Assembly (NCBI RefSeq): GCF_002208115.1 | Contig: NZ_CP020946.1 | Location: 2,604,001 to 2,668,000 of the forward strand | Source of the DNA: Bdellovibrio bacteriovorus | GTDB taxonomy: Bacteria > Bdellovibrionota > Bdellovibrionia > Bdellovibrionales > Bdellovibrionaceae | Length of the DNA stretch: 64,000 bases | Direction: 5' to 3' | Part shown: piece after piece, positions 1 through 64,000 of the stretch | Position numbering within the stretch: the stretch's first letter is position 1 | Layout of the letters: each line of letters begins with the position of its first letter | Position numbers and translations under genes: made by a program | Notes under the pieces: generated by a model | Seen by the model: the letters and a program-made list of their open reading frames with translations, nothing else | Told to the model about the DNA's origin: nothing | Database searches by the model: none

Positions 1-93
1 CAGCCTCAATCCCATTCTAAATTTAATAGAGCTGGCCCGGCCCCTGCATTGTTTGCGGTATTGATTTTTAATCCCTCACCACTAAGGATTTAT

Positions 94-549
94 ATGAAGC
101 ACCTTCTGCTTTTCGCCATCGCTCTCATGCTGACTGTCCCCGCTCAGGCCGTGACATCGGACCGTTTTATTTTTGATTTTCTTGAGCAGACCCAGCGCTC
201 TTTGAACGTTATCAACAAAGAACGGGCGGCAGAAGGCAAGCGACTGTACTGTGAAGCTCTGAACCAGGAGCAGGTTCTGCTGATTGCAGCCACGGCTTCG
301 GTCCCCGACATCACCGTCGCGGAGTTCACCAAAACCGTTACCGAAAATCTGAAGTGCTACCCGGTCTTTTTCCCACCGTGGGGCCGCAAGGGTGTTGGTG
401 GTACACTTTTGAATACCAAAGCTTATGTCATGGATGTTCTGCTTGTTCAGAATGTTCTAAAGTGGATGAACGAAGGCAAAATGCCTTCTCCCGAAACTCC
501 CCTGATGGAAAGCTATAATCCCGATTTTTTCAAACAGTTCGAACAATAG
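94..549 (+). CDS. small exported protein of unknown function
   Basis: About 151 residues. The first 20 or so form a signal peptide (MKHLLLFAIALMLTVPAQA), so the protein should act in the periplasm or outside the cell. The ATG at 94 is preferred over the TTG at 49 because AAGGA sits 5 nt upstream and the signal peptide starts there. The mature part has two Cys residues (CEALN and LKCYP) that could form a disulfide, and a helical C-terminus rich in Met and Asn. I do not recognise a family; a small immunity-like or housekeeping periplasmic helical protein is possible but unsupported. It is followed by its own terminator, so it is probably the last or only gene of its unit. Confidence 0.7.
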   Translation: MKHLLLFAIALMLTVPAQAVTSDRFIFDFLEQTQRSLNVINKERAAEGKRLYCEALNQEQVLLIAATASVPDITVAEFTKTVTENLKCYPVFFPPWGRKGVGGTLLNTKAYVMDVLLVQNVLKWMNEGKMPSPETPLMESYNPDFFKQFEQ

Positions 550-551
550 AC

Positions 552-583
552 AAAAAGCCGGCACTCAACGCCGGCTTTTTTTA
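552..583 (+). terminator. Rho-independent terminator after the first gene
   Basis: GCCGGC (557-562), a 7-nt loop and GCCGGC (570-575) followed by seven T, with A residues upstream that extend the stem. It lies directly behind the stop codon at 549. The rest of the gap up to 830 shows no further gene; it must hold the promoter of the next gene. Confidence 0.9.
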
Positions 584-829
584 TTTAAAGCGGATGTCTT
601 CTTCAATGCTGTAAGCCGGACTGTAAAAGCAGCTATCGGCGGACGCCGCAAACACCTTAAATCAATTTTAATTTACACACGAACTCCAGCCTATCTCAAA
701 TCAAGACAAGAACCTCCACCCGGGAGCTACCAGATGCGATAAATTGAAGATGAAATTTCTGCGGAGAAAATCGAACACTTCTCGAGAAAGAAAACTCACA
801 AAAAAGTCCGTGGTTTCCGATAAGAAATC

Positions 830-3800
830 ATGATCTCTTACGGTACGTTGCCACCAAATCCAATTAAAGCGATCTCAAGGGGTTTCCTTGTTCTGCTGAC
901 CTGTCTTTTGACGGGATGTACCTTGGATTCCGTCATTCAGGCTCTGACCAAAGAAGACTTCAAACTGCTCACCGATCCGGCCACAGACTATGTGGACCTG
1001 AGCACTTCAACACTGAATCTTCAAGGGCATTGTGATGCCACTGAAGGTACTGTGACCCTGAAGCTGGGCTCGGTGGAAAAAGAAACACTCACCTGCCCAG
1101 AAACAGGCCTATGGCAATACCAACTTGATGTGACTTCTTTGGGGGACGGCGAAGTTGATCTGACCGTTGAACAAGCCGAGTTGAAGGATGCCACCAAAAA
1201 CGTCAAGTCCGCCACTGTCACGCTGAACAAAGATACGACCCCGCCGCAACTTTTGGCGATGCCCGATATCATCCTGAATGATAAAGGCTATATCAGTTGG
1301 GACTGTCAGAATCTGAATGACAAGTGTACGTTCCGCTCATTCGTCTCGACAACGGACCTGTTTACCTTTGCTGCTGAACCTTACACAAATCTGAAAAGCA
1401 ACGTGACCTTCCCCGACGGAAAGTCATATCTGTTCCTGCAGGCCAAAGACGCTGCCGGGAATCTTTCGGCCGTTAAAAAAATTGAAGTCTACTCCGGCGC
1501 TATGGGGATTTTGCTGAATCCCATGCAAATGAAACTCGCGATGGATCAGTCTGTGACTCTGCGATTTTATATTCCTCAGGTTTTCGCCAGCTACACTCTG
1601 TTTAATAATGCTGATTGCACGGGTGCTGAAAACTGGCAGGCCCGTGTCGCCGGGGCCCACCTCTGGAGTCTGCCGTCAGCCACACCGGCTCTTTATTCAG
1701 TTTCCGCAAAGTTCAGAACAGCCACTGGAATTGTCAGCCAGTGTTTTACTGACAAAATTCCCATTGTCGACGTAAGCACCGACTATGACATCTGCTCGGG
1801 GGGCTCTTCCAGCGCGGCCTTCGGTATGGTTCGAGCCAGCCTCTACCCACAATCCCCCGGCTATAATAACAATGAAAACTGCGCCTTCACTGTCAATACA
1901 ACCGATGCAATGGATATCGTTCCGGCCACCACTATCCAAACCGAAACAGACAAAGATATTCTGTCCGTCAAACAACAAGGTCAGACTATCTATTCTTTCT
2001 CTGGCTCCTTTGTGCCAAGCGGTTTGATGCCTCTGACCAGCACACAGCCCGGTCCGTTCACAATTAACTTCCAGTCGGATGGTCAAAATACCGACGCCGG
2101 TTTTCTTGTTTACTGGATGCCGAAAAACGCCATCCGCCAGGAAATCACAATTAATGACGGCGCGTCCCAAACCAGCTCTAAAAATCTGCGCGTGTCATTT
2201 AATGTTCCCTCCTACTTGAAAGAGTATTATTTGACCGAAGATTCTTCATGCACTGCGGGTGGCATCTGGAAAACCATCGCCCCTGTAAACCAGTTCACCG
2301 CGCAAACGAGCAATACAAATCTGACATTACATGCTCGATTCCGCGACACTTTTGGCAACGAATCAGAATGTGTCTCGGCTGCAATTGCCTATGTGCCTTC
2401 GAGCATCTCCATTGTCGGCCCTGCTAATTCTTCATACTTCGGCACGACTGTGGAATTTACCGGTATATGCAGTGACGGCGGAGCCACTGTTAAAATCTCC
2501 GGAACCTATTCGGGCGAAACAACTTGTACACCTCAAAGCTTGTGGAGCAAGTCGTTCCCAATTGGAAATATTCCCAACAATACAACCATCAACGTCGATG
2601 CAGACTTAGTGATTGCAGGGGCTACTGTGGCTTCGGCTTCGAGATCCTACACGATTCAGCGCCACGTCACACCGACCTATCCGATCGACAACGGTTACGT
2701 GGGCCTGTCTTTCACGTTATCCGGAACATGCTCTCCGAATGGAGCCATAATTAATGTCACCGCCCCCTCGGCGACCACCGCCACATGCTCTAACGGCGAA
2801 TGGAGTGCTGTTCAGACTGTCACCGGAAATGATGGCGACACCGTTACTATTACCGGCAACCTGACATTCCAAAATGTCATCCAGGACACTTTCTCGCTGC
2901 AGACCACACTCAGCACTCAGCCACCAGTAGCTGTAGTGTCAGGGGTTCCGAACGGCAAAAGCTCCATACCAAATCTGTCCATGATCGTCGGCGGAATTGG
3001 CGTTTCCAGCTACAAATTCAAATTTGGAGTGGGTATTTCATGCTCTGCCATCGCGGGATATTCTGCTGAACAAAGTGTCGAAGCAGGTCTTTTCGTGAAT
3101 CAGTCCACCTTCAGCGTCAACGACTCCATCACACTTTGTGTCGTCGGCAAAAGTGGTCTGAACGGCCTTTGGCAAGACTATTCCCAGGCGACAGTATACA
3201 GCTGGCAGAAGTCAGGCCTGAATTACGCATCACTCACCGGCCCAAGCCAAGTGGTGGCGGAAGGCGAAAGCAGCGTGACTTTGGGTGTAACCCTGAGCGC
3301 ACTTTCAAGCGCGCCCGTCCGCGTTTACTTCCAGACATACGGCGACGCCCTGTATATGGTCGACCACAATCTTTATCCAGGTTATATTGAAGTTCCGGCC
3401 GGACAACTTAGTGCCCAAGTCACGTTTGACAGCCTGAACAACAACCTTGAAACCAAAGACAGTACGCTCGGTGTGTATCTGACCCACACCAATCAACCAG
3501 AGTTCTTTGTCGGGGAAAATCATTCCAAACACTATATGCTTCGTGATCCCGTGCGAAGCTCGCAAAAACTTATCAGCTTTGCCCATGGCAGTGACAACAA
3601 TCCGCCACCGGCTTGTGCGCTGACGGAAGATGGTCGCCTGCGCTGCTGGGGACTGGGTTCTTCAGCCCCGACAGGAATCGCAGAGCCTTTACCAGCCATG
3701 CGCTTCAAACAGGTTGTCGGAAGTCGCATTCATTTCTGTGCCCTGAGCGATCAGGACGACCTGTACTGTGCCGCCTACGGCAACTTCACCGCTACAAACT

Positions 3801-5647
3801 ATGATCCGGGAATCAAGTACAAGTCCATCGCGCTGAAGCAGTATATTGGCTGTGGTATCACCTCGGATGACAGAGTTCGTTGTTGGGCCACTGACGGCTC
3901 AAGATTGACCTTGTATATTGACGATGGCGTCGTGAAGTTCAAAAAGGTGTCTCCATCCCACGGTACTATTTGTGCGATTTCTCTGGCGGATGATCTTTAT
4001 TGCTATGGAGAAAACACTTATAAAACGATCGCCAACAACGCGACTGCCAACTATGGAGTACTGACACTTGTAGATGGCGGAACGAAGTACAGTGATGTCA
4101 CATCCTACACTTATGTTTGCGGTATCACGCTGACCAACCAGCAACTGCGTTGCTGGGGACGCAACGACTACTATCAAGTCGGTAATGGAACGAACACCGC
4201 CACCACCGCTCCGGCCATTATTGACGGCTCGACGAAATATTTGAAAATCAGCGGCAGTAACACCAAAGCCTGTGCGATTACGGAAAACTTCAAGTTGAAG
4301 TGCTGGGGTGGCGAAATCGTCGGCGGCTACACTGCCACACAGGAAAAAAAGATTTATTCGACTCCGACCCTGCTGAATTCCAACCTGGTCTGGAAAACGG
4401 TCCAAGCCAACGAAGGAACCATTTGTGGGATTGCTGATGACGACCTGGCTTATTGTTTCGGAGATGACACCAATTACCGCACGGCCGTCAAGGGAGTCCG
4501 CGGAGAGCTGACTCTGATAGATTACAGCGGTCAATACACAGACTACGCTGTGAATGGCGGAGCTTCCATCTGTGCTATACGCAACGATGGGGCTGCGGTT
4601 TGCAGCGGCTATAATGGCAGTGCCATATCAAGACTCACCCCTCGTGTTATCCAGCCTTCCGTGAATTTCACAGGTGGCAAGGTGTTGGAAACTTCAGACT
4701 CCATGTCCTGCGTTTTAACCCCCACCGCCTCGTACTGCGCGCGCTACAACTTTTTCGGACACCTGGCTGACGGTACCACAACCAGTACAAAACTGGATTA
4801 TACACCAACTGGTGGGATCGCCATCCAGGGGTATACCGCAAACACCTATTGCGCCGCCGCGGTGGGCACCGATGGACATTTAAAAAGCTGGGGTTCTGGC
4901 TCCGGAGGAGCCATGCCCTGTCCGAACACCCTCACAGCCCAACCGTCAAAAATTCTGCCTTCGGTTCTATTTAAGCCTGTTTTGGGAAGCCACGGCACAG
5001 ACTCGATGTGTGCCCTTAGTCAAAGCAATGAAATTTACTGCTGGGGACTGGGGCTTATCAAAAGAGGCACGGGCAATTCATCAACTCCCACGTCCGTGGA
5101 TCCAAGCAATCGCTACACGGATTTCAAAATTGCCGGTAACCGCCTGTGCGGTATCCTGGAAACTTCCAGTCAAATTCGCTGCTGGGGTGACAATACAAAC
5201 GGAAAACTGGGTAACAACAGCACGACGAACTCCACAGGCAGCGCCGTTCAAGGTGGTCACAGCTATTCAAAACTTGGAATGAACGACAATATCACCTGCG
5301 CACTGAGAGGCACGACATTGGATTGCTGGGGGGGACTGACCGCCCACAACAGCCTTGTTCCATTCACTATGAATGGCGGAGCTGCATACAAAGACTTTGC
5401 AGTGAGCGTGAACGACGTTATTGCCATCACAACCAGTGGAGAAGTGCATATCTGGGAGGACAGTTTATTTAAAAACGCGCCTCGCGTAGTCACTCCGGCT
5501 GGAGTGACTTTCAAGTCCGTCAAAGCCGCTCCCAATCACTACACCTATTGCGCCTTGAGCACGGCGGATAAACTGTACTGCCGCGATATAAACGGCCCTA
5601 TCGACACTCATCACCACCTGCACCAGGTTCGTCAGGCAAGGTTCTAG
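830..5647 (+). CDS. giant surface lipoprotein with Ig-like, CUB, Calx-beta and RCC1-like repeat domains
   Basis: 1605 residues. A signal peptide ends in the lipobox LTGC with Cys30 as the lipidated residue, so the protein should be anchored in the outer membrane or on the surface. In order: Ig-like beta domains with Cys pairs (about 40-320); a CUB-like domain (about 318-430, with SPGYNNNENC and FQSDGQNTDAGF patterns); two more Ig-like modules (about 430-700); a Calx-beta-like domain (about 794-903); then about 15 RCC1-like blades (927-1605), each with the pattern C-A/G-I/L...L-x-C-W-G. Fifteen blades would suit two seven-bladed propellers. The role is probably adhesion or binding; no catalytic motif was seen. 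The start lacks a clear Shine-Dalgarno sequence, but the signal peptide supports it. A terminator follows directly. Confidence 0.85.
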   Translation: MISYGTLPPNPIKAISRGFLVLLTCLLTGCTLDSVIQALTKEDFKLLTDPATDYVDLSTSTLNLQGHCDATEGTVTLKLGSVEKETLTCPETGLWQYQLDVTSLGDGEVDLTVEQAELKDATKNVKSATVTLNKDTTPPQLLAMPDIILNDKGYISWDCQNLNDKCTFRSFVSTTDLFTFAAEPYTNLKSNVTFPDGKSYLFLQAKDAAGNLSAVKKIEVYSGAMGILLNPMQMKLAMDQSVTLRFYIPQVFASYTLFNNADCTGAENWQARVAGAHLWSLPSATPALYSVSAKFRTATGIVSQCFTDKIPIVDVSTDYDICSGGSSSAAFGMVRASLYPQSPGYNNNENCAFTVNTTDAMDIVPATTIQTETDKDILSVKQQGQTIYSFSGSFVPSGLMPLTSTQPGPFTINFQSDGQNTDAGFLVYWMPKNAIRQEITINDGASQTSSKNLRVSFNVPSYLKEYYLTEDSSCTAGGIWKTIAPVNQFTAQTSNTNLTLHARFRDTFGNESECVSAAIAYVPSSISIVGPANSSYFGTTVEFTGICSDGGATVKISGTYSGETTCTPQSLWSKSFPIGNIPNNTTINVDADLVIAGATVASASRSYTIQRHVTPTYPIDNGYVGLSFTLSGTCSPNGAIINVTAPSATTATCSNGEWSAVQTVTGNDGDTVTITGNLTFQNVIQDTFSLQTTLSTQPPVAVVSGVPNGKSSIPNLSMIVGGIGVSSYKFKFGVGISCSAIAGYSAEQSVEAGLFVNQSTFSVNDSITLCVVGKSGLNGLWQDYSQATVYSWQKSGLNYASLTGPSQVVAEGESSVTLGVTLSALSSAPVRVYFQTYGDALYMVDHNLYPGYIEVPAGQLSAQVTFDSLNNNLETKDSTLGVYLTHTNQPEFFVGENHSKHYMLRDPVRSSQKLISFAHGSDNNPPPACALTEDGRLRCWGLGSSAPTGIAEPLPAMRFKQVVGSRIHFCALSDQDDLYCAAYGNFTATNYDPGIKYKSIALKQYIGCGITSDDRVRCWATDGSRLTLYIDDGVVKFKKVSPSHGTICAISLADDLYCYGENTYKTIANNATANYGVLTLVDGGTKYSDVTSYTYVCGITLTNQQLRCWGRNDYYQVGNGTNTATTAPAIIDGSTKYLKISGSNTKACAITENFKLKCWGGEIVGGYTATQEKKIYSTPTLLNSNLVWKTVQANEGTICGIADDDLAYCFGDDTNYRTAVKGVRGELTLIDYSGQYTDYAVNGGASICAIRNDGAAVCSGYNGSAISRLTPRVIQPSVNFTGGKVLETSDSMSCVLTPTASYCARYNFFGHLADGTTTSTKLDYTPTGGIAIQGYTANTYCAAAVGTDGHLKSWGSGSGGAMPCPNTLTAQPSKILPSVLFKPVLGSHGTDSMCALSQSNEIYCWGLGLIKRGTGNSSTPTSVDPSNRYTDFKIAGNRLCGILETSSQIRCWGDNTNGKLGNNSTTNSTGSAVQGGHSYSKLGMNDNITCALRGTTLDCWGGLTAHNSLVPFTMNGGAAYKDFAVSVNDVIAITTSGEVHIWEDSLFKNAPRVVTPAGVTFKSVKAAPNHYTYCALSTADKLYCRDINGPIDTHHHLHQVRQARF

Positions 5648-5653
5648 AAAAAG

Positions 5654-5690
5654 AAAAAGGCCACTGTTTCCAGTGGCCTTTCTTAATTTA
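5654..5690 (+). terminator. Rho-independent terminator of the giant lipoprotein gene
   Basis: Perfect 11-bp stem AAAGGCCACTG (5656-5666), loop TTTC, and CAGTGGCCTTT (5671-5681), then a T-rich stretch. It starts 7 nt behind the stop codon. Confidence 0.93.
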
Positions 5691-5940
5691 ATTAAAATAG
5701 AGGTGAGAACATCATGCTCCCCGAGACCTTCCTTGGTATCACCCCTCCCGTAAAAATGATTGCAGCATAACAAAAACTCGATTGCAAGCGACTTATTACA
5801 GATTTTTTAAGAATTATGCCCGGGGCCTACAAAAACCCACCCTTTCTGCCAAGTCCTTAAGCAAAACTCAAAATTCCTAAAACTCTTTTGTGTTTACGAT
5901 TGCAACCTGAATCCAAAAGCGAGCGCAGCGATGCTGCCCC

Positions 5941-5970
5941 AAAAAACAAAACCCACCAGTCAAGGTGGGT
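5941..5970 (-). terminator. leftward Rho-independent terminator, probably of endonuclease I
   Basis: ACCCACC (5951-5957), a 6-nt loop and GGTGGGT (5964-5970). Read on the minus strand the stem is followed by TTTGTTTTTT, so it would end transcripts coming from the endonuclease gene about 120 bp away. Confidence 0.75.
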
Positions 5971-6087
5971 CAAAAAGGTTCAGATGCAAGGCGGAGGGTT
6001 TTCTCCGAAACGGAGGCGTGCTCCAAGCACGTCGAAGAGAAGGAGAAGGCCCGACAACGCAGTCAGATGGGCCTTTTTCACCCGCCT
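5970..6087. repeat. structured, probably dispersed repeat next to endA
   Basis: The ends form an imperfect inverted repeat: GTCAAAAAGG..CAGATG on the left and the reverse complement of CAGATGGGCCTTTTTCAC on the right, with an outer AGGCGG/CCGCCT pair. Inside are GGAG..CTCC, CGTGCT..AGCACG and GGCCC..GGGCC hairpins and the core CGACAACGCAGTCAGATGG. From memory, elements with a CAACGCAG core and similar nested hairpins are scattered in intergenic regions of several proteobacteria. Only one copy lies in this window, so the repeat nature is inferred. Confidence 0.45.
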
Positions 6088-6088
6088 C

Positions 6089-6964
6089 TTAGAAATCAGA
6101 CAAGCGGTCTGCTAGTTCTGGGTGATCAATGAACGGATTTCTGTTCCCCTGAGCTTTAAAGATCTCAACATTACGTTTCATTTCGTCCTGATCTACCGGA
6201 TCTTCGCGGTTCCATTTGCGAAGAACATTTTCTTCCTGGGGATCAATCGGAAGGTCATAGCGCATGGAGAAATAGAACAACGCACGAGCCACATTCCCTT
6301 TGTGGTTTTGAGGTGGCTCAAACACCTCGTCAGAACCGGAGGAGCCGATACCGAAACGGGAATCCGGGCATTTCAACTCCATCACATCTTTGCTGACTTC
6401 ACCAAACGGATGGTTACCGCGGATGGCATTCAACTGAGAATCCGTCGGGAACAAGTGATGCAAATCGGATTTCTGAACATCATCCGGGAAACGACGAGTG
6501 AAGTGGCTTTGTGGCCAGGTGTGCTCAACGTTGATCACGGTGTTGTTCGGAATAGTTCCCGGAGAAGGCGGAGAGCTGCGGAAGTCTTCCGGACCACGAT
6601 CCGAATTGCAGTAAACGTCGCGAACCGCATACTGATTGCCGTCTTTAACAAGGTAGTAGTTCCCCATCAGGAAAACTCTGGCCGCCTTATAGCCGATGGC
6701 CGTGTGGCGGTAGCAGTGACCTTGCCCCTGCATGCAGTTTTTCACTACAAGATCATAAGAGCCTTTTACAGCGATATGATAACTTTGCAGAACAGACTTG
6801 ATTCGGTTTTGAAGGGTCTCTCCGGAAACTCCGGCGCGAAGGTCGCGATAGAACTCTTCCCCATAGTATGGGACCGCTTGGGATTGGGAAGCTGCATTTG
6901 CAACTCCAGCAACAGACAACAATGTAAGAACAATCACTGACTTAATGAGCTTCATTAGCTTCAT
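6089..6964 (-). CDS. endA: endonuclease I family nuclease, exported
   Basis: About 291 residues with a signal peptide (MKLMKLIKSVIVLTLLSVAG, ending VANA), so it acts in the periplasm or is secreted. The family cuts DNA and RNA non-specifically using a beta-beta-alpha metal (His-Me finger) fold. The signature VEHTWPQSHF with its catalytic His, and DLHHLFPTDSQLNAIRGNHP, are both present. The ATG at 6964 gives the cleaner signal peptide and has GGCGGA upstream; a TTG at 6982 would add six residues and overlap the rhomboid stop codon. It is the last gene of a leftward operon with the rhomboid and RDD genes. For a predator, a secreted nuclease that digests prey nucleic acid is a natural inference. 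Confidence 0.92.
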   Translation of the reverse strand: MKLMKLIKSVIVLTLLSVAGVANAASQSQAVPYYGEEFYRDLRAGVSGETLQNRIKSVLQSYHIAVKGSYDLVVKNCMQGQGHCYRHTAIGYKAARVFLMGNYYLVKDGNQYAVRDVYCNSDRGPEDFRSSPPSPGTIPNNTVINVEHTWPQSHFTRRFPDDVQKSDLHHLFPTDSQLNAIRGNHPFGEVSKDVMELKCPDSRFGIGSSGSDEVFEPPQNHKGNVARALFYFSMRYDLPIDPQEENVLRKWNREDPVDQDEMKRNVEIFKAQGNRNPFIDHPELADRLSDF

Positions 6965-6978
6965 TCGGGTCCGCCATT

Positions 6979-7962
6979 TCAACGTAGGGGGTGATCTCCA
7001 GCCTCTGCGCGGTAATGTGTCCCACCGGTAACGTTTCTGTCAACGGGTATATAGAATTTACAAACAAGCCCCAGCATGGCGCCAAACACGCTGCCACCCA
7101 AGTGGGCCGCGTAGGCAACGCCACCCCCAAGGCCTTCAGGAATCGCCCACAGGTTCGCCAGATCGACGATCAGGAACAAAGGTATGATCAGCAGGGTTGG
7201 CAAATAAATCGCGCCATAATGGCCTGGCATCGGCGATGCAAAATATAGAAACTTCACTCGCATTCGAGTTTCAGCCACACAATAAAATGCGAGCAACGCA
7301 CTGATCGAGGCACTGGCCCCCACCATCGGCACGGCTCCATGGGTATCAGACAACAGGAAGCCGAGCCCCCCGGCCATGCCTCCCGCCATATAGACAAATA
7401 AAAGCACCCAGCTTCCCGCCATCACTTCCACCGCCGCCCCCAGTAAAACCAGGAAGCCCAGATTGGAAAGCAAATGCATCCAGTTGGAGTGAGAGAACTG
7501 ATACGTCAGCCATGAAAGAGGCCCCTTCGCCCCCGAGCTCAGCCCGAAGCGATACAGCAGTTGTTCCTGATATTTTTTGCGGAATTCAGCGATATTCTTT
7601 TTCCAAGTGGCAATCTGCACTTCATCACCGCGATAAGTCCCGGCTTCAGCGGCACTCAGGAAGCGGCGGTCCCTGAGCGCATAGGCCCCCAGAATCCCCA
7701 TTTGTTCGGCGTTGACCGAATTCATCTGATGCACCCACTGGGGCTTTTCATACAGAATTTCGGCAGGAATGTTTTGCAGATACTGGTAATACAGCCGGCC
7801 CGTCAGAACCAGTCCGTCTTTTTGCAGTACCGGCGATGAGGTCAGGCCCGAGTTCACCCCGCTGAAGATCAGAATAAAAATAAAGACATTCAGCACCGCC
7901 AGCGTGATCGTCAGCGGGTACTTGGAATAGTCTTTAAAGTCTTCCGGGCACGGGATGATCAT
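6979..7962 (-). CDS. rhomboid family intramembrane serine protease
   Basis: 327 residues, polytopic. Rhomboids cleave transmembrane helices inside the membrane with a Ser-His dyad. The catalytic Ser motif GASASIS follows a Gly-rich helix (GGMAGGLGFLL), and the His lies in AAHLGGSVFGAMLG in the last helix. HSNWMHLLSNLGFLVLLG is the family's typical His/Asn-containing second helix. The long N-terminal insert (about residues 30-140) after the first helix is soluble and would form an extra-membrane loop. It overlaps the upstream RDD gene by four bases (ATGA) and ends just before endonuclease I, so the three are probably co-transcribed. The substrate is unknown. Confidence 0.92.
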   Translation of the reverse strand: MIIPCPEDFKDYSKYPLTITLAVLNVFIFILIFSGVNSGLTSSPVLQKDGLVLTGRLYYQYLQNIPAEILYEKPQWVHQMNSVNAEQMGILGAYALRDRRFLSAAEAGTYRGDEVQIATWKKNIAEFRKKYQEQLLYRFGLSSGAKGPLSWLTYQFSHSNWMHLLSNLGFLVLLGAAVEVMAGSWVLLFVYMAGGMAGGLGFLLSDTHGAVPMVGASASISALLAFYCVAETRMRVKFLYFASPMPGHYGAIYLPTLLIIPLFLIVDLANLWAIPEGLGGGVAYAAHLGGSVFGAMLGLVCKFYIPVDRNVTGGTHYRAEAGDHPLR

Positions 7963-9185
7963 GGAACCTCGTAACGTTCTTTGAAATCGTCAATCCAGCT
8001 TTCCTGTTCAGCAGCACTTGCCGGCATACGACCGCCATTGCCACTTTGCGGGCCCAGCTCGGCATCCCGCAAAGCCCACACAGAACGAACGAAGCGTTTT
8101 TCAAGACCGGACTGCAGAATCGGATTCTTTTGCAATTCAGCGATCGCTTTCAAACTGCCGGCAAAGTCGTTGGAGGCAAACAGCTCCTCAGACTTCAGGA
8201 ACTTCGTCGTCCACAGACGACCATCGGCCTGCTCCAGATCATCGAAGCTTCCTTCTTCTGCCATGTAGCGCGCCAGCGCGCACGTGGACGAAGACGAATC
8301 CTCACAGATTTTGCTTAAATATTGTTCCTGGGCTTCGCCGTCGGCCAAAAGATATTTGGCCAGATAAGCCAGCGGCTGGGCATTGACCGGGTCACCCCAC
8401 AGCGCCACTTCCGCTTCTTTATCCAGACACTCGCCAGAGATTTCATTCAACAAATACAAAGACAACGCCGCATCCAGGCGCGCCACACCTTCAAGATCCG
8501 CACTGCCGCGCATTTCTTTGCAGGCCGCCACTTGTGTGCCGCCTTTTTCACGGTACTCCCCGGCCATCAGACTGTGATAGGTCTTAAAGTAACCCAGCAC
8601 TCCGAACAGCAGCAGGAACAACAAGCTCATGCGCATCCAGGAATTAATGAATCGCGACTCCAGCGGATGAGGTCCGTCATCATGCACTTTTTTAAGGGTG
8701 ATCACCAGTGTATCGGCGGCACGATCCGGGAAGGCCCGGCGCAGCGGATGACTGAGGATTTCCATAAACGGCAACGCCAGCAGCACGAAGCTGAAGCTCC
8801 ACGACAAAGAACGAATCACACACTGAGCATAAGACAAACGCGGCTGATACACGGGATACGCAATCACACGCAGTTGCAGAAAGATCTGACCCGGAGTCGC
8901 CTGCCAGAAATACAAGAACACCGACTGCAGGAATGTCACAATAAAGACCACGGCCAGCACCACAAGGCCCGCTGCCACCACACCTTCCGCCGAGTTCGCA
9001 TTCAGCAAAAAGAAAGTCTTGGTCTGACGAACAAGGCCTGCAACCAGCAGACTGACGATGGGTGATAAAATCAAAAAATCCAGTATCAGTGCGATAAAAC
9101 GATCGGCCACAAAGGCCACCGGCACTGTACTGGATTTTGGATGATGAGGCTTAACTTCTGGAGCCGACAGATCTGGAAATACCAT
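7959..9185 (-). CDS. RDD family membrane protein with a soluble C-terminal domain
   Basis: 408 residues. The N-terminal part (about 20-200) has the RDD pattern: an Arg-Asp pair in the first helix (ADRFIALILDFLIL), the ATPGQIFLQLRVI segment between helices, and a third helix followed by a charged stretch. After another membrane segment (about 185-200) comes a soluble, helical, Cys-containing domain (about 205-408) that resembles Sel1/TPR-type repeats in composition (ALARYMAEEGSFDDLEQADGR), though I cannot assign it firmly. RDD proteins are poorly understood membrane proteins, some linked to ion exchange. The four-base overlap with the rhomboid gene suggests translational coupling. Confidence 0.75.
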   Translation of the reverse strand: MVFPDLSAPEVKPHHPKSSTVPVAFVADRFIALILDFLILSPIVSLLVAGLVRQTKTFFLLNANSAEGVVAAGLVVLAVVFIVTFLQSVFLYFWQATPGQIFLQLRVIAYPVYQPRLSYAQCVIRSLSWSFSFVLLALPFMEILSHPLRRAFPDRAADTLVITLKKVHDDGPHPLESRFINSWMRMSLLFLLLFGVLGYFKTYHSLMAGEYREKGGTQVAACKEMRGSADLEGVARLDAALSLYLLNEISGECLDKEAEVALWGDPVNAQPLAYLAKYLLADGEAQEQYLSKICEDSSSSTCALARYMAEEGSFDDLEQADGRLWTTKFLKSEELFASNDFAGSLKAIAELQKNPILQSGLEKRFVRSVWALRDAELGPQSGNGGRMPASAAEQESWIDDFKERYEVP

Positions 9186-9224
9186 ACAGATCGTATCGGC
9201 CTGAAACAGGAAACACTAAAGAGA

Positions 9225-9842
9225 TTAGTGGGCGAAATTGATCGCCTGAACACGACCTTGATCATCAGTAACGAACTGGGCTTTACCGATGATTTGCTTG
9301 GAGGAATCAATCAGACTATAGACCTGCTCCCCGGCAGCACTGGACGCCACTGACACTTCGGAATAGTTCATGCCGAAAGCTTCGGAATACTTTTTAAGGA
9401 AGCCGGCTTTGTCTTCGATAGCCATCGGGTGTTCACCCGCCTGGGCATCAATGAACTCCAGGCTTTCAATACGGCCTTGCGCCAGCTTCATGCCGTATTT
9501 GCCTTCAAGATAACCAAACACCAATTCATCACGCAATGTCGGAGCTTCCGCAAGACTTGCCGCCATAGCAGATTTTTCTGTCGCCATTCTTTTTGCCAGG
9601 TCGTGTTCCCACTTCACATCTTTGGCGAAGCTGGAAGGTTCAAAGCTCGCAACCCCACGGTTGGCGCCATTAGCCAGGTTTTGATCCGGGCCGCGCACCA
9701 GCCACTGATTCAGGAACACCGTCATCAAAAGCACCGAAGCGATGGAAAGAACAAGAACCGCTTTTTGTTCCTGCGCTTTGTCCTGCAGTCTTTTTCTTAC
9801 TGATTGTGCTTTAGGAAATTCGATCACGTTTGCGTTCCTCAT
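9225..9842 (-). CDS. single-pass membrane-anchored protein of unknown function
   Basis: 205 residues: a basic cytoplasmic N-terminus (residues 1-25), one membrane segment (about 28-46, AVLVLSIASVLLMTVFL) and a periplasmic domain of about 150 residues ending in a beta-rich part. The topology resembles an anti-sigma factor or a small envelope protein, but no family motif was recognised. It lies 39 bp upstream of the RDD gene on the same strand and probably opens the RDD-rhomboid-endA operon. Its ribosome binding site (GAAGGGG, six bases before the ATG) lies inside the 3' arm of a hairpin at 9850-9885, which suggests translational control. Confidence 0.6.
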   Translation of the reverse strand: MRNANVIEFPKAQSVRKRLQDKAQEQKAVLVLSIASVLLMTVFLNQWLVRGPDQNLANGANRGVASFEPSSFAKDVKWEHDLAKRMATEKSAMAASLAEAPTLRDELVFGYLEGKYGMKLAQGRIESLEFIDAQAGEHPMAIEDKAGFLKKYSEAFGMNYSEVSVASSAAGEQVYSLIDSSKQIIGKAQFVTDDQGRVQAINFAH

Positions 9843-9849
9843 TTATTAC

Positions 9850-9885
9850 CCCTTCGCAAGTGCTGTATATTGTCACTGCGAAGGG
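9850..9885 (-). promoter_or_regulatory. hairpin that buries the ribosome binding site of the 9225-9842 gene
   Basis: On the minus strand CCCTTCGCA-GTG pairs with CAC-(T)-TGCGAAGGG across an 11-nt AU-rich loop, giving about 12 bp with one bulge. The GAAGGGG Shine-Dalgarno is entirely in the 3' arm and the ATG follows six bases later. It could be an RNA switch, a thermometer, or a DNA operator; the sequence alone does not decide. Confidence 0.5.
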
Positions 9886-10011
9886 CGTGCCGTTTAATAA
9901 CCACTTCAATTCATTCTAGCTGCACAGAGCCTGAACAGACGTACAAAAGATGTTTGACGTATTATTATGATCATCTCACTGTGAGACGACAAACGCCATA
10001 CATCCGGGACT

Positions 10012-11217
10012 CTAGTCGAGGGCCTTTTTCACCCAAGAATCAATCCCCGCCTGCATTTCCGGGAGGCTGTAGTACAGGACCCGGTCCAAATCCACGCCCT
10101 GTCCCTCGATTTGATGCTGCTTGTGGCTGAGATAAATCGCCTCTGGGATGGAGATCTGCACCCCCGGCCCCACCTCTTCCAGTGGATACCAGACACCAAC
10201 CAGCAACTGCCCGCGACTGGGACTTCCCAGCAGGGGCGCTTTTTTAAACTCTTTCAAAGCCTGCGCGACCATTTCAGCCACAGAAGAGCTTTTCCCATCG
10301 ACGAGCACCCGCACCTCGCCTTTAAAGCACTGAGGGTTGTCGTAAGTCTTCAACAAAATCTCGCTGCTGTTATCAAGCACGGCCAGTTGTTCCTGATCCC
10401 GCAAATCATTAGGAAGTTCGGCCGGAGCTTTCACTGGGGCCCGGGGCTTTACCAGGCGCCCGACCTCCTCGGACTTGCACATGAACAACGACAGAAAACG
10501 CAGACCCGCGACGAAGTTGCCGCCCGGGTTTCCGCGCAAATCCACCACCAGCTTGCGCAATGGCGCGATCTGCTGTTGCAGCGTTTTGAGTTTTTCTTCT
10601 TCAAAGAAAGCCGCACGGAAGGACGGGATTTCCAGCACCGCGTTTTGCGCGGATTTGATTTCAAGATTCAGATCCTCGGACCGATGGATGGAGCGAGGTT
10701 TGATTTTGACAGAAAATTCCCTGTCCTGACGAAGCATCAGGTAGGAGCCCTGCTCCGTCTGCGCTTCCCAGGGGTTGGGTTGTTCGGCGTTGATGCTTTG
10801 AATGACATCACCGGGTTTCAAACCCGCCTCTTGCGCCGGAGAATCAGGATGAATTTTATAAATGACCAGTTCCCCGTCGACAAAACGGCTTTCGATGCCG
10901 GTCTCCAGACTTTCCCCGCGCCAGATACTGGCGACCTCGGAAGAATCATAGACCTCGAGGTGCGACACCTTCAGCAACGCCAGGGCATTGTTCATGTCCT
11001 TGATGATCAGTTTTTTCGGAGAATACGGAGTGACCAGACGGCTGCGCCGACTGCAGGTCTTTTTCCAGTTTTTGATTTTGCTGTCGTCAAGAAAGATTCT
11101 TTCCGCGACAAGATCACACACTGCCGGATACGGATTAACGAATCCGCGCTGCAGAGTGAAATGATACGCCCCATAGGCGCAGGAGACTGCCAGAAGAATT
11201 CCTAAGATCCGCGTCAT
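10012..11217 (-). CDS. S41 family (C-terminal processing) peptidase with PDZ domain
   Basis: 401 residues. An N-terminal hydrophobic segment (about 3-14) serves as signal or anchor. A PDZ domain (about 115-165, IHPDSPAQEAGLKPGDVI) binds substrate C-termini, and the S41 core follows with LVVDLRGNPGGNF and SSSVAEMVAQALKEF, which carries the expected catalytic Ser. The position where CtpA-type enzymes have the catalytic Lys (in a TxGKG motif) reads GSPSRGQLL, so that Lys seems replaced. It may use another residue or be inactive. Members of the family cut periplasmic proteins. It lies between a terminated Fis-type gene upstream and a 169-bp gap downstream, and is probably transcribed alone. Confidence 0.85.
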   Translation of the reverse strand: MTRILGILLAVSCAYGAYHFTLQRGFVNPYPAVCDLVAERIFLDDSKIKNWKKTCSRRSRLVTPYSPKKLIIKDMNNALALLKVSHLEVYDSSEVASIWRGESLETGIESRFVDGELVIYKIHPDSPAQEAGLKPGDVIQSINAEQPNPWEAQTEQGSYLMLRQDREFSVKIKPRSIHRSEDLNLEIKSAQNAVLEIPSFRAAFFEEEKLKTLQQQIAPLRKLVVDLRGNPGGNFVAGLRFLSLFMCKSEEVGRLVKPRAPVKAPAELPNDLRDQEQLAVLDNSSEILLKTYDNPQCFKGEVRVLVDGKSSSVAEMVAQALKEFKKAPLLGSPSRGQLLVGVWYPLEEVGPGVQISIPEAIYLSHKQHQIEGQGVDLDRVLYYSLPEMQAGIDSWVKKALD

Positions 11218-11228
11218 CTCGGTCCAGT

Positions 11229-11262
11229 AAAAACAAAGACCGGATGTATCTTCATCCGGCCC
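11229..11262 (-). terminator. leftward terminator of the Fis-type regulator gene
   Basis: CCGGATG (11240-11246), a 6-nt loop and CATCCGG (11253-11259). Read on the minus strand it is followed by TCTTTGTTTTT. It lies 26 bp behind the regulator's stop codon. Confidence 0.85.
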
Positions 11263-11287
11263 CTGTCTTTCAATTCAAAAGGAAGAA

Positions 11288-11722
11288 TTAAGCAGCCACT
11301 TTCTTCTTGCGAGCCGCAGAAGGATCAATGTGGTATTGCTTTACTTTACGATACAAAGTCGCGCGACCGATACCCAAAGCTTTTGCCGCTTCCGTCAGGT
11401 TGCCTTTGTATTGCACGATTGCGTTTTCGATGGCGTGAGCTTCAAGCTCTTCCATTTTCTGAACGCTGGATGAAGTAGCTGTTGGCGTTGGGAACTGGAT
11501 TACGTTACCACCACCCACGTCAGAGTTGATCGGGCTTGTGCCTGAAGCCAAAGCCGGAACACCCGCTACTAGTTGTTGTCTGAAAAATGCGTTATCAAGC
11601 CCTTCTCTGAACTGTGCAGATGAATATGCTTGAACTGTCACATCGTGGTTCTCCCAGTACTTTTTTGTGTTTTCGATTGTTTCCTGGCTATCGCTCACCA
11701 CGATCATAACTGTACGTGACAT
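11288..11722 (-). CDS. Fis-type helix-turn-helix DNA-binding protein
   Basis: 144 residues. The C-terminal 45 residues form a Fis/HTH_8 domain (ENAIVQYKGNLTEAAKALG, then IGRATLYRKVKQYHI), the same DNA-binding module that ends NtrC-type enhancer-binding proteins. The N-terminal half starts like a receiver domain (VMIVVSDSQETIENTKKYW), is too short for a full one, and is joined by a Gly/Thr/Pro-rich linker. There is no AAA+ domain, so it cannot activate sigma-54 by itself. The ATG has a strong GGGAGGA ribosome binding site. A Lys-rich tail (ARKKKVAA) may add non-specific DNA affinity. It has its own terminator and diverges from the solute-binding protein at 12010. Confidence 0.82.
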   Translation of the reverse strand: MSRTVMIVVSDSQETIENTKKYWENHDVTVQAYSSAQFREGLDNAFFRQQLVAGVPALASGTSPINSDVGGGNVIQFPTPTATSSSVQKMEELEAHAIENAIVQYKGNLTEAAKALGIGRATLYRKVKQYHIDPSAARKKKVAA

Positions 11723-11858
11723 TTAGTCCTCCCCTTTTGAAACATTAACAAAGCCTATTTGACTCACTTTGTACCTATCGGCGTATCACGCTGAGAATTT
11801 AGGGCCAGTTGCAAATATTTTTTGAGACACTTTAAGCAGGCCAAAACACTGGACTTTT

Positions 11859-11886
11859 GTCGGTCTAAAAATCCCGCTTGACCGAC
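11859..11886. promoter_or_regulatory. operator-like inverted repeat between the Fis-type gene and the solute-binding gene
   Basis: GTCGGTC (11859-11865) and GACCGAC (11880-11886) are perfect inverted repeats whose starts are 21 bp apart, two helical turns, in the 287-bp divergent gap. This geometry suits a dimeric regulator. No regulator can be named. The rest of the gap shows nothing else clear. Confidence 0.4.
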
Positions 11887-12009
11887 CTTTCCGAATTTAT
11901 GCCCAAATTCTTGCCGGTTTTATCGGCAAATTCAGCTTCCACAATCTGCTCGTCGCTTCGGACTGTCTTTGTTATATTGATGCTGGCTGTTTATTAAGGA
12001 CGTTCTGGA

Positions 12010-12747
12010 ATGCCACAGTTTCTATCTGCTCTCTTTATATTGACGTTTTTCTCGGGATCTTTCGCTTTTGGGGAAGTGTTGCGGGTGAATGTCTATGACC
12101 TGCCTCCGCACATTTTCACTTTGAATGAAGAACCCGAGGGTCCGGGCATCACGTTCTTCAAAGACTATGTGAAACTGCCTAACACCGAAGTGCGCTGGGT
12201 GGCCACGCCGTTTGCACGCGTCTTATGGGACATGCAAAACAAGAAGGTGGACGTTGCCCTGTTCCTGGTGCCCTCACCCGAACGAGAAAAGTACATGCGC
12301 TTTTCCAAAACACCCTTATTCACGACATCTTCGGCGATTATCATTCCTCGCAACTCCCCCCTGACCCGGGCGACGTCACTCAAGGACTTCCGCGGACGCA
12401 CTCTGGGGCACTCCAAGGATTCCTTCACTCCGACAGAGCTTCTAAAGCACGGAATCAAGATCGAACCTTTAAGTGGTGAAAATGTGATCGAGCGCAACCT
12501 GCAGAAGATCCGCGCCAAAAGACTGGATGGCATCTTTGTCCCGACAGCCTCCAACGGAGAATACATTTTGCGCAAACTGAGGGTGGATGATCAGTATCAG
12601 GTCTTTGTGGTGCCAGACACCACTTTGAATCTGCATGTGGCCTTTCGCAAAGACATCGACGAAAAGACCTATCAGATGGTAGAGGCTGCTCTAAAAAAGA
12701 ATCAGCGCATTTATCGCAAGCTGCTGGATCAACAGCTATCCAGATAA
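12010..12747 (+). CDS. periplasmic solute-binding protein, family 3 type
   Basis: 245 residues with a signal peptide (MPQFLSALFILTFFSGSFA). The mature part follows the family-3 binding-protein fold: an N-terminal beta strand VNVYDLPPHIFTL, ITFFKDYVKL, VDVALFLVPSPEREKYMRFSK, and the hinge and second lobe with LKDFRGRTLGHSKDSF and VAFRKDIDEKTYQMVEAAL. This family binds amino acids or other small polar solutes for ABC importers, or serves as sensor domains. No permease or ATPase is adjacent, so it may work with a distant transporter or bind a signal. The ATG has AAGGA upstream, and a terminator follows. Confidence 0.8.
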   Translation: MPQFLSALFILTFFSGSFAFGEVLRVNVYDLPPHIFTLNEEPEGPGITFFKDYVKLPNTEVRWVATPFARVLWDMQNKKVDVALFLVPSPEREKYMRFSKTPLFTTSSAIIIPRNSPLTRATSLKDFRGRTLGHSKDSFTPTELLKHGIKIEPLSGENVIERNLQKIRAKRLDGIFVPTASNGEYILRKLRVDDQYQVFVVPDTTLNLHVAFRKDIDEKTYQMVEAALKKNQRIYRKLLDQQLSR

Positions 12748-12780
12748 AAAAAGCCTCCTTTGCGGAGGCTTTTTCTTTTT
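12746..12780. terminator. bidirectional terminator between the solute-binding gene and dps
   Basis: A-rich run, GCCTCC (12753-12758), loop TTTGC, GGAGGC (12764-12769), T-rich run. The A/T flanks make it work in both directions, ending the rightward gene and possibly the leftward dps gene. Confidence 0.9.
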
Positions 12781-12800
12781 AGGTTTGTGAAACCAAAAAA

Positions 12801-13304
12801 TTATTCCAGCATGCTTCGAAGCATCCACGCTGTTTTTTCGTGAAGCTGCATTCTTTGAGTCAGCAAATCCGCGCTGACTTCGTCGCCAGCTTTTTCAACC
12901 AACGGGAAGATGGAACGAGCCGTGCGAACAACCGCCTCCTGCCCTTCCACCAGTTGTTTGATCATGTCTGTTGCGGAAGGAACACCCACAGGTTCTTCGA
13001 TGCTGGTCAGTTTCGCGAATTCCTTGTATGTGCCCGGAGCGGCCACACCCAAAGAGCGGATGCGTTCAGCAATCAGATCCACGGCTGTTGCCAGCTCGGT
13101 GTATTGACCCTCGAACATCACATGCAAAGTCTGGAACTGAGGACCGGTGACATTCCAGTGGAAGTTGTGAGTTTTCAAATAAAGAGTGTAAGAGTCTGCC
13201 AGCAAACGGGACAGGCCATCAGCAATTTTCTGACGGTCTTTTTCCTGGATACCAATGTTGATAGAGGGCTTCGCGTGCTTTTCGGACTTGTTGTTCTTTT
13301 TCAT
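12801..13304 (-). CDS. dps: Dps family ferritin-like DNA-protection protein
   Basis: 167 residues. Dps forms a 12-subunit cage that oxidises and stores iron with peroxide and can coat DNA in stress. The ferroxidase signature is intact: [19 protein letters not shown] followed by an Asp/Glu-bearing helix ([15 protein letters not shown]). The Lys-rich N-terminus ([14 protein letters not shown]) is typical of forms that bind DNA. Its length fits the family. It is transcribed alone, with a 257-bp upstream gap shared with the next leftward gene's terminator. An imperfect TTCAT-AG-ATGAA palindrome lies about 50 bp upstream (13352-13363); I cannot assign it to OxyR or PerR. Confidence 0.93.
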
Positions 13305-13405
13305 AGTCGGAACCTTTCTGTAAAAGCTACGACCTAAACTCTAAACCAAAATTCATAGATGAAAAAGGAGCGCTGCACACCAACTGAGAAACCAGACAAA
13401 AGGCA

Positions 13406-13480
13406 AAAAGGTACCTGCTTACTTTTGCATAAGCTGCGCGTAAGCTGCAGTGCTTCTGCAAAAGTAAGCAGGTACCTTTT
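13406..13480. repeat. 24-bp perfect inverted repeat with short spacer
   Basis: The arm AAAAGGTACCTGCTTACTTT plus TGCA (13406-13429) matches the reverse complement of 13457-13480 without a mismatch. The 27-bp middle contains a direct repeat TAAGCTGC and the pattern CGCG-6-GCAGTG. It lies in the gap between dps and the next gene, close to a separate terminator, and codes for nothing. It could form a long cruciform or a very stable RNA hairpin. Confidence 0.85.
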
Positions 13481-13488
13481 AGGAAAAA

Positions 13489-13520
13489 ACAAAACCCAGC
13501 TTTTGAGGGCTGGGTTTTGA
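13489..13520 (-). terminator. terminator of the 13562-14101 gene
   Basis: AAAACCCAGC (13491-13500), an 8-nt loop, GCTGGGTTTT (13509-13518). On the minus strand the stem is followed by T-rich sequence. It sits 43 bp behind the stop codon. Confidence 0.9.
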
Positions 13521-13561
13521 TGGTGTTTTTTTGTGATTCAGCTATGCCAGTTGGTGCTGAA

Positions 13562-14101
13562 CTAGCGGCGGCCGGATTTGATTTTCACTTGAAGTTTGGA
13601 GATCAAGTGAACTGCCATTTTTTCCTGAACTTTACACATTTTAAGTTCATCACGGCGGTAAGATCTTTGAGATGGAGTCAAAGTTCCGGTCTCAAGTTCC
13701 ATTTCATAATCCAATTTGGAAGAACGGATGCCTTCCAGCTCTTTCGTTTGCGTCTTGAACAGTTTGGTCACGCCAGAAAGAGGAGCTACTTCGATCCACT
13801 CTTCTTTACCACGGTACCAGCTCACCATTCTCAGGAAACGTGCCTTGTTTTTAGCCAAAGTGAACTTCGGGAAGTTCGTGTCTTGCAGCTCAAGGATGTT
13901 TTCCACTTCATCTAGGTTCAGGTCATCTTCTTCACCTTCCATCAGAAGGTTGTCAGACAGGCTCGCCAATAGAGCGGTTTCCTGTTCTTCGTCGACATCT
14001 ACGTCGAAGGCCGATTTCTTCACCTCTTTTTCGTTATCTAGGTCAGAATCCAAATCTGTGTCGATTTCGTCGGCGTGCATGTTAGTGCCTGGATTGATCA
14101 A
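13562..14101 (-). CDS. acidic cytoplasmic protein of unknown function
   Basis: About 179 residues with a strikingly acidic first third (DEIDTDLDSDLDNEKEV, EGEEDDLNLDEVENILEL) and a basic C-terminal half (SYRRDELKMCKVQEKMAVH, KLQVKIKSGRR). There is no signal peptide or membrane segment. The TTG at 14101 is preferred because GGGGAGG lies six bases upstream; the ATG at 14080 is an alternative with a weak site. No family was recognised. The charge split suggests binding to a nucleic acid or to a basic partner. It is a single-gene unit with its own terminator. Confidence 0.65.
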   Translation of the reverse strand: MINPGTNMHADEIDTDLDSDLDNEKEVKKSAFDVDVDEEQETALLASLSDNLLMEGEEDDLNLDEVENILELQDTNFPKFTLAKNKARFLRMVSWYRGKEEWIEVAPLSGVTKLFKTQTKELEGIRSSKLDYEMELETGTLTPSQRSYRRDELKMCKVQEKMAVHLISKLQVKIKSGRR

Positions 14102-14289
14102 AACGAGCCTCCCCAATAGTGCATTAAAACGTCTAGGTGATTTAAAGTGGCCCAGTTATATCGCAACTTCTGGAATGACACAATATGTTAATTGCATGAA
14201 AAAAGGTGAAAATCACAGGAAAGCCACCCACAAACCGAGACCTTTTTGCATTTTCATATCTAAATTTCATGCTCGAAAAATGGGCATTT

Positions 14290-14757
14290 CTACTTCACTG
14301 CGATCACGTCAACTCGGAATCCACCGGGCTTTTTCCAGAAGTACGAAGGTGAGGCTTTTACGGTTATGCGATAGATGGGACGCCCGTCCAAGACCGTCTC
14401 CCGCACTCCACTGGATTTCAACTCCCCTTCCAGTCGGTATTCGCGTCGTTCCCCCGACGCATCCGCGTACTGAATACGCACCTCGACAATCTCCAGATTG
14501 TTGCGCAGCCCCACCAAGCGAATGCGTTTGATGCGATTCAAATCGTAACGTGGAAAGAAATCAAAAGTTCTAGTGCCGAAACGACCCGTTTCCCCGCCCC
14601 CTAAGGAATAAGGAACATCTTTAGGCGGAGCTGGTGGCGGCACGGGATAAGGTTCACCCGGATAGGGATCATCCGGCAACGGCATCGGCAGTCCGTCGTT
14701 TGCGTACCCGGTTGATAGAGTGAAGATCGTCAGAATAAGTAGAAACCACTTCCCCAT
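14290..14757 (-). CDS. exported proline-rich beta protein of unknown function
   Basis: 155 residues with a signal peptide (MGKWFLLILTIFTLSTGYA), then a Pro-rich stretch (PMPLPDDPYPGEPYPVPPPA) and a beta-rich domain of about 100 residues (RIKRIRLVGLRNNLEIVEV and following). The domain resembles small exported beta-sandwich proteins that bind an envelope partner, without a motif that allows naming. AGGAGG lies five bases before the ATG. It is separated from neighbours by gaps of about 75 and 190 bp and probably stands alone. The Pro-rich part may act as a spacer to cross or contact peptidoglycan. Confidence 0.6.
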   Translation of the reverse strand: MGKWFLLILTIFTLSTGYANDGLPMPLPDDPYPGEPYPVPPPAPPKDVPYSLGGGETGRFGTRTFDFFPRYDLNRIKRIRLVGLRNNLEIVEVRIQYADASGERREYRLEGELKSSGVRETVLDGRPIYRITVKASPSYFWKKPGGFRVDVIAVK

Positions 14758-14832
14758 GCAGGCCTCCTAGGCATTGACCCTAGTCGACCCGAGGGGATTT
14801 TGGAAATTACGGAAAGGACACTATGTCTGAAA

Positions 14833-15606
14833 TCAATCCCAGCGCATGTGCTTCACGGACTCACCAGAGTCACGCAGCTCACGCAAGGAATCAATTCCGA
14901 TCGCCAAATGCTTGTCTACAAAGTTCGCCGTGACTTTCTTGTCGCTTTCTTCGGTTTTTACACCGTCCGGGATCATCGGATTGTCAGACACAAGCAACAA
15001 AGCCCCACGCGGGATTTCATTCACAAAACCAGTCACAAAGATCGTCGCCGTTTCCATATCCACGGCCATCGCACGGGTCTTGGTCAGATAATCTTTGAAC
15101 TGTTCGTCGTGTTCCCACACGCGGCGGTTGGTGGTGTACACCGTTCCAGTCCAGTAATCGCAACTGTGTTTCGCGATCATTGTGGAAACGGCTTTTTGCA
15201 GACGGAAAGAAGGAAGAGCCGGGATTTCTGCCGGCAGGTATTCGTTACTGGTGCCCTCACCACGAATGGCCGCGATCGGAAGGATAAAGTCACCCAGTTG
15301 ATTTTTCTTTTTGATACCACCACATTTACCCAGGAACAAAACAGCCTTGGGATTGATTGCAGACAGCAAGTCCATGCAGGTCGCTGCCAACGCACTGCCC
15401 ATACCGAAATTCAGGATGGTGATGTTTTCAGCCGTGGCACTTTGCATCGGTTTATCCAAACCGCGCACCGGCACGTTGAACTGTTCGGCAAACATTTTCA
15501 CGTAGTTACCGAAGTTTGTAAGCAGAATATAATGGCCAAATTCATTCAGCGGCACGCCTGTGTAGCGAGGCAACCAGTTATCGACGATTTCTTTTTTTGT
15601 TTTCAT
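14833..15606 (-). CDS. amn: AMP nucleosidase, short form
   Basis: About 257 residues. AMP nucleosidase hydrolyses AMP to adenine and ribose 5-phosphate. The sequence shows the PNP/UDP phosphorylase fold: NFGNYVKMFAE, ITILNFGMGSALAATCMDLL, KAVLFLGKCGGI, and the nucleoside-binding MAVDMETATIF, followed by LLLVSDNPMIPDGVKT. It lacks the extra N-terminal domain of the enterobacterial enzyme and fits the shorter form. The ATG at 15606 has AGGAG four bases upstream; an ATG eight codons earlier has no such site. It diverges from the pirin gene. Confidence 0.88.
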   Translation of the reverse strand: MKTKKEIVDNWLPRYTGVPLNEFGHYILLTNFGNYVKMFAEQFNVPVRGLDKPMQSATAENITILNFGMGSALAATCMDLLSAINPKAVLFLGKCGGIKKKNQLGDFILPIAAIRGEGTSNEYLPAEIPALPSFRLQKAVSTMIAKHSCDYWTGTVYTTNRRVWEHDEQFKDYLTKTRAMAVDMETATIFVTGFVNEIPRGALLLVSDNPMIPDGVKTEESDKKVTANFVDKHLAIGIDSLRELRDSGESVKHMRWD

Positions 15607-15685
15607 GCTACTCCTAATAATTTTCTTCAATTGGTAAATTGGTTTAAGCTAACATGATATTTCACAGAAGAAAAGGGGTCCGATT

Positions 15686-16582
15686 ATGAGTTCTACGCAA
15701 AATCATATTCTGATGGAAATTGCACCAAGGCTGGTCTCTGTCGGAGGACCTCAAGTCCACCGTCTGATCCCCTATTCCAAAAAGCGAATGGTAGGGCCCT
15801 TCATCTTTTTCGATTATTTCCCTGCCACTGATTTCGCGGCCGGCGACGGCCTGAATGTGCGCCCTCATCCTCACATTGGTTTGTCCACCCTCAGCTACCT
15901 GCTGGAAGGAAAAGTTCTTCACCACGACAGCCTCGGACACAAACAGGTGCTGACACCGGGGGACGTGAATTGGATGACTGCGGGCAAAGGAATCTCACAT
16001 TCTGAAAAGCTGCCGGAAGACGTTATCGGAAAAGCTCACCGTCTGCACCTGCTGCAGTTCTGGGTGGCCCTGCCACTGAACGAAGAAGACCGTGAACCCA
16101 GCTTCAAACATCACCCGGAAAGCAGCATCCCGCGTTTTAAAGTCGATGATGCCGATGTGATGCTGATTGCCGGAGAAGCCCTGGGCAGAAAATCACCAGT
16201 GGATGTGTATTCGCCACTGTTCTTTATGGATGTGAAGCTAAGCAAAGGAAAAACTTTCCACTATGATCCCGGCACGCAGGAGCTGGCATTCTATATCATC
16301 AAAGGCAGCCTGGATATCGATGGCAAAATCATTCCGCCGGATGACTTTGTGGTCCTGGAGCCGGGTTCATCCTTGAAAGTCACCGCCACCGAGGACACCC
16401 AAGTCATCGTTCTGGGCGGCGAACCGTTCCCGGAGCCGCGCTATATTTACTGGAACTATGTTTCCTCTTCGCAGGAAAAAATTGAAGAGGCCAAAAAACA
16501 ATGGCGAGAGTTGACCTTCCCACAGGTCCCCGGCGAAACTGATATCATCCCGTTGCCACCGGAACCGACCGGAAAAGGGTAA
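15686..16582 (+). CDS. pirin family cupin protein
   Basis: 298 residues, the usual pirin length, with two cupin domains. The iron-binding N-terminal motif is intact: RPHPHIGLSTLSYLLEGK followed by LHHDSLG and GKGISHSE, giving the three His and one Glu ligands. Bacterial pirins have been reported as quercetinases or as metabolic or redox regulators; the substrate cannot be told here. AAGGGG lies upstream of the ATG. A small lipoprotein gene follows after 9 bp and is probably co-transcribed. Confidence 0.92.
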   Translation: MSSTQNHILMEIAPRLVSVGGPQVHRLIPYSKKRMVGPFIFFDYFPATDFAAGDGLNVRPHPHIGLSTLSYLLEGKVLHHDSLGHKQVLTPGDVNWMTAGKGISHSEKLPEDVIGKAHRLHLLQFWVALPLNEEDREPSFKHHPESSIPRFKVDDADVMLIAGEALGRKSPVDVYSPLFFMDVKLSKGKTFHYDPGTQELAFYIIKGSLDIDGKIIPPDDFVVLEPGSSLKVTATEDTQVIVLGGEPFPEPRYIYWNYVSSSQEKIEEAKKQWRELTFPQVPGETDIIPLPPEPTGKG

Positions 16583-16591
16583 GGAGTTTTT

Positions 16592-17023
16592 GTGCTGAAA
16601 AAATCAAAAGGACTTGTCGTCATGGCCTTGTTTGCCGCAGGCTGCGCCACCACTCCATCCCCGTCCACCCCCGAAGGCGACGAAGCCCTTGTGCCGAACT
16701 GGGAAACCCACGCCCGTGATGCTGAAATCATGAAAAGCGGCCCCGCCCCGGCATCCGCAACGGCGGCCACAACCGCGCCCACCAATGCCATGGATGAAAT
16801 GGCACTGGAAGCCCAACAGTTCGCAACGATCAACTATGATAACTTGGGCAAAGACCTGAAAGCCGGAAAAGGCAAAAACGTCACAGAACTTTTCCGTATT
16901 TTGAAAATCCAACAGAAAGACCAAGCCACGGCTTTGCGCCGAGTGAAGTCACTTCACGACGGCAGCACCAGCGCCGACCAGTTCGCACAATCACTGTGGA
17001 ACTGGTACCAGAATAGAAATTAA
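16592..17023 (+). CDS. small lipoprotein of unknown function
   Basis: 143 residues starting at a GTG with a perfect AAGGAG five bases upstream. The lipobox FAAGC puts the lipidated residue at Cys18. An Ala/Pro/Thr-rich linker (about 50-68) is followed by a short helical domain (about 70-143) containing NYDNLGKDLKAGKGKNVTEL and ending near WNWYQNRN. No family was recognised. It follows pirin after 9 bp and converges tail to tail with the LamB-type porin gene, three bases away, with no terminator in between. Confidence 0.7.
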   Translation: MLKKSKGLVVMALFAAGCATTPSPSTPEGDEALVPNWETHARDAEIMKSGPAPASATAATTAPTNAMDEMALEAQQFATINYDNLGKDLKAGKGKNVTELFRILKIQQKDQATALRRVKSLHDGSTSADQFAQSLWNWYQNRN

Positions 17024-17026
17024 AGA

Positions 17027-18307
17027 TTAAAACCAAGCCTCAAACTGGTAGCCTAAATTTGTGCCGCTTAGCTTGTCGCTGAAGGCGGGGGCGCGGTTTC
17101 CGATGAAGTTTGCGCCCTGGTTGGCGTCATTCCAAAATGAGTGGGACACAAACGCACGCATGACGGGGCGACCCCACATGCTTTTTCCGACGGACAACTG
17201 AGCTGCCGCCGTCACGCGACCCAGGTCACGATCCCCGACATAGTCACCACCACCGGTTTTTTCAGATTCATTGTTGATGCGGGAATAGCCCGCTTCGAAA
17301 GCCCATTGGAAACGATCGGACACAAAGTAAATCGGACGAACACCGATGGCCTGCATCTGACTTTTGCTGTCGGTATCGGTGCCACTGTCCGCAATCTCTG
17401 CGGCCAAGCCAAACATCAACGCCCAACGATCCGTCACATCATAGGTGTAGTCTTCAACAAATCTCCAGGTCCATGCGCGATTTTGGCTTTCATCCGTCGC
17501 GGGTACTGTGCTGTCAGCATAGATATTAAATCCACGCATCGTGCCCTTTCCGTACAAAATGGCAAAGTTGTTGTTACCACCCCATACCGGCCCCTGAAGT
17601 CGTGTCGCCAAAGAATAGCCATTCGTAGGAACATATTCTTCGGTGTCGGTGGAGCTTCCCGCCGCCCATGCATACACACCCCAGAAGTTCAGCTTCTGAT
17701 CCGCGAATGAAGGCACCGCAGTCCAACGCAAATCCAAAGCATTCAAAACCGGACGACCGACATTGGTGTCATTCAAATTATCATCAGCCTGAATCAAGTG
17801 AGCGAAAGCAAAGCGCCCTTCACCCAACGGCAGACCTTCGATCCCCGCACCCACGCCGCTCATGTCGGCATAGTAGTACCAGTCAAAAATATGAAGATCG
17901 ACATCGCGATAAAATCTTTTACCAACCCAGAATTCCCCGGGGATTTCGGTAAAACCACCAGCCTTCACAAACGCTTCAATCTGGCTTGTGTCGCGGTTTG
18001 CAGCAGCCTCCCATTGACGCGTGCCTAAAGAGCTATAGACCATGCGGAACTGGGTTTTGAAAAATACGGGATCTGTTTCGGTGGGTTTAACATGGTGGAA
18101 CACCATGGCCAATTCAGTGTAGAAATCGCACTCATTGCCTAAGCGAAGGAAATTACCGGGCATTCCCGCGTTTCCGAAGCAATTCATGTGACCACCCTGC
18201 ATGTTCAGTCCGCTTCCGCCACGCAGATATCCGGTGAAAGTCGTTTCCACAGCGTGAGTTGTGCTGCTTAGAATCAAGAACAATAACGCAATCGTAATAG
18301 TTTTCAT
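17027..18307 (-). CDS. lamB: LamB-type maltoporin
   Basis: About 426 residues: a signal peptide (MKTITIALLFLILSSTTHA) and an 18-stranded-type beta barrel ending in YQFEAWF with the terminal Phe of outer membrane proteins. LamB family marks include the start TTFTGYLRGGSGLNM, a Cys pair (MNCFGNAG, GNECDFYTEL), EFWVGKRFYRDVDLHIFDWYY, and WGRPVMRAFVSHSFWND near the end. It should pass maltodextrins across the outer membrane. The ATG at 18307 has AAGGGA upstream; an in-frame start 21 codons earlier would precede the signal peptide. It diverges from the pullulanase operon across 91 bp, fitting joint control. Confidence 0.9.
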   Translation of the reverse strand: MKTITIALLFLILSSTTHAVETTFTGYLRGGSGLNMQGGHMNCFGNAGMPGNFLRLGNECDFYTELAMVFHHVKPTETDPVFFKTQFRMVYSSLGTRQWEAAANRDTSQIEAFVKAGGFTEIPGEFWVGKRFYRDVDLHIFDWYYYADMSGVGAGIEGLPLGEGRFAFAHLIQADDNLNDTNVGRPVLNALDLRWTAVPSFADQKLNFWGVYAWAAGSSTDTEEYVPTNGYSLATRLQGPVWGGNNNFAILYGKGTMRGFNIYADSTVPATDESQNRAWTWRFVEDYTYDVTDRWALMFGLAAEIADSGTDTDSKSQMQAIGVRPIYFVSDRFQWAFEAGYSRINNESEKTGGGDYVGDRDLGRVTAAAQLSVGKSMWGRPVMRAFVSHSFWNDANQGANFIGNRAPAFSDKLSGTNLGYQFEAWF

Positions 18308-18398
18308 CGAGTTCCCTTGAAAAAGCTGAGGGATACCCATAAAGTCTGCGCCTGAAAAGACCTTACGCACGAAGACTCAAACTTTTTGGGGGAAATAT

Positions 18399-21062
18399 TT
18401 GAAGCGCTTCCGTACCTGTTCACAACTATTGATTTTCTGCTTCGTACTTTCTTGCACACTTTTGCTGGGACAAATTTCTGAAGCCAAAGCTCCTGCGCGC
18501 GCGCAGTGGGTGGACAACTCGCGCATTGTTTTGCGCTTGCCACAAGGCTTCCGCGTTCACCAAAATCTTGTATTTTCCCTCGGAGAACGCATTTCACTGC
18601 ACCAGCAGGACTCCATTCTTCTGCCCGTGATTCGCACTGATTATTCCCACGTTGAGTTAAGCACACAACACCTTTCCTCCACACAAATTGATCAGCTCAT
18701 TCGTCGTCCTTTGCGTCTTTTTGTTTCCAATAAAAACGGCCAGGTGCTGGATTCCACGGCTTTGCAGTATTCAGGCATTCTGGATCAAATGTATTTCTAT
18801 AACGGCAATGACCTTGGCGCCCACGTGCGTTCCACGAGTGTCGGTGTAAAACTATGGGCACCCACGGCACGCAACGTGGAATTGCTGCTATATAAAGAGG
18901 CGCAAGACACCCATCCAGCGGCTGTTGTACCAATGAAGCGACAACACAGCGTGTGGTTCGCGGATCTTCCCGGAAAATACGTCAACTATTTCTATCTTTA
19001 CCAGGTTGAAGTTTACCAGCCCCTCACCGATCAGGTCGAATCCCACACTGTGACGGATCCTTACAGCTTCAGCCTGACTGCGGACGGCGCCAAATCCCAA
19101 ATCGTGAACTTGCAGGATCCCGCGCTGAAGCCACAAGGCTGGGACCGACTGCAAAAACCGTCTTTGCGCTCTTTCAACGACATTGTGATTTACGAACTGC
19201 ATATCCGTGATTTCAGCGTTGCTGACTTCACCGTGCCTTTCCCGTATCGCGGTGGCTATGAGGCTTTTGCACAAACCAACACCGACAGCAGCAAGTACCT
19301 GCAGTCTTTGGCGGACGCTGGAATGACCCATGTGCATTTGCTCCCGTTCAATGACTTTGGCTCGGTTCCGGAAAATAAAGACTCTTGGGAAAACTATGAG
19401 TCCGAAAGTTCGGACCTTCAGGAAGCACAAGCCTACCTTGGCCGCATCAAAGCCAAAGACCCGTTCAACTGGGGCTATGATCCGGTTCACTTTATGACTC
19501 CGGAGGGCAGCTACGCGACAGATCCAAACGGGTCCCGCCGTGTGTATGAAACCCGCAACATGGTTCAGACCCTCAATAAAATGAACCTGCGAGTGGTTCA
19601 GGATGTTGTATTTAATCACACCTTCGAGGCCGGTCTGGAACCTTACTCGGTCTTTGATAAGATCGTGCCACTTTATTACTACCGAGTGAACGACGAGGGT
19701 GACATTCAAAAAAGTTCCTGCTGCAACGACACCGCCAGCGAACATCGCATGATGGAAAAGCTTATGATCGACAGCGTGCTTCACTGGGCACGCACTTACA
19801 AGATCGATGCCTTCCGCTTTGACCTGATGTCGTTCCACTCCCGCAGCACGATGGAAAAAATCAAATCCGAATTACGTGGCCTGACTGAACAAGAAGACGG
19901 CATCGACGGCTCCAAAATCTATCTGTACGGCGAAGGCTGGGCATTTGGTTCTTTCTATGACCGCTATCCATCCGAGTCGCTGCACATGCTGAATTCCTAT
20001 GGCAGCGGCTATGGCTTCTTCAACGACCGTCTGCGCGACGCGGTTCGTGGGGGCACAACCAATTCCGCTGAAAAATCCGATCAGGGGTTTGCGACGGGGC
20101 TTTATTTTGATTTCAACAAAGAGCCTGCCAACCGCAACACCCCGCCAGATAGCAACGGTCAGCGTGAAAAGATTTTGCATCTTGGTGATGTGATCAAAGC
20201 AGGCCTTGCGGGCAATCTGCGTGATTTCCGTTTCAAGGAACACTGGGGTTCATTCGTGACCGCAGGACAACTGCACTATCGTGGGGCGCCCACCGGCACC
20301 AGTGCTGAAGCCCTCGAAACAGTCAGCTATGTTTCTGCGCACGATGGTTACACTTTGTGGGATGCCGTTCAGGCCAAAGCGCCGTTTTATACCAGCGGCC
20401 GCTTCCCTGCTTTGAGTAAATCCGAAGACCGCCAGCGCATGCATCAGTTGGCCCTGGCATTGCCAATGCTAAGCCAAGGCATTCCGTTTATTGAATCCGG
20501 ATCGGAGCTTTTGCGCAGCAAGAACGGCGATCAGGACAGCTACAATTCCGGTGATTTCTTCAATCGCATCGACTGGAGCCGTCAGCAGAACTTCTGGGGC
20601 GCGGGACTTCCACCTGCCTGGAAAAACATTGATGACTGGTCGTTCTGGCAGCCACGGCTGCAGGAGCCGGGCATGAAAGTCACGCCTGAGCTGATCACTC
20701 GCACCGAAAAGTACTTCAAAGCCCTGCTGCGTGTCCGTCAAAGTTCTGACCTGTTCAAACTCAACGATTTGTCCGAGATTCAAAGATCTTTGACCTTTAT
20801 CGACAACGACAAACAGGCCGAACCGGGTTTGATTGCGATGCATCTGCAGTCGTCCTCGGAAAAACTTTTGATTTTCTTCAACGCCGCCCGCGAAGCGCGC
20901 AGCTTTGAACACGGTGTCTTAGGTCAAAACTGGGAACTGCATCCGCTGCTGGATGAAAAAGTCGATACCATCCTTTCTCAGGTTCTGCTGATCCCGGGTG
21001 ATAAACGCATCCAAATCCCGGGTCGCAGCACCGTGATTCTAATTCAGAAAGCCGGTCACTGA
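18399..21062 (+). CDS. pulA: exported pullulanase-type debranching enzyme (GH13)
   Basis: 887 residues. The enzyme should cleave alpha-1,6 links in pullulan, glycogen or limit dextrins. In order: signal peptide (to about 30, with a possible lipobox VLSC at Cys19), an N-terminal beta region, a CBM48-like module (about 150-230) and the GH13 barrel. Motifs: YELHIRDFS, FNWGYDPVHFMTPEGSYATD (the classic pullulanase YNWGYDP region), VVQDVVFNHTF, FRFDLMS (nucleophile Asp about 475), YLYGEGWAFG (acid Glu about 512) and SAHDGYTLWD. The start is a TTG with GGGGGA upstream. The stop overlaps the next ATG by one base, so it heads a six-gene operon. Confidence 0.93.
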   Translation: MKRFRTCSQLLIFCFVLSCTLLLGQISEAKAPARAQWVDNSRIVLRLPQGFRVHQNLVFSLGERISLHQQDSILLPVIRTDYSHVELSTQHLSSTQIDQLIRRPLRLFVSNKNGQVLDSTALQYSGILDQMYFYNGNDLGAHVRSTSVGVKLWAPTARNVELLLYKEAQDTHPAAVVPMKRQHSVWFADLPGKYVNYFYLYQVEVYQPLTDQVESHTVTDPYSFSLTADGAKSQIVNLQDPALKPQGWDRLQKPSLRSFNDIVIYELHIRDFSVADFTVPFPYRGGYEAFAQTNTDSSKYLQSLADAGMTHVHLLPFNDFGSVPENKDSWENYESESSDLQEAQAYLGRIKAKDPFNWGYDPVHFMTPEGSYATDPNGSRRVYETRNMVQTLNKMNLRVVQDVVFNHTFEAGLEPYSVFDKIVPLYYYRVNDEGDIQKSSCCNDTASEHRMMEKLMIDSVLHWARTYKIDAFRFDLMSFHSRSTMEKIKSELRGLTEQEDGIDGSKIYLYGEGWAFGSFYDRYPSESLHMLNSYGSGYGFFNDRLRDAVRGGTTNSAEKSDQGFATGLYFDFNKEPANRNTPPDSNGQREKILHLGDVIKAGLAGNLRDFRFKEHWGSFVTAGQLHYRGAPTGTSAEALETVSYVSAHDGYTLWDAVQAKAPFYTSGRFPALSKSEDRQRMHQLALALPMLSQGIPFIESGSELLRSKNGDQDSYNSGDFFNRIDWSRQQNFWGAGLPPAWKNIDDWSFWQPRLQEPGMKVTPELITRTEKYFKALLRVRQSSDLFKLNDLSEIQRSLTFIDNDKQAEPGLIAMHLQSSSEKLLIFFNAAREARSFEHGVLGQNWELHPLLDEKVDTILSQVLLIPGDKRIQIPGRSTVILIQKAGH
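18400..18411. promoter_or_regulatory. LacI-type operator candidate at the lamB-pulA divergent promoter
   Basis: TGAAGCGCTTCC contains the perfect 10-bp palindrome GAAGCGCTTC (18401-18410) with the central CG typical of LacI/GalR-family operators. It lies at the pulA start codon, about 95 bp upstream of lamB. No LacI-type gene is in the window, so the assignment rests on the sequence type and the sugar context. Confidence 0.35.
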
Positions 21063-23263
21063 TGAAATTCTGGATTTTTCCTTTTCTGATTCTTGCTTCA
21101 CTCACCGCTCGGGCCGAGGATGTGCGCATCCAGATCTGGCACCAGATGATCTATGGCCACCGTCAGGTCTTGGCCGAGGCCCTGGAAAAATTTGAAAAAG
21201 AAAATCCCGGCATCACCGTTCAGGCCACGTACCGTGAAACGGAAGAGCTGCGTTCAAGCTATCAATCCGCCGCCATGGGTGGCAGCGGGCCGGAACTGGT
21301 TTACGGCCCCAGCGATCAGGTCGGGCCTTTTGCCACGATGGGCATAGTGCGTCCGCTGGACGAGGTTCTGGGTTCTGACTATTTCCAGAATTTTGATCCG
21401 TTGGCAGCCCCGGTTTACGATAACAAGCACTACATGATCGGTGATGCGGTCGGAAATCACCTGATGCTTCTGTACAACAAGAAGTTCATCACCACCCCGC
21501 CAAAAAATTCACAGGAACTGATCGAGCTTGGCAAAAAAATGACGGTGGACACCAATGGCGATGGCAAAATCGACCGCTGGGGTCTGGTGTTCAATTATAC
21601 CGAGCCGTTCTTCTTTGCCCCGTTTATTCCCGCTTTTGGCGAAGCTTTTCTAAAAGCCGACGGAGTCACTCCGAACCTGAACACCCCGGCTTTGAAAGAC
21701 ACTTTCCAGTTCATTCTGAAACTGCGTGATCAGGACAAGATCATCCCAAAAGAATGCGACTATGAAACCGCCAATGCTTTGTTCAAAGAAAACAAGGCCG
21801 CGATGTTAATCAATGGTGACTGGTCCTGGGGTGACTATCAGCAGGCCAAAGTCGATTTTGGTATTGCTCGCATCCCGATGATTTCTGAAACTGGCAAATG
21901 GCCAAGCCCGCTGGTGGGAACCAAGGGCTATTCCCTGAATGCCAACATGAAAAGCGAGGCTCATTACGAAGCGGCCGTCAAACTTTTGAAGTATCTGACC
22001 TCTACGCCGGTGCAGTTGCTGTTCGCTGAAAAAGTCGGCGTTCTGCCGTCAAATCTTCAGGCGCGTGAATCCGATATCGTCAAAAACAATCCACTCTTGA
22101 AAATTTCTGCCGACATCATGGAAGTTGGAACACCGATGCCGGTGACCCCGGAAGTGCGTGCCGTCTGGGACAGTCTGCGCATTCAGTACCAAAAAGTTCT
22201 GGCGGGAAGCCTGCAACCGCAAGCCGCCGCAGAACAGGCGCAAATCACCGCAGAACAACAAATCCGTGACATGAACGAAGTTCTGACTCCGGGTGTGGGC
22301 GCCACTGTTTTGAAAGCTATTTTCGGCATTGGCATCGTTCTGTTGATCTGGCTGACAAGAAACTCGCTAGTGGCGTTCTTTAAAGGATTCCGCGGGCCCC
22401 AGCGTTTTGCCTATTACATGATGCTGCCGGCGTTTATCGGCATCTTTGCGGTGATCATCTATCCGTTCTTCTATAATATCGCGATTTCGTTTTCGAACTT
22501 CAGTCTGCGCACGTTCCAGGACTGGTCCCTGGTGGGCTTCCATCACTATGTCGCGGCTCTTTCTGATCCCCGCTTCTATTCCCTGTTCCTGAAAACCGTT
22601 ATCTGGACCGTGGTGAACATCGTCTTCCACGTTTCTATTGGTGTGTTCCTGGCAGTGATCATCAATCAGGTGATTGCCGGCAAAGGATTCTGGCGGGCCT
22701 TGCTGATCATCCCATGGGCGGTGCCTCAATACATCACCGCTCTTACCTGGCGTGCGATGTTCAATCAGGAATACGGGCCGATCAATATCTTCCTGCAACA
22801 GTTCCTGCACATGTCCCCGGTTCAGTGGCTCAGTCAGCCGACGACGGCTTTTGCTGCGTGTATTTTGACCAACGTGTGGCTGGGCTTCCCGTTCATGATG
22901 ATTGTGGCGCTGGGTGGTCTGCAGTCCATTCCAAGCTCTTTGTACGAAGCCGCAAGACTGGATGGCGCCAATGCTTGGCAGCGCTTCCGTCATATCACCT
23001 GGCCGTTGTTGTTGCCGGTGATGGCGCCAGCGGCTTTGCTGGGTTCTATCTGGACGTTTAACAATCTGAATGTGATCTGGCTGGTCAGCAACTCGGGGGA
23101 ACCGGGCGATCAAACGCACATTCTGGTCAGCTACGTTTATAAAGCGGCCTTCAACCTGTATCGCTATGGCTATGCGGCTTCTGTGTCCGTGATCATCTTC
23201 CTGATTCTGGTCGTCTGGGGTCTGGGATCACTGAAAAGCCAATTCAAGAAGGAGACGAAGTAA
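21062..23263 (+). CDS. fused maltodextrin-binding protein and MalF-type permease
   Basis: 733 residues. Residues 1-18 are a signal peptide; about 20-400 are a complete MalE-like family-1 binding protein (VRIQIWHQMIYGHRQVLAEAL, GSGPELVYGPSD, AAMLINGDWSWGDYQQA, SPLVGTKGYSLNAN). A Gln/Ala-rich linker (about 385-410) leads to a membrane segment (about 415-437) and then to a MalF-type permease with six helices. Its cytoplasmic EAA loop, YEAARLDGANAWQRFRHITW, contacts the ATPase. The binding protein is thus tethered to the transporter, which in other bacteria is a separate periplasmic protein. No frameshift or internal start suggests an artefact. The next gene, malG, overlaps by one base. Confidence 0.93.
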   Translation: MKFWIFPFLILASLTARAEDVRIQIWHQMIYGHRQVLAEALEKFEKENPGITVQATYRETEELRSSYQSAAMGGSGPELVYGPSDQVGPFATMGIVRPLDEVLGSDYFQNFDPLAAPVYDNKHYMIGDAVGNHLMLLYNKKFITTPPKNSQELIELGKKMTVDTNGDGKIDRWGLVFNYTEPFFFAPFIPAFGEAFLKADGVTPNLNTPALKDTFQFILKLRDQDKIIPKECDYETANALFKENKAAMLINGDWSWGDYQQAKVDFGIARIPMISETGKWPSPLVGTKGYSLNANMKSEAHYEAAVKLLKYLTSTPVQLLFAEKVGVLPSNLQARESDIVKNNPLLKISADIMEVGTPMPVTPEVRAVWDSLRIQYQKVLAGSLQPQAAAEQAQITAEQQIRDMNEVLTPGVGATVLKAIFGIGIVLLIWLTRNSLVAFFKGFRGPQRFAYYMMLPAFIGIFAVIIYPFFYNIAISFSNFSLRTFQDWSLVGFHHYVAALSDPRFYSLFLKTVIWTVVNIVFHVSIGVFLAVIINQVIAGKGFWRALLIIPWAVPQYITALTWRAMFNQEYGPINIFLQQFLHMSPVQWLSQPTTAFAACILTNVWLGFPFMMIVALGGLQSIPSSLYEAARLDGANAWQRFRHITWPLLLPVMAPAALLGSIWTFNNLNVIWLVSNSGEPGDQTHILVSYVYKAAFNLYRYGYAASVSVIIFLILVVWGLGSLKSQFKKETK

Positions 23264-24081
23264 TGCTTAAAAAGACCTTCTCCTGGATCAGCATTTTGCT
23301 TTTCTCACTGTTTTCGATTTATCCGATTTTGTATGTGCTGTCGGTGTCTTTACGTCCCGACAACGCTTTCCAGACACAGTCCTTGGAAATCATCGGACCG
23401 AATGCTTCCTTTAAGAACTTTGTGGATCTGTTTGCCACCACCGACTTTCTGATCTGGATGCGCAACTCGTTGGTGGTCAGTGCGGCGACCACACTTTTGG
23501 GTGTGGCTTTGGCATCGACCAGTGCGTATGCATTGGCAAGATACCGCTTCCGTGGGCGCAACATGATGCTGTTCTCGCTCTTGATGACCCAGATGTTCCC
23601 GGCCACCATGCTGATGCTGCCGTTTTATATCATCCTGTCAAAGCTGCGCCTGATTGACAGCTTCTGGGGCTTGTTCCTGATTTATTCTTCAACCGCGCTG
23701 CCGTTCTGTATCTGGCAGATGAAGGCGTATTACGACACTATTCCGCGCGAACTGGAAGAGGCGGCGTTGCTGGATGGCTGCTCAAAGTGGATGATCTTCT
23801 ATAAGATCATCCTGCCGGTGTCCTCGCCAGCTTTGGTGATCACCGCGTTATTCAGCTTTATGAGCAGTTGGAGTGAATACGTGATTGCCGCCGTGGTTTT
23901 GCAGGACCCGCAACTTTACACTTTGCCGTTGGGACTTCGTTCGTTCCAGGCAAGTCTTGCGACCCAGTGGGGTCTTTATGCCGCGGGCGCCTTGATTGTC
24001 AGCGTTCCGGTTTTGATTTTGTTCATCAGTATTTCCCGATATCTGGTTTCTGGCCTGACCATGGGAAGCGTGAAGGGTTGA
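23263..24081 (+). CDS. malG: MalG-type sugar ABC permease
   Basis: 272 residues with six predicted membrane segments. The second permease half of a maltose-type importer. The EAA loop EEAALLDGCSKWMIFYKIIL lies at about 165-185 and is the contact for the ATPase. The N-terminus (LFSIYPILYVLSVSLRPDN) and the end (SRYLVSGLTMGSVKG) are typical of MalG. The start overlaps the stop of the fused binding protein-permease by one base, and malK follows after one base. Its partner permease is the C-terminal half of the preceding protein. Confidence 0.94.
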   Translation: MLKKTFSWISILLFSLFSIYPILYVLSVSLRPDNAFQTQSLEIIGPNASFKNFVDLFATTDFLIWMRNSLVVSAATTLLGVALASTSAYALARYRFRGRNMMLFSLLMTQMFPATMLMLPFYIILSKLRLIDSFWGLFLIYSSTALPFCIWQMKAYYDTIPRELEEAALLDGCSKWMIFYKIILPVSSPALVITALFSFMSSWSEYVIAAVVLQDPQLYTLPLGLRSFQASLATQWGLYAAGALIVSVPVLILFISISRYLVSGLTMGSVKG

Positions 24082-24082
24082 T

Positions 24083-25126
24083 ATGGCAAAAATTCAGTTT
24101 TCCAACATCAAAAAAAGTTTCGGTTCTGCGGATGTCTTAAAGGGCATTGATCTGGATATCGCTCCGGGCGAATTCCTGGTTTTGGTGGGCCCCTCCGGCT
24201 GTGGCAAATCGACTTTGCTAAGAACTTTGGCGGGCCTTGAATCTGCGGATTCCGGCACCATCAGCATCGACGGCAAAAAAATCAACGACATCGAACCGCA
24301 AAACCGCGACATCGCGATGGTCTTCCAATCCTATGCCCTGTACCCGCATATGACGGTGGCAGAAAATATGGGCTTTGGTTTGAAGCTGAAGAATCTGGCA
24401 GCCGGCGAAATCACCAAACGCGTGAATGAGATTTCTGAGCTTTTGCAGATCAAACACCTTCTGGATCGCAAACCCAAAGAACTTTCCGGAGGCCAGCGCC
24501 AGCGTGTGGCCCTGGGCCGTGCTTTGAGCCGTCAAACCCCGGTGATTTTGTTTGATGAGCCGCTGTCGAATCTGGATGCGCATCTTCGTTCCCAAATGCG
24601 TCTGGAGATCAAACGCCTGCACCATAGTTCCAAGAGCACCATGATCTATGTGACCCACGATCAGATGGAAGCCACAACTTTGGGGGACCGTATCGCGGTT
24701 CTGAAGGACGGCGTGATTGAGCAGATCGGAACTCCGTCTGAAATTTACCACCGTCCGAAGAACACCTTTATTGCGACCTTCATTGGTTCACCTGAAATGA
24801 ACTTCCTGGAAGGTGCGGTTCTGGAAAAGATCCCATGGCCTGAAGCCCGCAAAGCAGATCAGATTCTGGGCATCCGCCCGGATGCTTTTTCCTTGAATCA
24901 GGGGCCCTTGGGAGCCCAAGAAGTTGCTTTGGGGGACTTCCAAGTTGAGATTTCTGAAAACCTGGGCGGCCAGCAGATGCTTCACGGAACACTTTCCGGA
25001 AACAACGTACGCATCCTGGTGGATTCAATGGATAATTTTTCCATGAAGCAGACCCTGCCTCTGAAGATCGACCTGACAAAGGCCCACCTGTTTGATAAAA
25101 AAACGGGCCTGAATCAAAGGCTTTAA
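24083..25126 (+). CDS. malK: MalK/MsmX-type sugar ABC ATPase
   Basis: 347 residues. It powers uptake by the adjacent permeases at the inner face of the membrane. All nucleotide-binding motifs are present: Walker A GPSGCGKST, Q-loop MVFQSYALYPHMTV, signature LSGGQRQRVALGRAL, Walker B ILFDEPLSNLD and H-loop YVTHDQMEA. The C-terminal 110 residues form the OB-type regulatory domain (EVALGDFQVEISENLGGQQM), shorter than in E. coli MalK. Whether it binds a MalT-like regulator cannot be told; no MalT is in the window. It lies between malG and the amylase gene with gaps of 1 and 9 bp. Confidence 0.94.
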   Translation: MAKIQFSNIKKSFGSADVLKGIDLDIAPGEFLVLVGPSGCGKSTLLRTLAGLESADSGTISIDGKKINDIEPQNRDIAMVFQSYALYPHMTVAENMGFGLKLKNLAAGEITKRVNEISELLQIKHLLDRKPKELSGGQRQRVALGRALSRQTPVILFDEPLSNLDAHLRSQMRLEIKRLHHSSKSTMIYVTHDQMEATTLGDRIAVLKDGVIEQIGTPSEIYHRPKNTFIATFIGSPEMNFLEGAVLEKIPWPEARKADQILGIRPDAFSLNQGPLGAQEVALGDFQVEISENLGGQQMLHGTLSGNNVRILVDSMDNFSMKQTLPLKIDLTKAHLFDKKTGLNQRL

Positions 25127-25135
25127 GGAGATCGG

Positions 25136-26578
25136 ATGATCCGCAGTTTATCCCTCGGTATTACAGCGATTTTGCTGACTTTGGCGTCTTGCCTGTCAGC
25201 AGCTGCGGCTCCGCGCACGGTCTTCGTTCAATTGTTTGAATGGCCGTGGAATGATGTTGCCCGTGAATGCGAAACCTATCTGGGGCCGGCGGGTTTTTCT
25301 GCCGTTCAGGTTTCCCCGCCTCACGAACATATTCACTGGCAGGGCAACCCCTGGTGGGAACGCTATCAGGTGGTCAGCTACAAACTGGAATCCCGTTCAG
25401 GGACTGAGGCTGAATTTGCCGACATGGTCCGCCGCTGCCGTCAGGCCGGTGTGGATGTCTATGCCGATGCGATCCTGAACCACATGACCGGCATTCCGGG
25501 CGGTGTGGGTTCTGCCGGCACGCAGTTTAGTCACTATGAATACCCTGGTCTTTATTCCCATCAGGATTTCCATCACTGCGGCAGAAATGGCAATAACGAC
25601 ATCCGTGATTTCCGTGATTTGTACGAGCTGCAAAATTGCGAGCTGGTCGATCTGGCGGACCTGAAAACCGAATCCACTTACGTGCAGGAAAAACAGGCCG
25701 AGTACTTAAACCGTCTGCTGGATCTGGGCGTGGCAGGCTTCCGTATTGATGCCGCGAAACACATCCCGGCCCGCGATCTGGAACAGATCCTGAAACGGCT
25801 GAAAAGATCAGCTTACATCTATTCTGAAATCATCTATGACCCGGCAGGCCCTGTTCAGTACAGCGAATACACCCCGTTCAGTGATGTGACCGCCTACGAC
25901 TATCCTCACCGTCTGGGTTATGCCTTCAAAGACAAGAACACCGATGCTTTGCAGTTCATTGCCAGCGGCTTCCCAAGCAGCATTGATTCCATCGTCTTTG
26001 TCACCAACCACGACATCGAACGCACGAATGATTATTCCGTTTTGAAATATTCAAGCCCCGAGCAGCACCTGTACCGTCTGGCGCAGATCTTTATGCTGGC
26101 GTGGCCGTTTGGTTACCCGCAAGTGTATTCCGGCTTTGATTTTAATTCTTTCGATCAGGGACCGCCATTGAACGACAGCCTTCGCACCCTGCCGATTCTG
26201 GATGATCAGAACCAGTGCCGCGCCCCGTGGACCTGCGAACACCGCCTGCCGGAAGTGGCGGCGATGGTGGACTTCCGCAATCAGACCGACAAGGCGTTCA
26301 CAGTTTCCAACTGGTCAACCCACGCCCGCGACGTGATCTCGTTTGCCCGCCCGCGCTTTGGTTTTGTGGCCATGAACTTTGGCAGTCAGTCTGTGACCAA
26401 AGAATTCCAGACCAACCTGCCAGCCGGTGACTACTGCAACATCGTGGATGCAGGCTATCGCCTGAAATCACGCAGTTGCGCCGAAGGCTTCAGCGTCAAT
26501 AACAGCGGAAAAGTGCGCACCACACTGGCGCCTTATTCATCCTTGGTTCTTTTAGTGAAGGCACAAGTTAAGAAATAA
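25136..26578 (+). CDS. exported alpha-amylase of the animal/Streptomyces type (GH13)
   Basis: 480 residues with a signal peptide; LASC at residues 16-19 could also be a lipobox. The enzyme should cut internal alpha-1,4 links in starch or glycogen. It belongs to the subfamily typified by animal and Streptomyces amylases: VFVQLFEWPWNDVARECETY, GFSAVQVSPPHEHI, VYADAILNHMTG, FRIDAAKHIP (nucleophile Asp about 205), IYSEIIYD (acid Glu about 231) and FVTNHDIERT (Asp about 293). The last motif usually reads FVDNHD, so one conserved residue differs. A short C-terminal beta domain ends the protein. AAGGAG lies before the ATG. The glucokinase gene follows after one base. Confidence 0.93.
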   Translation: MIRSLSLGITAILLTLASCLSAAAAPRTVFVQLFEWPWNDVARECETYLGPAGFSAVQVSPPHEHIHWQGNPWWERYQVVSYKLESRSGTEAEFADMVRRCRQAGVDVYADAILNHMTGIPGGVGSAGTQFSHYEYPGLYSHQDFHHCGRNGNNDIRDFRDLYELQNCELVDLADLKTESTYVQEKQAEYLNRLLDLGVAGFRIDAAKHIPARDLEQILKRLKRSAYIYSEIIYDPAGPVQYSEYTPFSDVTAYDYPHRLGYAFKDKNTDALQFIASGFPSSIDSIVFVTNHDIERTNDYSVLKYSSPEQHLYRLAQIFMLAWPFGYPQVYSGFDFNSFDQGPPLNDSLRTLPILDDQNQCRAPWTCEHRLPEVAAMVDFRNQTDKAFTVSNWSTHARDVISFARPRFGFVAMNFGSQSVTKEFQTNLPAGDYCNIVDAGYRLKSRSCAEGFSVNNSGKVRTTLAPYSSLVLLVKAQVKK

Positions 26579-26579
26579 T

Positions 26580-27542
26580 ATGAAAAAGAAAACCTACACC
26601 ATCGGTCTTGATCTGGGCGGAACCAAACTGGCAGCAGCGCTGCTTTCTGATACCGGCGAAATGCTGGATTTCATCAAAGTTCCAGTCGACATGAACCGCG
26701 AAAAATCAGCTCCCAAAGCCCAAAAACGTCTGATTCAACTGATGACGGACATCGCTTTGGATTTCAAAAAACGCTTCCCGAACGAAACCAAAGCATCGGT
26801 ATTCAAGGGCATCGGCCTTGCCAGCGCAGGTCCTTTGAATGCTGAAACCGGCACCCTGATGAATCCGGCAAACTATCCAGGCTGGAAGATCGTTCCGATC
26901 CTGGATCTGTTGACCAAAGAGATCCACAAAACCTGGAAGACCCCGGTGTACTTCCAGCACGACGCCACGGCGGCGGCTTTGGCGGAAGGCTGGGTTGGTG
27001 GCGCTCAGAAAATGAAGTCCTTTGCGATTGTCACGATCGGCACGGGTGTGGGTACTGGTGTGATCTTTAACGGTCTGCCGGGCCAGTCGGATGGTATGGG
27101 CTCTGAGTACGGCCATATTGTCGTTGATTATCAGCGCCTGATGAAATCCCCGGACAAAATTGATCACTGCACAGTGGAAGGAATTGCGTCCGGAACGGGT
27201 CTTCTGCGTCGTGCCCGCGAAATGGGCTTTACTGGAAATTCTGTAGAAGAACTGATTGCTGCCAACGATGCCAAATACCAGGTGCTGTTCAAGGAAATGG
27301 CCTGGGCTCTGGCGATTCTTTGCTACAATCTTTCTATCGGCTACAACCTTGAAAAAATCTTCTTAAGTGGCGGCCTGATCAAGATTCGCAACATGTACTT
27401 AAAAGACCTGAAGGATCACTACAAAAAAATGGTCCGTCAAAGCAAGGCCGTCTTTGAGTGCCCGATCGAAGTGGCCAAGACCCAAAACCACGCAGGCGTG
27501 ATCGGCGCGGGCTTCCTGCCCCACCTTTACGGAAAAAAATAA
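26580..27542 (+). CDS. glk: ROK family glucokinase or sugar kinase
   Basis: 320 residues. ROK kinases phosphorylate glucose or related sugars with ATP. The ATP-binding GLDLGGTKLAAALLSDTGE, the sugar-binding ASAGPLNAETGTLMNPANYPGW, the catalytic Asp in YFQHDATAAALAEGWVGGA and VTIGTGVGTGVIFNG, and GSEYGHIVVD are all present. The CxCGxxGCxE zinc motif that usually follows is reduced to HCTVEGIASGTGLL, so the structural zinc is probably lost. It is the last gene of the glucan operon, fitting phosphorylation of glucose freed from imported maltodextrins, and it ends at a strong terminator. There is no helix-turn-helix domain, so it is not a ROK repressor. Confidence 0.88.
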   Translation: MKKKTYTIGLDLGGTKLAAALLSDTGEMLDFIKVPVDMNREKSAPKAQKRLIQLMTDIALDFKKRFPNETKASVFKGIGLASAGPLNAETGTLMNPANYPGWKIVPILDLLTKEIHKTWKTPVYFQHDATAAALAEGWVGGAQKMKSFAIVTIGTGVGTGVIFNGLPGQSDGMGSEYGHIVVDYQRLMKSPDKIDHCTVEGIASGTGLLRRAREMGFTGNSVEELIAANDAKYQVLFKEMAWALAILCYNLSIGYNLEKIFLSGGLIKIRNMYLKDLKDHYKKMVRQSKAVFECPIEVAKTQNHAGVIGAGFLPHLYGKK

Positions 27543-27562
27543 GACAACAGCCAAAACAAATA

Positions 27563-27597
27563 AAAAAGGCCGGTTCATCACCGGCCTTTTTCTTTTC
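27563..27597. terminator. terminator closing the glucan operon
   Basis: AAAGGCCGGT, loop TCATC, ACCGGCCTTT with A- and T-runs outside (27566-27590). It separates the rightward glucan operon from the leftward peptide ABC gene and could serve both. Confidence 0.93.
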
Positions 27598-27610
27598 ATG
27601 TTTTGATAAA

Positions 27611-29320
27611 CTAAACTGTCAGCTCTTTCGGGATCCCTTTTGGAATCGCGCTTAGAAGCTTCTTCGTGTAGTCGTGTTGAGGGGCATCGTAGATCGCCTG
27701 AGCCGTGTTGTGCTCAACGATCTTACCACCGAACATCACTGCCACTTCGTCCGAGATGAATTTCACCACAGACAGATCGTGAGAGATAAAGATGTATGTC
27801 AGGTTCATCTCGTCCTGAAGATCCAACAACAGGTTCAGGATCTGCGCCTGGATGGAAACATCCAGAGCGGACACGGACTCGTCACACACGATGAATTCAG
27901 GGCGAACCATCAAAGCACGCGCGATGGAAATACGCTGTCTTTGACCGCCAGAGAACTCATGCGGGTAACGATTCATCATCGCCGGGCTCATGCCCACTTT
28001 TTTCAGCATCTCTTCCGCGATTTCGCGGCGCTGATTGTTGTTGTCACCGATGTTGTGAATCTGCATTGGCTCCATCAGGATGGTCCCGATAGTCATACGC
28101 GGATTCAGGGAGGCATACGGATCCTGGAAGATGATCTGCATTTTTTTGCGGATCGGATGCATTTGGCTGTAATCAAGCTTGGTGATGTCCTGACCATCGA
28201 AGATGATCTGACCATCCGTCGGCTCAATCAAACGCATCAGCGTGCGGCCCAGAGTGGTTTTACCGCAACCGGATTCGCCCACCAGACCCAGGGTCTGACC
28301 CTTTTTAACTTTGAAGCTGACGCCGTCCACTGCTTTTGTGTAGCTCTGAACACGGCCCAGAACACCGCCCGTGTGAGGGAAGTGGGTTTTCAGGTCATTC
28401 ACTTCAAGAATAAGTTTGTCTTCACGAACGATTTCTTTAGACGGAGTGTACACGCGCGCCGCTGGAGTGATTTCTTCACCTGTCGCGCTCATGAAGTCAG
28501 AAAGAACCGGAAGACGAACCGGGTTTTCATCCAAAGACGGACGGCACGCCAAAAGACCTTTGGTGTAAGGGTGCTTCGGGTTGTCGAAGATTTCTTTGGA
28601 AACGCCACGTTCAACGATCTCACCTTTGTTCATAACAATCACTTCATCAGCGATGTCAGCAACAACGCCCAGATCGTGCGTGATGAACAAAAGACTCATG
28701 TGGGTTCTTTTTTGGATGTCCGCCAGAAGATCCAGGATTTGTTTTTGAATTGTCACGTCCAACGCTGTGGTTGGTTCGTCACAGATCAAAACATCCGGAT
28801 TACAAGCAATCGCCATCGCGATCATGATACGCTGGCGCTGACCACCGGAGAATTTGTGCGGATAGAAGTACAGACGCTCTTCAGCGTGCGGAATACCCAC
28901 TTGCTTCAGAAGGTCCAAAGCTTTGTCCAAAGCCTGCTGTTTGTTCAGGTTTTGGTGAAGCATCAGGGTTTCAGTGATTTGATCCGCAACCGTCAGAACC
29001 GGATTCAAAGAAGTCATCGGCTCCTGGAAGATCATGGAGATGCGTGCACCACGGATTTCACGCATTTTCTTTTCAGAGACTTTCAGCAGGTCCTGGCCTT
29101 CAAAAAGAATTTCGCCGCTGGAAACACGGCCTGGATTTCCGATCAAACGCATGATCGCCAGGGACGTGATACTTTTTCCGGAACCGGACTCACCCACCAA
29201 CCCGACAGTTTTACCTTTCGGAAGGTTGAAAGAGATGCCCTTTACGGCCTGTACAATCCCGTCTTCGGTTTTAAACTCAACAGCAAGATTGCGGACTTCG
29301 ATAATATTTGTGTTGCTCAT
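27611..29320 (-). CDS. tandem peptide ABC transporter ATPase (DppD-DppF fusion type)
   Basis: 569 residues with two complete ATPase domains in one chain, like YejF or GsiA. The first domain (about 5-265) has Walker [10 protein letters not shown], signature [12 protein letters not shown] and Walker [13 protein letters not shown]; the second (about 305-560) has [26 protein letters not shown] and [12 protein letters not shown]. Each is followed by an oligopeptide-type extension ([25 protein letters not shown]). It should energise import of oligo- or dipeptides, but no permease or binding protein gene is adjacent, so its membrane partners lie elsewhere. The 340-bp gap beyond its start holds its promoter. 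Confidence 0.93.
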
Positions 29321-29660
29321 TCTTTTTTGTCTCTCCAGATGGCCTCAGGATTCTATCACCTTTTAAGGCAAATAAACCCCTGAAATGACCACGGTCAAAT
29401 TCCAGAAACACTGAATCGCTTATCCGGGCAAAATGGTCAATAAATTGTGTTCAATCCTATTGGATTTTCAAAGGATTTTGCCCTGTCTCGAACTGAGATG
29501 TTCCCTAAAAAGTCCTGTTTCCGGGCCCAACGGGAACATTTAGTCATTTTTTCAGTATAGAAGGTCCAGCCATCGGCCGATGACTCTATAGAAGACGGCG
29601 TTTTCAAGGGGGCACCCCTATGACGCCCTAGGTCTAGCCGGTAAATCAGGAGGAACCTAA
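29321..29660. other. 340-bp gap with divergent promoters and a structured leader
   Basis: No gene is seen here. It separates the leftward ABC ATPase from the rightward transglycosylase. The left two thirds are plain AT-rich sequence. The right third (29556-29640) has several nested inverted repeats, listed separately. A clear AGGAGG lies just before the next ATG. Confidence 0.7.
29556..29627 (+). promoter_or_regulatory. structured 5' leader candidate upstream of the transglycosylase gene
   Basis: TATAGA (29556-29561) pairs with TCTATA (29585-29590) around the 12-bp palindrome CATCGGCCGATG (29571-29582). Next, GGCGT (29597-29601) pairs with ACGCC (29623-29627) around a GGGG-GCA-CCCC hairpin (29608-29618). 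The two stem-loops would fit a folded leader RNA ending about 25 bp before the ribosome binding site. I see no match to a riboswitch class I know. Confidence 0.35.
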
Positions 29661-30458
29661 ATGAAGATCCTTTCATCATGCATCAGCACCATGCTTATGG
29701 CCGCGATCCTGTATCATCCTCCCACTTTTGCCAGCGGCACCGAAGCCGGAACCTGCACCGACTGCTTTGTGGAAACGCCCAACGGCCTTAGAATGAAAGA
29801 CAATCTCACCTTCGTGGCTTCGGTTCTTGACGATATCAACGACAAGTACAATTGGGGTCCGTCCTGTAACAACTATGCAACTGGCACCAAAATCGGAGAA
29901 TGGGGTCACGCGATCCGCAAAGAGTACATGGCTGGAAACTTCACTCACCTTGCGGAAGGTTCTCCGGACATCCATAAATTGTGTCCGAACTATAAAATCA
30001 TGAAGCCCACCGACAAGGCCAACTTCTGGGTTTTGATCTTCAATGCCATGACCCACTACGAAAGCACCTGCAACCCCAAAGCCACCGCCCAGGGACCAAA
30101 CGGCAGTCTGTATGGTCTGATGCAGTTGCATGTGGGCCGCGAGCAGGTCTATGCAAAATCCTGCGAAAAAGGCGACAGCAAAACGCCGGTCAACACTTTT
30201 GCCTGCACCCTGGACATGCTGAATGGTCAGTTGCGCCGGGATGATGCCCTGTTCAGCCGCAAGTCCTATTGGGATGTTCTGCGCCCGCAGGCCGCCAGTG
30301 GAAAAGCCAAAAAGATTTCAAGATCCATCAGCGCTTACGTTCCCTGCCACGATGAAAAACGTCTGAACGTGAAGCAGGCGGAATTCTTCGACAACGAGGA
30401 AGTCTGGAAAGCACTGCAGATCAGCGACACCCCGGACGACGGAGCCTGGGACGGATAG
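29661..30458 (+). CDS. exported lytic transglycosylase-like protein
   Basis: 265 residues with a signal peptide (ending near FASG). Mature positions of about 125-165 carry the SLT-type signature: MTHYESTCNPKA with the catalytic Glu, then GSLYGLMQLHVGR. Enzymes of this type cut the glycan strands of peptidoglycan. Six or more Cys residues (GTCTDCF, GPSCNN, KLCPN, STCNP, KSCEK, FACT) suggest several disulfides, unusual for cytoplasmic proteins and fitting the periplasm or the prey cell. An AGGAGG site precedes the ATG. It is a single gene between a structured leader and a terminator. A role in prey-wall or self-wall remodelling is likely but inferred. Confidence 0.82.
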   Translation: MKILSSCISTMLMAAILYHPPTFASGTEAGTCTDCFVETPNGLRMKDNLTFVASVLDDINDKYNWGPSCNNYATGTKIGEWGHAIRKEYMAGNFTHLAEGSPDIHKLCPNYKIMKPTDKANFWVLIFNAMTHYESTCNPKATAQGPNGSLYGLMQLHVGREQVYAKSCEKGDSKTPVNTFACTLDMLNGQLRRDDALFSRKSYWDVLRPQAASGKAKKISRSISAYVPCHDEKRLNVKQAEFFDNEEVWKALQISDTPDDGAWDG

Positions 30459-30483
30459 CATTCCTCAAGTCAGGTAAATCCTA

Positions 30484-30520
30484 CAAAACCGGCCACCACA
30501 GCCGGTTTTGTCGTTTTGGT
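30484..30520 (+). terminator. terminator of the transglycosylase-like gene
   Basis: AAAACCGGC (30485-30493), loop CACCACA, GCCGGTTTT (30501-30509), then T-rich sequence. Confidence 0.9.
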
Positions 30521-30629
30521 GTTCGCCATGAAATTTCGAACAGTTCATCCGCCAAAAAGCCTTAAACTCAGGTAAACCTCGCAATTGACATATACATGTG
30601 CAACCTGAGTTGGTAAGTGTCTTGGCCAA

Positions 30630-31391
30630 ATGAAAACGTTGAACAAGTTTTTCCATGTAAAGTTTGAAGAAAGACGTGCGGCAAATCCGCGTTTTTCATT
30701 GCGTGCCCTGGCTCAACGGGTGGAAATTTCTCCAGGACATCTGTCTGAAATTTTCAATAACAAGCGTCCCATCTCCTCTGCCAACTTCAGCAAGCTTGTG
30801 AATGGCCTGCGCCTGTCCGATGAGGACGTGCAAAAGGCCCAGTCCCTGTTTGACTCTGAAAGAAAGCGCAAAAAAGCGACTCATTCCATCGAGCGTGTTT
30901 TGAGCAAATCAGAGTTCTCTGAAGTTTCCAGCGTCGATTTCTTCCTGGTACTGGCGGCGATGGACCTGCACACCGAGGAATGGGATGTGGGGCTGATTTC
31001 GGCTGAAACCGGGGTGCCGGCGGACCGCACGAAGGTTGTTATGAACAAGCTCCTGCAACTGGGGCTGGTGGAAATGAACAGCCCGACCACCTACGTGAAA
31101 ACCGTGCGCAGCCTGGCCTCTGAAAGCGACATTCCGAATTTTGACGTGCAAAAATTGCACAAAGAGGCCCTGAAGCGCTCGACTGACATTTTCCCGCAGG
31201 TTCCCACTGAAAAAAGGGAAATGGTTTACCTGACAATGGCTGTAAATCCGAAAAATTTGGACCGGGCAAAAAAAGAACTCGAAAAGGCCTGGAAAAAGGT
31301 TTACGGAAAGCTGACTCAAGGCGAATGCACTGAAATCTACACGCTGGGCATGCAGTTGCTGCCGGCCGTGCAAAAGGAGACAGAAGAATGA
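30630..31391 (+). CDS. TIGR02147 family regulator
   Basis: 253 residues. The N-terminus (FFHVKFEERRAANPRFSLRA, then LAQRVEISPGHLSEIFNNKRP) is a helix-turn-helix of the TIGR02147 type, a family known mainly from Bdellovibrio relatives and Fibrobacter. The C-terminal part (about 95-250) contains a winged-helix-like segment (DVGLISAETGVPADRTKVVM, NKLLQLGLVEM) and a helical end. There is no signal peptide. It overlaps the next gene by four bases (ATGA), and in this family the regulator often sits beside an exported protein. What it regulates and senses is not known. Confidence 0.85.
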   Translation: MKTLNKFFHVKFEERRAANPRFSLRALAQRVEISPGHLSEIFNNKRPISSANFSKLVNGLRLSDEDVQKAQSLFDSERKRKKATHSIERVLSKSEFSEVSSVDFFLVLAAMDLHTEEWDVGLISAETGVPADRTKVVMNKLLQLGLVEMNSPTTYVKTVRSLASESDIPNFDVQKLHKEALKRSTDIFPQVPTEKREMVYLTMAVNPKNLDRAKKELEKAWKKVYGKLTQGECTEIYTLGMQLLPAVQKETEE

Positions 31392-31993
31392 AACATCTGA
31401 TTGCTGTTATCGTTTTATTGGCGGCGCCCAGCGCCTTTGCGCAGTACGTGGTTCGCAACGGAGGCTACGTGGTGAGCTGCCTGAGCCAACCGACCGTCGC
31501 TTTGGAACTGGCCGAAGCCAAGGAAGAGGGGATTTCTGTTCAGTACTCTCCGGCCAGATCCTATCAGGCCAAAGTTTCTGACTTGGTCGCGCGCATCCGC
31601 CCGGTGAATTCCCAGAAAGCTTTGAAATACACCCAATGGCTGAAACAGTGGCCACAGCAAATCCGCTGGAAATCGTCCTTTGTTTTGGAAGGCCCGAACG
31701 ATCAGGGTGATATGGAACTGGGCCGCGGCTGCCGCCTGAAGATTGCCATCGTTCAGACCAACGAAACCCGTTTCGGTGAACAGTTGTACGAAATTGATTC
31801 TTTGGTTTGGGGCTCTTTGGATGAAAACCAAAAAGCCGCCTTGGTGATGCACGAATTCATCTATCGCGACATCCTTGAGGAAAATCCGGAATCCAACTCT
31901 TTCGAAGTTCGCTTTATCAACAAAGCCCTTCACGACCTTGATTCCCAGCTCCGTGACCGTCGCAAGTTCACAGAGCTGATGCATTCTTTCTAA
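31388..31993 (+). CDS. exported protein paired with the TIGR02147 regulator
   Basis: 201 residues with a signal peptide (MKHLIAVIVLLAAPSAFA). The mature part begins QYVVRNGGYVVSCL, has a beta-rich middle, a likely Cys pair (VSCLS and GRGCRL), and a conserved-looking helical end (ALVMHEFIYRDILEEN, SFEVRFINKAL). HEFIYRD resembles the first helix of a zinc-peptidase motif, but HExxH is absent, so no catalysis is claimed. Translation is coupled to the regulator by an ATGA overlap, and its stop overlaps the convergent gene. A joint function with the regulator is inferred from the overlap. Confidence 0.72.
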   Translation: MKHLIAVIVLLAAPSAFAQYVVRNGGYVVSCLSQPTVALELAEAKEEGISVQYSPARSYQAKVSDLVARIRPVNSQKALKYTQWLKQWPQQIRWKSSFVLEGPNDQGDMELGRGCRLKIAIVQTNETRFGEQLYEIDSLVWGSLDENQKAALVMHEFIYRDILEENPESNSFEVRFINKALHDLDSQLRDRRKFTELMHSF

Positions 31994-32665
31994 CGACAGG
32001 AAGCGGACACCAGACGCTGGAAGTCGGTGTCCCTTTTGAATTTGAAAATCACGTCGCCGTCACTCATGTAATTGAAAATATCCTGATTGCGCAAAGAACA
32101 GTTTCTTTGCGCTCCTGTCAGCACCGACTTTCCGGCTTTGATCATCGCCGGGTCCTGATTCAACGCAAAGCCCACATCCAGAATCTGCCCCTGATAGCCG
32201 ACGATGGACACCCCGCCTTTATTGTTGGTCGCGACCTTATCCACCACCACCTTGGCAGCACCTGAAATCGACTTCAATACGGCCTTGTTCACATCAAAGA
32301 CGAATTTGTCACCGGTAACGTGCAATGATCAGCTCATCTGTTTCAGGGACCCATTGATAGCTGCTCGTCGTCTGCTTTCTTGGAAACAGGAAGAAGTCCC
32401 GCGCCCCGAACTGCCCGTCCGTCCCGTAGGCATTAAAGACCATGAACATTCCGTCTTCAGTCAGCACATAATCGCGGTACACCATAGTTTTATAAGCATC
32501 CGTCGGAGAAACCGACAGCATGCAGATCCCCGCCTGTTCAAGCCAGATGCGCTGAAGTTGAACGCCTTTGAGGGTTTCAGTGATGGTTTTGCAGCGATCC
32601 GGCGCAGGAGCTGCTTTGGCCAGCAAGACGAACAAAAACGTGGTGACAAACAAAACGCTCTTCAT
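31990..32665 (-). pseudogene. exported protein gene broken by a one-base frameshift
   Basis: Two leftward reading frames join without a gap. The first (32665 down to about 32309) has a signal peptide and ends WVPETDELIIARYR before a TGA. The second, one frame over, continues HVTGDKFVFDVNKAVLKS from about 32324 to 31990. Removing one A near 32325 (GAGCTGATC-A-TTGCAC) would give one protein of about 225 residues reading ..DELILHVTGDKF... The second part has no ribosome binding site of its own, and no slippery heptamer is visible. It may be a real frameshift, a sequencing error or, less likely, programmed shifting. The function is unknown; Cys residues suggest a folded periplasmic protein. Confidence 0.65.
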
Positions 32666-32840
32666 GAATCCTCCTTGGGATGACTTTCAGATTACAAATC
32701 CCCCTGAAGCGGTCAACGAGCCCACGACCAGATCCTGTTTCATCAAAAAGGTGTGAACAGATAAATTTCTGTTTCCCCGCCAAAAGTTTGACTGAAAATC
32801 CATGCGCAGGCCCAATGAATTGTCACCTTGGGAGGTTCTT

Positions 32841-33194
32841 ATGAAGTGTCTGAAAACTTTGATGTTCTTTGCCTTGCTTTCACCAATTGCAGCTTCGGCG
32901 CAAGTTGAATCTCGCATGGATTTTGGAATGCAGATGGTGGGATCGGAACGCTCAAAAGATATGCTTTTGACTAATTACAGTTCTGGGACCATTTATGACA
33001 TTTCACATACAATTACCGGCCAGGGTTTCAGTGTGAACAGCGATTGCCCGAAACAACTGCGCTCGGGACTTTCCTGCCGTTATCGCCTAACCCTGACCTG
33101 CAACCGCGAAGGTTATCAGGACGGCGTTTTTGAGATCTTCACCTCCGACAAGAACTATCGTGTTATCCTGTCGGGCTATTGCAATCCCCTATAA
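32841..33194 (+). CDS. small exported beta-domain protein
   Basis: About 117 residues with a signal peptide (MKCLKTLMFFALLSPIAASA). The mature domain (ESRMDFGMQMVGSERSKDML, LTNYSSGTIYDISHTITGQG, and a later TCNREGYQDGVFEIFTSD) has the strand pattern of short Ig-like ASPM/SPD-2/Hydin-type modules, which bind other proteins and often sit in surface structures. It has three or four Cys residues. The ATG at 32841 is chosen because GGGAGG lies five bases upstream; an in-frame start 13 codons earlier precedes the signal peptide. A terminator follows directly. Confidence 0.72.
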   Translation: MKCLKTLMFFALLSPIAASAQVESRMDFGMQMVGSERSKDMLLTNYSSGTIYDISHTITGQGFSVNSDCPKQLRSGLSCRYRLTLTCNREGYQDGVFEIFTSDKNYRVILSGYCNPL

Positions 33195-33220
33195 AAAAAG
33201 CCTCCCTCGGAGGCCTTTTT
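33193..33220. terminator. bidirectional terminator between two exported-protein genes
   Basis: A-run, GCCTCC (33200-33205), loop CTC, GGAGGC (33209-33214), then CTTTTT. It serves the rightward gene and, through the A-run, probably also the leftward lipoprotein gene that ends at 33242. Confidence 0.9.
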
Positions 33221-33241
33221 CGATTCATAGACCAAGCTGAC

Positions 33242-34336
33242 TTAGTCAATTGTATGGAAATTAGTAAGGCTGAAGTCAGGAACGTTTGTCATCAATGCGG
33301 CTTCGTTTGCGCCGAATAGGACTTTCATGTCGTTATAGGATTTATTAAATACATGGCCAAAAAGAACCCAATCATCGATATCCGGAGCCGAACCACAAAC
33401 ACCTCCAACAGCACTCAAATCCGATACGTCCACGCAGAACTCACCGGTGATGAGATTCATTCCACTCTGACGAAATCCGACAGTTCCTTCTGTAGAATCA
33501 GCACCGTTTGCAAAATCAGCTGTAAAGAAGACATTGTCTCCGGCATTGTGCATTGAGTGGCCAACGCGCGACTCGCCTGTAGCTTGGATCACAATTTTTT
33601 GAACTTCAGCGGCAGATGTATCCTCATCTCTGCTTGCATAAGTATAAGTCATAGCACCTGTAGAACGGTTCCAATACAAAACATCCCAGCTAAGTCTGTT
33701 GTCGCCATTGTCTTCTGAAGCAATGATATTGGTTTGGTTGTTACGGTTTTTGAAATAGATCGTGTTTCCAGAAATCATGGTCTCGCCACTCGCAGTTCCA
33801 GTTACGTTGATTTTTACGTCGAAATAATCAGATGTCACAGCCGCCACGGTCACAGAGAAGTCAACCGGGAAAGTACCACCCTCAACTGGCACGTCTTCAG
33901 TGAATGTATGCATACCCATTTTCGGAGCACCATTTTCAAAATCAATGTTGTCACCAACAACCTGAAGAATAACCATTGTCTGCGAGAATCTGCCAAATAT
34001 GGATGGCGTATAATCATCACATTCATAATCTGAATCCAGCAAATCCAAAGTGAATTGTTTCAAGGATGCTGCAGCTTCAGAACAGCCTGGTCTTTTCATG
34101 TGTGTAGTCTGTGTATCCCAAGCCGCCGCCGCTTTCGGACGGATCACACCTTGTGCCAAAGATGCTGATGTTGTCGGAATTGCAGAAGACATGTGGGTGG
34201 TGATATCACTGCTCAGATTCGCCAAAGGATTCGTAGTGGATGGGGAACTGCCGCTGCCGCCTCCACTGCAACCCATGATGAGTGCCGTAGTCCCTGCAAA
34301 CATCGCCGAAACTGTAACTAGATCTTTCACTTTCAC
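33242..34336 (-). CDS. large lipoprotein of unknown function
   Basis: 364 residues from a GTG start with AGGAG five bases upstream. The signal peptide ends in the lipobox IMGC with Cys23, followed by a Gly/Ser-rich tether (SGGGSGSSPSTTNPL). Two Cys pairs (GCSEAA and YECDDY; FCVDVSD and VCGSAPD) suggest disulfides. The body is beta-rich with Thr/Asn-rich strands (VKINVTGTASGETMISGNTI, NNQTNIIASEDNGDNRL). No family was recognised. The A/T-rich codon use differs from the neighbouring G/C-rich genes, so recent acquisition or relaxed expression is possible. It is transcribed alone. Confidence 0.7.
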   Translation of the reverse strand: MKVKDLVTVSAMFAGTTALIMGCSGGGSGSSPSTTNPLANLSSDITTHMSSAIPTTSASLAQGVIRPKAAAAWDTQTTHMKRPGCSEAAASLKQFTLDLLDSDYECDDYTPSIFGRFSQTMVILQVVGDNIDFENGAPKMGMHTFTEDVPVEGGTFPVDFSVTVAAVTSDYFDVKINVTGTASGETMISGNTIYFKNRNNQTNIIASEDNGDNRLSWDVLYWNRSTGAMTYTYASRDEDTSAAEVQKIVIQATGESRVGHSMHNAGDNVFFTADFANGADSTEGTVGFRQSGMNLITGEFCVDVSDLSAVGGVCGSAPDIDDWVLFGHVFNKSYNDMKVLFGANEAALMTNVPDFSLTNFHTID

Positions 34337-34553
34337 TTTTACTCCTGGTTAACTAAGAATTTCGTTTCACACGACTCCGAGGAGATGTTAACAAGCAGGC
34401 AAACTCACAACGAGTCTAATTACACATTTGATCTATAAAGAAGGAAATTTTGGTCAAATGACCTGTGGACACTTCAAGACCATGGGCCGCTTTAATTGCT
34501 GACACCGGTTTAACTCTCAAGAAAAACTCAACGAAAAAACAGCATCAGACAGC

Positions 34554-35144
34554 CTAACGATCCGTCAATCCCAAGCCCTGCAAAATCTTTGGAATGCACT
34601 TTTGCACCCGAGAAGCGCGAGTGGCCGATTGTTTTGCGGAAGAGAAATGCACCAAATACATCCGACGACGACCCGGGGTCAGTTTTTCAAAAGCCGCTTT
34701 CAGCTTCTTGTTTTTATCCAGGGCCTGTTTCAATTCTGCAGGCATCACCGGCATCTTTGCCGGCTTCTTTTCGGTTTTCACTTCAGATTCAGAAATCTTG
34801 ACGGCTTCCTTGATATAGGAACGAATGGCCGCCTTCACTTTCGTAATATCTGCCACGCTGGTGAATTCAAAACGTCTGGCAGACTGAGAGTTCGCCCCGG
34901 GTGCCTTCAGCAGTTTTTTGGCATCTTTAAGCTCACTCCCCTGAAAGAACATCAGGGCGCAGGAGTCTTTAAAATTCTGGATGATGGCAATATTCTTATC
35001 CCCATGCAGATAACAAGGCAGGCTCCATTTGAAGTCTTCCGTCAAACCGCTGTCCAAAGCAATCTGGCGTATAAGCTGTACTTCGTCTTTCCACTTCTTT
35101 TCAGACTTGATAAAGGCATCGACTTTGGCATTTTTGGAACTCAT
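34554..35144 (-). CDS. YdeI/OmpD-associated family protein with DUF1801-type domain
   Basis: 196 residues. The N-terminal half (about 1-115) follows the DUF1801 pattern: IRQIALDSGLTEDFKWSLPC, IAIIQNFKDSCALMFFQG, LLKAPGANSQSARRFEFTSV. The C-terminal part (about 130-196) is the YdeI type: PVMPAELKQALDKNKKLKAA, FEKLTPGRRRMYLVHFSSAK, RASRVQKCIPKILQGLG. Both domains are small, widespread and not well understood; YdeI has been linked to stress tolerance in enterobacteria. It is cytoplasmic. The ATG at 35144 suits the AAGGAG spacing better than the GTG one codon earlier. No neighbour suggests a pathway. Confidence 0.82.
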   Translation of the reverse strand: MSSKNAKVDAFIKSEKKWKDEVQLIRQIALDSGLTEDFKWSLPCYLHGDKNIAIIQNFKDSCALMFFQGSELKDAKKLLKAPGANSQSARRFEFTSVADITKVKAAIRSYIKEAVKISESEVKTEKKPAKMPVMPAELKQALDKNKKLKAAFEKLTPGRRRMYLVHFSSAKQSATRASRVQKCIPKILQGLGLTDR

Positions 35145-35338
35145 CACAGCACTCCTTGCCTTTAAAGGATGCTATGAGGGGCCTCAGGAATCAAACAAAT
35201 GCTGGAAAGACAGCCCCGCAAAGGACATCATTCTTTCCGCGTATATTAACTAATTTTTTATAAATTTAACTTATGTCATTTAACTTATGTCTTTGAAACC
35301 TCTATAAGCATCTTCATCAACCCCCACCGGAGCCGAAA

Positions 35339-35884
35339 TTGAAAGCACTTATTTTTACCATGACCATGCTGTTATCCATCAACTCCTTTGCCAAAGACGC
35401 CAACTATACTTCCCGCAAACTGCAATATGCACTGGAGATCCTGACCTCTATCACCGAAGAATCCAAGGTGACCCAGGTTCAGCCTAACAAAGACATCAAA
35501 GCCATGATGATTGAATATGGGATCAAGGAAGGTGCTCTGGAATCCGCAGAGGACTTTAACTGGGTCAATGACAACAGCGCCTGGGAAGGTGACTCTACCA
35601 AATGGGGCACGGACACTCTCGAAGGCGCAAAATCTTATGTGATTTCAGTGCTGGAGCAGCGTCTGGAATACAGTGACAATAACTCAGCCGACAAAGTGGT
35701 TTTCGCTGACAACTATATGAAGGCCCAACATGCCTTTTCTTTGCTGAATGAACTTAAAGGCATTCAGTATGGCGTTGGCCCCGTGGGGGCCGTTCAGTGT
35801 GGCGGACAATACGCGGCCCTGCTGATCATCGATACTTTCACTGGTACTATCTATACGATTATCATGGAAGCTTCGGGCTGCTGA
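35339..35884 (+). CDS. exported protein of unknown function
   Basis: 181 residues from a TTG start with GGAG six bases upstream and a signal peptide (MKALIFTMTMLLSINSFA). The mature protein is acidic, with Trp/Asn/Glu-rich segments (EDFNWVNDNSAWEGDSTKWG) and a helical stretch (FADNYMKAQHAFSLLNELKG), ending in a hydrophobic tail (YAALLIIDTFTGTIYTIIME) with Cys residues at CGG and the final GC. No family was recognised. It has its own upstream region and no terminator I can see. Confidence 0.6.
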   Translation: MKALIFTMTMLLSINSFAKDANYTSRKLQYALEILTSITEESKVTQVQPNKDIKAMMIEYGIKEGALESAEDFNWVNDNSAWEGDSTKWGTDTLEGAKSYVISVLEQRLEYSDNNSADKVVFADNYMKAQHAFSLLNELKGIQYGVGPVGAVQCGGQYAALLIIDTFTGTIYTIIMEASGC

Positions 35885-35889
35885 TCGGT

Positions 35890-35991
35890 TTACAGTTCAA
35901 GTACTGCGCCCTCGACTTCTTTAAGAACCAACTTTGCATTGCCGGTTTGGACATCCATCAAGGCCATGCCGGAAGGCTGACCCCAGATAAT
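35890..35991 (-). pseudogene. possible C-terminal gene remnant
   Basis: On the minus strand a short open stretch reads IIWGQPSGMALMDVQTGN, then AKLVLKEVEGAVLEL and a stop. It looks like the end of a normal protein, with no start codon or ribosome binding site and a stop just upstream. The origin is unknown. At this length, chance cannot be ruled out. Confidence 0.25.
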
Positions 35992-36033
35992 TCATGAAAT
36001 TTCGAACGGTCAGCAAGCCGGGCCTTTGCCGCG

Positions 36034-37215
36034 TCAGTGTCCCAGCAGGCTTCGATCAGCCTTCACCACCACCGAACCCGCACTTGCTTTTCCGCTGATG
36101 TAAGCAACCAGTGTGGCCAGCAATGAAATACCCAGCGCCGTCCAGGCTGTCGTTATCAGATTTCCATTATCGATGGAAACTCCCCCTGCCCAGGCACCTA
36201 GCGCATTACCCAGATTGAAGGCAGCAATGTTAAGAGCGGACACCAAGGTCGGAGCTTCCGCCGCATGTTCCAGCGCCCGCATTTGCAGTGGTGGAACGGT
36301 CGCAAAACCAGCAAAGCCCAGCAGAGTGACCAAAGCCAATGCCGCCAGCTTATAACCCATCAGGAAAGTGAACCCGAATAAAACCAGAGACAGCAACAAC
36401 AGAGTTCCCACCAAAGTGCGGTTCAGGTGTTTATCCGCCCACTTGCCACCGACAATATTTCCCACGACCAGCCCCGCACCAAACAGCAACAGAATCGGTG
36501 AAACGGACGCCACTGCAAACCCTGATACGTCCGTCAGAATAGGTGCAATGTAAGTGAAAACGGCAAATACCCCGGCGAAGCCAAAGACAGTCAACAGCAG
36601 ACTTAGCAAAACCTGCGGTTTCATCACAACACTGATTTCTTTACCCATACCTGCCGCATCACCTGTTTCTTTCTGTGCAGGAACAAAGAAGATCAACGCC
36701 GCCATCGCCAAAGGTCCCACTGCAGTCACCGCCCAGAATGTCGCATGCCATCCGTAATTTTGACCAAGCCAGGTGCCAAAGGGAACTCCCAAAACGTTCG
36801 CCAGGGTCAGCCCGGTAAACATCAAAGCAATCGCCGTGGCCCTTTGATTTGGTTTTACAAGACTGGTGGCAAGCACTGATCCGATTCCAAAGAATGTTCC
36901 GTGCGCAAAGGATGTTAACACCCGCGCGATCATCAAGATGGAATAACTGGGCGCCAGGGCGCAAATCAGATTCCCCAGAGTGAAGATCGCCATCAAAATC
37001 ACCAGAGCGCGCTTCTTTGGCCACTTCGCAGAAAGCAGTGACAGCACGGGTGCCCCGATCGCCACCCCCAGGGCATAACCGCTAACCAGCAGTCCCGCTG
37101 ACGAAAGACTCACCCCCAGGTCCTTGGCCATTTGGGGCAACAATCCCATAATCACAAATTCAGTCGTTCCAATTCCAAACGCTCCGATCATCAGTGCGTA
37201 TATTGCTAAAGGCAT
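36034..37215 (-). CDS. MFS efflux transporter of the DHA1 (AraJ/PbuE-like) type
   Basis: 393 residues with 12 predicted membrane helices. It is a proton-driven exporter. Typical motifs: FGIGTTEFVIMGLLPQMAKD in helix 1, the motif-A-like LLSAKWPKKRALVILM in loop 2-3, and ARVLTSFAHGTFFGIGSVLA in helix 4-5, which marks the DHA1 group of drug, sugar or nucleoside exporters. The ATG at 37215 has GGAGG six bases upstream; the long in-frame extension beyond it runs into the divergent promoter and the regulator gene. It diverges from a LysR regulator across a gap with two palindromes, a usual layout for controlled efflux. The substrate is unknown. Confidence 0.92.
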   Translation of the reverse strand: MPLAIYALMIGAFGIGTTEFVIMGLLPQMAKDLGVSLSSAGLLVSGYALGVAIGAPVLSLLSAKWPKKRALVILMAIFTLGNLICALAPSYSILMIARVLTSFAHGTFFGIGSVLATSLVKPNQRATAIALMFTGLTLANVLGVPFGTWLGQNYGWHATFWAVTAVGPLAMAALIFFVPAQKETGDAAGMGKEISVVMKPQVLLSLLLTVFGFAGVFAVFTYIAPILTDVSGFAVASVSPILLLFGAGLVVGNIVGGKWADKHLNRTLVGTLLLLSLVLFGFTFLMGYKLAALALVTLLGFAGFATVPPLQMRALEHAAEAPTLVSALNIAAFNLGNALGAWAGGVSIDNGNLITTAWTALGISLLATLVAYISGKASAGSVVVKADRSLLGH

Positions 37216-37231
37216 TTGAGCCTCCTTGTAT

Positions 37232-37280
37232 AACCACCAATCTATCAGGATTGGGGTTGCCCATTTAGTCACGAATGGGC
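37232..37280. promoter_or_regulatory. two operator-like palindromes in the MFS-LysR divergent gap
   Basis: CCAATC (37237-37242) and GATTGG (37249-37254), extended by AACC/GGTT, form one inverted repeat. GCCCATT (37259-37265) and AATGGGC (37274-37280) form a second with an 8-bp spacer. They lie next to each other between the two start codons, as expected for recognition and activation sites of a LysR-type protein, probably the product of the gene at 37307. Confidence 0.55.
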
Positions 37281-37306
37281 AAAATATATTTGATTCGGAG
37301 TCAATA

Positions 37307-38197
37307 ATGAAAACAACCCTGGACGAGCTGCAAACCTTTATAACGATTGTGGACACAGGCTCTATCAGCGCCGCCGCTGAGGAGCTGAATCAAACTCCTT
37401 CCGGAATCAGCCGCACCCTGGCCCGACTGGAAAAAAAGCTGCGAGTGACGCTGCTAAGAAGAACCACACGTAAACTTGATCTGACTGCGGAGGGTGAAAG
37501 ATTTCTGCAAAGCTCCCGGGAAGTCATTCAGGCCCTGGAAAACGCCGAAGAATCCGTGGGTTCCAAAAGCACTCCATCAGGGGTTCTGCGTATTGATTCA
37601 GCCTCGCCGTTTATTCTGCATTCGGTGGTGCCTTACCTGAATGAGTTCCACAAACTGTACCCGGAAGTACAGGTGGAGCTGTTTAACAGTGAACGCAATA
37701 TTGACCTGATCGAAAACAGAATCGATGTCGCCATTCGAATTGGAGAACTTGCCGATTCGTCCCTTCATGCTGTCAGCCTGGGACAAAGCCGAAGACGAGT
37801 TCTGGCGAGTCCCCAGTATCTGAAAGCCTATGGCACCCCCAAAAGTGTCGAGGACCTGCAGAATCATATCCTGATTGGTTTTACCGATCCCCAAAAGCTG
37901 AACCATTGGCCGCTTAAATACAGCGGTGGCACCCGCTACCCTATCAAGGCAAAATTCAGCGCCTCCAGCGGAGAAACAATTCTTCGCTTGGTTAAAAGCG
38001 GTGTCGGTATCGCCTGCCTTGGCGACTTCATGACAATCCCCGAACGCGAAAGCGGCGACTTGGTTCAAGTCCTGCCCGGCGCCGCCGTGGAACAAAAAGA
38101 GCAAATCCACGCCATCTATTACAAAAACGCGCAGTTATCATTGAGAGCCGACGTCTTCATCAAATTCCTAAAAGGAAAACTGAAAAAAGCCTTGTAG
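37307..38197 (+). CDS. LysR family transcription regulator
   Basis: 296 residues. The N-terminal winged helix-turn-helix (LDELQTFITIVDTGSISAAA, EELNQTPSGISRTLARLEKK) binds DNA, and the C-terminal type-2 periplasmic-binding fold (about 90-290, IDSASPFILHSVVPYLNEF; FSASSGETILRLVKSGVGIA) senses an effector. The form is close to the group that controls neighbouring MFS exporters. The ATG at 37307 has CGGAG six bases upstream; a longer in-frame reading from 37226 covers the operator region and has no ribosome binding site. It probably controls the divergent MFS gene and itself. Confidence 0.93.
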   Translation: MKTTLDELQTFITIVDTGSISAAAEELNQTPSGISRTLARLEKKLRVTLLRRTTRKLDLTAEGERFLQSSREVIQALENAEESVGSKSTPSGVLRIDSASPFILHSVVPYLNEFHKLYPEVQVELFNSERNIDLIENRIDVAIRIGELADSSLHAVSLGQSRRRVLASPQYLKAYGTPKSVEDLQNHILIGFTDPQKLNHWPLKYSGGTRYPIKAKFSASSGETILRLVKSGVGIACLGDFMTIPERESGDLVQVLPGAAVEQKEQIHAIYYKNAQLSLRADVFIKFLKGKLKKAL

Positions 38198-38357
38198 AGC
38201 TTAACCAGGCCTCGTTAAAGAAGAAAGGGTTCGACTGTCCATTAAGAATACAGTCCTGGAAGATTTTCATCCTCTGGCAAATTTTAAGAAGGATCTCTCA
38301 GGTTAAAGTATATTCGATCTGTTTGAATACTTTTAATTCATGCCTGCAGGAGGTTCT

Positions 38358-38651
38358 GTGAAATCCGTATTTGCATCTATTATTTTCATTTTAGCTTCGA
38401 CTTCGGCATTCGCTGCGAACAAGGATTGTACTGCATCGAAGAAAACCGTAGCCCAAATTGAACAACTCAGAATTATTGATCTCCCTTATAAAGCTATCGA
38501 AGTAAAAACAGTTGAAGCACTAGTGACTGACAAATGTGTAAAGTCTCGTTTAAGTAACGAAGAGATTTACAATTTATCCCAGCTGCTTTTGTCACATGAG
38601 TATTCACAAGACTCTGCAGATCAGATTATCAACGAGTTCCTTGCTCAGTAA
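38358..38651 (+). CDS. small exported protein of unknown function
   Basis: 97 residues from a GTG with GGAGG four bases upstream and a signal peptide (MKSVFASIIFILASTSAFA). The mature part is helical with two Cys residues (KDCTASKK, DKCVKSRL) that could form one disulfide. It has low G/C content and AT-rich codons, unlike most of the window. The next small exported gene follows after 17 bp and is probably co-transcribed. No family was recognised. The gap before it has an AAAGTAT/ATACTTT inverted repeat (38305-38333) in AT-rich promoter sequence. Confidence 0.65.
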   Translation: MKSVFASIIFILASTSAFAANKDCTASKKTVAQIEQLRIIDLPYKAIEVKTVEALVTDKCVKSRLSNEEIYNLSQLLLSHEYSQDSADQIINEFLAQ

Positions 38652-38668
38652 TTCCAGGAGACTTACAG

Positions 38669-39109
38669 ATGAAAACAATTATCTCGATGATTTTTACAAC
38701 GCTTGTGACCTCTTATGCTTCTGCAGGCAATGTTCAAGTTAACTGCACTGGCGTAGATGGCGCTGGTCGTGAAGTTTTGATCAGCCTTATTGATGTTACT
38801 GGCGATGGCTTTGGCAGCGCATTTGGCGTGTTAGCAGCTAAAACTGATTCAGGAGTAAATACTATTGCTACTCGCGCTTGGTTGGTCGGTCGCGAAGGCA
38901 AAATGGAAGACGAAGGAATTGGCTTTAATAAAGACCTTTATATTGAAACCGATGACGTAGCTTTGAATCTTGATAAAACAGGTCGCCAACGATACACAGG
39001 CTCCATCTGTGGCCCCCGTAACAACATCAAAATCGCGGGCATTCAGTTTGGCCAAGACGACTGTTTTGACTTAGTTTGTTCTTCTAAAGGCCTAAGCACT
39101 CTTAAATAA
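38669..39109 (+). CDS. exported beta-domain protein of unknown function
   Basis: 146 residues with a signal peptide (MKTIISMIFTTLVTSYASA). The mature protein is beta-rich (NVQVNCTGVDGAGREVLISL and following) with four Cys residues (VNCTG, SICGP, DDCFD, LVCSS), suggesting two disulfides. It has low G/C content like the preceding gene, with which it forms a two-gene unit. No function can be assigned. The pair lies directly before a tRNA gene with a duplicated 3' end, so transfer is conceivable. Confidence 0.65.
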   Translation: MKTIISMIFTTLVTSYASAGNVQVNCTGVDGAGREVLISLIDVTGDGFGSAFGVLAAKTDSGVNTIATRAWLVGREGKMEDEGIGFNKDLYIETDDVALNLDKTGRQRYTGSICGPRNNIKIAGIQFGQDDCFDLVCSSKGLSTLK

Positions 39110-39126
39110 ATCCCCCAACGACAAGG

Positions 39127-39140
39127 GGTGCAGTCGGCAG
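39127..39140. repeat. second copy of the tRNA-Arg 3' end (att-like repeat)
   Basis: GGTGCAGTCGGCAG is identical to 39163-39176, the 3' end of the tRNA-Arg gene including two bases of its CCA. The copies start 36 bp apart. Integrases often target tRNA 3' ends and leave such repeats. Confidence 0.55.
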
Positions 39141-39161
39141 TTGTGCCAGCGCTAAAAAGGA

Positions 39162-39237
39162 TGGTGCAGTCGGCAGGACTCGAACCTGCAACCCCTTGGT
39201 TCGAAGCCAAGTGCTCTATCCATTGAACTACGACTGC
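39162..39237 (-). tRNA. tRNA-Arg (anticodon TCG)
   Basis: 76 nt on the minus strand with an encoded CCA. The acceptor stem GCAGTCG pairs with CGACTGC, U8 and A9 are in place, the D arm is GTTC..GAGC, and the anticodon stem CTTGG/CCAAG holds the loop CTTCGAA with anticodon TCG (reads CGA). The T arm carries GGTTCGAGTCC. All conserved positions look normal. Confidence 0.96.
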
Positions 39238-39306
39238 ACAGAGGGCCCCAGACTATCAATGAAGCCCGGAAGAACGCAAGGTTTGGGCTAGCGCAACGTG
39301 GCGTCA

Positions 39307-39912
39307 TTACAAATTCACGAAATCTGTGTCGTGTTCCAAGTAAGGGCATAAAGCGGATGTCATGCGGCTTGTCAGGTGTTTTTGGATGCCTTTTTCATTT
39401 AAAAAACCGAATTGAAAAATAGCCCCTTGGATAAGGGCTTCCAAAGTCATGGCGTAGTCTTTGACGTCCGGGATTTTTTTCAGCTCTTTCCGGGCGACAG
39501 CTTCTTCCAAAAGGCGCTGGATGATTTTTCTGGTTTCTCCAAAATAGGCGGCGACCTTTTTTCGCGCTTTGGGGTCTTCAGCTTCGGTTCCCAGCCAGCG
39601 GAGATGTTCCCCCAAGCGGTCCGAATCCACGCTTTTGGCGATCAAGCGCAGAAATTCAAACAGACCAGTCAGTCCGTTCAGTTGCAGAATTTTTTCTGCA
39701 TTCACCCGCCCCAGATTCTCATCCCACTTCTGGTTGCGGGCCAGAAATGCCATTTGTTTTTTGCTTTTAAATCTTTTCACCAAGGCTGCCGGGGAAAGAT
39801 GGGTCGCCCTGGCGACTTGCTCGAAAGTAAATGATTCGAAACCCTCCCGGGCAATGACATCAAAGGCGGCGGACAGTACTTCGGAATCACTGGTCTTTTT
39901 AGGTCTAGCCAT
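39307..39912 (-). CDS. TetR family transcription regulator
   Basis: 201 residues. The N-terminal helix-turn-helix (DSEVLSAAFDVIAREGFESF, TFEQVARATHLSPAALVKRF) is typical of TetR repressors; the C-terminal helices (about 70-190) form the ligand-binding and dimerisation part and end with a variable region. It diverges from the clpP gene, with only 51 bp between the two start codons and an 18-bp palindrome in that gap, so it very likely controls itself and clpP. The ligand is unknown. Confidence 0.92.
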   Translation of the reverse strand: MARPKKTSDSEVLSAAFDVIAREGFESFTFEQVARATHLSPAALVKRFKSKKQMAFLARNQKWDENLGRVNAEKILQLNGLTGLFEFLRLIAKSVDSDRLGEHLRWLGTEAEDPKARKKVAAYFGETRKIIQRLLEEAVARKELKKIPDVKDYAMTLEALIQGAIFQFGFLNEKGIQKHLTSRMTSALCPYLEHDTDFVNL

Positions 39913-39922
39913 AGTTCTAGAT

Positions 39923-39940
39923 AGTAAATGGATATTTACT
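39923..39940. promoter_or_regulatory. TetR-type operator between tetR-like gene and clpP
   Basis: AGTAAAT (39923-39929), spacer GGAT, ATTTACT (39934-39940): a perfect 18-bp palindrome in the 51-bp divergent gap. Its length and place fit a TetR-family dimer site that would block both promoters. Confidence 0.6.
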
Positions 39941-39963
39941 TATTATCAACTGCGGAGGTGCTT

Positions 39964-40566
39964 ATGGCCATCAATCCGTTCGTTATTGAGTCAACGTCCG
40001 CCGGGGAACGCAGTTATGAAATCTATTCCCGACTTTTGAAAGACCGTATTGTCATACTGGGTTCCGTGGTGAATGACGAAGTTGCGATGTCCCTTTGTGC
40101 GCAACTGCTGTTTTTGGAAGTGAATGATCCTGACAAAGACATTCATCTTTACATTAACTCCCCTGGAGGGTCTGTCTCCGCTGGGCTGGCCATTTATGAT
40201 GTCATGCAGTTTATAAAATGCGATGTTGCCACTTACTGCCTGGGAATGGCTGCCAGCATGGGGTCATTTTTACTAATGGCCGGCACCCCCGGAAAGCGCC
40301 ACGCGATGCCGAACAGTCGTATTCTGTTACATCAGCCGCACCTGGGGGATGGGGGCCTTGGCGGTCAGGTGACCGATATCGAAATTCATGCACGCGAGCT
40401 TGTGCGAACAAAGAAGAAAATGACAGGGATCTATGCCGCACACACGGGGCAAAAGGTTGAACATTTAGAACAGATCATGGAGCGCGACCACTACATGAGT
40501 GCCGACGAGGCCAAGGCTTTTCGTCTGGTGGATCACGTCGTGCCACCTCGGAAAAAATTGGGGTGA
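39964..40566 (+). CDS. clpP: ClpP family serine protease
   Basis: 200 residues. ClpP forms a barrel of two heptamers and degrades proteins fed by a Clp ATPase. The catalytic triad is intact: Ser about 98 in GMAASMGSF, His about 123 in LLHQPHLG and Asp about 175 in ERDHYMSADEA. The N-terminus (VIESTSAGERSYEIYSRLLK) is normal. The ATG at 39964 has GGAGG five bases upstream; an in-frame ATG at 39928 lies inside the operator palindrome and is not believed. There is no clpX beside it, and it is under a divergent TetR regulator, so it may be a second, conditionally expressed copy rather than the housekeeping one. Confidence 0.92.
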   Translation: MAINPFVIESTSAGERSYEIYSRLLKDRIVILGSVVNDEVAMSLCAQLLFLEVNDPDKDIHLYINSPGGSVSAGLAIYDVMQFIKCDVATYCLGMAASMGSFLLMAGTPGKRHAMPNSRILLHQPHLGDGGLGGQVTDIEIHARELVRTKKKMTGIYAAHTGQKVEHLEQIMERDHYMSADEAKAFRLVDHVVPPRKKLG

Positions 40567-40577
40567 GACCGGGCCGA

Positions 40578-41225
40578 TCAGATATCTTTGACGATAAGAT
40601 GATTTTTAAGTTCGTTGGCTTTACCGGAATTGACCGGGAAGTGAGTTTGAAGGTCCTTGCCGCAGGCTTCAATCGCCGCTACAAATCCATCCGCCCACTT
40701 GCCGTCATGCAGATGTTTACCAAGCATACCCAGGATATCGTCCCAGTGTTCTTTCGGAAGCTTTTGGGAAATACCTTCATCCGCCAGCACGACCGCCTTT
40801 TTTTCCATCACTGAAACGAAGATCAAAACCCCCGTCCCATTTTCGGTGCGATGGATGCGGTTCAGATAAAATTCCAGATGAGCACGACGATGGACTGAAT
40901 CCAGCTCGTCCTTTTCAGGCACAAACACTTTCTGAATCCACTTGGACTTGGCCAACACCTGCGAAAGACCAAAGAAGACCACGACAATCACCGGCCACAG
41001 GTAAACCCAAGGAGTCACCCACAACCAGTCACTGAACGGAAACTCAACAATGACCAAAAGCAGAGTCAAAAGCAAAGTCAGCGTCAAAGGCACATGCCCC
41101 ACTGCGGAAGAACGACGAACAATTACAGGAACAATCTCTCCCGAAGTGGTTTCCTCCACCTTGGAAATAGAAGCCTCAATCCGCGCAAGATCCGCCTCAG
41201 AAAGATATTTATTAATCCAACTCAT
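40578..41225 (-). CDS. membrane-bound TPM domain protein
   Basis: 215 residues. A TPM-type domain runs around two membrane segments (about 45-62 and 70-90). The N-terminal part (NKYLSEADLARIEASISKVE, ETTSGEIVPVIVRR) and the C-terminal part (VFVPEKDELDSVHRRAHLEF, GVLIFVSVMEKKAVVLADEG) are characteristic of this family, which occurs with LemA proteins and has been linked to membrane stress and, in plants, photosystem II repair. It lies downstream of the other TPM gene and lemA on the same strand, but a long inverted repeat (41340-41480) separates it from them and may uncouple its expression. Confidence 0.85.
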   Translation of the reverse strand: MSWINKYLSEADLARIEASISKVEETTSGEIVPVIVRRSSAVGHVPLTLTLLLTLLLVIVEFPFSDWLWVTPWVYLWPVIVVVFFGLSQVLAKSKWIQKVFVPEKDELDSVHRRAHLEFYLNRIHRTENGTGVLIFVSVMEKKAVVLADEGISQKLPKEHWDDILGMLGKHLHDGKWADGFVAAIEACGKDLQTHFPVNSGKANELKNHLIVKDI

Positions 41226-41339
41226 AAAGTTCCCTCAAAAAAACAATTACGCTTCCAAAACCCGCCAAAACGACTTCAGCACACCCAAGGCTAGGCTTTA
41301 AGCAACAAGGCGAATCCTAGGTTGAAAGCCGGTACTCCG

Positions 41340-41480
41340 CCTTGGCTTGGGCTATGGCCTTAGTGCCTTGAGCGCGAGTTCCGCAGCGAACCAAATTCCA
41401 CCAGCGGCAGCCACAAAAAAACAAAAAGAGCGAGGACTGTCCGAGCGAGCAAGGCACTAAGGCCATAGCCCAAGCCAAGG
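41340..41480. repeat. inverted-repeat element A, 31-bp perfect arms with conserved core
   Basis: The left arm 41340-41370 (starts CCTTGGCTTGGGCTATGG) is the exact reverse complement of 41450-41480. The 79-bp core contains GCGAGTTCCGCAGCGA and AGCCACAAAAAAACA..GAGCGAGGACTGTCCGAGC. Almost the same core, with different arms, is present at 42882-43019. The element lies between the two TPM genes, 16 bp behind the stop codon of the upstream one. It codes for nothing. As RNA it would form an extremely stable hairpin. Confidence 0.9.
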
Positions 41481-41496
41481 ACCGAGAGTAACGGCA

Positions 41497-42258
41497 TTAC
41501 CAACTGCCGGATGAGCCCCCGCCGCTGAAGCCACCGCCGCCTCCGGACCAGCCGCCTCCGCCGCCACCAGAAGACCATCCCCCACATCCCCCACCGCCGC
41601 CATAGCCACCGCCCCAGCCGCCACCACGAAGATGACGTCCACGACCGCCACCAAAGCGACCCAGGATAGAAATAATGATGAAGAGAATGATGATCACACC
41701 AATAGGAATATCACCGCCGGAACCGTCACGGTCACTTTTTGCAGGAACACCTTCCTGCAATCCGTTTTGTTCTGCGAACTCTTTATCCGCCAGGCGCAGG
41801 ATTTCATGCGTGCCCAGAACGATCCCGGCAGAAAACTGACGGGCGCGGAAAAGCGGCACCACCTGATCACGGATGATCCGGCTGGCGATCACATCGGGAA
41901 TGGCACCTTCAAGGCCCTGCCCGACTTCGATGCGCAGCTTGCGATCATTGGCGGCAATCAGGAACAAAACGCCGTTGTCTTTTTTCTCGTCGCCGAGCTT
42001 CCATTTGTCGGTGACCGCAATAGAAGCCATCTCGATGGGTGTGCCATCCAAAGTGGGAACGATCAAAACCTGAACTTGAGCGACCCCGCGTTTGTTGAAG
42101 TCATAAAGAAGCTGCATCAGCTCTTGACGATCATTGCGGGAAAGATAGCCCACCTCGTCCATCACCGGACCGGTCAGCGTAGGAACCTTAAACTCAGCCC
42201 GGGCGGAAACACCCAGGGCCAAGAAGAAAGCAAAAAAGGAAACTGTCAGTAAACGCAT
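41497..42258 (-). CDS. exported TPM domain protein with Gly-rich tail
   Basis: About 253 residues: a signal peptide (MRLLTVSFFAFFLALGVSARA), a TPM domain (about 25-165, with VMDEVGYLSRNDRQELMQLL, VQVLIVPTLDGTPIEMASIA, LRIEVGQGLEGAIPDVIASR), a membrane segment (about 190-210, IPIGVIIILFIIISILG), and a Gly-rich tail (GGGWGGGYGGGGGCGG and on to SSGSW). This is the usual architecture of YgcG/TPM proteins. The ATG at 42258 has AGGGA just upstream. It follows lemA after 13 bp, the common lemA-TPM pairing. Confidence 0.92.
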   Translation of the reverse strand: MRLLTVSFFAFFLALGVSARAEFKVPTLTGPVMDEVGYLSRNDRQELMQLLYDFNKRGVAQVQVLIVPTLDGTPIEMASIAVTDKWKLGDEKKDNGVLFLIAANDRKLRIEVGQGLEGAIPDVIASRIIRDQVVPLFRARQFSAGIVLGTHEILRLADKEFAEQNGLQEGVPAKSDRDGSGGDIPIGVIIILFIIISILGRFGGGRGRHLRGGGWGGGYGGGGGCGGWSSGGGGGGWSGGGGGFSGGGSSGSW

Positions 42259-42271
42259 GTTCCCTGACAAA

Positions 42272-42862
42272 CTAGAACTTCACTTCCGGAGCTTTTTCAG
42301 CAGAAGCCTTTTCTTCCGGAGTCATATCCCATTGAGGCATTTTTTCGAAGTGATACATGATCGCATTTGTCCAGCTTGTCGGCGGAACGCTGACCTGGTT
42401 GTTAAACACGTTGATAGACTCGATGTATCTTTGGCGAGCAATTGTGATGCGGTTTTCAGTGCCTTCCAACTGCGCCTGAAGATCACGGAAGTTCTGATCC
42501 GCTTTCAACTGAGGATACTGCTCAGACACCACCATCAAACGACCCAAAGCTTGAGACAAGCCACTTTGCGCCTGTTGGAATTTCGCCAACTGCTCTGGCG
42601 TCACTTTGGAAGGATCAATCTGCATAGCCGTCGCTTTGGCACGAGCTTCCGTCACCGCTGTCAAAGTAGCCTCTTCGTGTTTGGCATAACCCTTAACAAC
42701 ATTCACCAGATTCGGAATCAAATCAGCCCGACGTTTGTATTGATTGTTGACCTCAGCCAAAGCCGCCTCAGTCGCATTCTTAGATTGAGGAAGAGATTGA
42801 ATCCCACAACCTGCCAAAAACGGCATCAACATCAAAGCAAGAACTAGAATACGGTTTTTCAT
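42272..42862 (-). CDS. lemA: LemA family lipoprotein
   Basis: 196 residues. The signal peptide ends in the lipobox LAGC with Cys19, so this LemA is a lipoprotein, whereas many have an N-terminal anchor. The helical LemA core is clear: NNQYKRRADLIPNLVNVVKG, YAKHEEATLTAVTEARAKAT, LGRLMVVSEQYPQLKADQNF, RDLQAQLEGTENRITIARQR. LemA proteins occur with TPM proteins in many bacteria; their role is poorly known. The gene and the following TPM gene are flanked on both sides by copies of an inverted-repeat element (41340-41480 and 42882-43019), which leaves only about 20 bp between its start codon and the element. Confidence 0.93.
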   Translation of the reverse strand: MKNRILVLALMLMPFLAGCGIQSLPQSKNATEAALAEVNNQYKRRADLIPNLVNVVKGYAKHEEATLTAVTEARAKATAMQIDPSKVTPEQLAKFQQAQSGLSQALGRLMVVSEQYPQLKADQNFRDLQAQLEGTENRITIARQRYIESINVFNNQVSVPPTSWTNAIMYHFEKMPQWDMTPEEKASAEKAPEVKF

Positions 42863-42881
42863 AAAAACAAAGGCCTCCGTT

Positions 42882-43019
42882 AGATTCGTTAGAACTTATA
42901 GCTGGACATCGACGCGAGTTCCGCAGTGAGGTAAAACAGCCTCCGCGAAGCCACCGCCAAAAAAACACGAACGAGGACTGTCTGAGCGGCGAGGTCCAGC
43001 TATAAGTTCTAACGAATCT
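42882..43019. repeat. inverted-repeat element B, 26-bp perfect arms with the same core
   Basis: The left arm 42882-42907 (starts AGATTCGTTAGAACTTATAG) is the exact reverse complement of 42994-43019. The 86-bp core has GCGAGTTCCGCAGTGA and AGCCACCGCCAAAAAAACA..GAACGAGGACTGTCTGAGC, matching element A nearly base for base at its two ends. It fills most of the 196-bp divergent gap between lemA and the gene at 43059, so the promoters of both must lie in or right next to it; both arms contain TATA-like stretches. Confidence 0.9.
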
Positions 43020-43058
43020 CCCAGTGACCCACAATAAAAACCGAATTATAGTAGTCGG

Positions 43059-44624
43059 ATGACACGGATAATTAAGCTTCAACACACCGAAATAGCGGGC
43101 TGCATCTTCGTTGACAAGATTGCAGGTCTGAACACCCATACGCCGGAGTATGGTCAGCGCGGCTGTGTCGAAATTTATGAAGAAGAACTGGATCGCAAGC
43201 TCTACACCGTGCATCGTCTGGACAAAGCCACTTCCGGCGCTTTGGTCTTTGCCACCAGTTCTGAAATTGCCGCTCAGCTGACCCAAGCCTTTGAACAGCA
43301 CAAGGTCGAAAAGAAGTACCTTTTCCTGACCGACAAAAAAATCGCCCGCACTGAATTCACCTATGAATCCTTCATCCAGAAGGAAAAAAACGTCTTCGTC
43401 AGCCGCGAAACCCAGGAGCCCAATTCCAAAACCAGTTTCAAGTGGGTGAAAGCATTGGGTCCTTACCAGTTGTGGGAAGCGGTGCCTCACACGGGTAAAC
43501 CACACCAGATCCGTCTGCATGCCGAAGCCAATGGCATCGCCGTTCTGGGTGACAGCGATCACAATGGCACCAACCATTTCCGTCTGTGCCTGCACTCGCA
43601 AGTTTTGGGCTTTGAATTAAATGGCCAGAAAGTCCGTTATGAAACCCCACTTCCCGGCTGGGCCGAAGACGACTTCACGACGGATCCGGAAGAGCAAATC
43701 CTGAATGAAGCTTTCCAGCGCCGCGAGCGCATGTACAAGTTTTCAACTTTGACTGACGAATGCCTGCGCCTTGCCCACCGCGAACTGGACACTTACCGCA
43801 TCGACCAGTACGGCGAATACCTGTGGGTTTACTGGTATAAAGAATCCGACCCGACGGTTCAGGATTTGTTGCGCTTTGAAAAAATCGCAAAGAAATATCA
43901 CAAAAAGATTCTTGTCCGAAAGATGCTCAATCGCGGGGAAGACCCGAATGCTGAGCTGCTTTGGCATATCGGCAACACCGCTTCGCGCTGGCAGGCCAAG
44001 GAAAACGGTGTGATCTATGATCTGCGCAGCGACACCGGCCTGTCGCCGGGCCTGTTCCTGGATCAGCGTGAAAACCGCCTGTGGGTCAAGAATCACGCCG
44101 AAGGCCGCAGTGTTTTGAATTTGTTCTCTTACACCAGTGGATTCAGTGTGGTGTCAGCTTTGGCTGGCGCACGCGAAGTCTGCACCGTGGACGTGTCCCA
44201 GAACTTCATCGACTGGAGCAAACACAACTTCACCATCAATGGCCTTGACCCTGAGGCGGAAAATCACGAGTTCTGGGTGCAGGACTGCATCCTGTTCCTG
44301 AAGGGCACCATCCGTCGCAAAAGAAAATTTGGCATGATCGTTTGTGATCCACCCTCTTTCGGGCGATCCAAAAACGGCGTCTTCTCCATCAGCAAGAACT
44401 TTGACGAGCTGCTGATCAACTGCATGTACTGCCTGCAAAAAGACGGTCTGCTGCTGTTCTGCACCAACTACGAGAAATGGACGACAGGGGATCTGCACCT
44501 GCGCCTGAACAAACTGAAAAAAGATTTTTCATTCAAGATTCTGCCGGCCCCGGCACAAGGATTGGACTTTGAGCTCCCGGATCAGGAGCCCCTGATGAAG
44601 TCCATCATCTTAAGAAAAAACTAA
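43059..44624 (+). CDS. fusion of RluA-type pseudouridine synthase and RlmI-type rRNA methyltransferase
   Basis: 521 residues. The N-terminal part (about 1-215) is an RluA-family pseudouridine synthase with catalytic Asp55 in YTVHRLDKATSGALVFA and a later HTGKPHQIRLHAEA. The C-terminal part (about 225-521) is a SAM-dependent methyltransferase of the RlmI/YccW group: PGLFLDQRENRLWVKNHAEG, SVLNLFSYTSGFSVVSALAG (SAM site about 350-370), EVCTVDVSQNFIDWSKHNF, and VCDPPSFGRSK (about 427-437). Both enzyme types modify 23S rRNA. Both sets of key residues are intact and there is one continuous reading frame. The substrate positions in the rRNA cannot be told. Confidence 0.92.
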   Translation: MTRIIKLQHTEIAGCIFVDKIAGLNTHTPEYGQRGCVEIYEEELDRKLYTVHRLDKATSGALVFATSSEIAAQLTQAFEQHKVEKKYLFLTDKKIARTEFTYESFIQKEKNVFVSRETQEPNSKTSFKWVKALGPYQLWEAVPHTGKPHQIRLHAEANGIAVLGDSDHNGTNHFRLCLHSQVLGFELNGQKVRYETPLPGWAEDDFTTDPEEQILNEAFQRRERMYKFSTLTDECLRLAHRELDTYRIDQYGEYLWVYWYKESDPTVQDLLRFEKIAKKYHKKILVRKMLNRGEDPNAELLWHIGNTASRWQAKENGVIYDLRSDTGLSPGLFLDQRENRLWVKNHAEGRSVLNLFSYTSGFSVVSALAGAREVCTVDVSQNFIDWSKHNFTINGLDPEAENHEFWVQDCILFLKGTIRRKRKFGMIVCDPPSFGRSKNGVFSISKNFDELLINCMYCLQKDGLLLFCTNYEKWTTGDLHLRLNKLKKDFSFKILPAPAQGLDFELPDQEPLMKSIILRKN

Positions 44625-45055
44625 GGATAAAACTCGTACCGAAGCTGAATGCGCTCCTCCCCTTGCAGGCCCATTTTAGAGCCGCTGGCATAGGGAGGAA
44701 TTCCGCGTGCGGTTTTCTTCTTTTTTGCTGGGTGGTACTTGTCATTCACGAAGCAATCAAAACGCTTGTCCTTGCAAAGAGTGTTGAACTCCTTTTTGTT
44801 GCCTTTGTGCACGTAAAGTTCCACCGCCTTGGTCATGCGGTCCAAGAGCGCCAGATCCTGTGGGTCCACCACGATTCCAGAGTTGCGGGCCATCTCGGCA
44901 GGATTTGCGTCAGCCTTGGGAGACTTATCTGACTTGGACGATTTTGCTGCGGCTTTCTTTTCTGCCGGCAGATCATCAAAATCCAGATCTTTCGTTTTCT
45001 TGGTCGCACAGGCTGACAACACCAGGGCTACAGCCACCATCATCAAATATTTCAT
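44621..45055 (-). CDS. small lipoprotein co-translated with the PTP-like phosphatase
   Basis: 144 residues with the lipobox LSAC at Cys16. A Lys/Ala/Ser/Asp-rich linker (KKAAAKSSKSDKSPKADANP) leads to a domain of about 85 residues with a Cys pair (NTLCKDKRFDCFVNDK) and a C-terminal end GLQGEERIQLRYEFYP. No family was recognised. Its ATG overlaps the phosphatase stop codon (ATGA), so the two are probably made together at the same place, the periplasmic face of a membrane. Its stop overlaps the end of the convergent fusion gene by four bases. Confidence 0.7.
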   Translation of the reverse strand: MKYLMMVAVALVLSACATKKTKDLDFDDLPAEKKAAAKSSKSDKSPKADANPAEMARNSGIVVDPQDLALLDRMTKAVELYVHKGNKKEFNTLCKDKRFDCFVNDKYHPAKKKKTARGIPPYASGSKMGLQGEERIQLRYEFYP

Positions 45056-45933
45056 CTTAGCACCCACTCACCCCAAAGCATGCCCTCTCCGTTGGGATGG
45101 GCTTTGGCATAATTATAGAACTCGGTAACGAATGCCGCACGCTCTTTCTGATAAGGATATTTCCAGTCCTTTTCATCGGCAGGCACGGTCAGCACATCAT
45201 AGTCGTTACTGAGTTCGGTATTGCGCTTGATGATTTCATCAAACGAAACGGTCTTGGCATTTTTTAACATGTCATACAAAACCATAAATGTGGTTGTACG
45301 CCCCTTACCGGCACGACAGTGGAAGTGCACCCAGGCATTTTCCGGCAGCGCGCGCACGCTTTCAATAAAACGATCCACTTCAGAATCCACCGGGCGCACG
45401 TGATCCGTCACGGTCAGACGCACGTACTGATGGCCCCCGGTGCGGATCATGCTTTCTTCGGTTTCAATGCTTTGAATAGCGGTCGTCCCCACCGTATCCC
45501 CCACACGCAGATCCCCCAACAAGCGGCGTTCGCGGCGAACAGCTTCTTCATGGTTTAGATCCGCATTGGCCCAGTCACGGTCGGCGTACCAGGTCACCGG
45601 GATGTCATTGATCAGGCCGTGGGATTCCTGGCGCAGGTCAAAGACGTACAAAGAGGCCTTGTTCTTTTTAACGGGCTTAGCAACTTCTTTCAGCGCCTTC
45701 GGACTGAACGTGGCACTTCCGGACATTCGCAAAGAATCACTCTTGCGATAATTCATGGGCTTTGGCGCTGCATGGTCTTTATCAAACACCAGCTCTACCG
45801 GAGTTGTCGGCTGAGGCCTTGTCATGAAAAAAGGAATTTTAGTGCTGACCGGTTTATCCGGCTTAAGGCTTACGGTCTTTTCCGCACAGGCGGCAACCGC
45901 AAACAGAACGGGAAGCAAAAGCAGTTTCTTCAT
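45052..45933 (-). CDS. PTP-like inositol polyphosphatase lipoprotein
   Basis: 293 residues. The signal peptide has the lipobox VAAC with Cys16. The P-loop HFHCRAGKGRTTT, with catalytic Cys about 206 and Arg about 212, is the signature of cysteine-based phytases of the PTP class. The surrounding folds (TWYADRDWANADLNHEEAVR, GHQYVRLTVTDHVRPVDSEV) fit. A closely similar phosphatase from B. bacteriovorus has been crystallised and shown to act on inositol phosphates; that link is from memory. The ATG at 45933 has AAGGGGA upstream and starts the signal peptide. It follows trmH after 60 bp and is coupled to a small lipoprotein gene. Confidence 0.9.
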   Translation of the reverse strand: MKKLLLLPVLFAVAACAEKTVSLKPDKPVSTKIPFFMTRPQPTTPVELVFDKDHAAPKPMNYRKSDSLRMSGSATFSPKALKEVAKPVKKNKASLYVFDLRQESHGLINDIPVTWYADRDWANADLNHEEAVRRERRLLGDLRVGDTVGTTAIQSIETEESMIRTGGHQYVRLTVTDHVRPVDSEVDRFIESVRALPENAWVHFHCRAGKGRTTTFMVLYDMLKNAKTVSFDEIIKRNTELSNDYDVLTVPADEKDWKYPYQKERAAFVTEFYNYAKAHPNGEGMLWGEWVLR

Positions 45934-45993
45934 GGGGGTCCCCTTTCTTTCCAATAAGGTTATTGGAAATTAAAGGGCGACACAAGTTTGAAG

Positions 45994-46710
45994 TCAGGAT
46001 TTAAGAGTGCCCCGGGAAAACATCTCTTCCAGATACTGGGCCGCGCTGTCCTGGGTTCTCATGTAATAGTGAGCCCGCAAGATCCCCTGCTCTTCTTCCG
46101 TCAGGGACGCGTTGGTTCCACGGCGCTTCAAGCGGTCCTGGGAGATATGATAAAGCCCCAAAGCTCCGGCCACGGAAATGTTGAAACTTTGCACAAAGCC
46201 TGTCATGGGAATGATGATAGTCTGATCAGCCGCTGCAATCATTTCAGGGGTCACACCGTCACGCTCGTTCCCCAGCACCAGCGCCGTCTTGCCGCTGAAA
46301 TCAATTTCGTGCAGAGGTTTCGCGTTTGCATCCAGATGGGTCACATAGATTTTGTAACCCTGATTTTTCAAAGCCTTCACACAGTCCGCAGTCTTTTTCC
46401 ATTTTTTGACTTCGACCCACTTGTCAGCCCCTTGGGTGACACGATTGGCTTCTTTGAATTTTTCCTGGGTTTCAATGACGTGGAAATTGCCAAAACCAAG
46501 ACCCTCGGCAGATCTCATCACGGCGGAGATATTGCCACGGTCATAGATGCCCTCAAGCACCACGGCCGTGTCAAAATTGCGAAGCGCCACCACTTTTTCG
46601 ATCTTCTGGCGGCGTTCGTCTGTCAGCAGGGGCCCTATCTTCTCCAGCACCAACTGGTAGTTCACGCGAAGATTGGCATTGATTTCAAGTTCGGGCCCGT
46701 ATGGGAACAT
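45994..46710 (-). CDS. trmH: TrmH-type tRNA 2'-O-methyltransferase
   Basis: 238 residues of the SPOUT class. It should methylate the ribose of a guanosine in the tRNA D-loop (G18 in the known enzymes). The knotted SAM-binding motifs are present: VVLEGIYDRGNISAVMRSAE (motif 1 with the catalytic Arg), ALVLGNERDGVTPE (motif 2) and IPMTGFVQSFNISVAGALGL (motif 3). The N-terminus (LRVNYQLVLEKIGPLLTDER) and the helical C-terminus (RRGTNASLTEEEQGILRAHY) match bacterial TrmH. CGAGG lies six bases before the ATG. It follows the acyl-CoA dehydrogenase gene after 20 bp. Confidence 0.93.
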   Translation of the reverse strand: MFPYGPELEINANLRVNYQLVLEKIGPLLTDERRQKIEKVVALRNFDTAVVLEGIYDRGNISAVMRSAEGLGFGNFHVIETQEKFKEANRVTQGADKWVEVKKWKKTADCVKALKNQGYKIYVTHLDANAKPLHEIDFSGKTALVLGNERDGVTPEMIAAADQTIIIPMTGFVQSFNISVAGALGLYHISQDRLKRRGTNASLTEEEQGILRAHYYMRTQDSAAQYLEEMFSRGTLKS

Positions 46711-46730
46711 TCTGACCTCGGTAGACAGGA

Positions 46731-47939
46731 CTATTTGTAAAGAGCTTCCGGATTTTTTGCCAGGTCGCGAGTGATGTTTTTCTGGTGGGCTTCCAAAGTC
46801 CCGCCACCGATCTCAAGCAACTTCGCGTCTCTCCAAAGTCTTTCCACCACGTATTCGCCCACGTAACCGTAACCACCCAGAACCTGGATCGCGCGGTCGG
46901 CCACGTTTTTCGCCATGGTTGTCGCCACAAGCTTAACACCGTCAGAATCCAGACGGTTGCCTTCTTTGTTCAAGTCCATACGGCGTGCTGTTTCGTAAAC
47001 ATAAGCACGAGCCGCTTTGTATTCAGCATAGGAATCAGCGATATAACGCTGCATCTGACCGAAGTGGTTCAAAGATTTACCGAACGCCTCACGCTCTGTC
47101 GCATAACGGTTCATGATTTCGATAGAGCGACGGGCAATACCCAAACTCATCGCAGCCAAAGTCAGGCGCTCGATTTCCAGATTGCGCATCATGTGCAGCA
47201 TGGAATCACCTTCGTGACCGATCAGTGCACTTGCCGGAACGTGACAGTCCTGGAACACAAGTTCCGCGGTGTTGGACCCACGCATGCCCAGTTTGTCTTT
47301 GATCTTCTGACCGACTTCGAAACCTTTGTGATCTTTTTCAACCAGGAAAGTGGAGATCAAAGCACGACCGTGCTTTTCTCCGGTGCGAGCGTAAACCAGC
47401 ACCAGATCACACGGAGTGTTGTTTTCATCGACAGTTCCATTGGTGATCCACATTTTGCGGCCGTTGATAATGTACTCGTTACCTTTTTTTACCGCTGTCG
47501 TCTGCATGCCCAGAACGTCGGTGCCGATTGCAGGCTCAGACATCGCCATGGACCCCACCCATTCACCAGAACATAGTTTTGGCAAAACGCGGTGACGTTG
47601 TTCATCACTGCCGTTCACGGCAATATTGTTCACACACAGCATGGAGTGCGCTAGGTAAGCCAGGCAGAAGCCCGGATCTGCAGCTGAAAATTCTTCGTGA
47701 ACGATCGTGGCTGCAGTTGCATCCATCCCGGCTCCGCCGAATTGTTCAGGAACCGTGATACCCAAAAGCCCCAGTTCCCCGACTTTGCGGAAAAGCTCCA
47801 AATTGAATTTTTCGCTGCGGTCGTGTTCATGCGCCTGAGGTTCGATCTCAGCTTCAGTGAAAGCCTTCAAAGTTTCACGCAACATTGCGTGTTCAGGTGT
47901 TGGATTGTACAGATCAAACTCTTTCCAATTGAAAGACAT
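46731..47939 (-). CDS. acyl-CoA dehydrogenase
   Basis: 402 residues, FAD-dependent, catalysing alpha-beta oxidation of an acyl-CoA and passing electrons to ETF. Motifs: MAMSEPAIGTDVLGMQTTAV (substrate/FAD site), KMWITNGTVDENNTPCDLVL, YATEREAFGKSLNHFGQMQR (second FAD signature) and VQVLGGYGYVGEYVVERLWR with the following DAKLLEIGGGTLEAHQKNIT, where the first Glu in the isovaleryl-type enzymes is catalytic. The form is closest to isovaleryl/branched or short-chain dehydrogenases; the exact chain specificity is uncertain. The ATG at 47939 has AAGGAG upstream; longer in-frame starts lack it. Confidence 0.92.
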   Translation of the reverse strand: MSFNWKEFDLYNPTPEHAMLRETLKAFTEAEIEPQAHEHDRSEKFNLELFRKVGELGLLGITVPEQFGGAGMDATAATIVHEEFSAADPGFCLAYLAHSMLCVNNIAVNGSDEQRHRVLPKLCSGEWVGSMAMSEPAIGTDVLGMQTTAVKKGNEYIINGRKMWITNGTVDENNTPCDLVLVYARTGEKHGRALISTFLVEKDHKGFEVGQKIKDKLGMRGSNTAELVFQDCHVPASALIGHEGDSMLHMMRNLEIERLTLAAMSLGIARRSIEIMNRYATEREAFGKSLNHFGQMQRYIADSYAEYKAARAYVYETARRMDLNKEGNRLDSDGVKLVATTMAKNVADRAIQVLGGYGYVGEYVVERLWRDAKLLEIGGGTLEAHQKNITRDLAKNPEALYK

Positions 47940-48121
47940 AAAACGACTCCTTAAAACGGTGCAGTACAGTCTGGTGAATCTATGTAGTGACTGCCTTCTG
48001 GGCAAGGTTTTGACCACAATAATGCGTCGCATCCGCACCATTTAACAAGAGGCTTGGCGTTGCTTCTGGACGCAAATCCGGGGGTAGAATACCTTAAAGT
48101 TCCTCGAGGAGACCGCTGACT

Positions 48122-49222
48122 ATGAAAGCCGCTGTATTGGGCATTGGAACTGAGCTGACCGATGGGCAAATTGTAAACAAAAACGCCTCTTGGATCTCTA
48201 AAAAGCTAAAAGACTTGGGGTTGACCACCAAAGCCCACCTGGTGGTGCCGGACGAGCGCCCCCTGATGCTTGAAGGAATCGAGTTCTGTGCCGCCAAGGC
48301 GGATTTGATTTTTATTACCGGAGGCCTGGGCCCCACATCGGACGATTTCACCCGTGATGTCGTGGCCGACTGGGCAGGGAAAAAGCTGCAGTTTGATGAG
48401 GGTAGCTGGCAGCACGTCAACGACCGCCTGACCTCGCGTGGTTACGTCGTGAAGGACATCCAGCGCCAGCAGTGCTATTTCCCGCAAGGCGCCACCATTC
48501 TTCCCAATCGCGAAGGCACAGCCAACGGGTTTACCCTGGAAGCCCACGGTAAAAAAGTTTTTGTCCTGCCCGGCCCGCCACGCGAAATCGAAGCCGTGTG
48601 GGATGCAAACATTCAAAGCTGGCTTTCTGAACAGGCGAAGAGTCTGGATCCCTATCTGACCCGCAAATGGGACACCCTGGGTGTCGGTGAATCCGATATT
48701 GCCGTGATCGTCGAGGAAGTTCTAAAGGATGTGGCAGTGGAAAAAGGTTACCGCGTGCATCTGCCTTACGTGGAAGTGAAGGCGTCGTATTATCGCAGTC
48801 AAGAATCCGCCTTACAGCCCGCCTTTGACCGCCTGACTGAGGCCCTGCAATTTTGCACCCTGGCCCGCGATGGCGAGGACGCGGCTGAAATCTTTGCCGC
48901 AAAACTGAAACAGATTCCTTCTCTTTGTGTGATTGATGAAGTGACCGGCCAGTTTTTGATGAACCGACTGATGCCGGTGCTGCGTGGTTTTATGACAGAT
49001 CAAATGTGGAGTTTTTCAAAATCCCGTGAGGTGAAAAGCCCGGCAGGTCTGCATCTGCACGTTTTGCCGAAGGATGAACACAGTTGCGAAGTCAGTCTGG
49101 AATACAAGGGCCGGAAGGTGAAGGACGTTATCACCAGCCCTTATAAGTCGGCGAATATGAAAGAGCGCCGTCATCAGTACTTTGCCGAGATGGCGCTGAT
49201 TTTCTGGATTCGCAATCTGTGA
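48122..49222 (+). CDS. cinA: CinA-like protein with degenerate C-terminal domain
   Basis: 366 residues. The N-terminal half is the molybdopterin-binding-type domain of CinA (VLGIGTELTDGQIVNKNASW, DLIFITGGLGPTSDDFTRDV, NREGTANGFTLE, KVFVLPGPPREIEAVW), in CinA linked to ADP-ribose pyrophosphatase activity. Normal CinA proteins end in an NMN deamidase domain with an AESCTGG motif; here the matching place reads LCVIDEVTGQFLMNRLMPVL and is shorter, so the Ser/Thr signature is lost and deamidase activity is unlikely. AGGAG lies just upstream. It stops one base before the convergent gene's end. Confidence 0.85.
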   Translation: MKAAVLGIGTELTDGQIVNKNASWISKKLKDLGLTTKAHLVVPDERPLMLEGIEFCAAKADLIFITGGLGPTSDDFTRDVVADWAGKKLQFDEGSWQHVNDRLTSRGYVVKDIQRQQCYFPQGATILPNREGTANGFTLEAHGKKVFVLPGPPREIEAVWDANIQSWLSEQAKSLDPYLTRKWDTLGVGESDIAVIVEEVLKDVAVEKGYRVHLPYVEVKASYYRSQESALQPAFDRLTEALQFCTLARDGEDAAEIFAAKLKQIPSLCVIDEVTGQFLMNRLMPVLRGFMTDQMWSFSKSREVKSPAGLHLHVLPKDEHSCEVSLEYKGRKVKDVITSPYKSANMKERRHQYFAEMALIFWIRNL

Positions 49223-49588
49223 CTAGCCGGCCTTTTTAAAGCCCGAGAAAAGCCTTCCGAAGAAACTTTTCTTCGTCCAGTCTTCCGGTGCCTGCACCAG
49301 ACGATGATAGTTTTGGTCGGCATAGCGAAGATGATCATACACCATCGCACAGGCATCCTGGATCGAGTTGTACTCTTTCGGTGTGATCGAATTGCGATAG
49401 AAATCCCCGGCGACATCAATGCTGCCGTTGGAATTCAGGAACACTTCAATCACTCCGAAGTCGAAGTACTTGCGTTGCTCCAGGGGGCGCAGTTTCAGAC
49501 CTTCAAATTTGAAGTTCTGAAACAACCAGCGTTCGTTGGCATTTTCCAGAATTTTTGTCTCAATGTAAGACACAATGTTGCTGTTCAT
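49223..49588 (-). CDS. small cytoplasmic protein of unknown function
   Basis: 121 residues with no signal peptide or membrane segment. The sequence is mixed alpha/beta (KFEGLKLRPLEQRKYFDFGV, IEVFLNSNGSIDVAGDFYRN, QDACAMVYDHLRYADQNYHR) and ends in a basic, aromatic tail (KKSFFGRLFSGFKKAG). No family was recognised. It is convergent with cinA with no gap or terminator. The 210-bp gap at its other side holds a tandem repeat and another gene's terminator. Confidence 0.6.
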   Translation of the reverse strand: MNSNIVSYIETKILENANERWLFQNFKFEGLKLRPLEQRKYFDFGVIEVFLNSNGSIDVAGDFYRNSITPKEYNSIQDACAMVYDHLRYADQNYHRLVQAPEDWTKKSFFGRLFSGFKKAG

Positions 49589-49682
49589 ATTCCCTCACCC
49601 TGATGGACGTTCTGATAGGGCATAAATCTGCATTTCTTATCGGTTCATGGAACACTTTTATTTAGGATTAACCAGAAAATTG

Positions 49683-49720
49683 ATGAAAAACTGATTTAAG
49701 TATGAAAAACTGATTTAAGT
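49683..49720. repeat. two tandem copies of a 19-bp repeat
   Basis: ATGAAAAACTGATTTAAGT occurs at 49683-49701 and again at 49702-49720 with no mismatch. It is AT-rich, intergenic, upstream of the 49223-49588 gene and downstream of the S1-domain gene. It could be a slipped duplication or a pair of protein sites. Confidence 0.75.
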
Positions 49721-49732
49721 CCTAAAGAAAAA

Positions 49733-49775
49733 AACAAAAGCCCCCTGGAGTATTTGCTCCAAGGGGCTTTCCATA
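49733..49775 (-). terminator. terminator of the S1-domain protein gene
   Basis: AAAGCCCC-C-TGGAG (49737-49750), loop TATTTG, CTCCA-A-GGGGCTTT (49757-49770). Read leftward, the stem ends in TTTTGTTTTTT. It is 31 bp behind the stop codon. Confidence 0.9.
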
Positions 49776-49800
49776 ATTTCAAATTGTCGAGGAAGATCCG

Positions 49801-50997
49801 TTAGTTCTTCTTGATGTTAAGACCTTTTAAAGCCTCTGCCATCGCCCCCAGACCGGATGAGGTCGTGGAGTGAGACTTCCAACTGTGGTCTTCCGCTTCT
49901 CCAGGCAACGCCAAAGAAATTTTCTTTTCTTCGAACATGATCTGATCAACCTGAACAGTCACATCGTCACCACGCTTTTTGTTTTCGTATTGAGCGGCAT
50001 CCACGGAATCACGCCATTTGGAGCGAGGCAAAAGACCCGTCACACCCGGCGCGATGTTCACAAACAATCCATAGGTCTCTTTCTTTTCCACTTTCCCCTG
50101 CACCACTGTGCCCACCGGGAATTTCTGCGGAACTGTCATCCAAGGATTGCCTGCACCGTCAGCCTGTTTCAAAGAAAGGGAGATTTTCAGACGACCGTCG
50201 ATTTCTTCCATTTTCAAAAGCTTCACTGTCACCGGCTGACCGGCCATAACCACTTCCTTTGGGTCATGAACGCGGGACCAGGAAAGTTCAGAAACGTGGA
50301 TCAGACCTTCGATACCCGCTTCAAGCTCAACAAATGCGCCGAACTTTTCCAGACGAACGATTCTGCCCTCAAGCAAAGCGCCCGGCTGATGTTTCAGCAT
50401 GAAAGTACCTTCGTTTTCAGCTTTTTGCAGGTCCAGAACCTTGCGGCGGGAGACAACAATGTTGCGCCCTTTTGGATCCAACTGAGTGATCATGAAGTCG
50501 AATTTTTTACCCACGTATTCGTTGGCATCCTGAACAAAGCGGCTGTCGATCTGACTGATCGGGCAGAACGCGGTCTTACCCTGGATGTTCACACGGAAGC
50601 CGCCATTGCAGGTCTCCGTCACGCGGCCTTCCACTGGAAGTTCCATGTCGAAAGCGTCTTCCAAAGAATCTGTGGAAGCATTCATCGAGCCTTTTTTCGC
50701 CAGACGAACTTCGCCACCTTTGATGGAAGTCACAACGCAGTCGATGTAATCACCGACTTTGTATTTTACTTCTTTATTTTCATCCAACAGATCCTTGGTC
50801 AGGATCATACCGTCAGTCGGAGTGCCCGTGGCTACGAAAGCCTCTTCCTTACCGATGGAAAGAATCTCGCCATGAACTTGATCGCCCACGGAAAGCTTTG
50901 TCTTCATCCCTTTTTCAGATTGAGCAAAAAGTTCTTCGAAACTTGCGAAGTCTTTTGTCTCGTTAATATCATCACCAAAAATATCTTTTTTAGACAT
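49801..50997 (-). CDS. S1 RNA-binding protein with four S1 domains
   Basis: 398 residues with four S1 motifs, at about 35-100, 120-185, 205-275 and 292-365. Clear ones are GALLEGRIVRLEKFGAFVEL, EAGIEGLIHVSELSWSRV and GTVVQGKVEKKETYGLFVNI. Ribosomal protein S1 of many bacteria has four to six such domains and binds mRNA at the ribosome, so it could be the ribosomal S1 or an extra S1-type RNA-binding protein; the first two domains are divergent. The ATG at 50997 has AAGGA upstream. It follows nrdJ after 116 bp on the same strand and ends in a strong terminator. Confidence 0.88.
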   Translation of the reverse strand: MSKKDIFGDDINETKDFASFEELFAQSEKGMKTKLSVGDQVHGEILSIGKEEAFVATGTPTDGMILTKDLLDENKEVKYKVGDYIDCVVTSIKGGEVRLAKKGSMNASTDSLEDAFDMELPVEGRVTETCNGGFRVNIQGKTAFCPISQIDSRFVQDANEYVGKKFDFMITQLDPKGRNIVVSRRKVLDLQKAENEGTFMLKHQPGALLEGRIVRLEKFGAFVELEAGIEGLIHVSELSWSRVHDPKEVVMAGQPVTVKLLKMEEIDGRLKISLSLKQADGAGNPWMTVPQKFPVGTVVQGKVEKKETYGLFVNIAPGVTGLLPRSKWRDSVDAAQYENKKRGDDVTVQVDQIMFEEKKISLALPGEAEDHSWKSHSTTSSGLGAMAEALKGLNIKKN

Positions 50998-51113
50998 AAA
51001 GCAGTCCTTAGTTATAGAGAACAGAGAGAATAAAGGCCCCACCAAACTTTGACCAGCACCGCCGCACAAAGCCAAAAAGAAGGTTCAAGGACTGGCGGAC
51101 GCTTTTCAGCGCT

Positions 51114-53408
51114 TTAGGAGCAGCCCACTGTAGTCCCGCAGTTCGGGCATCTATAGCACCCACTCGTAAGCACTGTGTCACTCCCGCATTCCGGGCACTT
51201 CATGGTGAAGTTCGGAACACTGACCTCTTCCACCGCTTTGGGCTTTTCCTTCAGATTCAGAGGCTGGCTCTGCTTGCTGCCGTCCCGGTAAACAGCCACG
51301 GCCTTCACCCCCAGCTCCCAGGCCAGGAAGTAAATGCGGCTGATGTCCTCTTCAGTGGCGGTGCTTGGCATATTCACCGTTTTGGAAATGGCCCCACTGA
51401 TGAACGGCTGCACAGCCGCCATCATCTTCACATGACTTTCCGGGGACAAAACCCGCTGACCGGGCATTGCCGTGGCGGTGTCAAAGACCGGCAGGTCTTC
51501 CGGGTGCATTTGCGGAGCCCCCACGACCGAGTTGTTTTCCTCGACGTACTTCAGAATCGCCTGACGTTCTTCCTCGGTATACTGCAGAGCTTTCAAAGCC
51601 GCATCGACAGACTGATTCACAATCTGAATTTCGCCCCCGCCCACAAGTTTTTTAAATTTGATCAGAGAAAAATCCGGCTCGATCCCCGTGGTGTCACAAT
51701 CCATCAAAAGACCGATGGTTCCGGTCGGCGCAATCACTGTGGCTTGAGAGTTTCGGTATCCGTATTTTTCGCCGTTATACAAAACACCCTTCCACAGGTT
51801 TTTCACCGCTTTGTCGATTCCGGAAGGCAGCATCTTCCACGCCACCTGATTCAAGGCGCGCTCGTGCATTTTCATCACCTTCAGCATCGATTTGCTGTTT
51901 TTGCGATAGCCCGCAAATGGCCCCTTGGCTCGAGCCATCTCGGAACTGGTCAGATATGCGACCCCCGACATCAGCGCCGTCAAAGCCCCCGCCCAGGCAC
52001 GGCCCTCGTCACTGTCATAGGCCACACCTTTTCGCATCAACAGGCTTCCCAGGTTGGCAAATCCCAAACCCAAAGGGCGATAGTCATGGGAATTCTGGGC
52101 AATTTTCTGCGTCGGATAGCTGGAATAATCCACCAGAATTTCCTGCGCAACGAACAAAGTTCGCGCGGTGTGAATAAACGACTCAAAATCAAAGTCCCCG
52201 TTTTCGCCCAGAAACTTCACCAGATTGATCGACGCCAGATTGCAGGCCGAATCGTCCAGGAACATGTATTCCGAACACGGGTTGCTGGAATGAATAATGT
52301 CGGTTTCAGGACAGGTGTGCCACTTGTTAATCGTGTCGTGGAACTGAATGCCGGGATCAGCGCACATCCACGCGGCTCTGGTGATGCGGCTCCAGACTTC
52401 GCCTGCCGGGATCTCGCGCAGGACTTTTCCGGTCAGGCGGGCTTTCAGCTTCCACGGGCGCTCAAGCTCCACGGCCTTCATAAAGGCATCGCTGACACGG
52501 ACCGAATTGTTGGCATTTTGGCCAGAAACCGTGCGATAGGCTTCGCCCTCGAAGTCATCACTCAGGCCGGCGGCAATCAAAAGATGCGCTTTTTGCTCCT
52601 CGCGCATTTTCCAGTCGATGAAATCCAGAACCTCGGGGTGATCAATATCGACCACCACCATTTTCGCCGCCCGTCTGGTCGTGCCCCCGGACTTGATGGC
52701 CCCAGCGCCCTTGTCCAAAACCTCAAGGAACGAAATCAGGCCCGAACTTTTTCCGCCGGAGCTGGTGGCTTCGTACTTACTACGAATTTTTGAAAAGTTG
52801 CTGCCCGTGCCAGAACCGTATTTGAAAAGCTTGGCTTCGGTTTTCGCCAGATCAAAGATGCCTTCGATACTGTCGTCCACACTTTGGATGAAACACGCCG
52901 AGCACTGCGGGCGTTCATAGGCGTTTTTGGTGGCTTGAATGGATTTCTTTTTTTCATCCCAGGCGAAATGCTCACTTGGACTTTGGGACTTGTAGGCTTC
53001 CCACAAACCGGCATTGAACCACACCGGGCTGTTGAAAGCTCCGCGCTGGGACAGCAGGATGAATTTCAATTCTTTGGCAAAGATGTCTGCTTCCTTGCGA
53101 GTGGCAAAGTAACCGCCCTGGCGAATGGCGGATGCAGCAATGGCCTTCACCACACGATCCACCATCTGACGAATGGAAGTTTCATGCCCAGCGCCCGGCA
53201 CACCGACTTTACGGAAGTATTTGCTGGCGGCAATATCAATTGCAAGTTGTGACCAGCCTTCCGGAGCCTCGACATTTTTCATTTCGAAGAACACTTCACC
53301 CTTGCGGTTGCGAATTTCGCTGTTCACTTTTTTCCAGGCGAAAAGACTTTCTGGATTTTTGCCTCCAGAAACAAAGTACGACGGGCTGTGCAGAGTTTGT
53401 TTTTTCAT
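51114..53408 (-). CDS. nrdJ: vitamin B12-dependent (class II) ribonucleotide reductase
   Basis: 764 residues. It converts ribonucleotides to deoxyribonucleotides with adenosylcobalamin, without needing oxygen or a separate radical subunit. Typical features: [40 protein letters not shown], active-site [20 protein letters not shown] (NxCxE), [20 protein letters not shown], and a C-terminal Cys-rich end [20 protein letters not shown] that holds zinc or shuttles electrons. No cobalamin riboswitch was recognised in the 170 bp upstream. A predator that makes many genome copies in one prey cell has a strong need for this step. Confidence 0.95.
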
Positions 53409-53605
53409 ACATTCAGTCTAGAGATTCTTTTACTTGGAGCCAAGCCCACGATTTCGACAGTACAGATGTGCGATATGACCATGGTCCAAGGGCCTGCGTT
53501 CTGTTAAGCCTTGGCAATCTATCCGCAGTTTAACCTGCGCGGCTTGTTTGTTTACGACAACAGACCGTTAAGAGAAATATGAGAACGTTTCAAAGGACGT
53601 GGGGA

Positions 53606-55174
53606 ATGGATCAAAACTCGATCAAGAAAAAGCTCCTCATTATCAAATCCAAACCGGCAGGTCTTGGAACCGTCGAAGGTTTCTTAAAAAACCGCGACTG
53701 GACCATCAAGTCCACGACAAACCTCAAAGAGGCTCTGATCTTTTTGGTTCAGGAACAGCCGCAGTTTGTGATGATCAGTATTGATCACCCCAACCGCAAA
53801 GTTCGAAATCTTCCCAAAATTCTGGCGCAGGCCTTCCCCTGCTGCGTGATCATCTTCGGCGAAGAAAACTCAGCGGCCAGCTTTAACATGCTGAACACCA
53901 GCAGCTGCGAATATGTGCTGTATCCCCCGGTGACCGGTCCGGCAGTGGAAAGAACCGTCAACAAATTCTATAAAGACCAACAGGCCAAAGGCGTCACCAA
54001 TCCGTTTCAGCGAAATGGCACCGGCACCGCCGAAGACGGCAGTGTTATCGCCATCAAAGGCGAAGGCGGATCCACGGGAGCCCAAAGCGCCCAAAGCATT
54101 CTGCAGCAACTGCTGGCCGGTGATGACGGCAACAATCAGTTTGCCGGAATAGGCGCTGCGGATAACAACACCACCGCCACTGGCAACCCCCTGCAATCCA
54201 ATATCGGCTATATGCCAGGCACAAACTCAGAACTGAATCTGGGACTGATGCAACCGTCAGCGCAGAACAACGGTCTGGGCCCAAGCTGGGCCCAACAAGG
54301 TCCCAGCGCTGGCAACAGTATGGGAAATGGCGCAGATGAAAGTGACGAAACTCTGAACGCGATGCTGATGCGTCAGAACGCCGGCAACAAGGCCGGTACA
54401 GGATGGGCGCCAATGCCCACCAAAGCGAACCGCAAGGATCGTCCGACACCTGAACAGATTGAAAAAAATCCGCTGGCGTCAAAGCAGGACTCGATCATTC
54501 TGCGTGGAACCAAAGACGCTTTGGAAAAGTCCTGCATTCAGACCAGCTTTGAGGAATCCGAGGCCATTGAAGATTCCACCAATATTTCCTGCATCGTGAT
54601 CGAATCCACCCGTTTTTCCGGTTATTTGATCACCGCCATGGGAAAAGATCGCAAGCTGGATGACATTTTCCTGGGAAAAGTGCGTGAACGCCTGTTCCGT
54701 TTCCTGAAAGAAAATGGCGAAAAAATCGAAGACAGCGAATCGATGCAACTGAAAATCAAAGAGGTTCCCTTCGAGGAATGGGCTTTGGAACAAGCTGAAT
54801 TCCTGCGCAAGTCCGTGCATGAAGGAAACGAGGTCGCCATGGCCTTCTTCCCACGTTCGGATGTCAAAACCACTTTTGGCGATTCCGCCGACGAGGAAAT
54901 GGCCAGCATCCATCTGAATGAACTGGCTGGGGATGTGGCGGTGGAATTCAACGTTTACATTTATCTTCCCAAAAACAACAAATATGTCCTTTACACTCCC
55001 CGGGGCTCAAAATTCTTTAATGTGCAAAAGCAGCGCCTGCAGAATCAGGGCGTTTCCAACCTGCATATATTGAAAGCCGAGATCCAGGATCTGGACAAAT
55101 ACCGCGCCCAGAACTTCCTGAACGACAAAATCCTGGATTTTGAGGCAAAACAAAAAGATAAAGTCGTTGCCTAA
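53606..55174 (+). CDS. pseudo-receiver protein with long disordered linker
   Basis: 522 residues. The first 110 or so have the alpha/beta pattern of a response-regulator receiver (KKLLIIKSKPAGLGTVEGFL, PQFVMISIDHPNRKVRNLPK), but the phosphorylated Asp pattern differs, so phosphorylation is doubtful. Then comes a long Gly/Asn/Gln/Ala-rich linker (about 130-290, low complexity) and a C-terminal alpha/beta region (about 300-510) of unknown type. There is no output domain I recognise. The ATG at 53606 is chosen for AAGGA upstream; one at 53579 adds nine residues. The cysteine desulfurase gene follows after 62-bp, probably in the same unit. Confidence 0.6.
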   Translation: MDQNSIKKKLLIIKSKPAGLGTVEGFLKNRDWTIKSTTNLKEALIFLVQEQPQFVMISIDHPNRKVRNLPKILAQAFPCCVIIFGEENSAASFNMLNTSSCEYVLYPPVTGPAVERTVNKFYKDQQAKGVTNPFQRNGTGTAEDGSVIAIKGEGGSTGAQSAQSILQQLLAGDDGNNQFAGIGAADNNTTATGNPLQSNIGYMPGTNSELNLGLMQPSAQNNGLGPSWAQQGPSAGNSMGNGADESDETLNAMLMRQNAGNKAGTGWAPMPTKANRKDRPTPEQIEKNPLASKQDSIILRGTKDALEKSCIQTSFEESEAIEDSTNISCIVIESTRFSGYLITAMGKDRKLDDIFLGKVRERLFRFLKENGEKIEDSESMQLKIKEVPFEEWALEQAEFLRKSVHEGNEVAMAFFPRSDVKTTFGDSADEEMASIHLNELAGDVAVEFNVYIYLPKNNKYVLYTPRGSKFFNVQKQRLQNQGVSNLHILKAEIQDLDKYRAQNFLNDKILDFEAKQKDKVVA

Positions 55175-55236
55175 AGACGTCGTTCCGGCGTTTTTCGTTG
55201 ACCCCAAGCCCGGGCAAGGTTTAGCTCATAGGCACT

Positions 55237-56430
55237 ATGGAAATGAGCACCGAACGCCCTATGGGAAAGACTTTGCAACAGGACACCGGCATCTATCTTG
55301 ATTACAACGCCACGACTCCCGTGGACCCGCGCGTTTATGCCACCATGGAACCTTACTTCAAAGAATTCTTCGGCAACCCGGCCAGCGCCGGTCATCACTG
55401 GGGTTGGATCGCGGAAAATGCCGTTTCCAAAGCCCGCACTCAAGTGGCAAGTTTTATCGGCTGCAAGGGCATGGAGGTCACCTTCACTGGTGGCGCCACG
55501 GAATCCAACAACTGGGTGATCTTCGGTTTGATTTCCAAACTGCGCGAAGAAAGCCCGGACGCCCCGATTCACTTTATCACCAGTAACATCGAACACAGCT
55601 CGATCATGAAGGGCATGGCCGCCGCTCAAAAAATGGGTGTGGAGGTCGACTTCCTGCCGGTGAATAAATTCGGCGTGGTTGAACTTGAAACAATCAAAGC
55701 CGCGATCAAACCGCACACCAAACTGATGAGCTTTATCTGGGTGAACAACGAAATCGGATCCATCAATCCGATTCCGGAAATCGCCGCCCTTTGCAAAGAA
55801 AACAAAATTTATCTGCACACGGATGCCACTCAAGCAGTGGGCAAAATCCCGGTGAATGTGACTGAGATGGGCATTGATTTGATGTCCTTCTCGGGCCACA
55901 AAATCTATGGACCTAAAGGCGTAGGCGCTCTTTACATCCGCGGAAAAGATCCCAAGGTTCAACTGAATCCTTTGATTTACGGCGGTGGTCAGGAGCGCGG
56001 ACTTCGCTCGGGCACGGTGAATGTTCCAGCGGTTGTCGGCTTCGGCACAGCTTGCGAACTTTGCCAGCAGAACTTCACGGCGGAAGTGCAGCACATGAAA
56101 GACCTGCGCGACTTCCTGTGGTATGAGCTTCAGCAAAACATCCCTGGTGTGAAGCTGAACGGTCATCCGACCGACAGATCTCCGGCAAATTTGAACATCA
56201 CTTTACCTGGAATTAAAACCGAACAGATTCTGCCTCGTTTACAGAAGCTGGGGGTCAGCACAGGTTCTGCCTGTGGTACGGGTGCGATGGTTGTCAGCCA
56301 CGTTCTGAAAGGCCTGGGACTGAGCACGGAAGAGGTTCAATGCTCGCTGCGCCTAAGCCTGGGCCGTTGGACGACTCAGGACGAATTAAGCCGTGCGGCT
56401 CAGATTCTTAAGCAGGCTATTCAAAAATAG
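55237..56430 (+). CDS. cysteine desulfurase (NifS/IscS type)
   Basis: 397 residues, PLP-dependent. It takes sulfur from cysteine and passes it to Fe-S cluster or thio-cofactor assembly. Motifs: IYLDYNATTPVDPRV, FTGGATESNNWVIFG, FITSNIEHSSIM, SFIWVNNEIGSINPI, HTDATQAVGKIPV, the PLP Lys in SFSGHKIYGPKG (about 221), and the active Cys in STGSACGTG (about 345). An in-frame ATG two codons later is possible. The A-type carrier gene follows after about 100 bp, so the two belong to Fe-S assembly; no scaffold (IscU) gene lies here. Confidence 0.92.
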   Translation: MEMSTERPMGKTLQQDTGIYLDYNATTPVDPRVYATMEPYFKEFFGNPASAGHHWGWIAENAVSKARTQVASFIGCKGMEVTFTGGATESNNWVIFGLISKLREESPDAPIHFITSNIEHSSIMKGMAAAQKMGVEVDFLPVNKFGVVELETIKAAIKPHTKLMSFIWVNNEIGSINPIPEIAALCKENKIYLHTDATQAVGKIPVNVTEMGIDLMSFSGHKIYGPKGVGALYIRGKDPKVQLNPLIYGGGQERGLRSGTVNVPAVVGFGTACELCQQNFTAEVQHMKDLRDFLWYELQQNIPGVKLNGHPTDRSPANLNITLPGIKTEQILPRLQKLGVSTGSACGTGAMVVSHVLKGLGLSTEEVQCSLRLSLGRWTTQDELSRAAQILKQAIQK

Positions 56431-56534
56431 TTAATATATTCAAATACTTGAACAATCTCCCCGAAGGGCCTATCCGGGGTTCCCCTGCCCTTGACAGCTG
56501 TGTTATACTGGCTTCGACGTTAAAGGAGCTTTCT

Positions 56535-56861
56535 ATGATCAATATTTCACCTGAAGCAGCAACTAAACTGGCTTCCCTCAAAAAAGATGAAGGTAAAGAC
56601 GATGCAGCTTTCCTGCGCGTTGAGGTGAAAAAAGGCGGCTGCTCTGGCCTGTCTTACAAAATGGACTTCGACACTGTGACTCGTGATGGAGACAAGTTCT
56701 TTGAATCCCAAGGCCAAAAAGTGGCGGTGGATTCTCAAAGCATGCTTTATCTTTTGGGTATGACACTGGAGTATTCCGGTGGCTTGAACGGCAAAGGGTT
56801 TGTGTTCAACAACCCGAACGCCAACAAACACTGCGGCTGCGGTTCCAGCTTCAACGTTTAA
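56535..56861 (+). CDS. A-type Fe-S cluster carrier (IscA/ErpA family)
   Basis: 108 residues. These proteins carry Fe-S clusters to target enzymes. The three ligand Cys are all present: [10 protein letters not shown] and HCGCGSSF near the end (pattern C-x(n)-CxC). The ATG at 56535 has AAGGAG five bases upstream; an in-frame start 29 codons earlier lies in untranslated sequence without such a site. It probably serves with the cysteine desulfurase next to it. The end overlaps the convergent chemoreceptor gene by 11 bases, and its terminator lies inside that gene. Confidence 0.93.
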
Positions 56862-58353
56862 CTAAAACAGCTGAATTCAAGTTTAAAAAGGGAGTCTCTA
56901 CAAGACTCCCTTTTTCTTTTCCGTGCACAAGCGCATACAGTTCCGCCGCGATGGCCTCCAGTTGCAAAGCCTGATTCTGCATGGCCTGAGCTGACGCTGA
57001 CACCTCTTCACTGGCCGCGGCATTCTGCTGAGTGGATGAATCCATCTGATTCATCGCCACACTCATCTGTGAAATCCCGTGGGATTGTTCCTGGGTGGCC
57101 ACTGCCACCTCCGCGTTCAAGTCCGTCACTTTCTGAATCGAGGTGACGATGTTGCGTAAGGCCTCGCCGCCACGATCCGCAATGCTGACACCTTTGTCGA
57201 TCGTAATCTGCGAGGCTTCGATCATGGCGTGAATGTCCTTGGCCGAAGACGCTGATCTTTGCGCCAGACTGCGAACGGCCTCGGCAACCACGGCAAAACC
57301 TTTTCCTTGCTCTCCCGCGCGGGCGGCTTCGACGGCGGCATTCAGCGCCAGCAGATTTGTCTGAAAGGCCAGGTCATCAATCACCGCAACGACTTCAGCC
57401 ATCTTGCGGGCTTTTTCGGAAACCTCTTTCATCGACTCGATCAAGGCACCAATTTCTTTTTCACCGACCACCGCATACTGACGGGATTCCTGCGCCAGCG
57501 TTGCCGCCTGACGACCATTGTCTGCTCCGACCTTCACCATGGAAGTCAGTTCTTCCATCGTCGCCACTGTTTCTTCGATCGCACTGGCGGATTCAGTCGA
57601 ACTGCTTGCCACCTGCAAGGATGCGGCTGCCAACTGCTCTGAACCCGCAGAGACATCCTTTGACGACACATACAACGCCTGCACCGACTGATCCAGCAGC
57701 CTTACCACGCGGCGGATTTGCAGCGCACCCAACGCCAAGACCGACACCCCCACCAACAATCCTACAATGGACACCATCGCTTCCACACGACGGACTTCGA
57801 GTTGTTCCTGATGGGTTTCATTTTCCAACTTCGCCATGCGCTCTTCGGTGATGGTCTGATTCACGCCATCAATCAGCTCCAGGGATTCTTTCAGATCCTT
57901 GCGCACATAGGCTTTGATCTCGGGCTCCGGAGTTTGATTTTGCAAAGCCGTGGTGATCCAACTGATATTTTCCTTCAGCACGGGCCAGCGGTTTTTCACC
58001 TGTTCAAATTCTTTGGCGTATTCCGCCGACTGGGGCAACTGCAGATACTTTTGCAAGGCCTGCTCGAAGTTATGCTGGGAGCGATTTAAGCGCTCTATCG
58101 CACGCTGCTGCTCAGTGGCATCCTCAGATCCCAGGGCCATCCAGGCAAAGCGCGAAATATCATTGGTCGCGGCATCCATCTGGCCCGAATAGCGCACCAG
58201 CGGAGTGCTCCCGGTCGTTGCTTTTTCCAGGCGATCTGCCAACTCTGAAATATAGTAATTGGATCCGGCGATACTGACAGTCAAGGCCAGCAAAGGCACC
58301 ACCAGCAAAGCAAAGAGTTTACCACTTAATCCTTTAAACCAACTGAGATTCAT
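56851..58353 (-). CDS. methyl-accepting chemotaxis protein
   Basis: 500 residues. TM1 about 11-32; a periplasmic helical-bundle sensor about 33-190; TM2 about 191-212; then the cytoplasmic signalling hairpin, with the conserved tip [54 protein letters not shown]. The linker after TM2 does not show a clear HAMP domain. It should signal through CheA/CheW to the flagellum. The ATG at 58353 has GGAGG five bases upstream. The C-terminal end (residues about 470-500) runs through a strong terminator hairpin and is probably read differently or altered by a frame error near the poly-A stretch. It follows the alpha/beta hydrolase gene. Confidence 0.9.
56885..56920. terminator. strong bidirectional hairpin terminator inside the chemoreceptor reading frame
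   Basis: AAAAAGGGAGTCT (56885-56897), a 5-nt loop and AGACTCCCTTTTT (56903-56915): a perfect 13-bp stem with A and T ends. It is 23 bp behind the Fe-S carrier stop. On the other strand it lies within the last 25 codons of the chemoreceptor gene, upstream of its stop codon. Confidence 0.9.
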
Positions 58354-58453
58354 AAATTCCTCCGGCGTAATAACAAACTGAACTTGCCGCACAGTTAGAA
58401 TGCCCAAGGACTATGACTGGAATGTGGAAGCGTAATTTTATTTCGAAAGTGTC

Positions 58454-59263
58454 TTAAGCAGCGACGGATTCGCTTAAAAACTCACGTATGAGACGTGAGA
58501 CTTCTTCGGGCTGCGTTTTAATAGCCAAGTGTCCTGCACCTGTCAAAATCACAACATCTTCGCAGCCGATATGATTGGCGAAATGACGATAGGCCGTCTG
58601 ATCAAAAAGCAGATCTTTTTCATCAAAGATCAACCGACATTCCCCGCGGTACGTGTACAAACGCGTGTGCCAGTAAGCCCAGTCTTCAGAACGCAAGATC
58701 CAAGCAAAGTGATGAATCATGTGCGCCACGAACTGTAATTTGCGGCCTTTGAGTGTTTCTACCGACACGTTTCCTTCACTGCGCTCATCGCGGAAAATCT
58801 GCGCTGAACGTTTCAGGAAGGCGCGCCCCATTGGGGTCGAAAGCATCACATAGACACTTTTCAAGTTGAGCGGAATGGCAAAGAAGAATTTCAGTTCTTT
58901 GGGCAGGAAGTGACGAATGGGGTCTGTCACCATCGGATTGATCAAAACGGTTTTTTCAATCAAATCCGGATGCTGGGTCGCAAGCCCCCAGGACAAAGCC
59001 CCCCCGTAACTTAAACCCGCAAGACTGACCTTTTCACCCGGGAAATTTTCACGAATGAACTTGGCAACAGCTTCGATTTGCACGGTGAAGAACAGCTTAT
59101 CGCTGCTCATATAGATGTGGCTAAGATTGGGAACGATCACACGGTAATGAGCCGACAGGTTTTCCGCGATGGATTCCCAATGATGAACACTTCCTCCATA
59201 ACCATGAAGAAGTATCAGCAGTGGCCCTTGTCCCCGTTCCCGGAAAGTGATCTTGTGTGACAT
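58454..59263 (-). CDS. alpha/beta hydrolase
   Basis: 269 residues. The fold marks are LLILLHGYGGSVHHWESIAE (oxyanion hole), the nucleophile in SLAGLSYGGALSWGLA (GxSxG), a likely Asp in LIFDEKDLLFDQT, and the His in ILTGAGHLAIKTQPEEV, so the triad is complete. It lacks a signal peptide. The cap region (about 125-190) is helical and basic. Esterases, lipases and other hydrolases share the fold, so the substrate is open. It is the last gene of the leftward zapA operon; the ferredoxin gene lies 63 bp upstream. Confidence 0.85.
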   Translation of the reverse strand: MSHKITFRERGQGPLLILLHGYGGSVHHWESIAENLSAHYRVIVPNLSHIYMSSDKLFFTVQIEAVAKFIRENFPGEKVSLAGLSYGGALSWGLATQHPDLIEKTVLINPMVTDPIRHFLPKELKFFFAIPLNLKSVYVMLSTPMGRAFLKRSAQIFRDERSEGNVSVETLKGRKLQFVAHMIHHFAWILRSEDWAYWHTRLYTYRGECRLIFDEKDLLFDQTAYRHFANHIGCEDVVILTGAGHLAIKTQPEEVSRLIREFLSESVAA

Positions 59264-59326
59264 CCATGAAACTTATCGGTAAAGATCTGTTTACAGGACA
59301 CTGCCCACAGGTCCAGACCGCTCGGA

Positions 59327-60124
59327 TTATTGATTATCCTTACGGTCCTGTTTTGGCTGCTGATTTTGCTGAGGCTTCTGGCCCTGCTGCTGATTGCGAT
59401 TTTGATTCTGATTGCGGTTCTGGTTCGGCTGCTGTTGCGGCTTTTGATTTTGCTGCTGCTTTGGCTGACCCTGTTTTTGCTGGCCTTGCTTCTGTTGCTG
59501 GCCGCCTTGTTTCTGCTGACCCTGCTTTTGATTCTGCTGCTGGTTGCGATTACCGCCGCCGCCCTGCTGCTTTTGTTGCTGCGGGCGATTTTGCTGCTGC
59601 TGACGCTGCTTTTGTTGTTGCTGTTGTTTTGGCGGACTTTGAGTTTGTTCAGTCGCCATTCCTTCCGCGACCACCTCAGTGGAAGTTTCAGACGAATCCG
59701 CGCCACGGTCCGCGTTCTGATGCTGTGGACGGTCTTCCGGCTTTTCAGACAAAAGCATGGTGTCGTTAACAGCTTTGGATTCCACCTGTTTGTTGGCGCG
59801 GAAGCCCCTGATTTTTTTGGATTTGTTTTCGCTGTTTTGAACCTGTTCAGTCAGGTCCACCGTCACATCCCCGTAACAACGAACCTGACAGCTCAAACGA
59901 CGACCGTCGATGAAGTGACTGGTCCCGATCAGGTTCAGCTCGGCTTTCGTCGGGGGCAGCGTATTGGATTCCCCTTCTGAAATGCGCACACGGCATTCTG
60001 CACAGGATGGAACCCCTTTGCAGATGGATCGGATTTCCAGTTTGTTCTCCGTTGCAATCTGCAAAAGACTCTTGTCAGGAGTGCCTTCGACTTCGATATT
60101 CTGCGGAAGAAATTTGATTTTCAT
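59327..60124 (-). CDS. 2Fe-2S ferredoxin with a Gln/Asn-rich low-complexity tail
   Basis: 265 residues. The N-terminal 95 residues are a plant/adrenodoxin-type 2Fe-2S ferredoxin: CKGVPSCAECRVRISEGE gives three ligands and SCQVRCY the fourth. A charged linker (about 96-160) follows, then a tail (about 161-265) made almost only of Gln, Asn, Lys, Pro, Gly and Arg (QQQKQGQQKQGQPKQQQ, NQNRNQNQNRNQQQGQK). The tail is prion-like and certainly disordered. It is open in frame without signs of error, and codon choice (CAG/AAC/CAA mixed) shows it is translated, not a slipped repeat. tyrS lies 25 bp upstream in the same operon. Confidence 0.9.
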   Translation of the reverse strand: MKIKFLPQNIEVEGTPDKSLLQIATENKLEIRSICKGVPSCAECRVRISEGESNTLPPTKAELNLIGTSHFIDGRRLSCQVRCYGDVTVDLTEQVQNSENKSKKIRGFRANKQVESKAVNDTMLLSEKPEDRPQHQNADRGADSSETSTEVVAEGMATEQTQSPPKQQQQQKQRQQQQNRPQQQKQQGGGGNRNQQQNQKQGQQKQGGQQQKQGQQKQGQPKQQQNQKPQQQPNQNRNQNQNRNQQQGQKPQQNQQPKQDRKDNQ

Positions 60125-60149
60125 AACTCGGATCCCCGATCAGTTCTGA

Positions 60150-61367
60150 CTACTTAACAACAATCTTAACGAATTTCTTTTTACCGGCTTTCAGCACGAA
60201 GCTTGCTCCGGATTTCAGGTCGATTTTCAAACGAGGGTCCGAAACCTTCTCGCCATCAATCTGCACCCCACCACCCTGGATCAAGCGGCCGGCTTCACTG
60301 TTCGAAGCGGCCAGTTGAGCTTTCACCATCAATGCCGCCAGACCCACTTGATCTTCAGCAGAGACTTCAAAGTCAGGCACTTCATCCGGCAAACCTTTTT
60401 CCACGAAGATGCGGTTGAACTCGTCTTCCGCCGCTTGCGCTTCAGCCTGGGAATGGAAACGTTTAATAAGGAATTTTGCCAGGTCCACTTTCACTGTGCG
60501 CGGGTGTTTGCGGCCTTCGGCCACATCCGCACGCAGCTGTTTCAAACCAGCGGCATCCACGTCCGTCAAAAGCTCGTACCAGCGGTACATCAGCTCGTCG
60601 GAAATTCTCATGGTTTTTCCGAACATGTCTTTCGGTGTATCCACGACAGAAATATAGTTGTCCAAAGACTTGGACATCTTGTTCACGCCGTCGATACCTT
60701 CCAGAATCGGCATGGTCAGCACACACTGGGCTTCCATTCCGTAAGCGGCCTGCATCGCACGGCCCACCAGAAGATTGAACTTCTGATCCGTACCACCCAG
60801 CTCGACATCTGTTTTCAAAGCCACGGAATCGTAACCTTGAGTCAGAGGATAGATGAACTCGTGAATACCGATTGGAGTGCCGGATCTGTAACGTTTGGTG
60901 AAATCCTCGCGCTCTAGCAACTGCGCCACGGTGTACTTGGAAGTCATGGTGATGAATTCCGCCGGAGTCATTTTCATGATCCAGCTGGAGTTGTACACGA
61001 TCTCGGTTTTTTCCGGATCCAGGATTTTGAAGATTTGTTTTGCGTAAGAGCGGCCGTTTTCCTCGATCTCTTCGCGAGTCAGCATCGGACGCGTGCTGTT
61101 TTTACCGGAAGGATCCCCGATCATCGCCGTGAAATCCCCGATCAGGAAAGACACCTTGTGCCCCAGATCCTGGAAGGTTTTCAGCTTGTTGATCACAACG
61201 GTGTGGCCCAGATGGATGTCCGGACGAGTTGGGTCCGCACCCAGCTTGATGTTCAAAGGTTTCTTCGTTTCGATCGAGCGCTTAAGTTTTTTAAGCATGT
61301 CCTCGTCGTTGATGAAGTCGGCCGTGCCGAATTTGATTCTTTCCAGCTGCTCCTGAGGACTCATCAT
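60150..61367 (-). CDS. tyrS: tyrosyl-tRNA synthetase
   Basis: 405 residues, class I. It charges tRNA-Tyr. The HIGH motif appears as HLGH (about 52-55, in [15 protein letters not shown]) and KMSKS is exact (about 233-237, [11 protein letters not shown]). Tyr-binding residues lie around [22 protein letters not shown]-terminal S4 RNA-binding domain (about 340-400, [20 protein letters not shown]) is present. The first two codons are both ATG. The start overlaps the rny stop by four bases (ATGA), so it is translationally coupled to rny, a common pairing. Confidence 0.96.
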
Positions 61368-62929
61368 CTTGCATGCTCCACAGAACGGGTTTCACGAACC
61401 ACAGTCACTTTCACCTGACCGGCCTGAGGCATCTCGCGTTCGATCTTACGAGCGATATCACGGGACAACATCACCGCCTGATCATCCGTCACACGGCTGG
61501 ATTCAACCAAGACGCGGATGTCTTTACCGGCTTGCAGCGCCAATGTTTTCAAAACACCGTCGAAGCTGTTGCCGATGCTTTCCAGGTCTTCCAAACGATG
61601 GATGAAGGTATCCATCTGCGGACGACGTGCGCCCGGACGAGAGCTGGAAAGAGTGTAAGCCGCATGAACAATCCAAGCCAGGATGGAGTGAGGTTTTTCC
61701 TCTTCATCGTGAGCGCGGATTGCATGGCACACATCTTCAGATTCATTGTATTTCTTAGCGGCCTCAGCACCCACGAAAGCATAGCTGCCTTCCACGGTGT
61801 GATCGATCGCTTTACCGATATTGTGCAAAAGACCTGCACGACGAGCCAGCTTCACGCTGACACCCAGTTCAGCCGCCAGAAGACCGGCGATCGTCGCCAC
61901 TTCCAAAGACTGATTCAAGGCGTTTTGGCCCTGGTAAGAACGGTATTTCAGACCACCGATGATTTTCACCAGCTCAGGGTGCATGTTCGGAATGCCCAGC
62001 TCCATCACGTGGCGCTCGCCTTCCTCTTTCATGGATTTCATCAGTTCGTTTCTTTGTTTTTCAGCGACTTCTTCGATACGTGCCGGATGAACACGACCGT
62101 CTTCCATCAGCTTTTCGATGGTACGACGAGCCAGTTCACGGCGAACCGGATCGAAACCGGAGATAACCACCGCCTCTGGCGTGTCATCGACGATCAGATC
62201 CACGCCACAGTGTGCTTCCAGCGTACGGATGTTACGACCTTCACGGCCGATGATTTTACCCTTCATCTCGTCGTTTGGCAGAGCCAGAACGCTGACAGTT
62301 CTTTCAGAAGTGTATTCGGAGGCAAAGCGGGACAAAGCTGTTGCCAGAATGCGCTTGGCTTTTTTCTCGGATTCTTTGTTGGCTTCTTCCTCGATCTGGG
62401 CAATTTTTTTCGCGGCCTCTTGTTTCGCTTCGTCTTCCAAAGCGGTCAGTAACTGGCGGCGCGCCTCATCCTGGCTCATTGCTGCCACGGACTCCAGCTT
62501 CTGCTTCAGCTCTCCGATGTGAGTCTCGCCTTTTTTCTCAAGATCCTTGATGCGGTTTTCAGAGATCGCGATTTTTTCCTCGCGGTCTTTGAGGGAATTC
62601 AGATAGCGCTCGTTTTCTTCCATCTTTTGTTTGAACTGATCCTCGATCTCTTTCAAACGACGATCCAGCTGCGCTTCTTTGTTTTTCAAAGTGGATTTTT
62701 GTTTGTGAATGTCCTGTTCGACATTTTTGCGGGCGCGGGATTCGAAATCCTTGGCCTTGTTTTCAGAATCCTTCTTCAGCTTGGCAGCTTCAGAGTTGGC
62801 TTTGTTGACGATGCGCTCTGCCTCAAAACGTGCGGATTTCTTTTTGTTGTTGTCCTGCAGACGCTTGATAACGAAGACGACTGTTCCACCGATGAGCAGG
62901 CCGATAATGGCGCTGATTACGATCTCCAT
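61364..62929 (-). CDS. rny: ribonuclease Y
   Basis: 521 residues, an endoribonuclease that starts mRNA decay at the inner membrane. An N-terminal membrane anchor (about 3-22, [20 protein letters not shown]), a long coiled coil (about 25-200, Lys/Glu-rich), a KH domain (about 208-275, [20 protein letters not shown]) and an HD domain (about 335-430, [40 protein letters not shown]) come in the usual order. All key residues are seen. It starts seven bases behind the folate cyclo-ligase gene and overlaps tyrS. Confidence 0.96.
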
Positions 62930-62936
62930 GATTCAT

Positions 62937-63500
62937 TTACTCCTGATGCTTCTTGCAATCGACCAGGCCCGATTCTGTGATGAGGAAATCCATTTTCACA
63001 TCATGAGGCTCGGTGGGAAGCGGATCAGTGGTGACTTGAAAATCAAAACCAATTCCGACTTTCACCCCCGGGAAGGATTCCAGAGTTTTATCGTAAAACC
63101 CTTTTCCCTTACCGAGGCGATTGCCATTCTTATTAAAAACCAAACCGGGAACCAGCAGACCGGACATTTCGGCCAGGGATCTTTGGATAGAGCCGGGTTT
63201 AGGCTCCCGCACTCCGTAGGGCCCGAGATCGAAATCCCGGGTCTCATAGAATTCCAAAAGACCCTCGCGCATTTTGGGGAAGGCCCATTTCAGGTGAAGG
63301 ATGTGAAACACCTCTTCGACCTGAGCCTCTTCGGGCAGGGCCCGGTAGGCTCCCCAAACCCCCGTCTGTGATTTCATAAAATCACGCAGATGGGCGTCGA
63401 GCTGCTGTTGTTGTTGAACTAGACCTTGTGCAAACTCTTGGGCACAAAGAGATTTAAAGAAGGACCGACAGTCCTTTTTAGAGCTCCAGGAAACTGGCAT
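62937..63500 (-). CDS. 5-formyltetrahydrofolate cyclo-ligase family protein
   Basis: 187 residues. The enzyme turns 5-formyl-THF into 5,10-methenyl-THF with ATP, salvaging folate. The substrate/ATP motif near the C-terminus is present: GLLVPGLVFNKNGNRLGKGK followed by GFYDKTLESF. The N-terminus has the usual KKDCRSFFKSL basic start. A Gln-rich run (LVQQQQQLDAHL) lies at about 30. The ATG at 63500 has TTGGAG five bases upstream; the GTG two codons earlier is less likely. In many proteobacteria this gene sits beside zapA, as here. Confidence 0.9.
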   Translation of the reverse strand: MPVSWSSKKDCRSFFKSLCAQEFAQGLVQQQQQLDAHLRDFMKSQTGVWGAYRALPEEAQVEEVFHILHLKWAFPKMREGLLEFYETRDFDLGPYGVREPKPGSIQRSLAEMSGLLVPGLVFNKNGNRLGKGKGFYDKTLESFPGVKVGIGFDFQVTTDPLPTEPHDVKMDFLITESGLVDCKKHQE

Positions 63501-63526
63501 GGACACTCCAAGAAATCAAAACAAAG

Positions 63527-63895
63527 TCAGTTGTTCAAAACCTTGTTGTTCTTGGAATTTTCCAGATCCATTGAAAGTTGCAATGCCTTCTCTTCAAGTT
63601 TTTCCAACTCGCGGTGGGCTTTGCGTTTCAATAGAATAAGTTCTTCGGCAAGATTCATCGCCGTGAGCACGGCTGCATTCTGATAAGAGCCATTCTTGGT
63701 TACACCCAAGGCTTGATTCATTCTGGAATTTACAAATTCAACGAGCTCTTCAACAGTCGCGTCGTCATGAGAGGTTTTTAATTTGTAAGGGACACCCGCA
63801 ATTAGGAAATTGTAGGTTTTTTTCTCAGATGTCACTAGCACCTCAACAGCTGCAGAATCTATGGGTCTGGAAGTCTTTGGAACTTTTTCGACCAC
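63527..63895 (-). CDS. zapA: cell division protein ZapA
   Basis: 122 residues. ZapA binds FtsZ and bundles protofilaments at the division site. The N-terminal globular part (about 18-75, VEVLVTSEKKTYNFLIAGVP, YKLKTSHDDATVEELVEFVN) and the C-terminal coiled coil (about 78-120, VLTAMNLAEELILLKRKAHR, ELEKLEEKALQLSMDLENSK) match the family. The start is a GTG with AGGC just upstream. It heads a run of six leftward genes (zapA, cyclo-ligase, rny, tyrS, ferredoxin, hydrolase). Only 26 bp separate it from the cyclo-ligase gene, so no 6S RNA gene fits between them as in enterobacteria. Confidence 0.9.
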   Translation of the reverse strand: MVEKVPKTSRPIDSAAVEVLVTSEKKTYNFLIAGVPYKLKTSHDDATVEELVEFVNSRMNQALGVTKNGSYQNAAVLTAMNLAEELILLKRKAHRELEKLEEKALQLSMDLENSKNNKVLNN

Positions 63896-64000
63896 GAATG
63901 CCTAAACCTTTTAAAACTCTAGAAAAATCCTAGATCAACACAAGGAAAAGTATATATCTAAAAGGTCGATATTCAACAGATTTATTTTTTAGAACAGGTG

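Follow-up and report, generated by a model that had tools for sequence, protein, structure and literature searches.

The mechanism closest to the arrangement described here is template switching, or quasipalindrome correction, by which neighbouring sequence is copied in inverted orientation in a single step and perfect pairing is restored (PMC8794818, PMC7202029). Stems can be both created and repaired in this way (PMC8794818). MITEs and other small non-autonomous DNA transposons are small, dispersed and non-coding, with terminal inverted repeats, and the elements presented here resemble them in these respects. However, the ends of a MITE are conserved recognition sites common to its copies, while in our elements the centre is fixed and the ends vary, the arms of each copy matching, above chance level, only each other in the three genomes compared.

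The window analysed is a stretch of 64,000 nucleotides from Bdellovibrio bacteriovorus (contig NZ_CP020946.1, positions 2,604,001 to 2,668,000). Two elements flank lemA and a gene for a TPM-domain protein, and re-examination of the sequence gave their coordinates, core strings and arms as the first-pass annotation had described them. The features are listed below by position in the window and strand.

41309..41337, + strand: decayed inverted copy of TPM-gene sequence beside the left arm of copy 1 (source 41486-41517)
41340..41370, + strand: left arm of copy 1, 31 bp perfect (inverted-repeat and arm-match comparison)
41374..41386, + strand: 5' core of copy 1, GCGAGTTCCGCAG
41387..41429, + strand: variable middle of copy 1, long A-rich class
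41430..41447, + strand: 3' core of copy 1, GCGAGGACTGTCCGAGCG, predicted partner of the 5' core
41450..41480, + strand: right arm of copy 1, ending 16 nt short of the stop-codon end of the TPM gene
41497..42270, - strand: TPM-domain gene (PF04536), right neighbour of copy 1
42272..42862, - strand: lemA (PF04011)
42843..42859, + strand: lemA-start segment outside copy 2, inverted-similar to 43035-43051 (p = 0.007)
42882..42907, + strand: left arm of copy 2, 26 bp perfect (inverted-repeat and arm-match comparison)
42914..42926, + strand: 5' core of copy 2, GCGAGTTCCGCAG
42927..42970, + strand: variable middle of copy 2, long class
42971..42988, + strand: 3' core of copy 2, ACGAGGACTGTCTGAGCG
42994..43019, + strand: right arm of copy 2

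The perfect inverted arms measure 31 bp in copy 1 and 26 bp in copy 2, and the extended arms 36 and 34 nt, each at 94%. Both copies have the same orientation and enclose GCGAGTTCCGCAG and (G/A)CGAGGACTGTC(C/T)GAGCG around a variable middle. In copy 1 the core is predicted to pair as the helix AGUUCCGC / GCG(A)GGACU (A3 alignment of related copies). The predicted folding energies are -81.3 kcal/mol for copy 1 (z = -11.7 against shuffles) and -63.7 kcal/mol for copy 2 (z = -8.0). The local genes code for LemA, the TPM-domain protein, a second TPM-domain protein and a pseudouridine synthase/methyltransferase. Elsewhere in the window there is just one close inverted repeat of at least 20 nt, at 13406-13480. 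This repeat, AAAAGGTACCTGCTTACTTTTGCATAAGC, is 29 bp long and near-perfect, and it has no relation to the core. Its motif AAAGTAAGCAGGTACCTTTT is found again beside the element L213 and a similar one, CACCAGGCACCTTTTT, beside L209 and L217, so that it probably belongs to a second dispersed repeat family of Bdellovibrio.

The host genome is a single contig of 3,769,537 bp (G000), and it was compared with two relatives, G001 (3,782,950 bp), which we take to be B. bacteriovorus HD100, and G006 (3,988,594 bp), presumably B. bacteriovorus Tiberius. Copies were searched for by the core with at most one mismatch and by a covariance model, R1, made of the core and 16 stem pairs. The host genome contains 20 copies, separated from the background by a sharp gap in E-value (1.6e-3 for the 20th copy, about 2 for the next match). 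The proposed pattern holds throughout the genome: each copy has its own flanking arms, and no core stands without them (20 of 20). Hexamer-based gene calls place all 20 between genes, in no fixed orientation relative to them. The special meaning given earlier to the pair bracketing lemA and the TPM gene was not borne out, the 20 elements occurring genome-wide in every gene context; the pair looks like two of the 20, without evidence of a composite unit. Fifteen of the copies share one orientation relative to replication, as judged by eye from their positions and on the assumption that, as in HD100, the ends of the contig mark the origin. This bias may just mirror gene direction.

The core element is present in 23 of 24 genomes of the genus and in 39 of 291 sampled Bdellovibrionota genomes. 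It is also abundant in Coriobacteriia, where two Adlercreutzia genomes have 37 and 53 copies and an Olsenella genome has 21. In a search for the exact core pattern with one genome per species, most of the matches listed were from Coriobacteriia, the others among those listed being Bacteriovorax, Bdellovibrionales, Myxococcales, Planctomycetes and Clostridia records, and nearly all of the matches listed had complementary flanks. The exact pattern was found in none of 2.9 million viral contigs, and two BLAST probes gave no match among 72,556 plasmids; carriage on phages or plasmids was not seen in these sets. No gene family beyond generic ABC transporters constantly adjoins it. No family of Rfam 15 matches it above the curated threshold, and open-access literature searched by core sequence, or for repeats of Bdellovibrio or Coriobacteriia, returned unrelated papers in the first case and nothing matching in the second; subscription journals may hold a description. 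Within Rfam, open-access papers and nucleotide collections the family is thus apparently undescribed. It is real and widespread, and mechanistically odd. In Adlercreutzia (L079, L138, L155 and similar loci) inverted pairs are common, with the 5' sides of the two elements meeting at a palindrome like CTCAACCATGGTTGAG. Such a palindrome also lies beside many single copies there and is possibly a part of the element or a protein site.

Each element consists of one rod. The outer stem P1, with arms of about 20-75 nt, is followed by a small asymmetric internal loop, by an invariant core helix of 8 bp (AGUUCCGC / GCG(A)GGACU, with one A bulged) and by P2, a variable inner hairpin or loop. In a covariation set of ten copies with a short inner hairpin, both sides had changed in 14 of the 16 pairs of P1 and in 5 of the 7 pairs of P2, and 88.8% and 95.5% of cells, respectively, were still paired. 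The covariation score was 0.704, compared with 0.205 for shuffled alignments and at most 0.192 for slid versions. The invariant helix between P1 and P2 was added by RNAalifold; since it never varies in the ten copies, covariation is neutral on it. Arm mismatches in 178 distinct elements comprise 217 G.U and 73 A.C. Isolated mismatches in de-duplicated elements comprise 42 and 15, of which Bdellovibrio contributes 22 and 12, a weak excess, and the other groups 20 and 3. Equal numbers would be expected if neither strand were preferred; selection thus appears to act on one strand, in the form of RNA or of single-stranded DNA. The excess of G.U supports strand selection but does not prove it, because template switching may also skew pair frequencies (PMC8794818). 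We hold with good confidence that selection acts on the fold and the core. The earlier proposal of a structure kept by selection for arm pairing alone is supported in part: compensatory change and the G.U excess agree with it, and the core is in addition invariant.

It is important to consider where the arms come from. Judged from sequence comparison, we hold with high confidence that they are host-derived. Used as queries against G000, HD100 and Tiberius, each arm finds the arms of its own copy, and otherwise chance-level matches and one site. A spacer-like or guide-like origin was rejected, no arm matching another locus of the three genomes above chance or any phage. The exceptional site is the Tiberius ortholog of L211 and L225. 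It has lost the core together with the inner arms, and the outer arms are left as a bare, near-perfect hairpin, probably an intermediate of loss:

L289:1490-1535, the same as G006:C1:1912389-1912433: bare outer-arm hairpin in Tiberius

The position of the elements relative to genes is asymmetric. In both Bdellovibrio and Coriobacteriia, where the right-hand gene is convergent the core mostly lies about 30-60 nt from its stop codon, and where that gene is co-directional the core is somewhat further away, measured to the start codon. Distances to genes on the left are much looser. A right side held tightly to a gene boundary and a loose left side are expected if the left side contains the copy.

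The left flank of each element was aligned with the right flank in inverted orientation; the p-values for flank copies and for the empty sites below are uncorrected. Similar flanks at p < 0.01 were found in 10 of 32 Bdellovibrio elements, against an expectation of 0.3, and in 3 of 16 from Coriobacteriia, against 0.2; under an alternative null 20 of 35 exceeded its 95% point. The similarities, which include both window copies, are mostly collinear with the arms, and such collinear similarity reaches significance in no more than about a third of copies. For copy 1 (p = 0.006; p = 0.0026 for the Tiberius ortholog) the source segment, 41486-41517, contains the last codons of the TPM gene, its stop codon and 3' flank. 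The similarity at copy 2 joins the start of lemA, which adjoins this copy on its left side, with the region upstream of the pseudouridine synthase gene, and has no assigned direction. Decayed inverted copies of the start or end of the neighbouring gene are found at L095, L098 and L118, and the copy at L212 takes in the ribosome-binding site and start of its neighbour. In three copies the right arm overlaps the 3' end of a tRNA-Leu gene by 6-16 nt, and the left arm still pairs with it. Adjacency to tRNA genes is not a general rule, being limited to 3 of 31 Bdellovibrio elements.

Strains lacking a copy were compared, as had been suggested, and full and empty sites could be paired, the right arm being kept at several of the empty ones. 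The element L208 is present in G000 and HD100, and Tiberius is without its core, its left arm and about 95 further nt; the right arm is retained there as GGCCCGGGATTCAACATCCCAAGCC beside the gene and resembles a native terminator hairpin. Six relatives, of other species, do not have the L048 element of G005. A right-arm-like sequence is found at the site in five of them (p = 0.002-0.032; p = 0.098 in the sixth), and no significant left arm lies within 400 nt in any of the six (p = 0.06-0.74). HD100 is without the L214 element and has partial right-arm similarity at the site. In the full/empty alignments the inverted flank copy is visible; divergence is too high to call the short direct repeats that a target-site duplication, as of a MITE or DNA transposon, would leave, and more distant empty sites are mostly too diverged to be informative. 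Two further sites were discarded: one in G010, first taken as empty, contains a degenerate element, and one in G015 (L309) has a partial core match. The earlier suggestion that flanking DNA is copied in inverted form around a fixed core is supported in part. The empty sites hold the right arm and neither the core nor the left arm, and coding sequence or tRNA ends of the neighbourhood are found again, inverted and decayed, beyond the perfect arms.

The arms were described earlier as unrelated between copies. This is true across loci; at the same locus it is not, the arms of both window copies being conserved in HD100 and Tiberius. Orthologous arms in the three strains fall into two classes, differing by 0-6% or, on both sides, by 17-53%; the flanks mostly differ by 1-14% (20-39% in a few left flanks). 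The 5' core is unchanged in 19 of 19 orthologous comparisons, including those in which the arms differ by 17-53%, and the 3' core has rarely changed. The differences in the arms comprise 122 transitions and 129 transversions, about equal numbers. As far as sequence comparison can tell, arm turnover is an episodic replacement with pairing kept, and not gradual compensation. At some loci the right arms change much faster than the flanks. Copying from an unchanged right flank alone fails to explain this; the changes may come from further rounds of template switching, from error-prone copying or from re-insertion. In L210/L235/L240 and other trios of orthologs the arms and middle differ between strains by as much as half, next to an unchanged 5' core and an almost unchanged right flank. 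L216 of G000 and L232 of HD100 have the same gene-side flank, unrelated sequence past the left side and middles of 4 and 44 nt, as if the element lay at a rearrangement breakpoint.

We favour, as the probable reading, a dispersed family of structured hairpins with a fixed core, in which P1 is made locally by fold-back copying and is then subject to selection. In the simplest model, a strand that had copied the right flank and the core would fold back at the core, extend along its own right flank by an intramolecular template switch and then return to the template. The core, together with about 25-100 nt copied in inverted orientation from the right-hand gene boundary, would thereby come to lie to the left of this boundary. 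The outer part of the copy would then decay, and the inner 20-40 bp and the core would be kept by selection on the folded strand. Further template switching probably also maintains the arms and could rewrite both together. We infer that DNA template switching does the copying, that the copying accompanies the arrival of the core at a site, and that the core has a reader, a protein or process. The particular fold-back form of the switch is somewhat favoured as the copying step. The presence of a conserved core in every copy suggests more than a replication event without a dedicated element. The absence of arms shared across loci means that nothing beyond the core moved in Bdellovibrio, unless the arms were rewritten later. 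In Coriobacteriia the inner 12-14 bp of the arms are common within subfamilies, and there the core thus carries part of P1 along. It is a tentative proposal that the core alone is what travels. Equally tentative is the broader picture of a dedicated element which inherits only its hairpin core, the rest being inverted host DNA copied anew at each site, with arms that are rewritten under selection for pairing and a core whose reader, a protein or process, maintains the element across several bacterial phyla.

Several other explanations account for parts of these observations. In a non-autonomous REP/RAYT or other HUH element a transposase would recognise the core hairpin on a single strand and the inverted flank would be a by-product of insertion. 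The dispersed extragenic hairpins, the strand-specific mismatch bias and the close inverted (-,+) pairs seen in several genomes are consistent with this, but G025, the richest genome with 53 copies, has no Y1_Tnp match, and none of the Y1 genes of the host genome has an element nearby. Dependence on RAYT was set aside on these grounds, and the explanation as a whole is unlikely. A pure structure element, whose arms would have diverged from a common ancestor by compensatory substitutions and without flank copying, is still less probable. It fits the compensatory changes, the G.U excess and the invariant core, but not the inverted copies of coding sequence and tRNA ends outside the arms, nor the right arm already present at empty sites. 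Moreover, both arms have diverged by 17-53% next to flanks that differ by a few percent, and similar numbers of transitions and transversions are unlike a gradual route through G.U pairs.

If the elements were a family of small hairpin RNAs, one transcript per copy, whose loop region is constant and whose stem varies, this would explain the strand-specific G.U excess, and the free space on the 5' side could accommodate a promoter. However, there is no consistent relation to gene direction, and the eight small RNAs mapped in HD100 for the attack phase (PMC3627812, Table 2) all lie outside the listed copies; such a family is improbable, to about the same degree as the pure structure element or slightly more so. 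No guide-like target was seen, since the arms match no other locus or phage. Bidirectional transcription terminators are very improbable. About half of the copies begin roughly 10 nt past a stop codon, and Bdellovibrio right arms with a convergent neighbour contain an extra small self-hairpin more frequently than shuffles do (39%, compared with 19%), which is probably the native terminator. This self-hairpin is restricted to such arms and is not a general arm property. The other half of the copies are found in 5' regions, some of them, like window copy 2, between divergent promoters. Termination needs no invariant core helix, and the stems are several times longer than those of usual terminators.

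If the fold-back reading is true, the element builds its ends out of host DNA, the opposite of a transposon, in which the ends are conserved. The elements would then be natural, repeatable sites for studying inverted duplication and hairpin-driven rewriting, and they bear on how long perfect stems arise and remain perfect. From the conservation of the core in both Bdellovibrionota and gut Coriobacteriia, the existence of a cognate protein or process is predicted.

The family can now be compared with other known systems. It resembles REP, BIME and REPIN sequences in having tens of extragenic hairpins per genome, sometimes in inverted pairs, with a strand-specific structure. However, its stems are far longer, site-specific and host-derived, and its constant part lies toward the top of the stem. 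REP/RAYT systems have a conserved hairpin with a tetranucleotide at its foot and a Y1 transposase gene typically flanked by the elements, while here the foot of the stem differs at every Bdellovibrio locus and neither G025 nor the host genome has a Y1 gene so flanked. As in integron attC, the site is folded and pairing outweighs sequence, but attC has conserved R boxes at the base of the fold, while here the bases share nothing between loci and the conserved part is inside. The hairpin lies shortly past a stop codon in about half of copies, as an intrinsic terminator would; such terminators are found downstream of genes, while about half of our copies are upstream of start codons, and the long stem and invariant core helix are unlike them. 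The stem of an intrinsic terminator is followed by a U tract; by eye, a T/A tract directly beside the arm is absent at most arms. The closest likeness is to the products of template switching, in that the left part of the element appears to be an inverted copy of adjacent pre-existing sequence. The described cases concern arbitrary short inverted repeats, whereas here a core conserved across phyla stands at each turning point.
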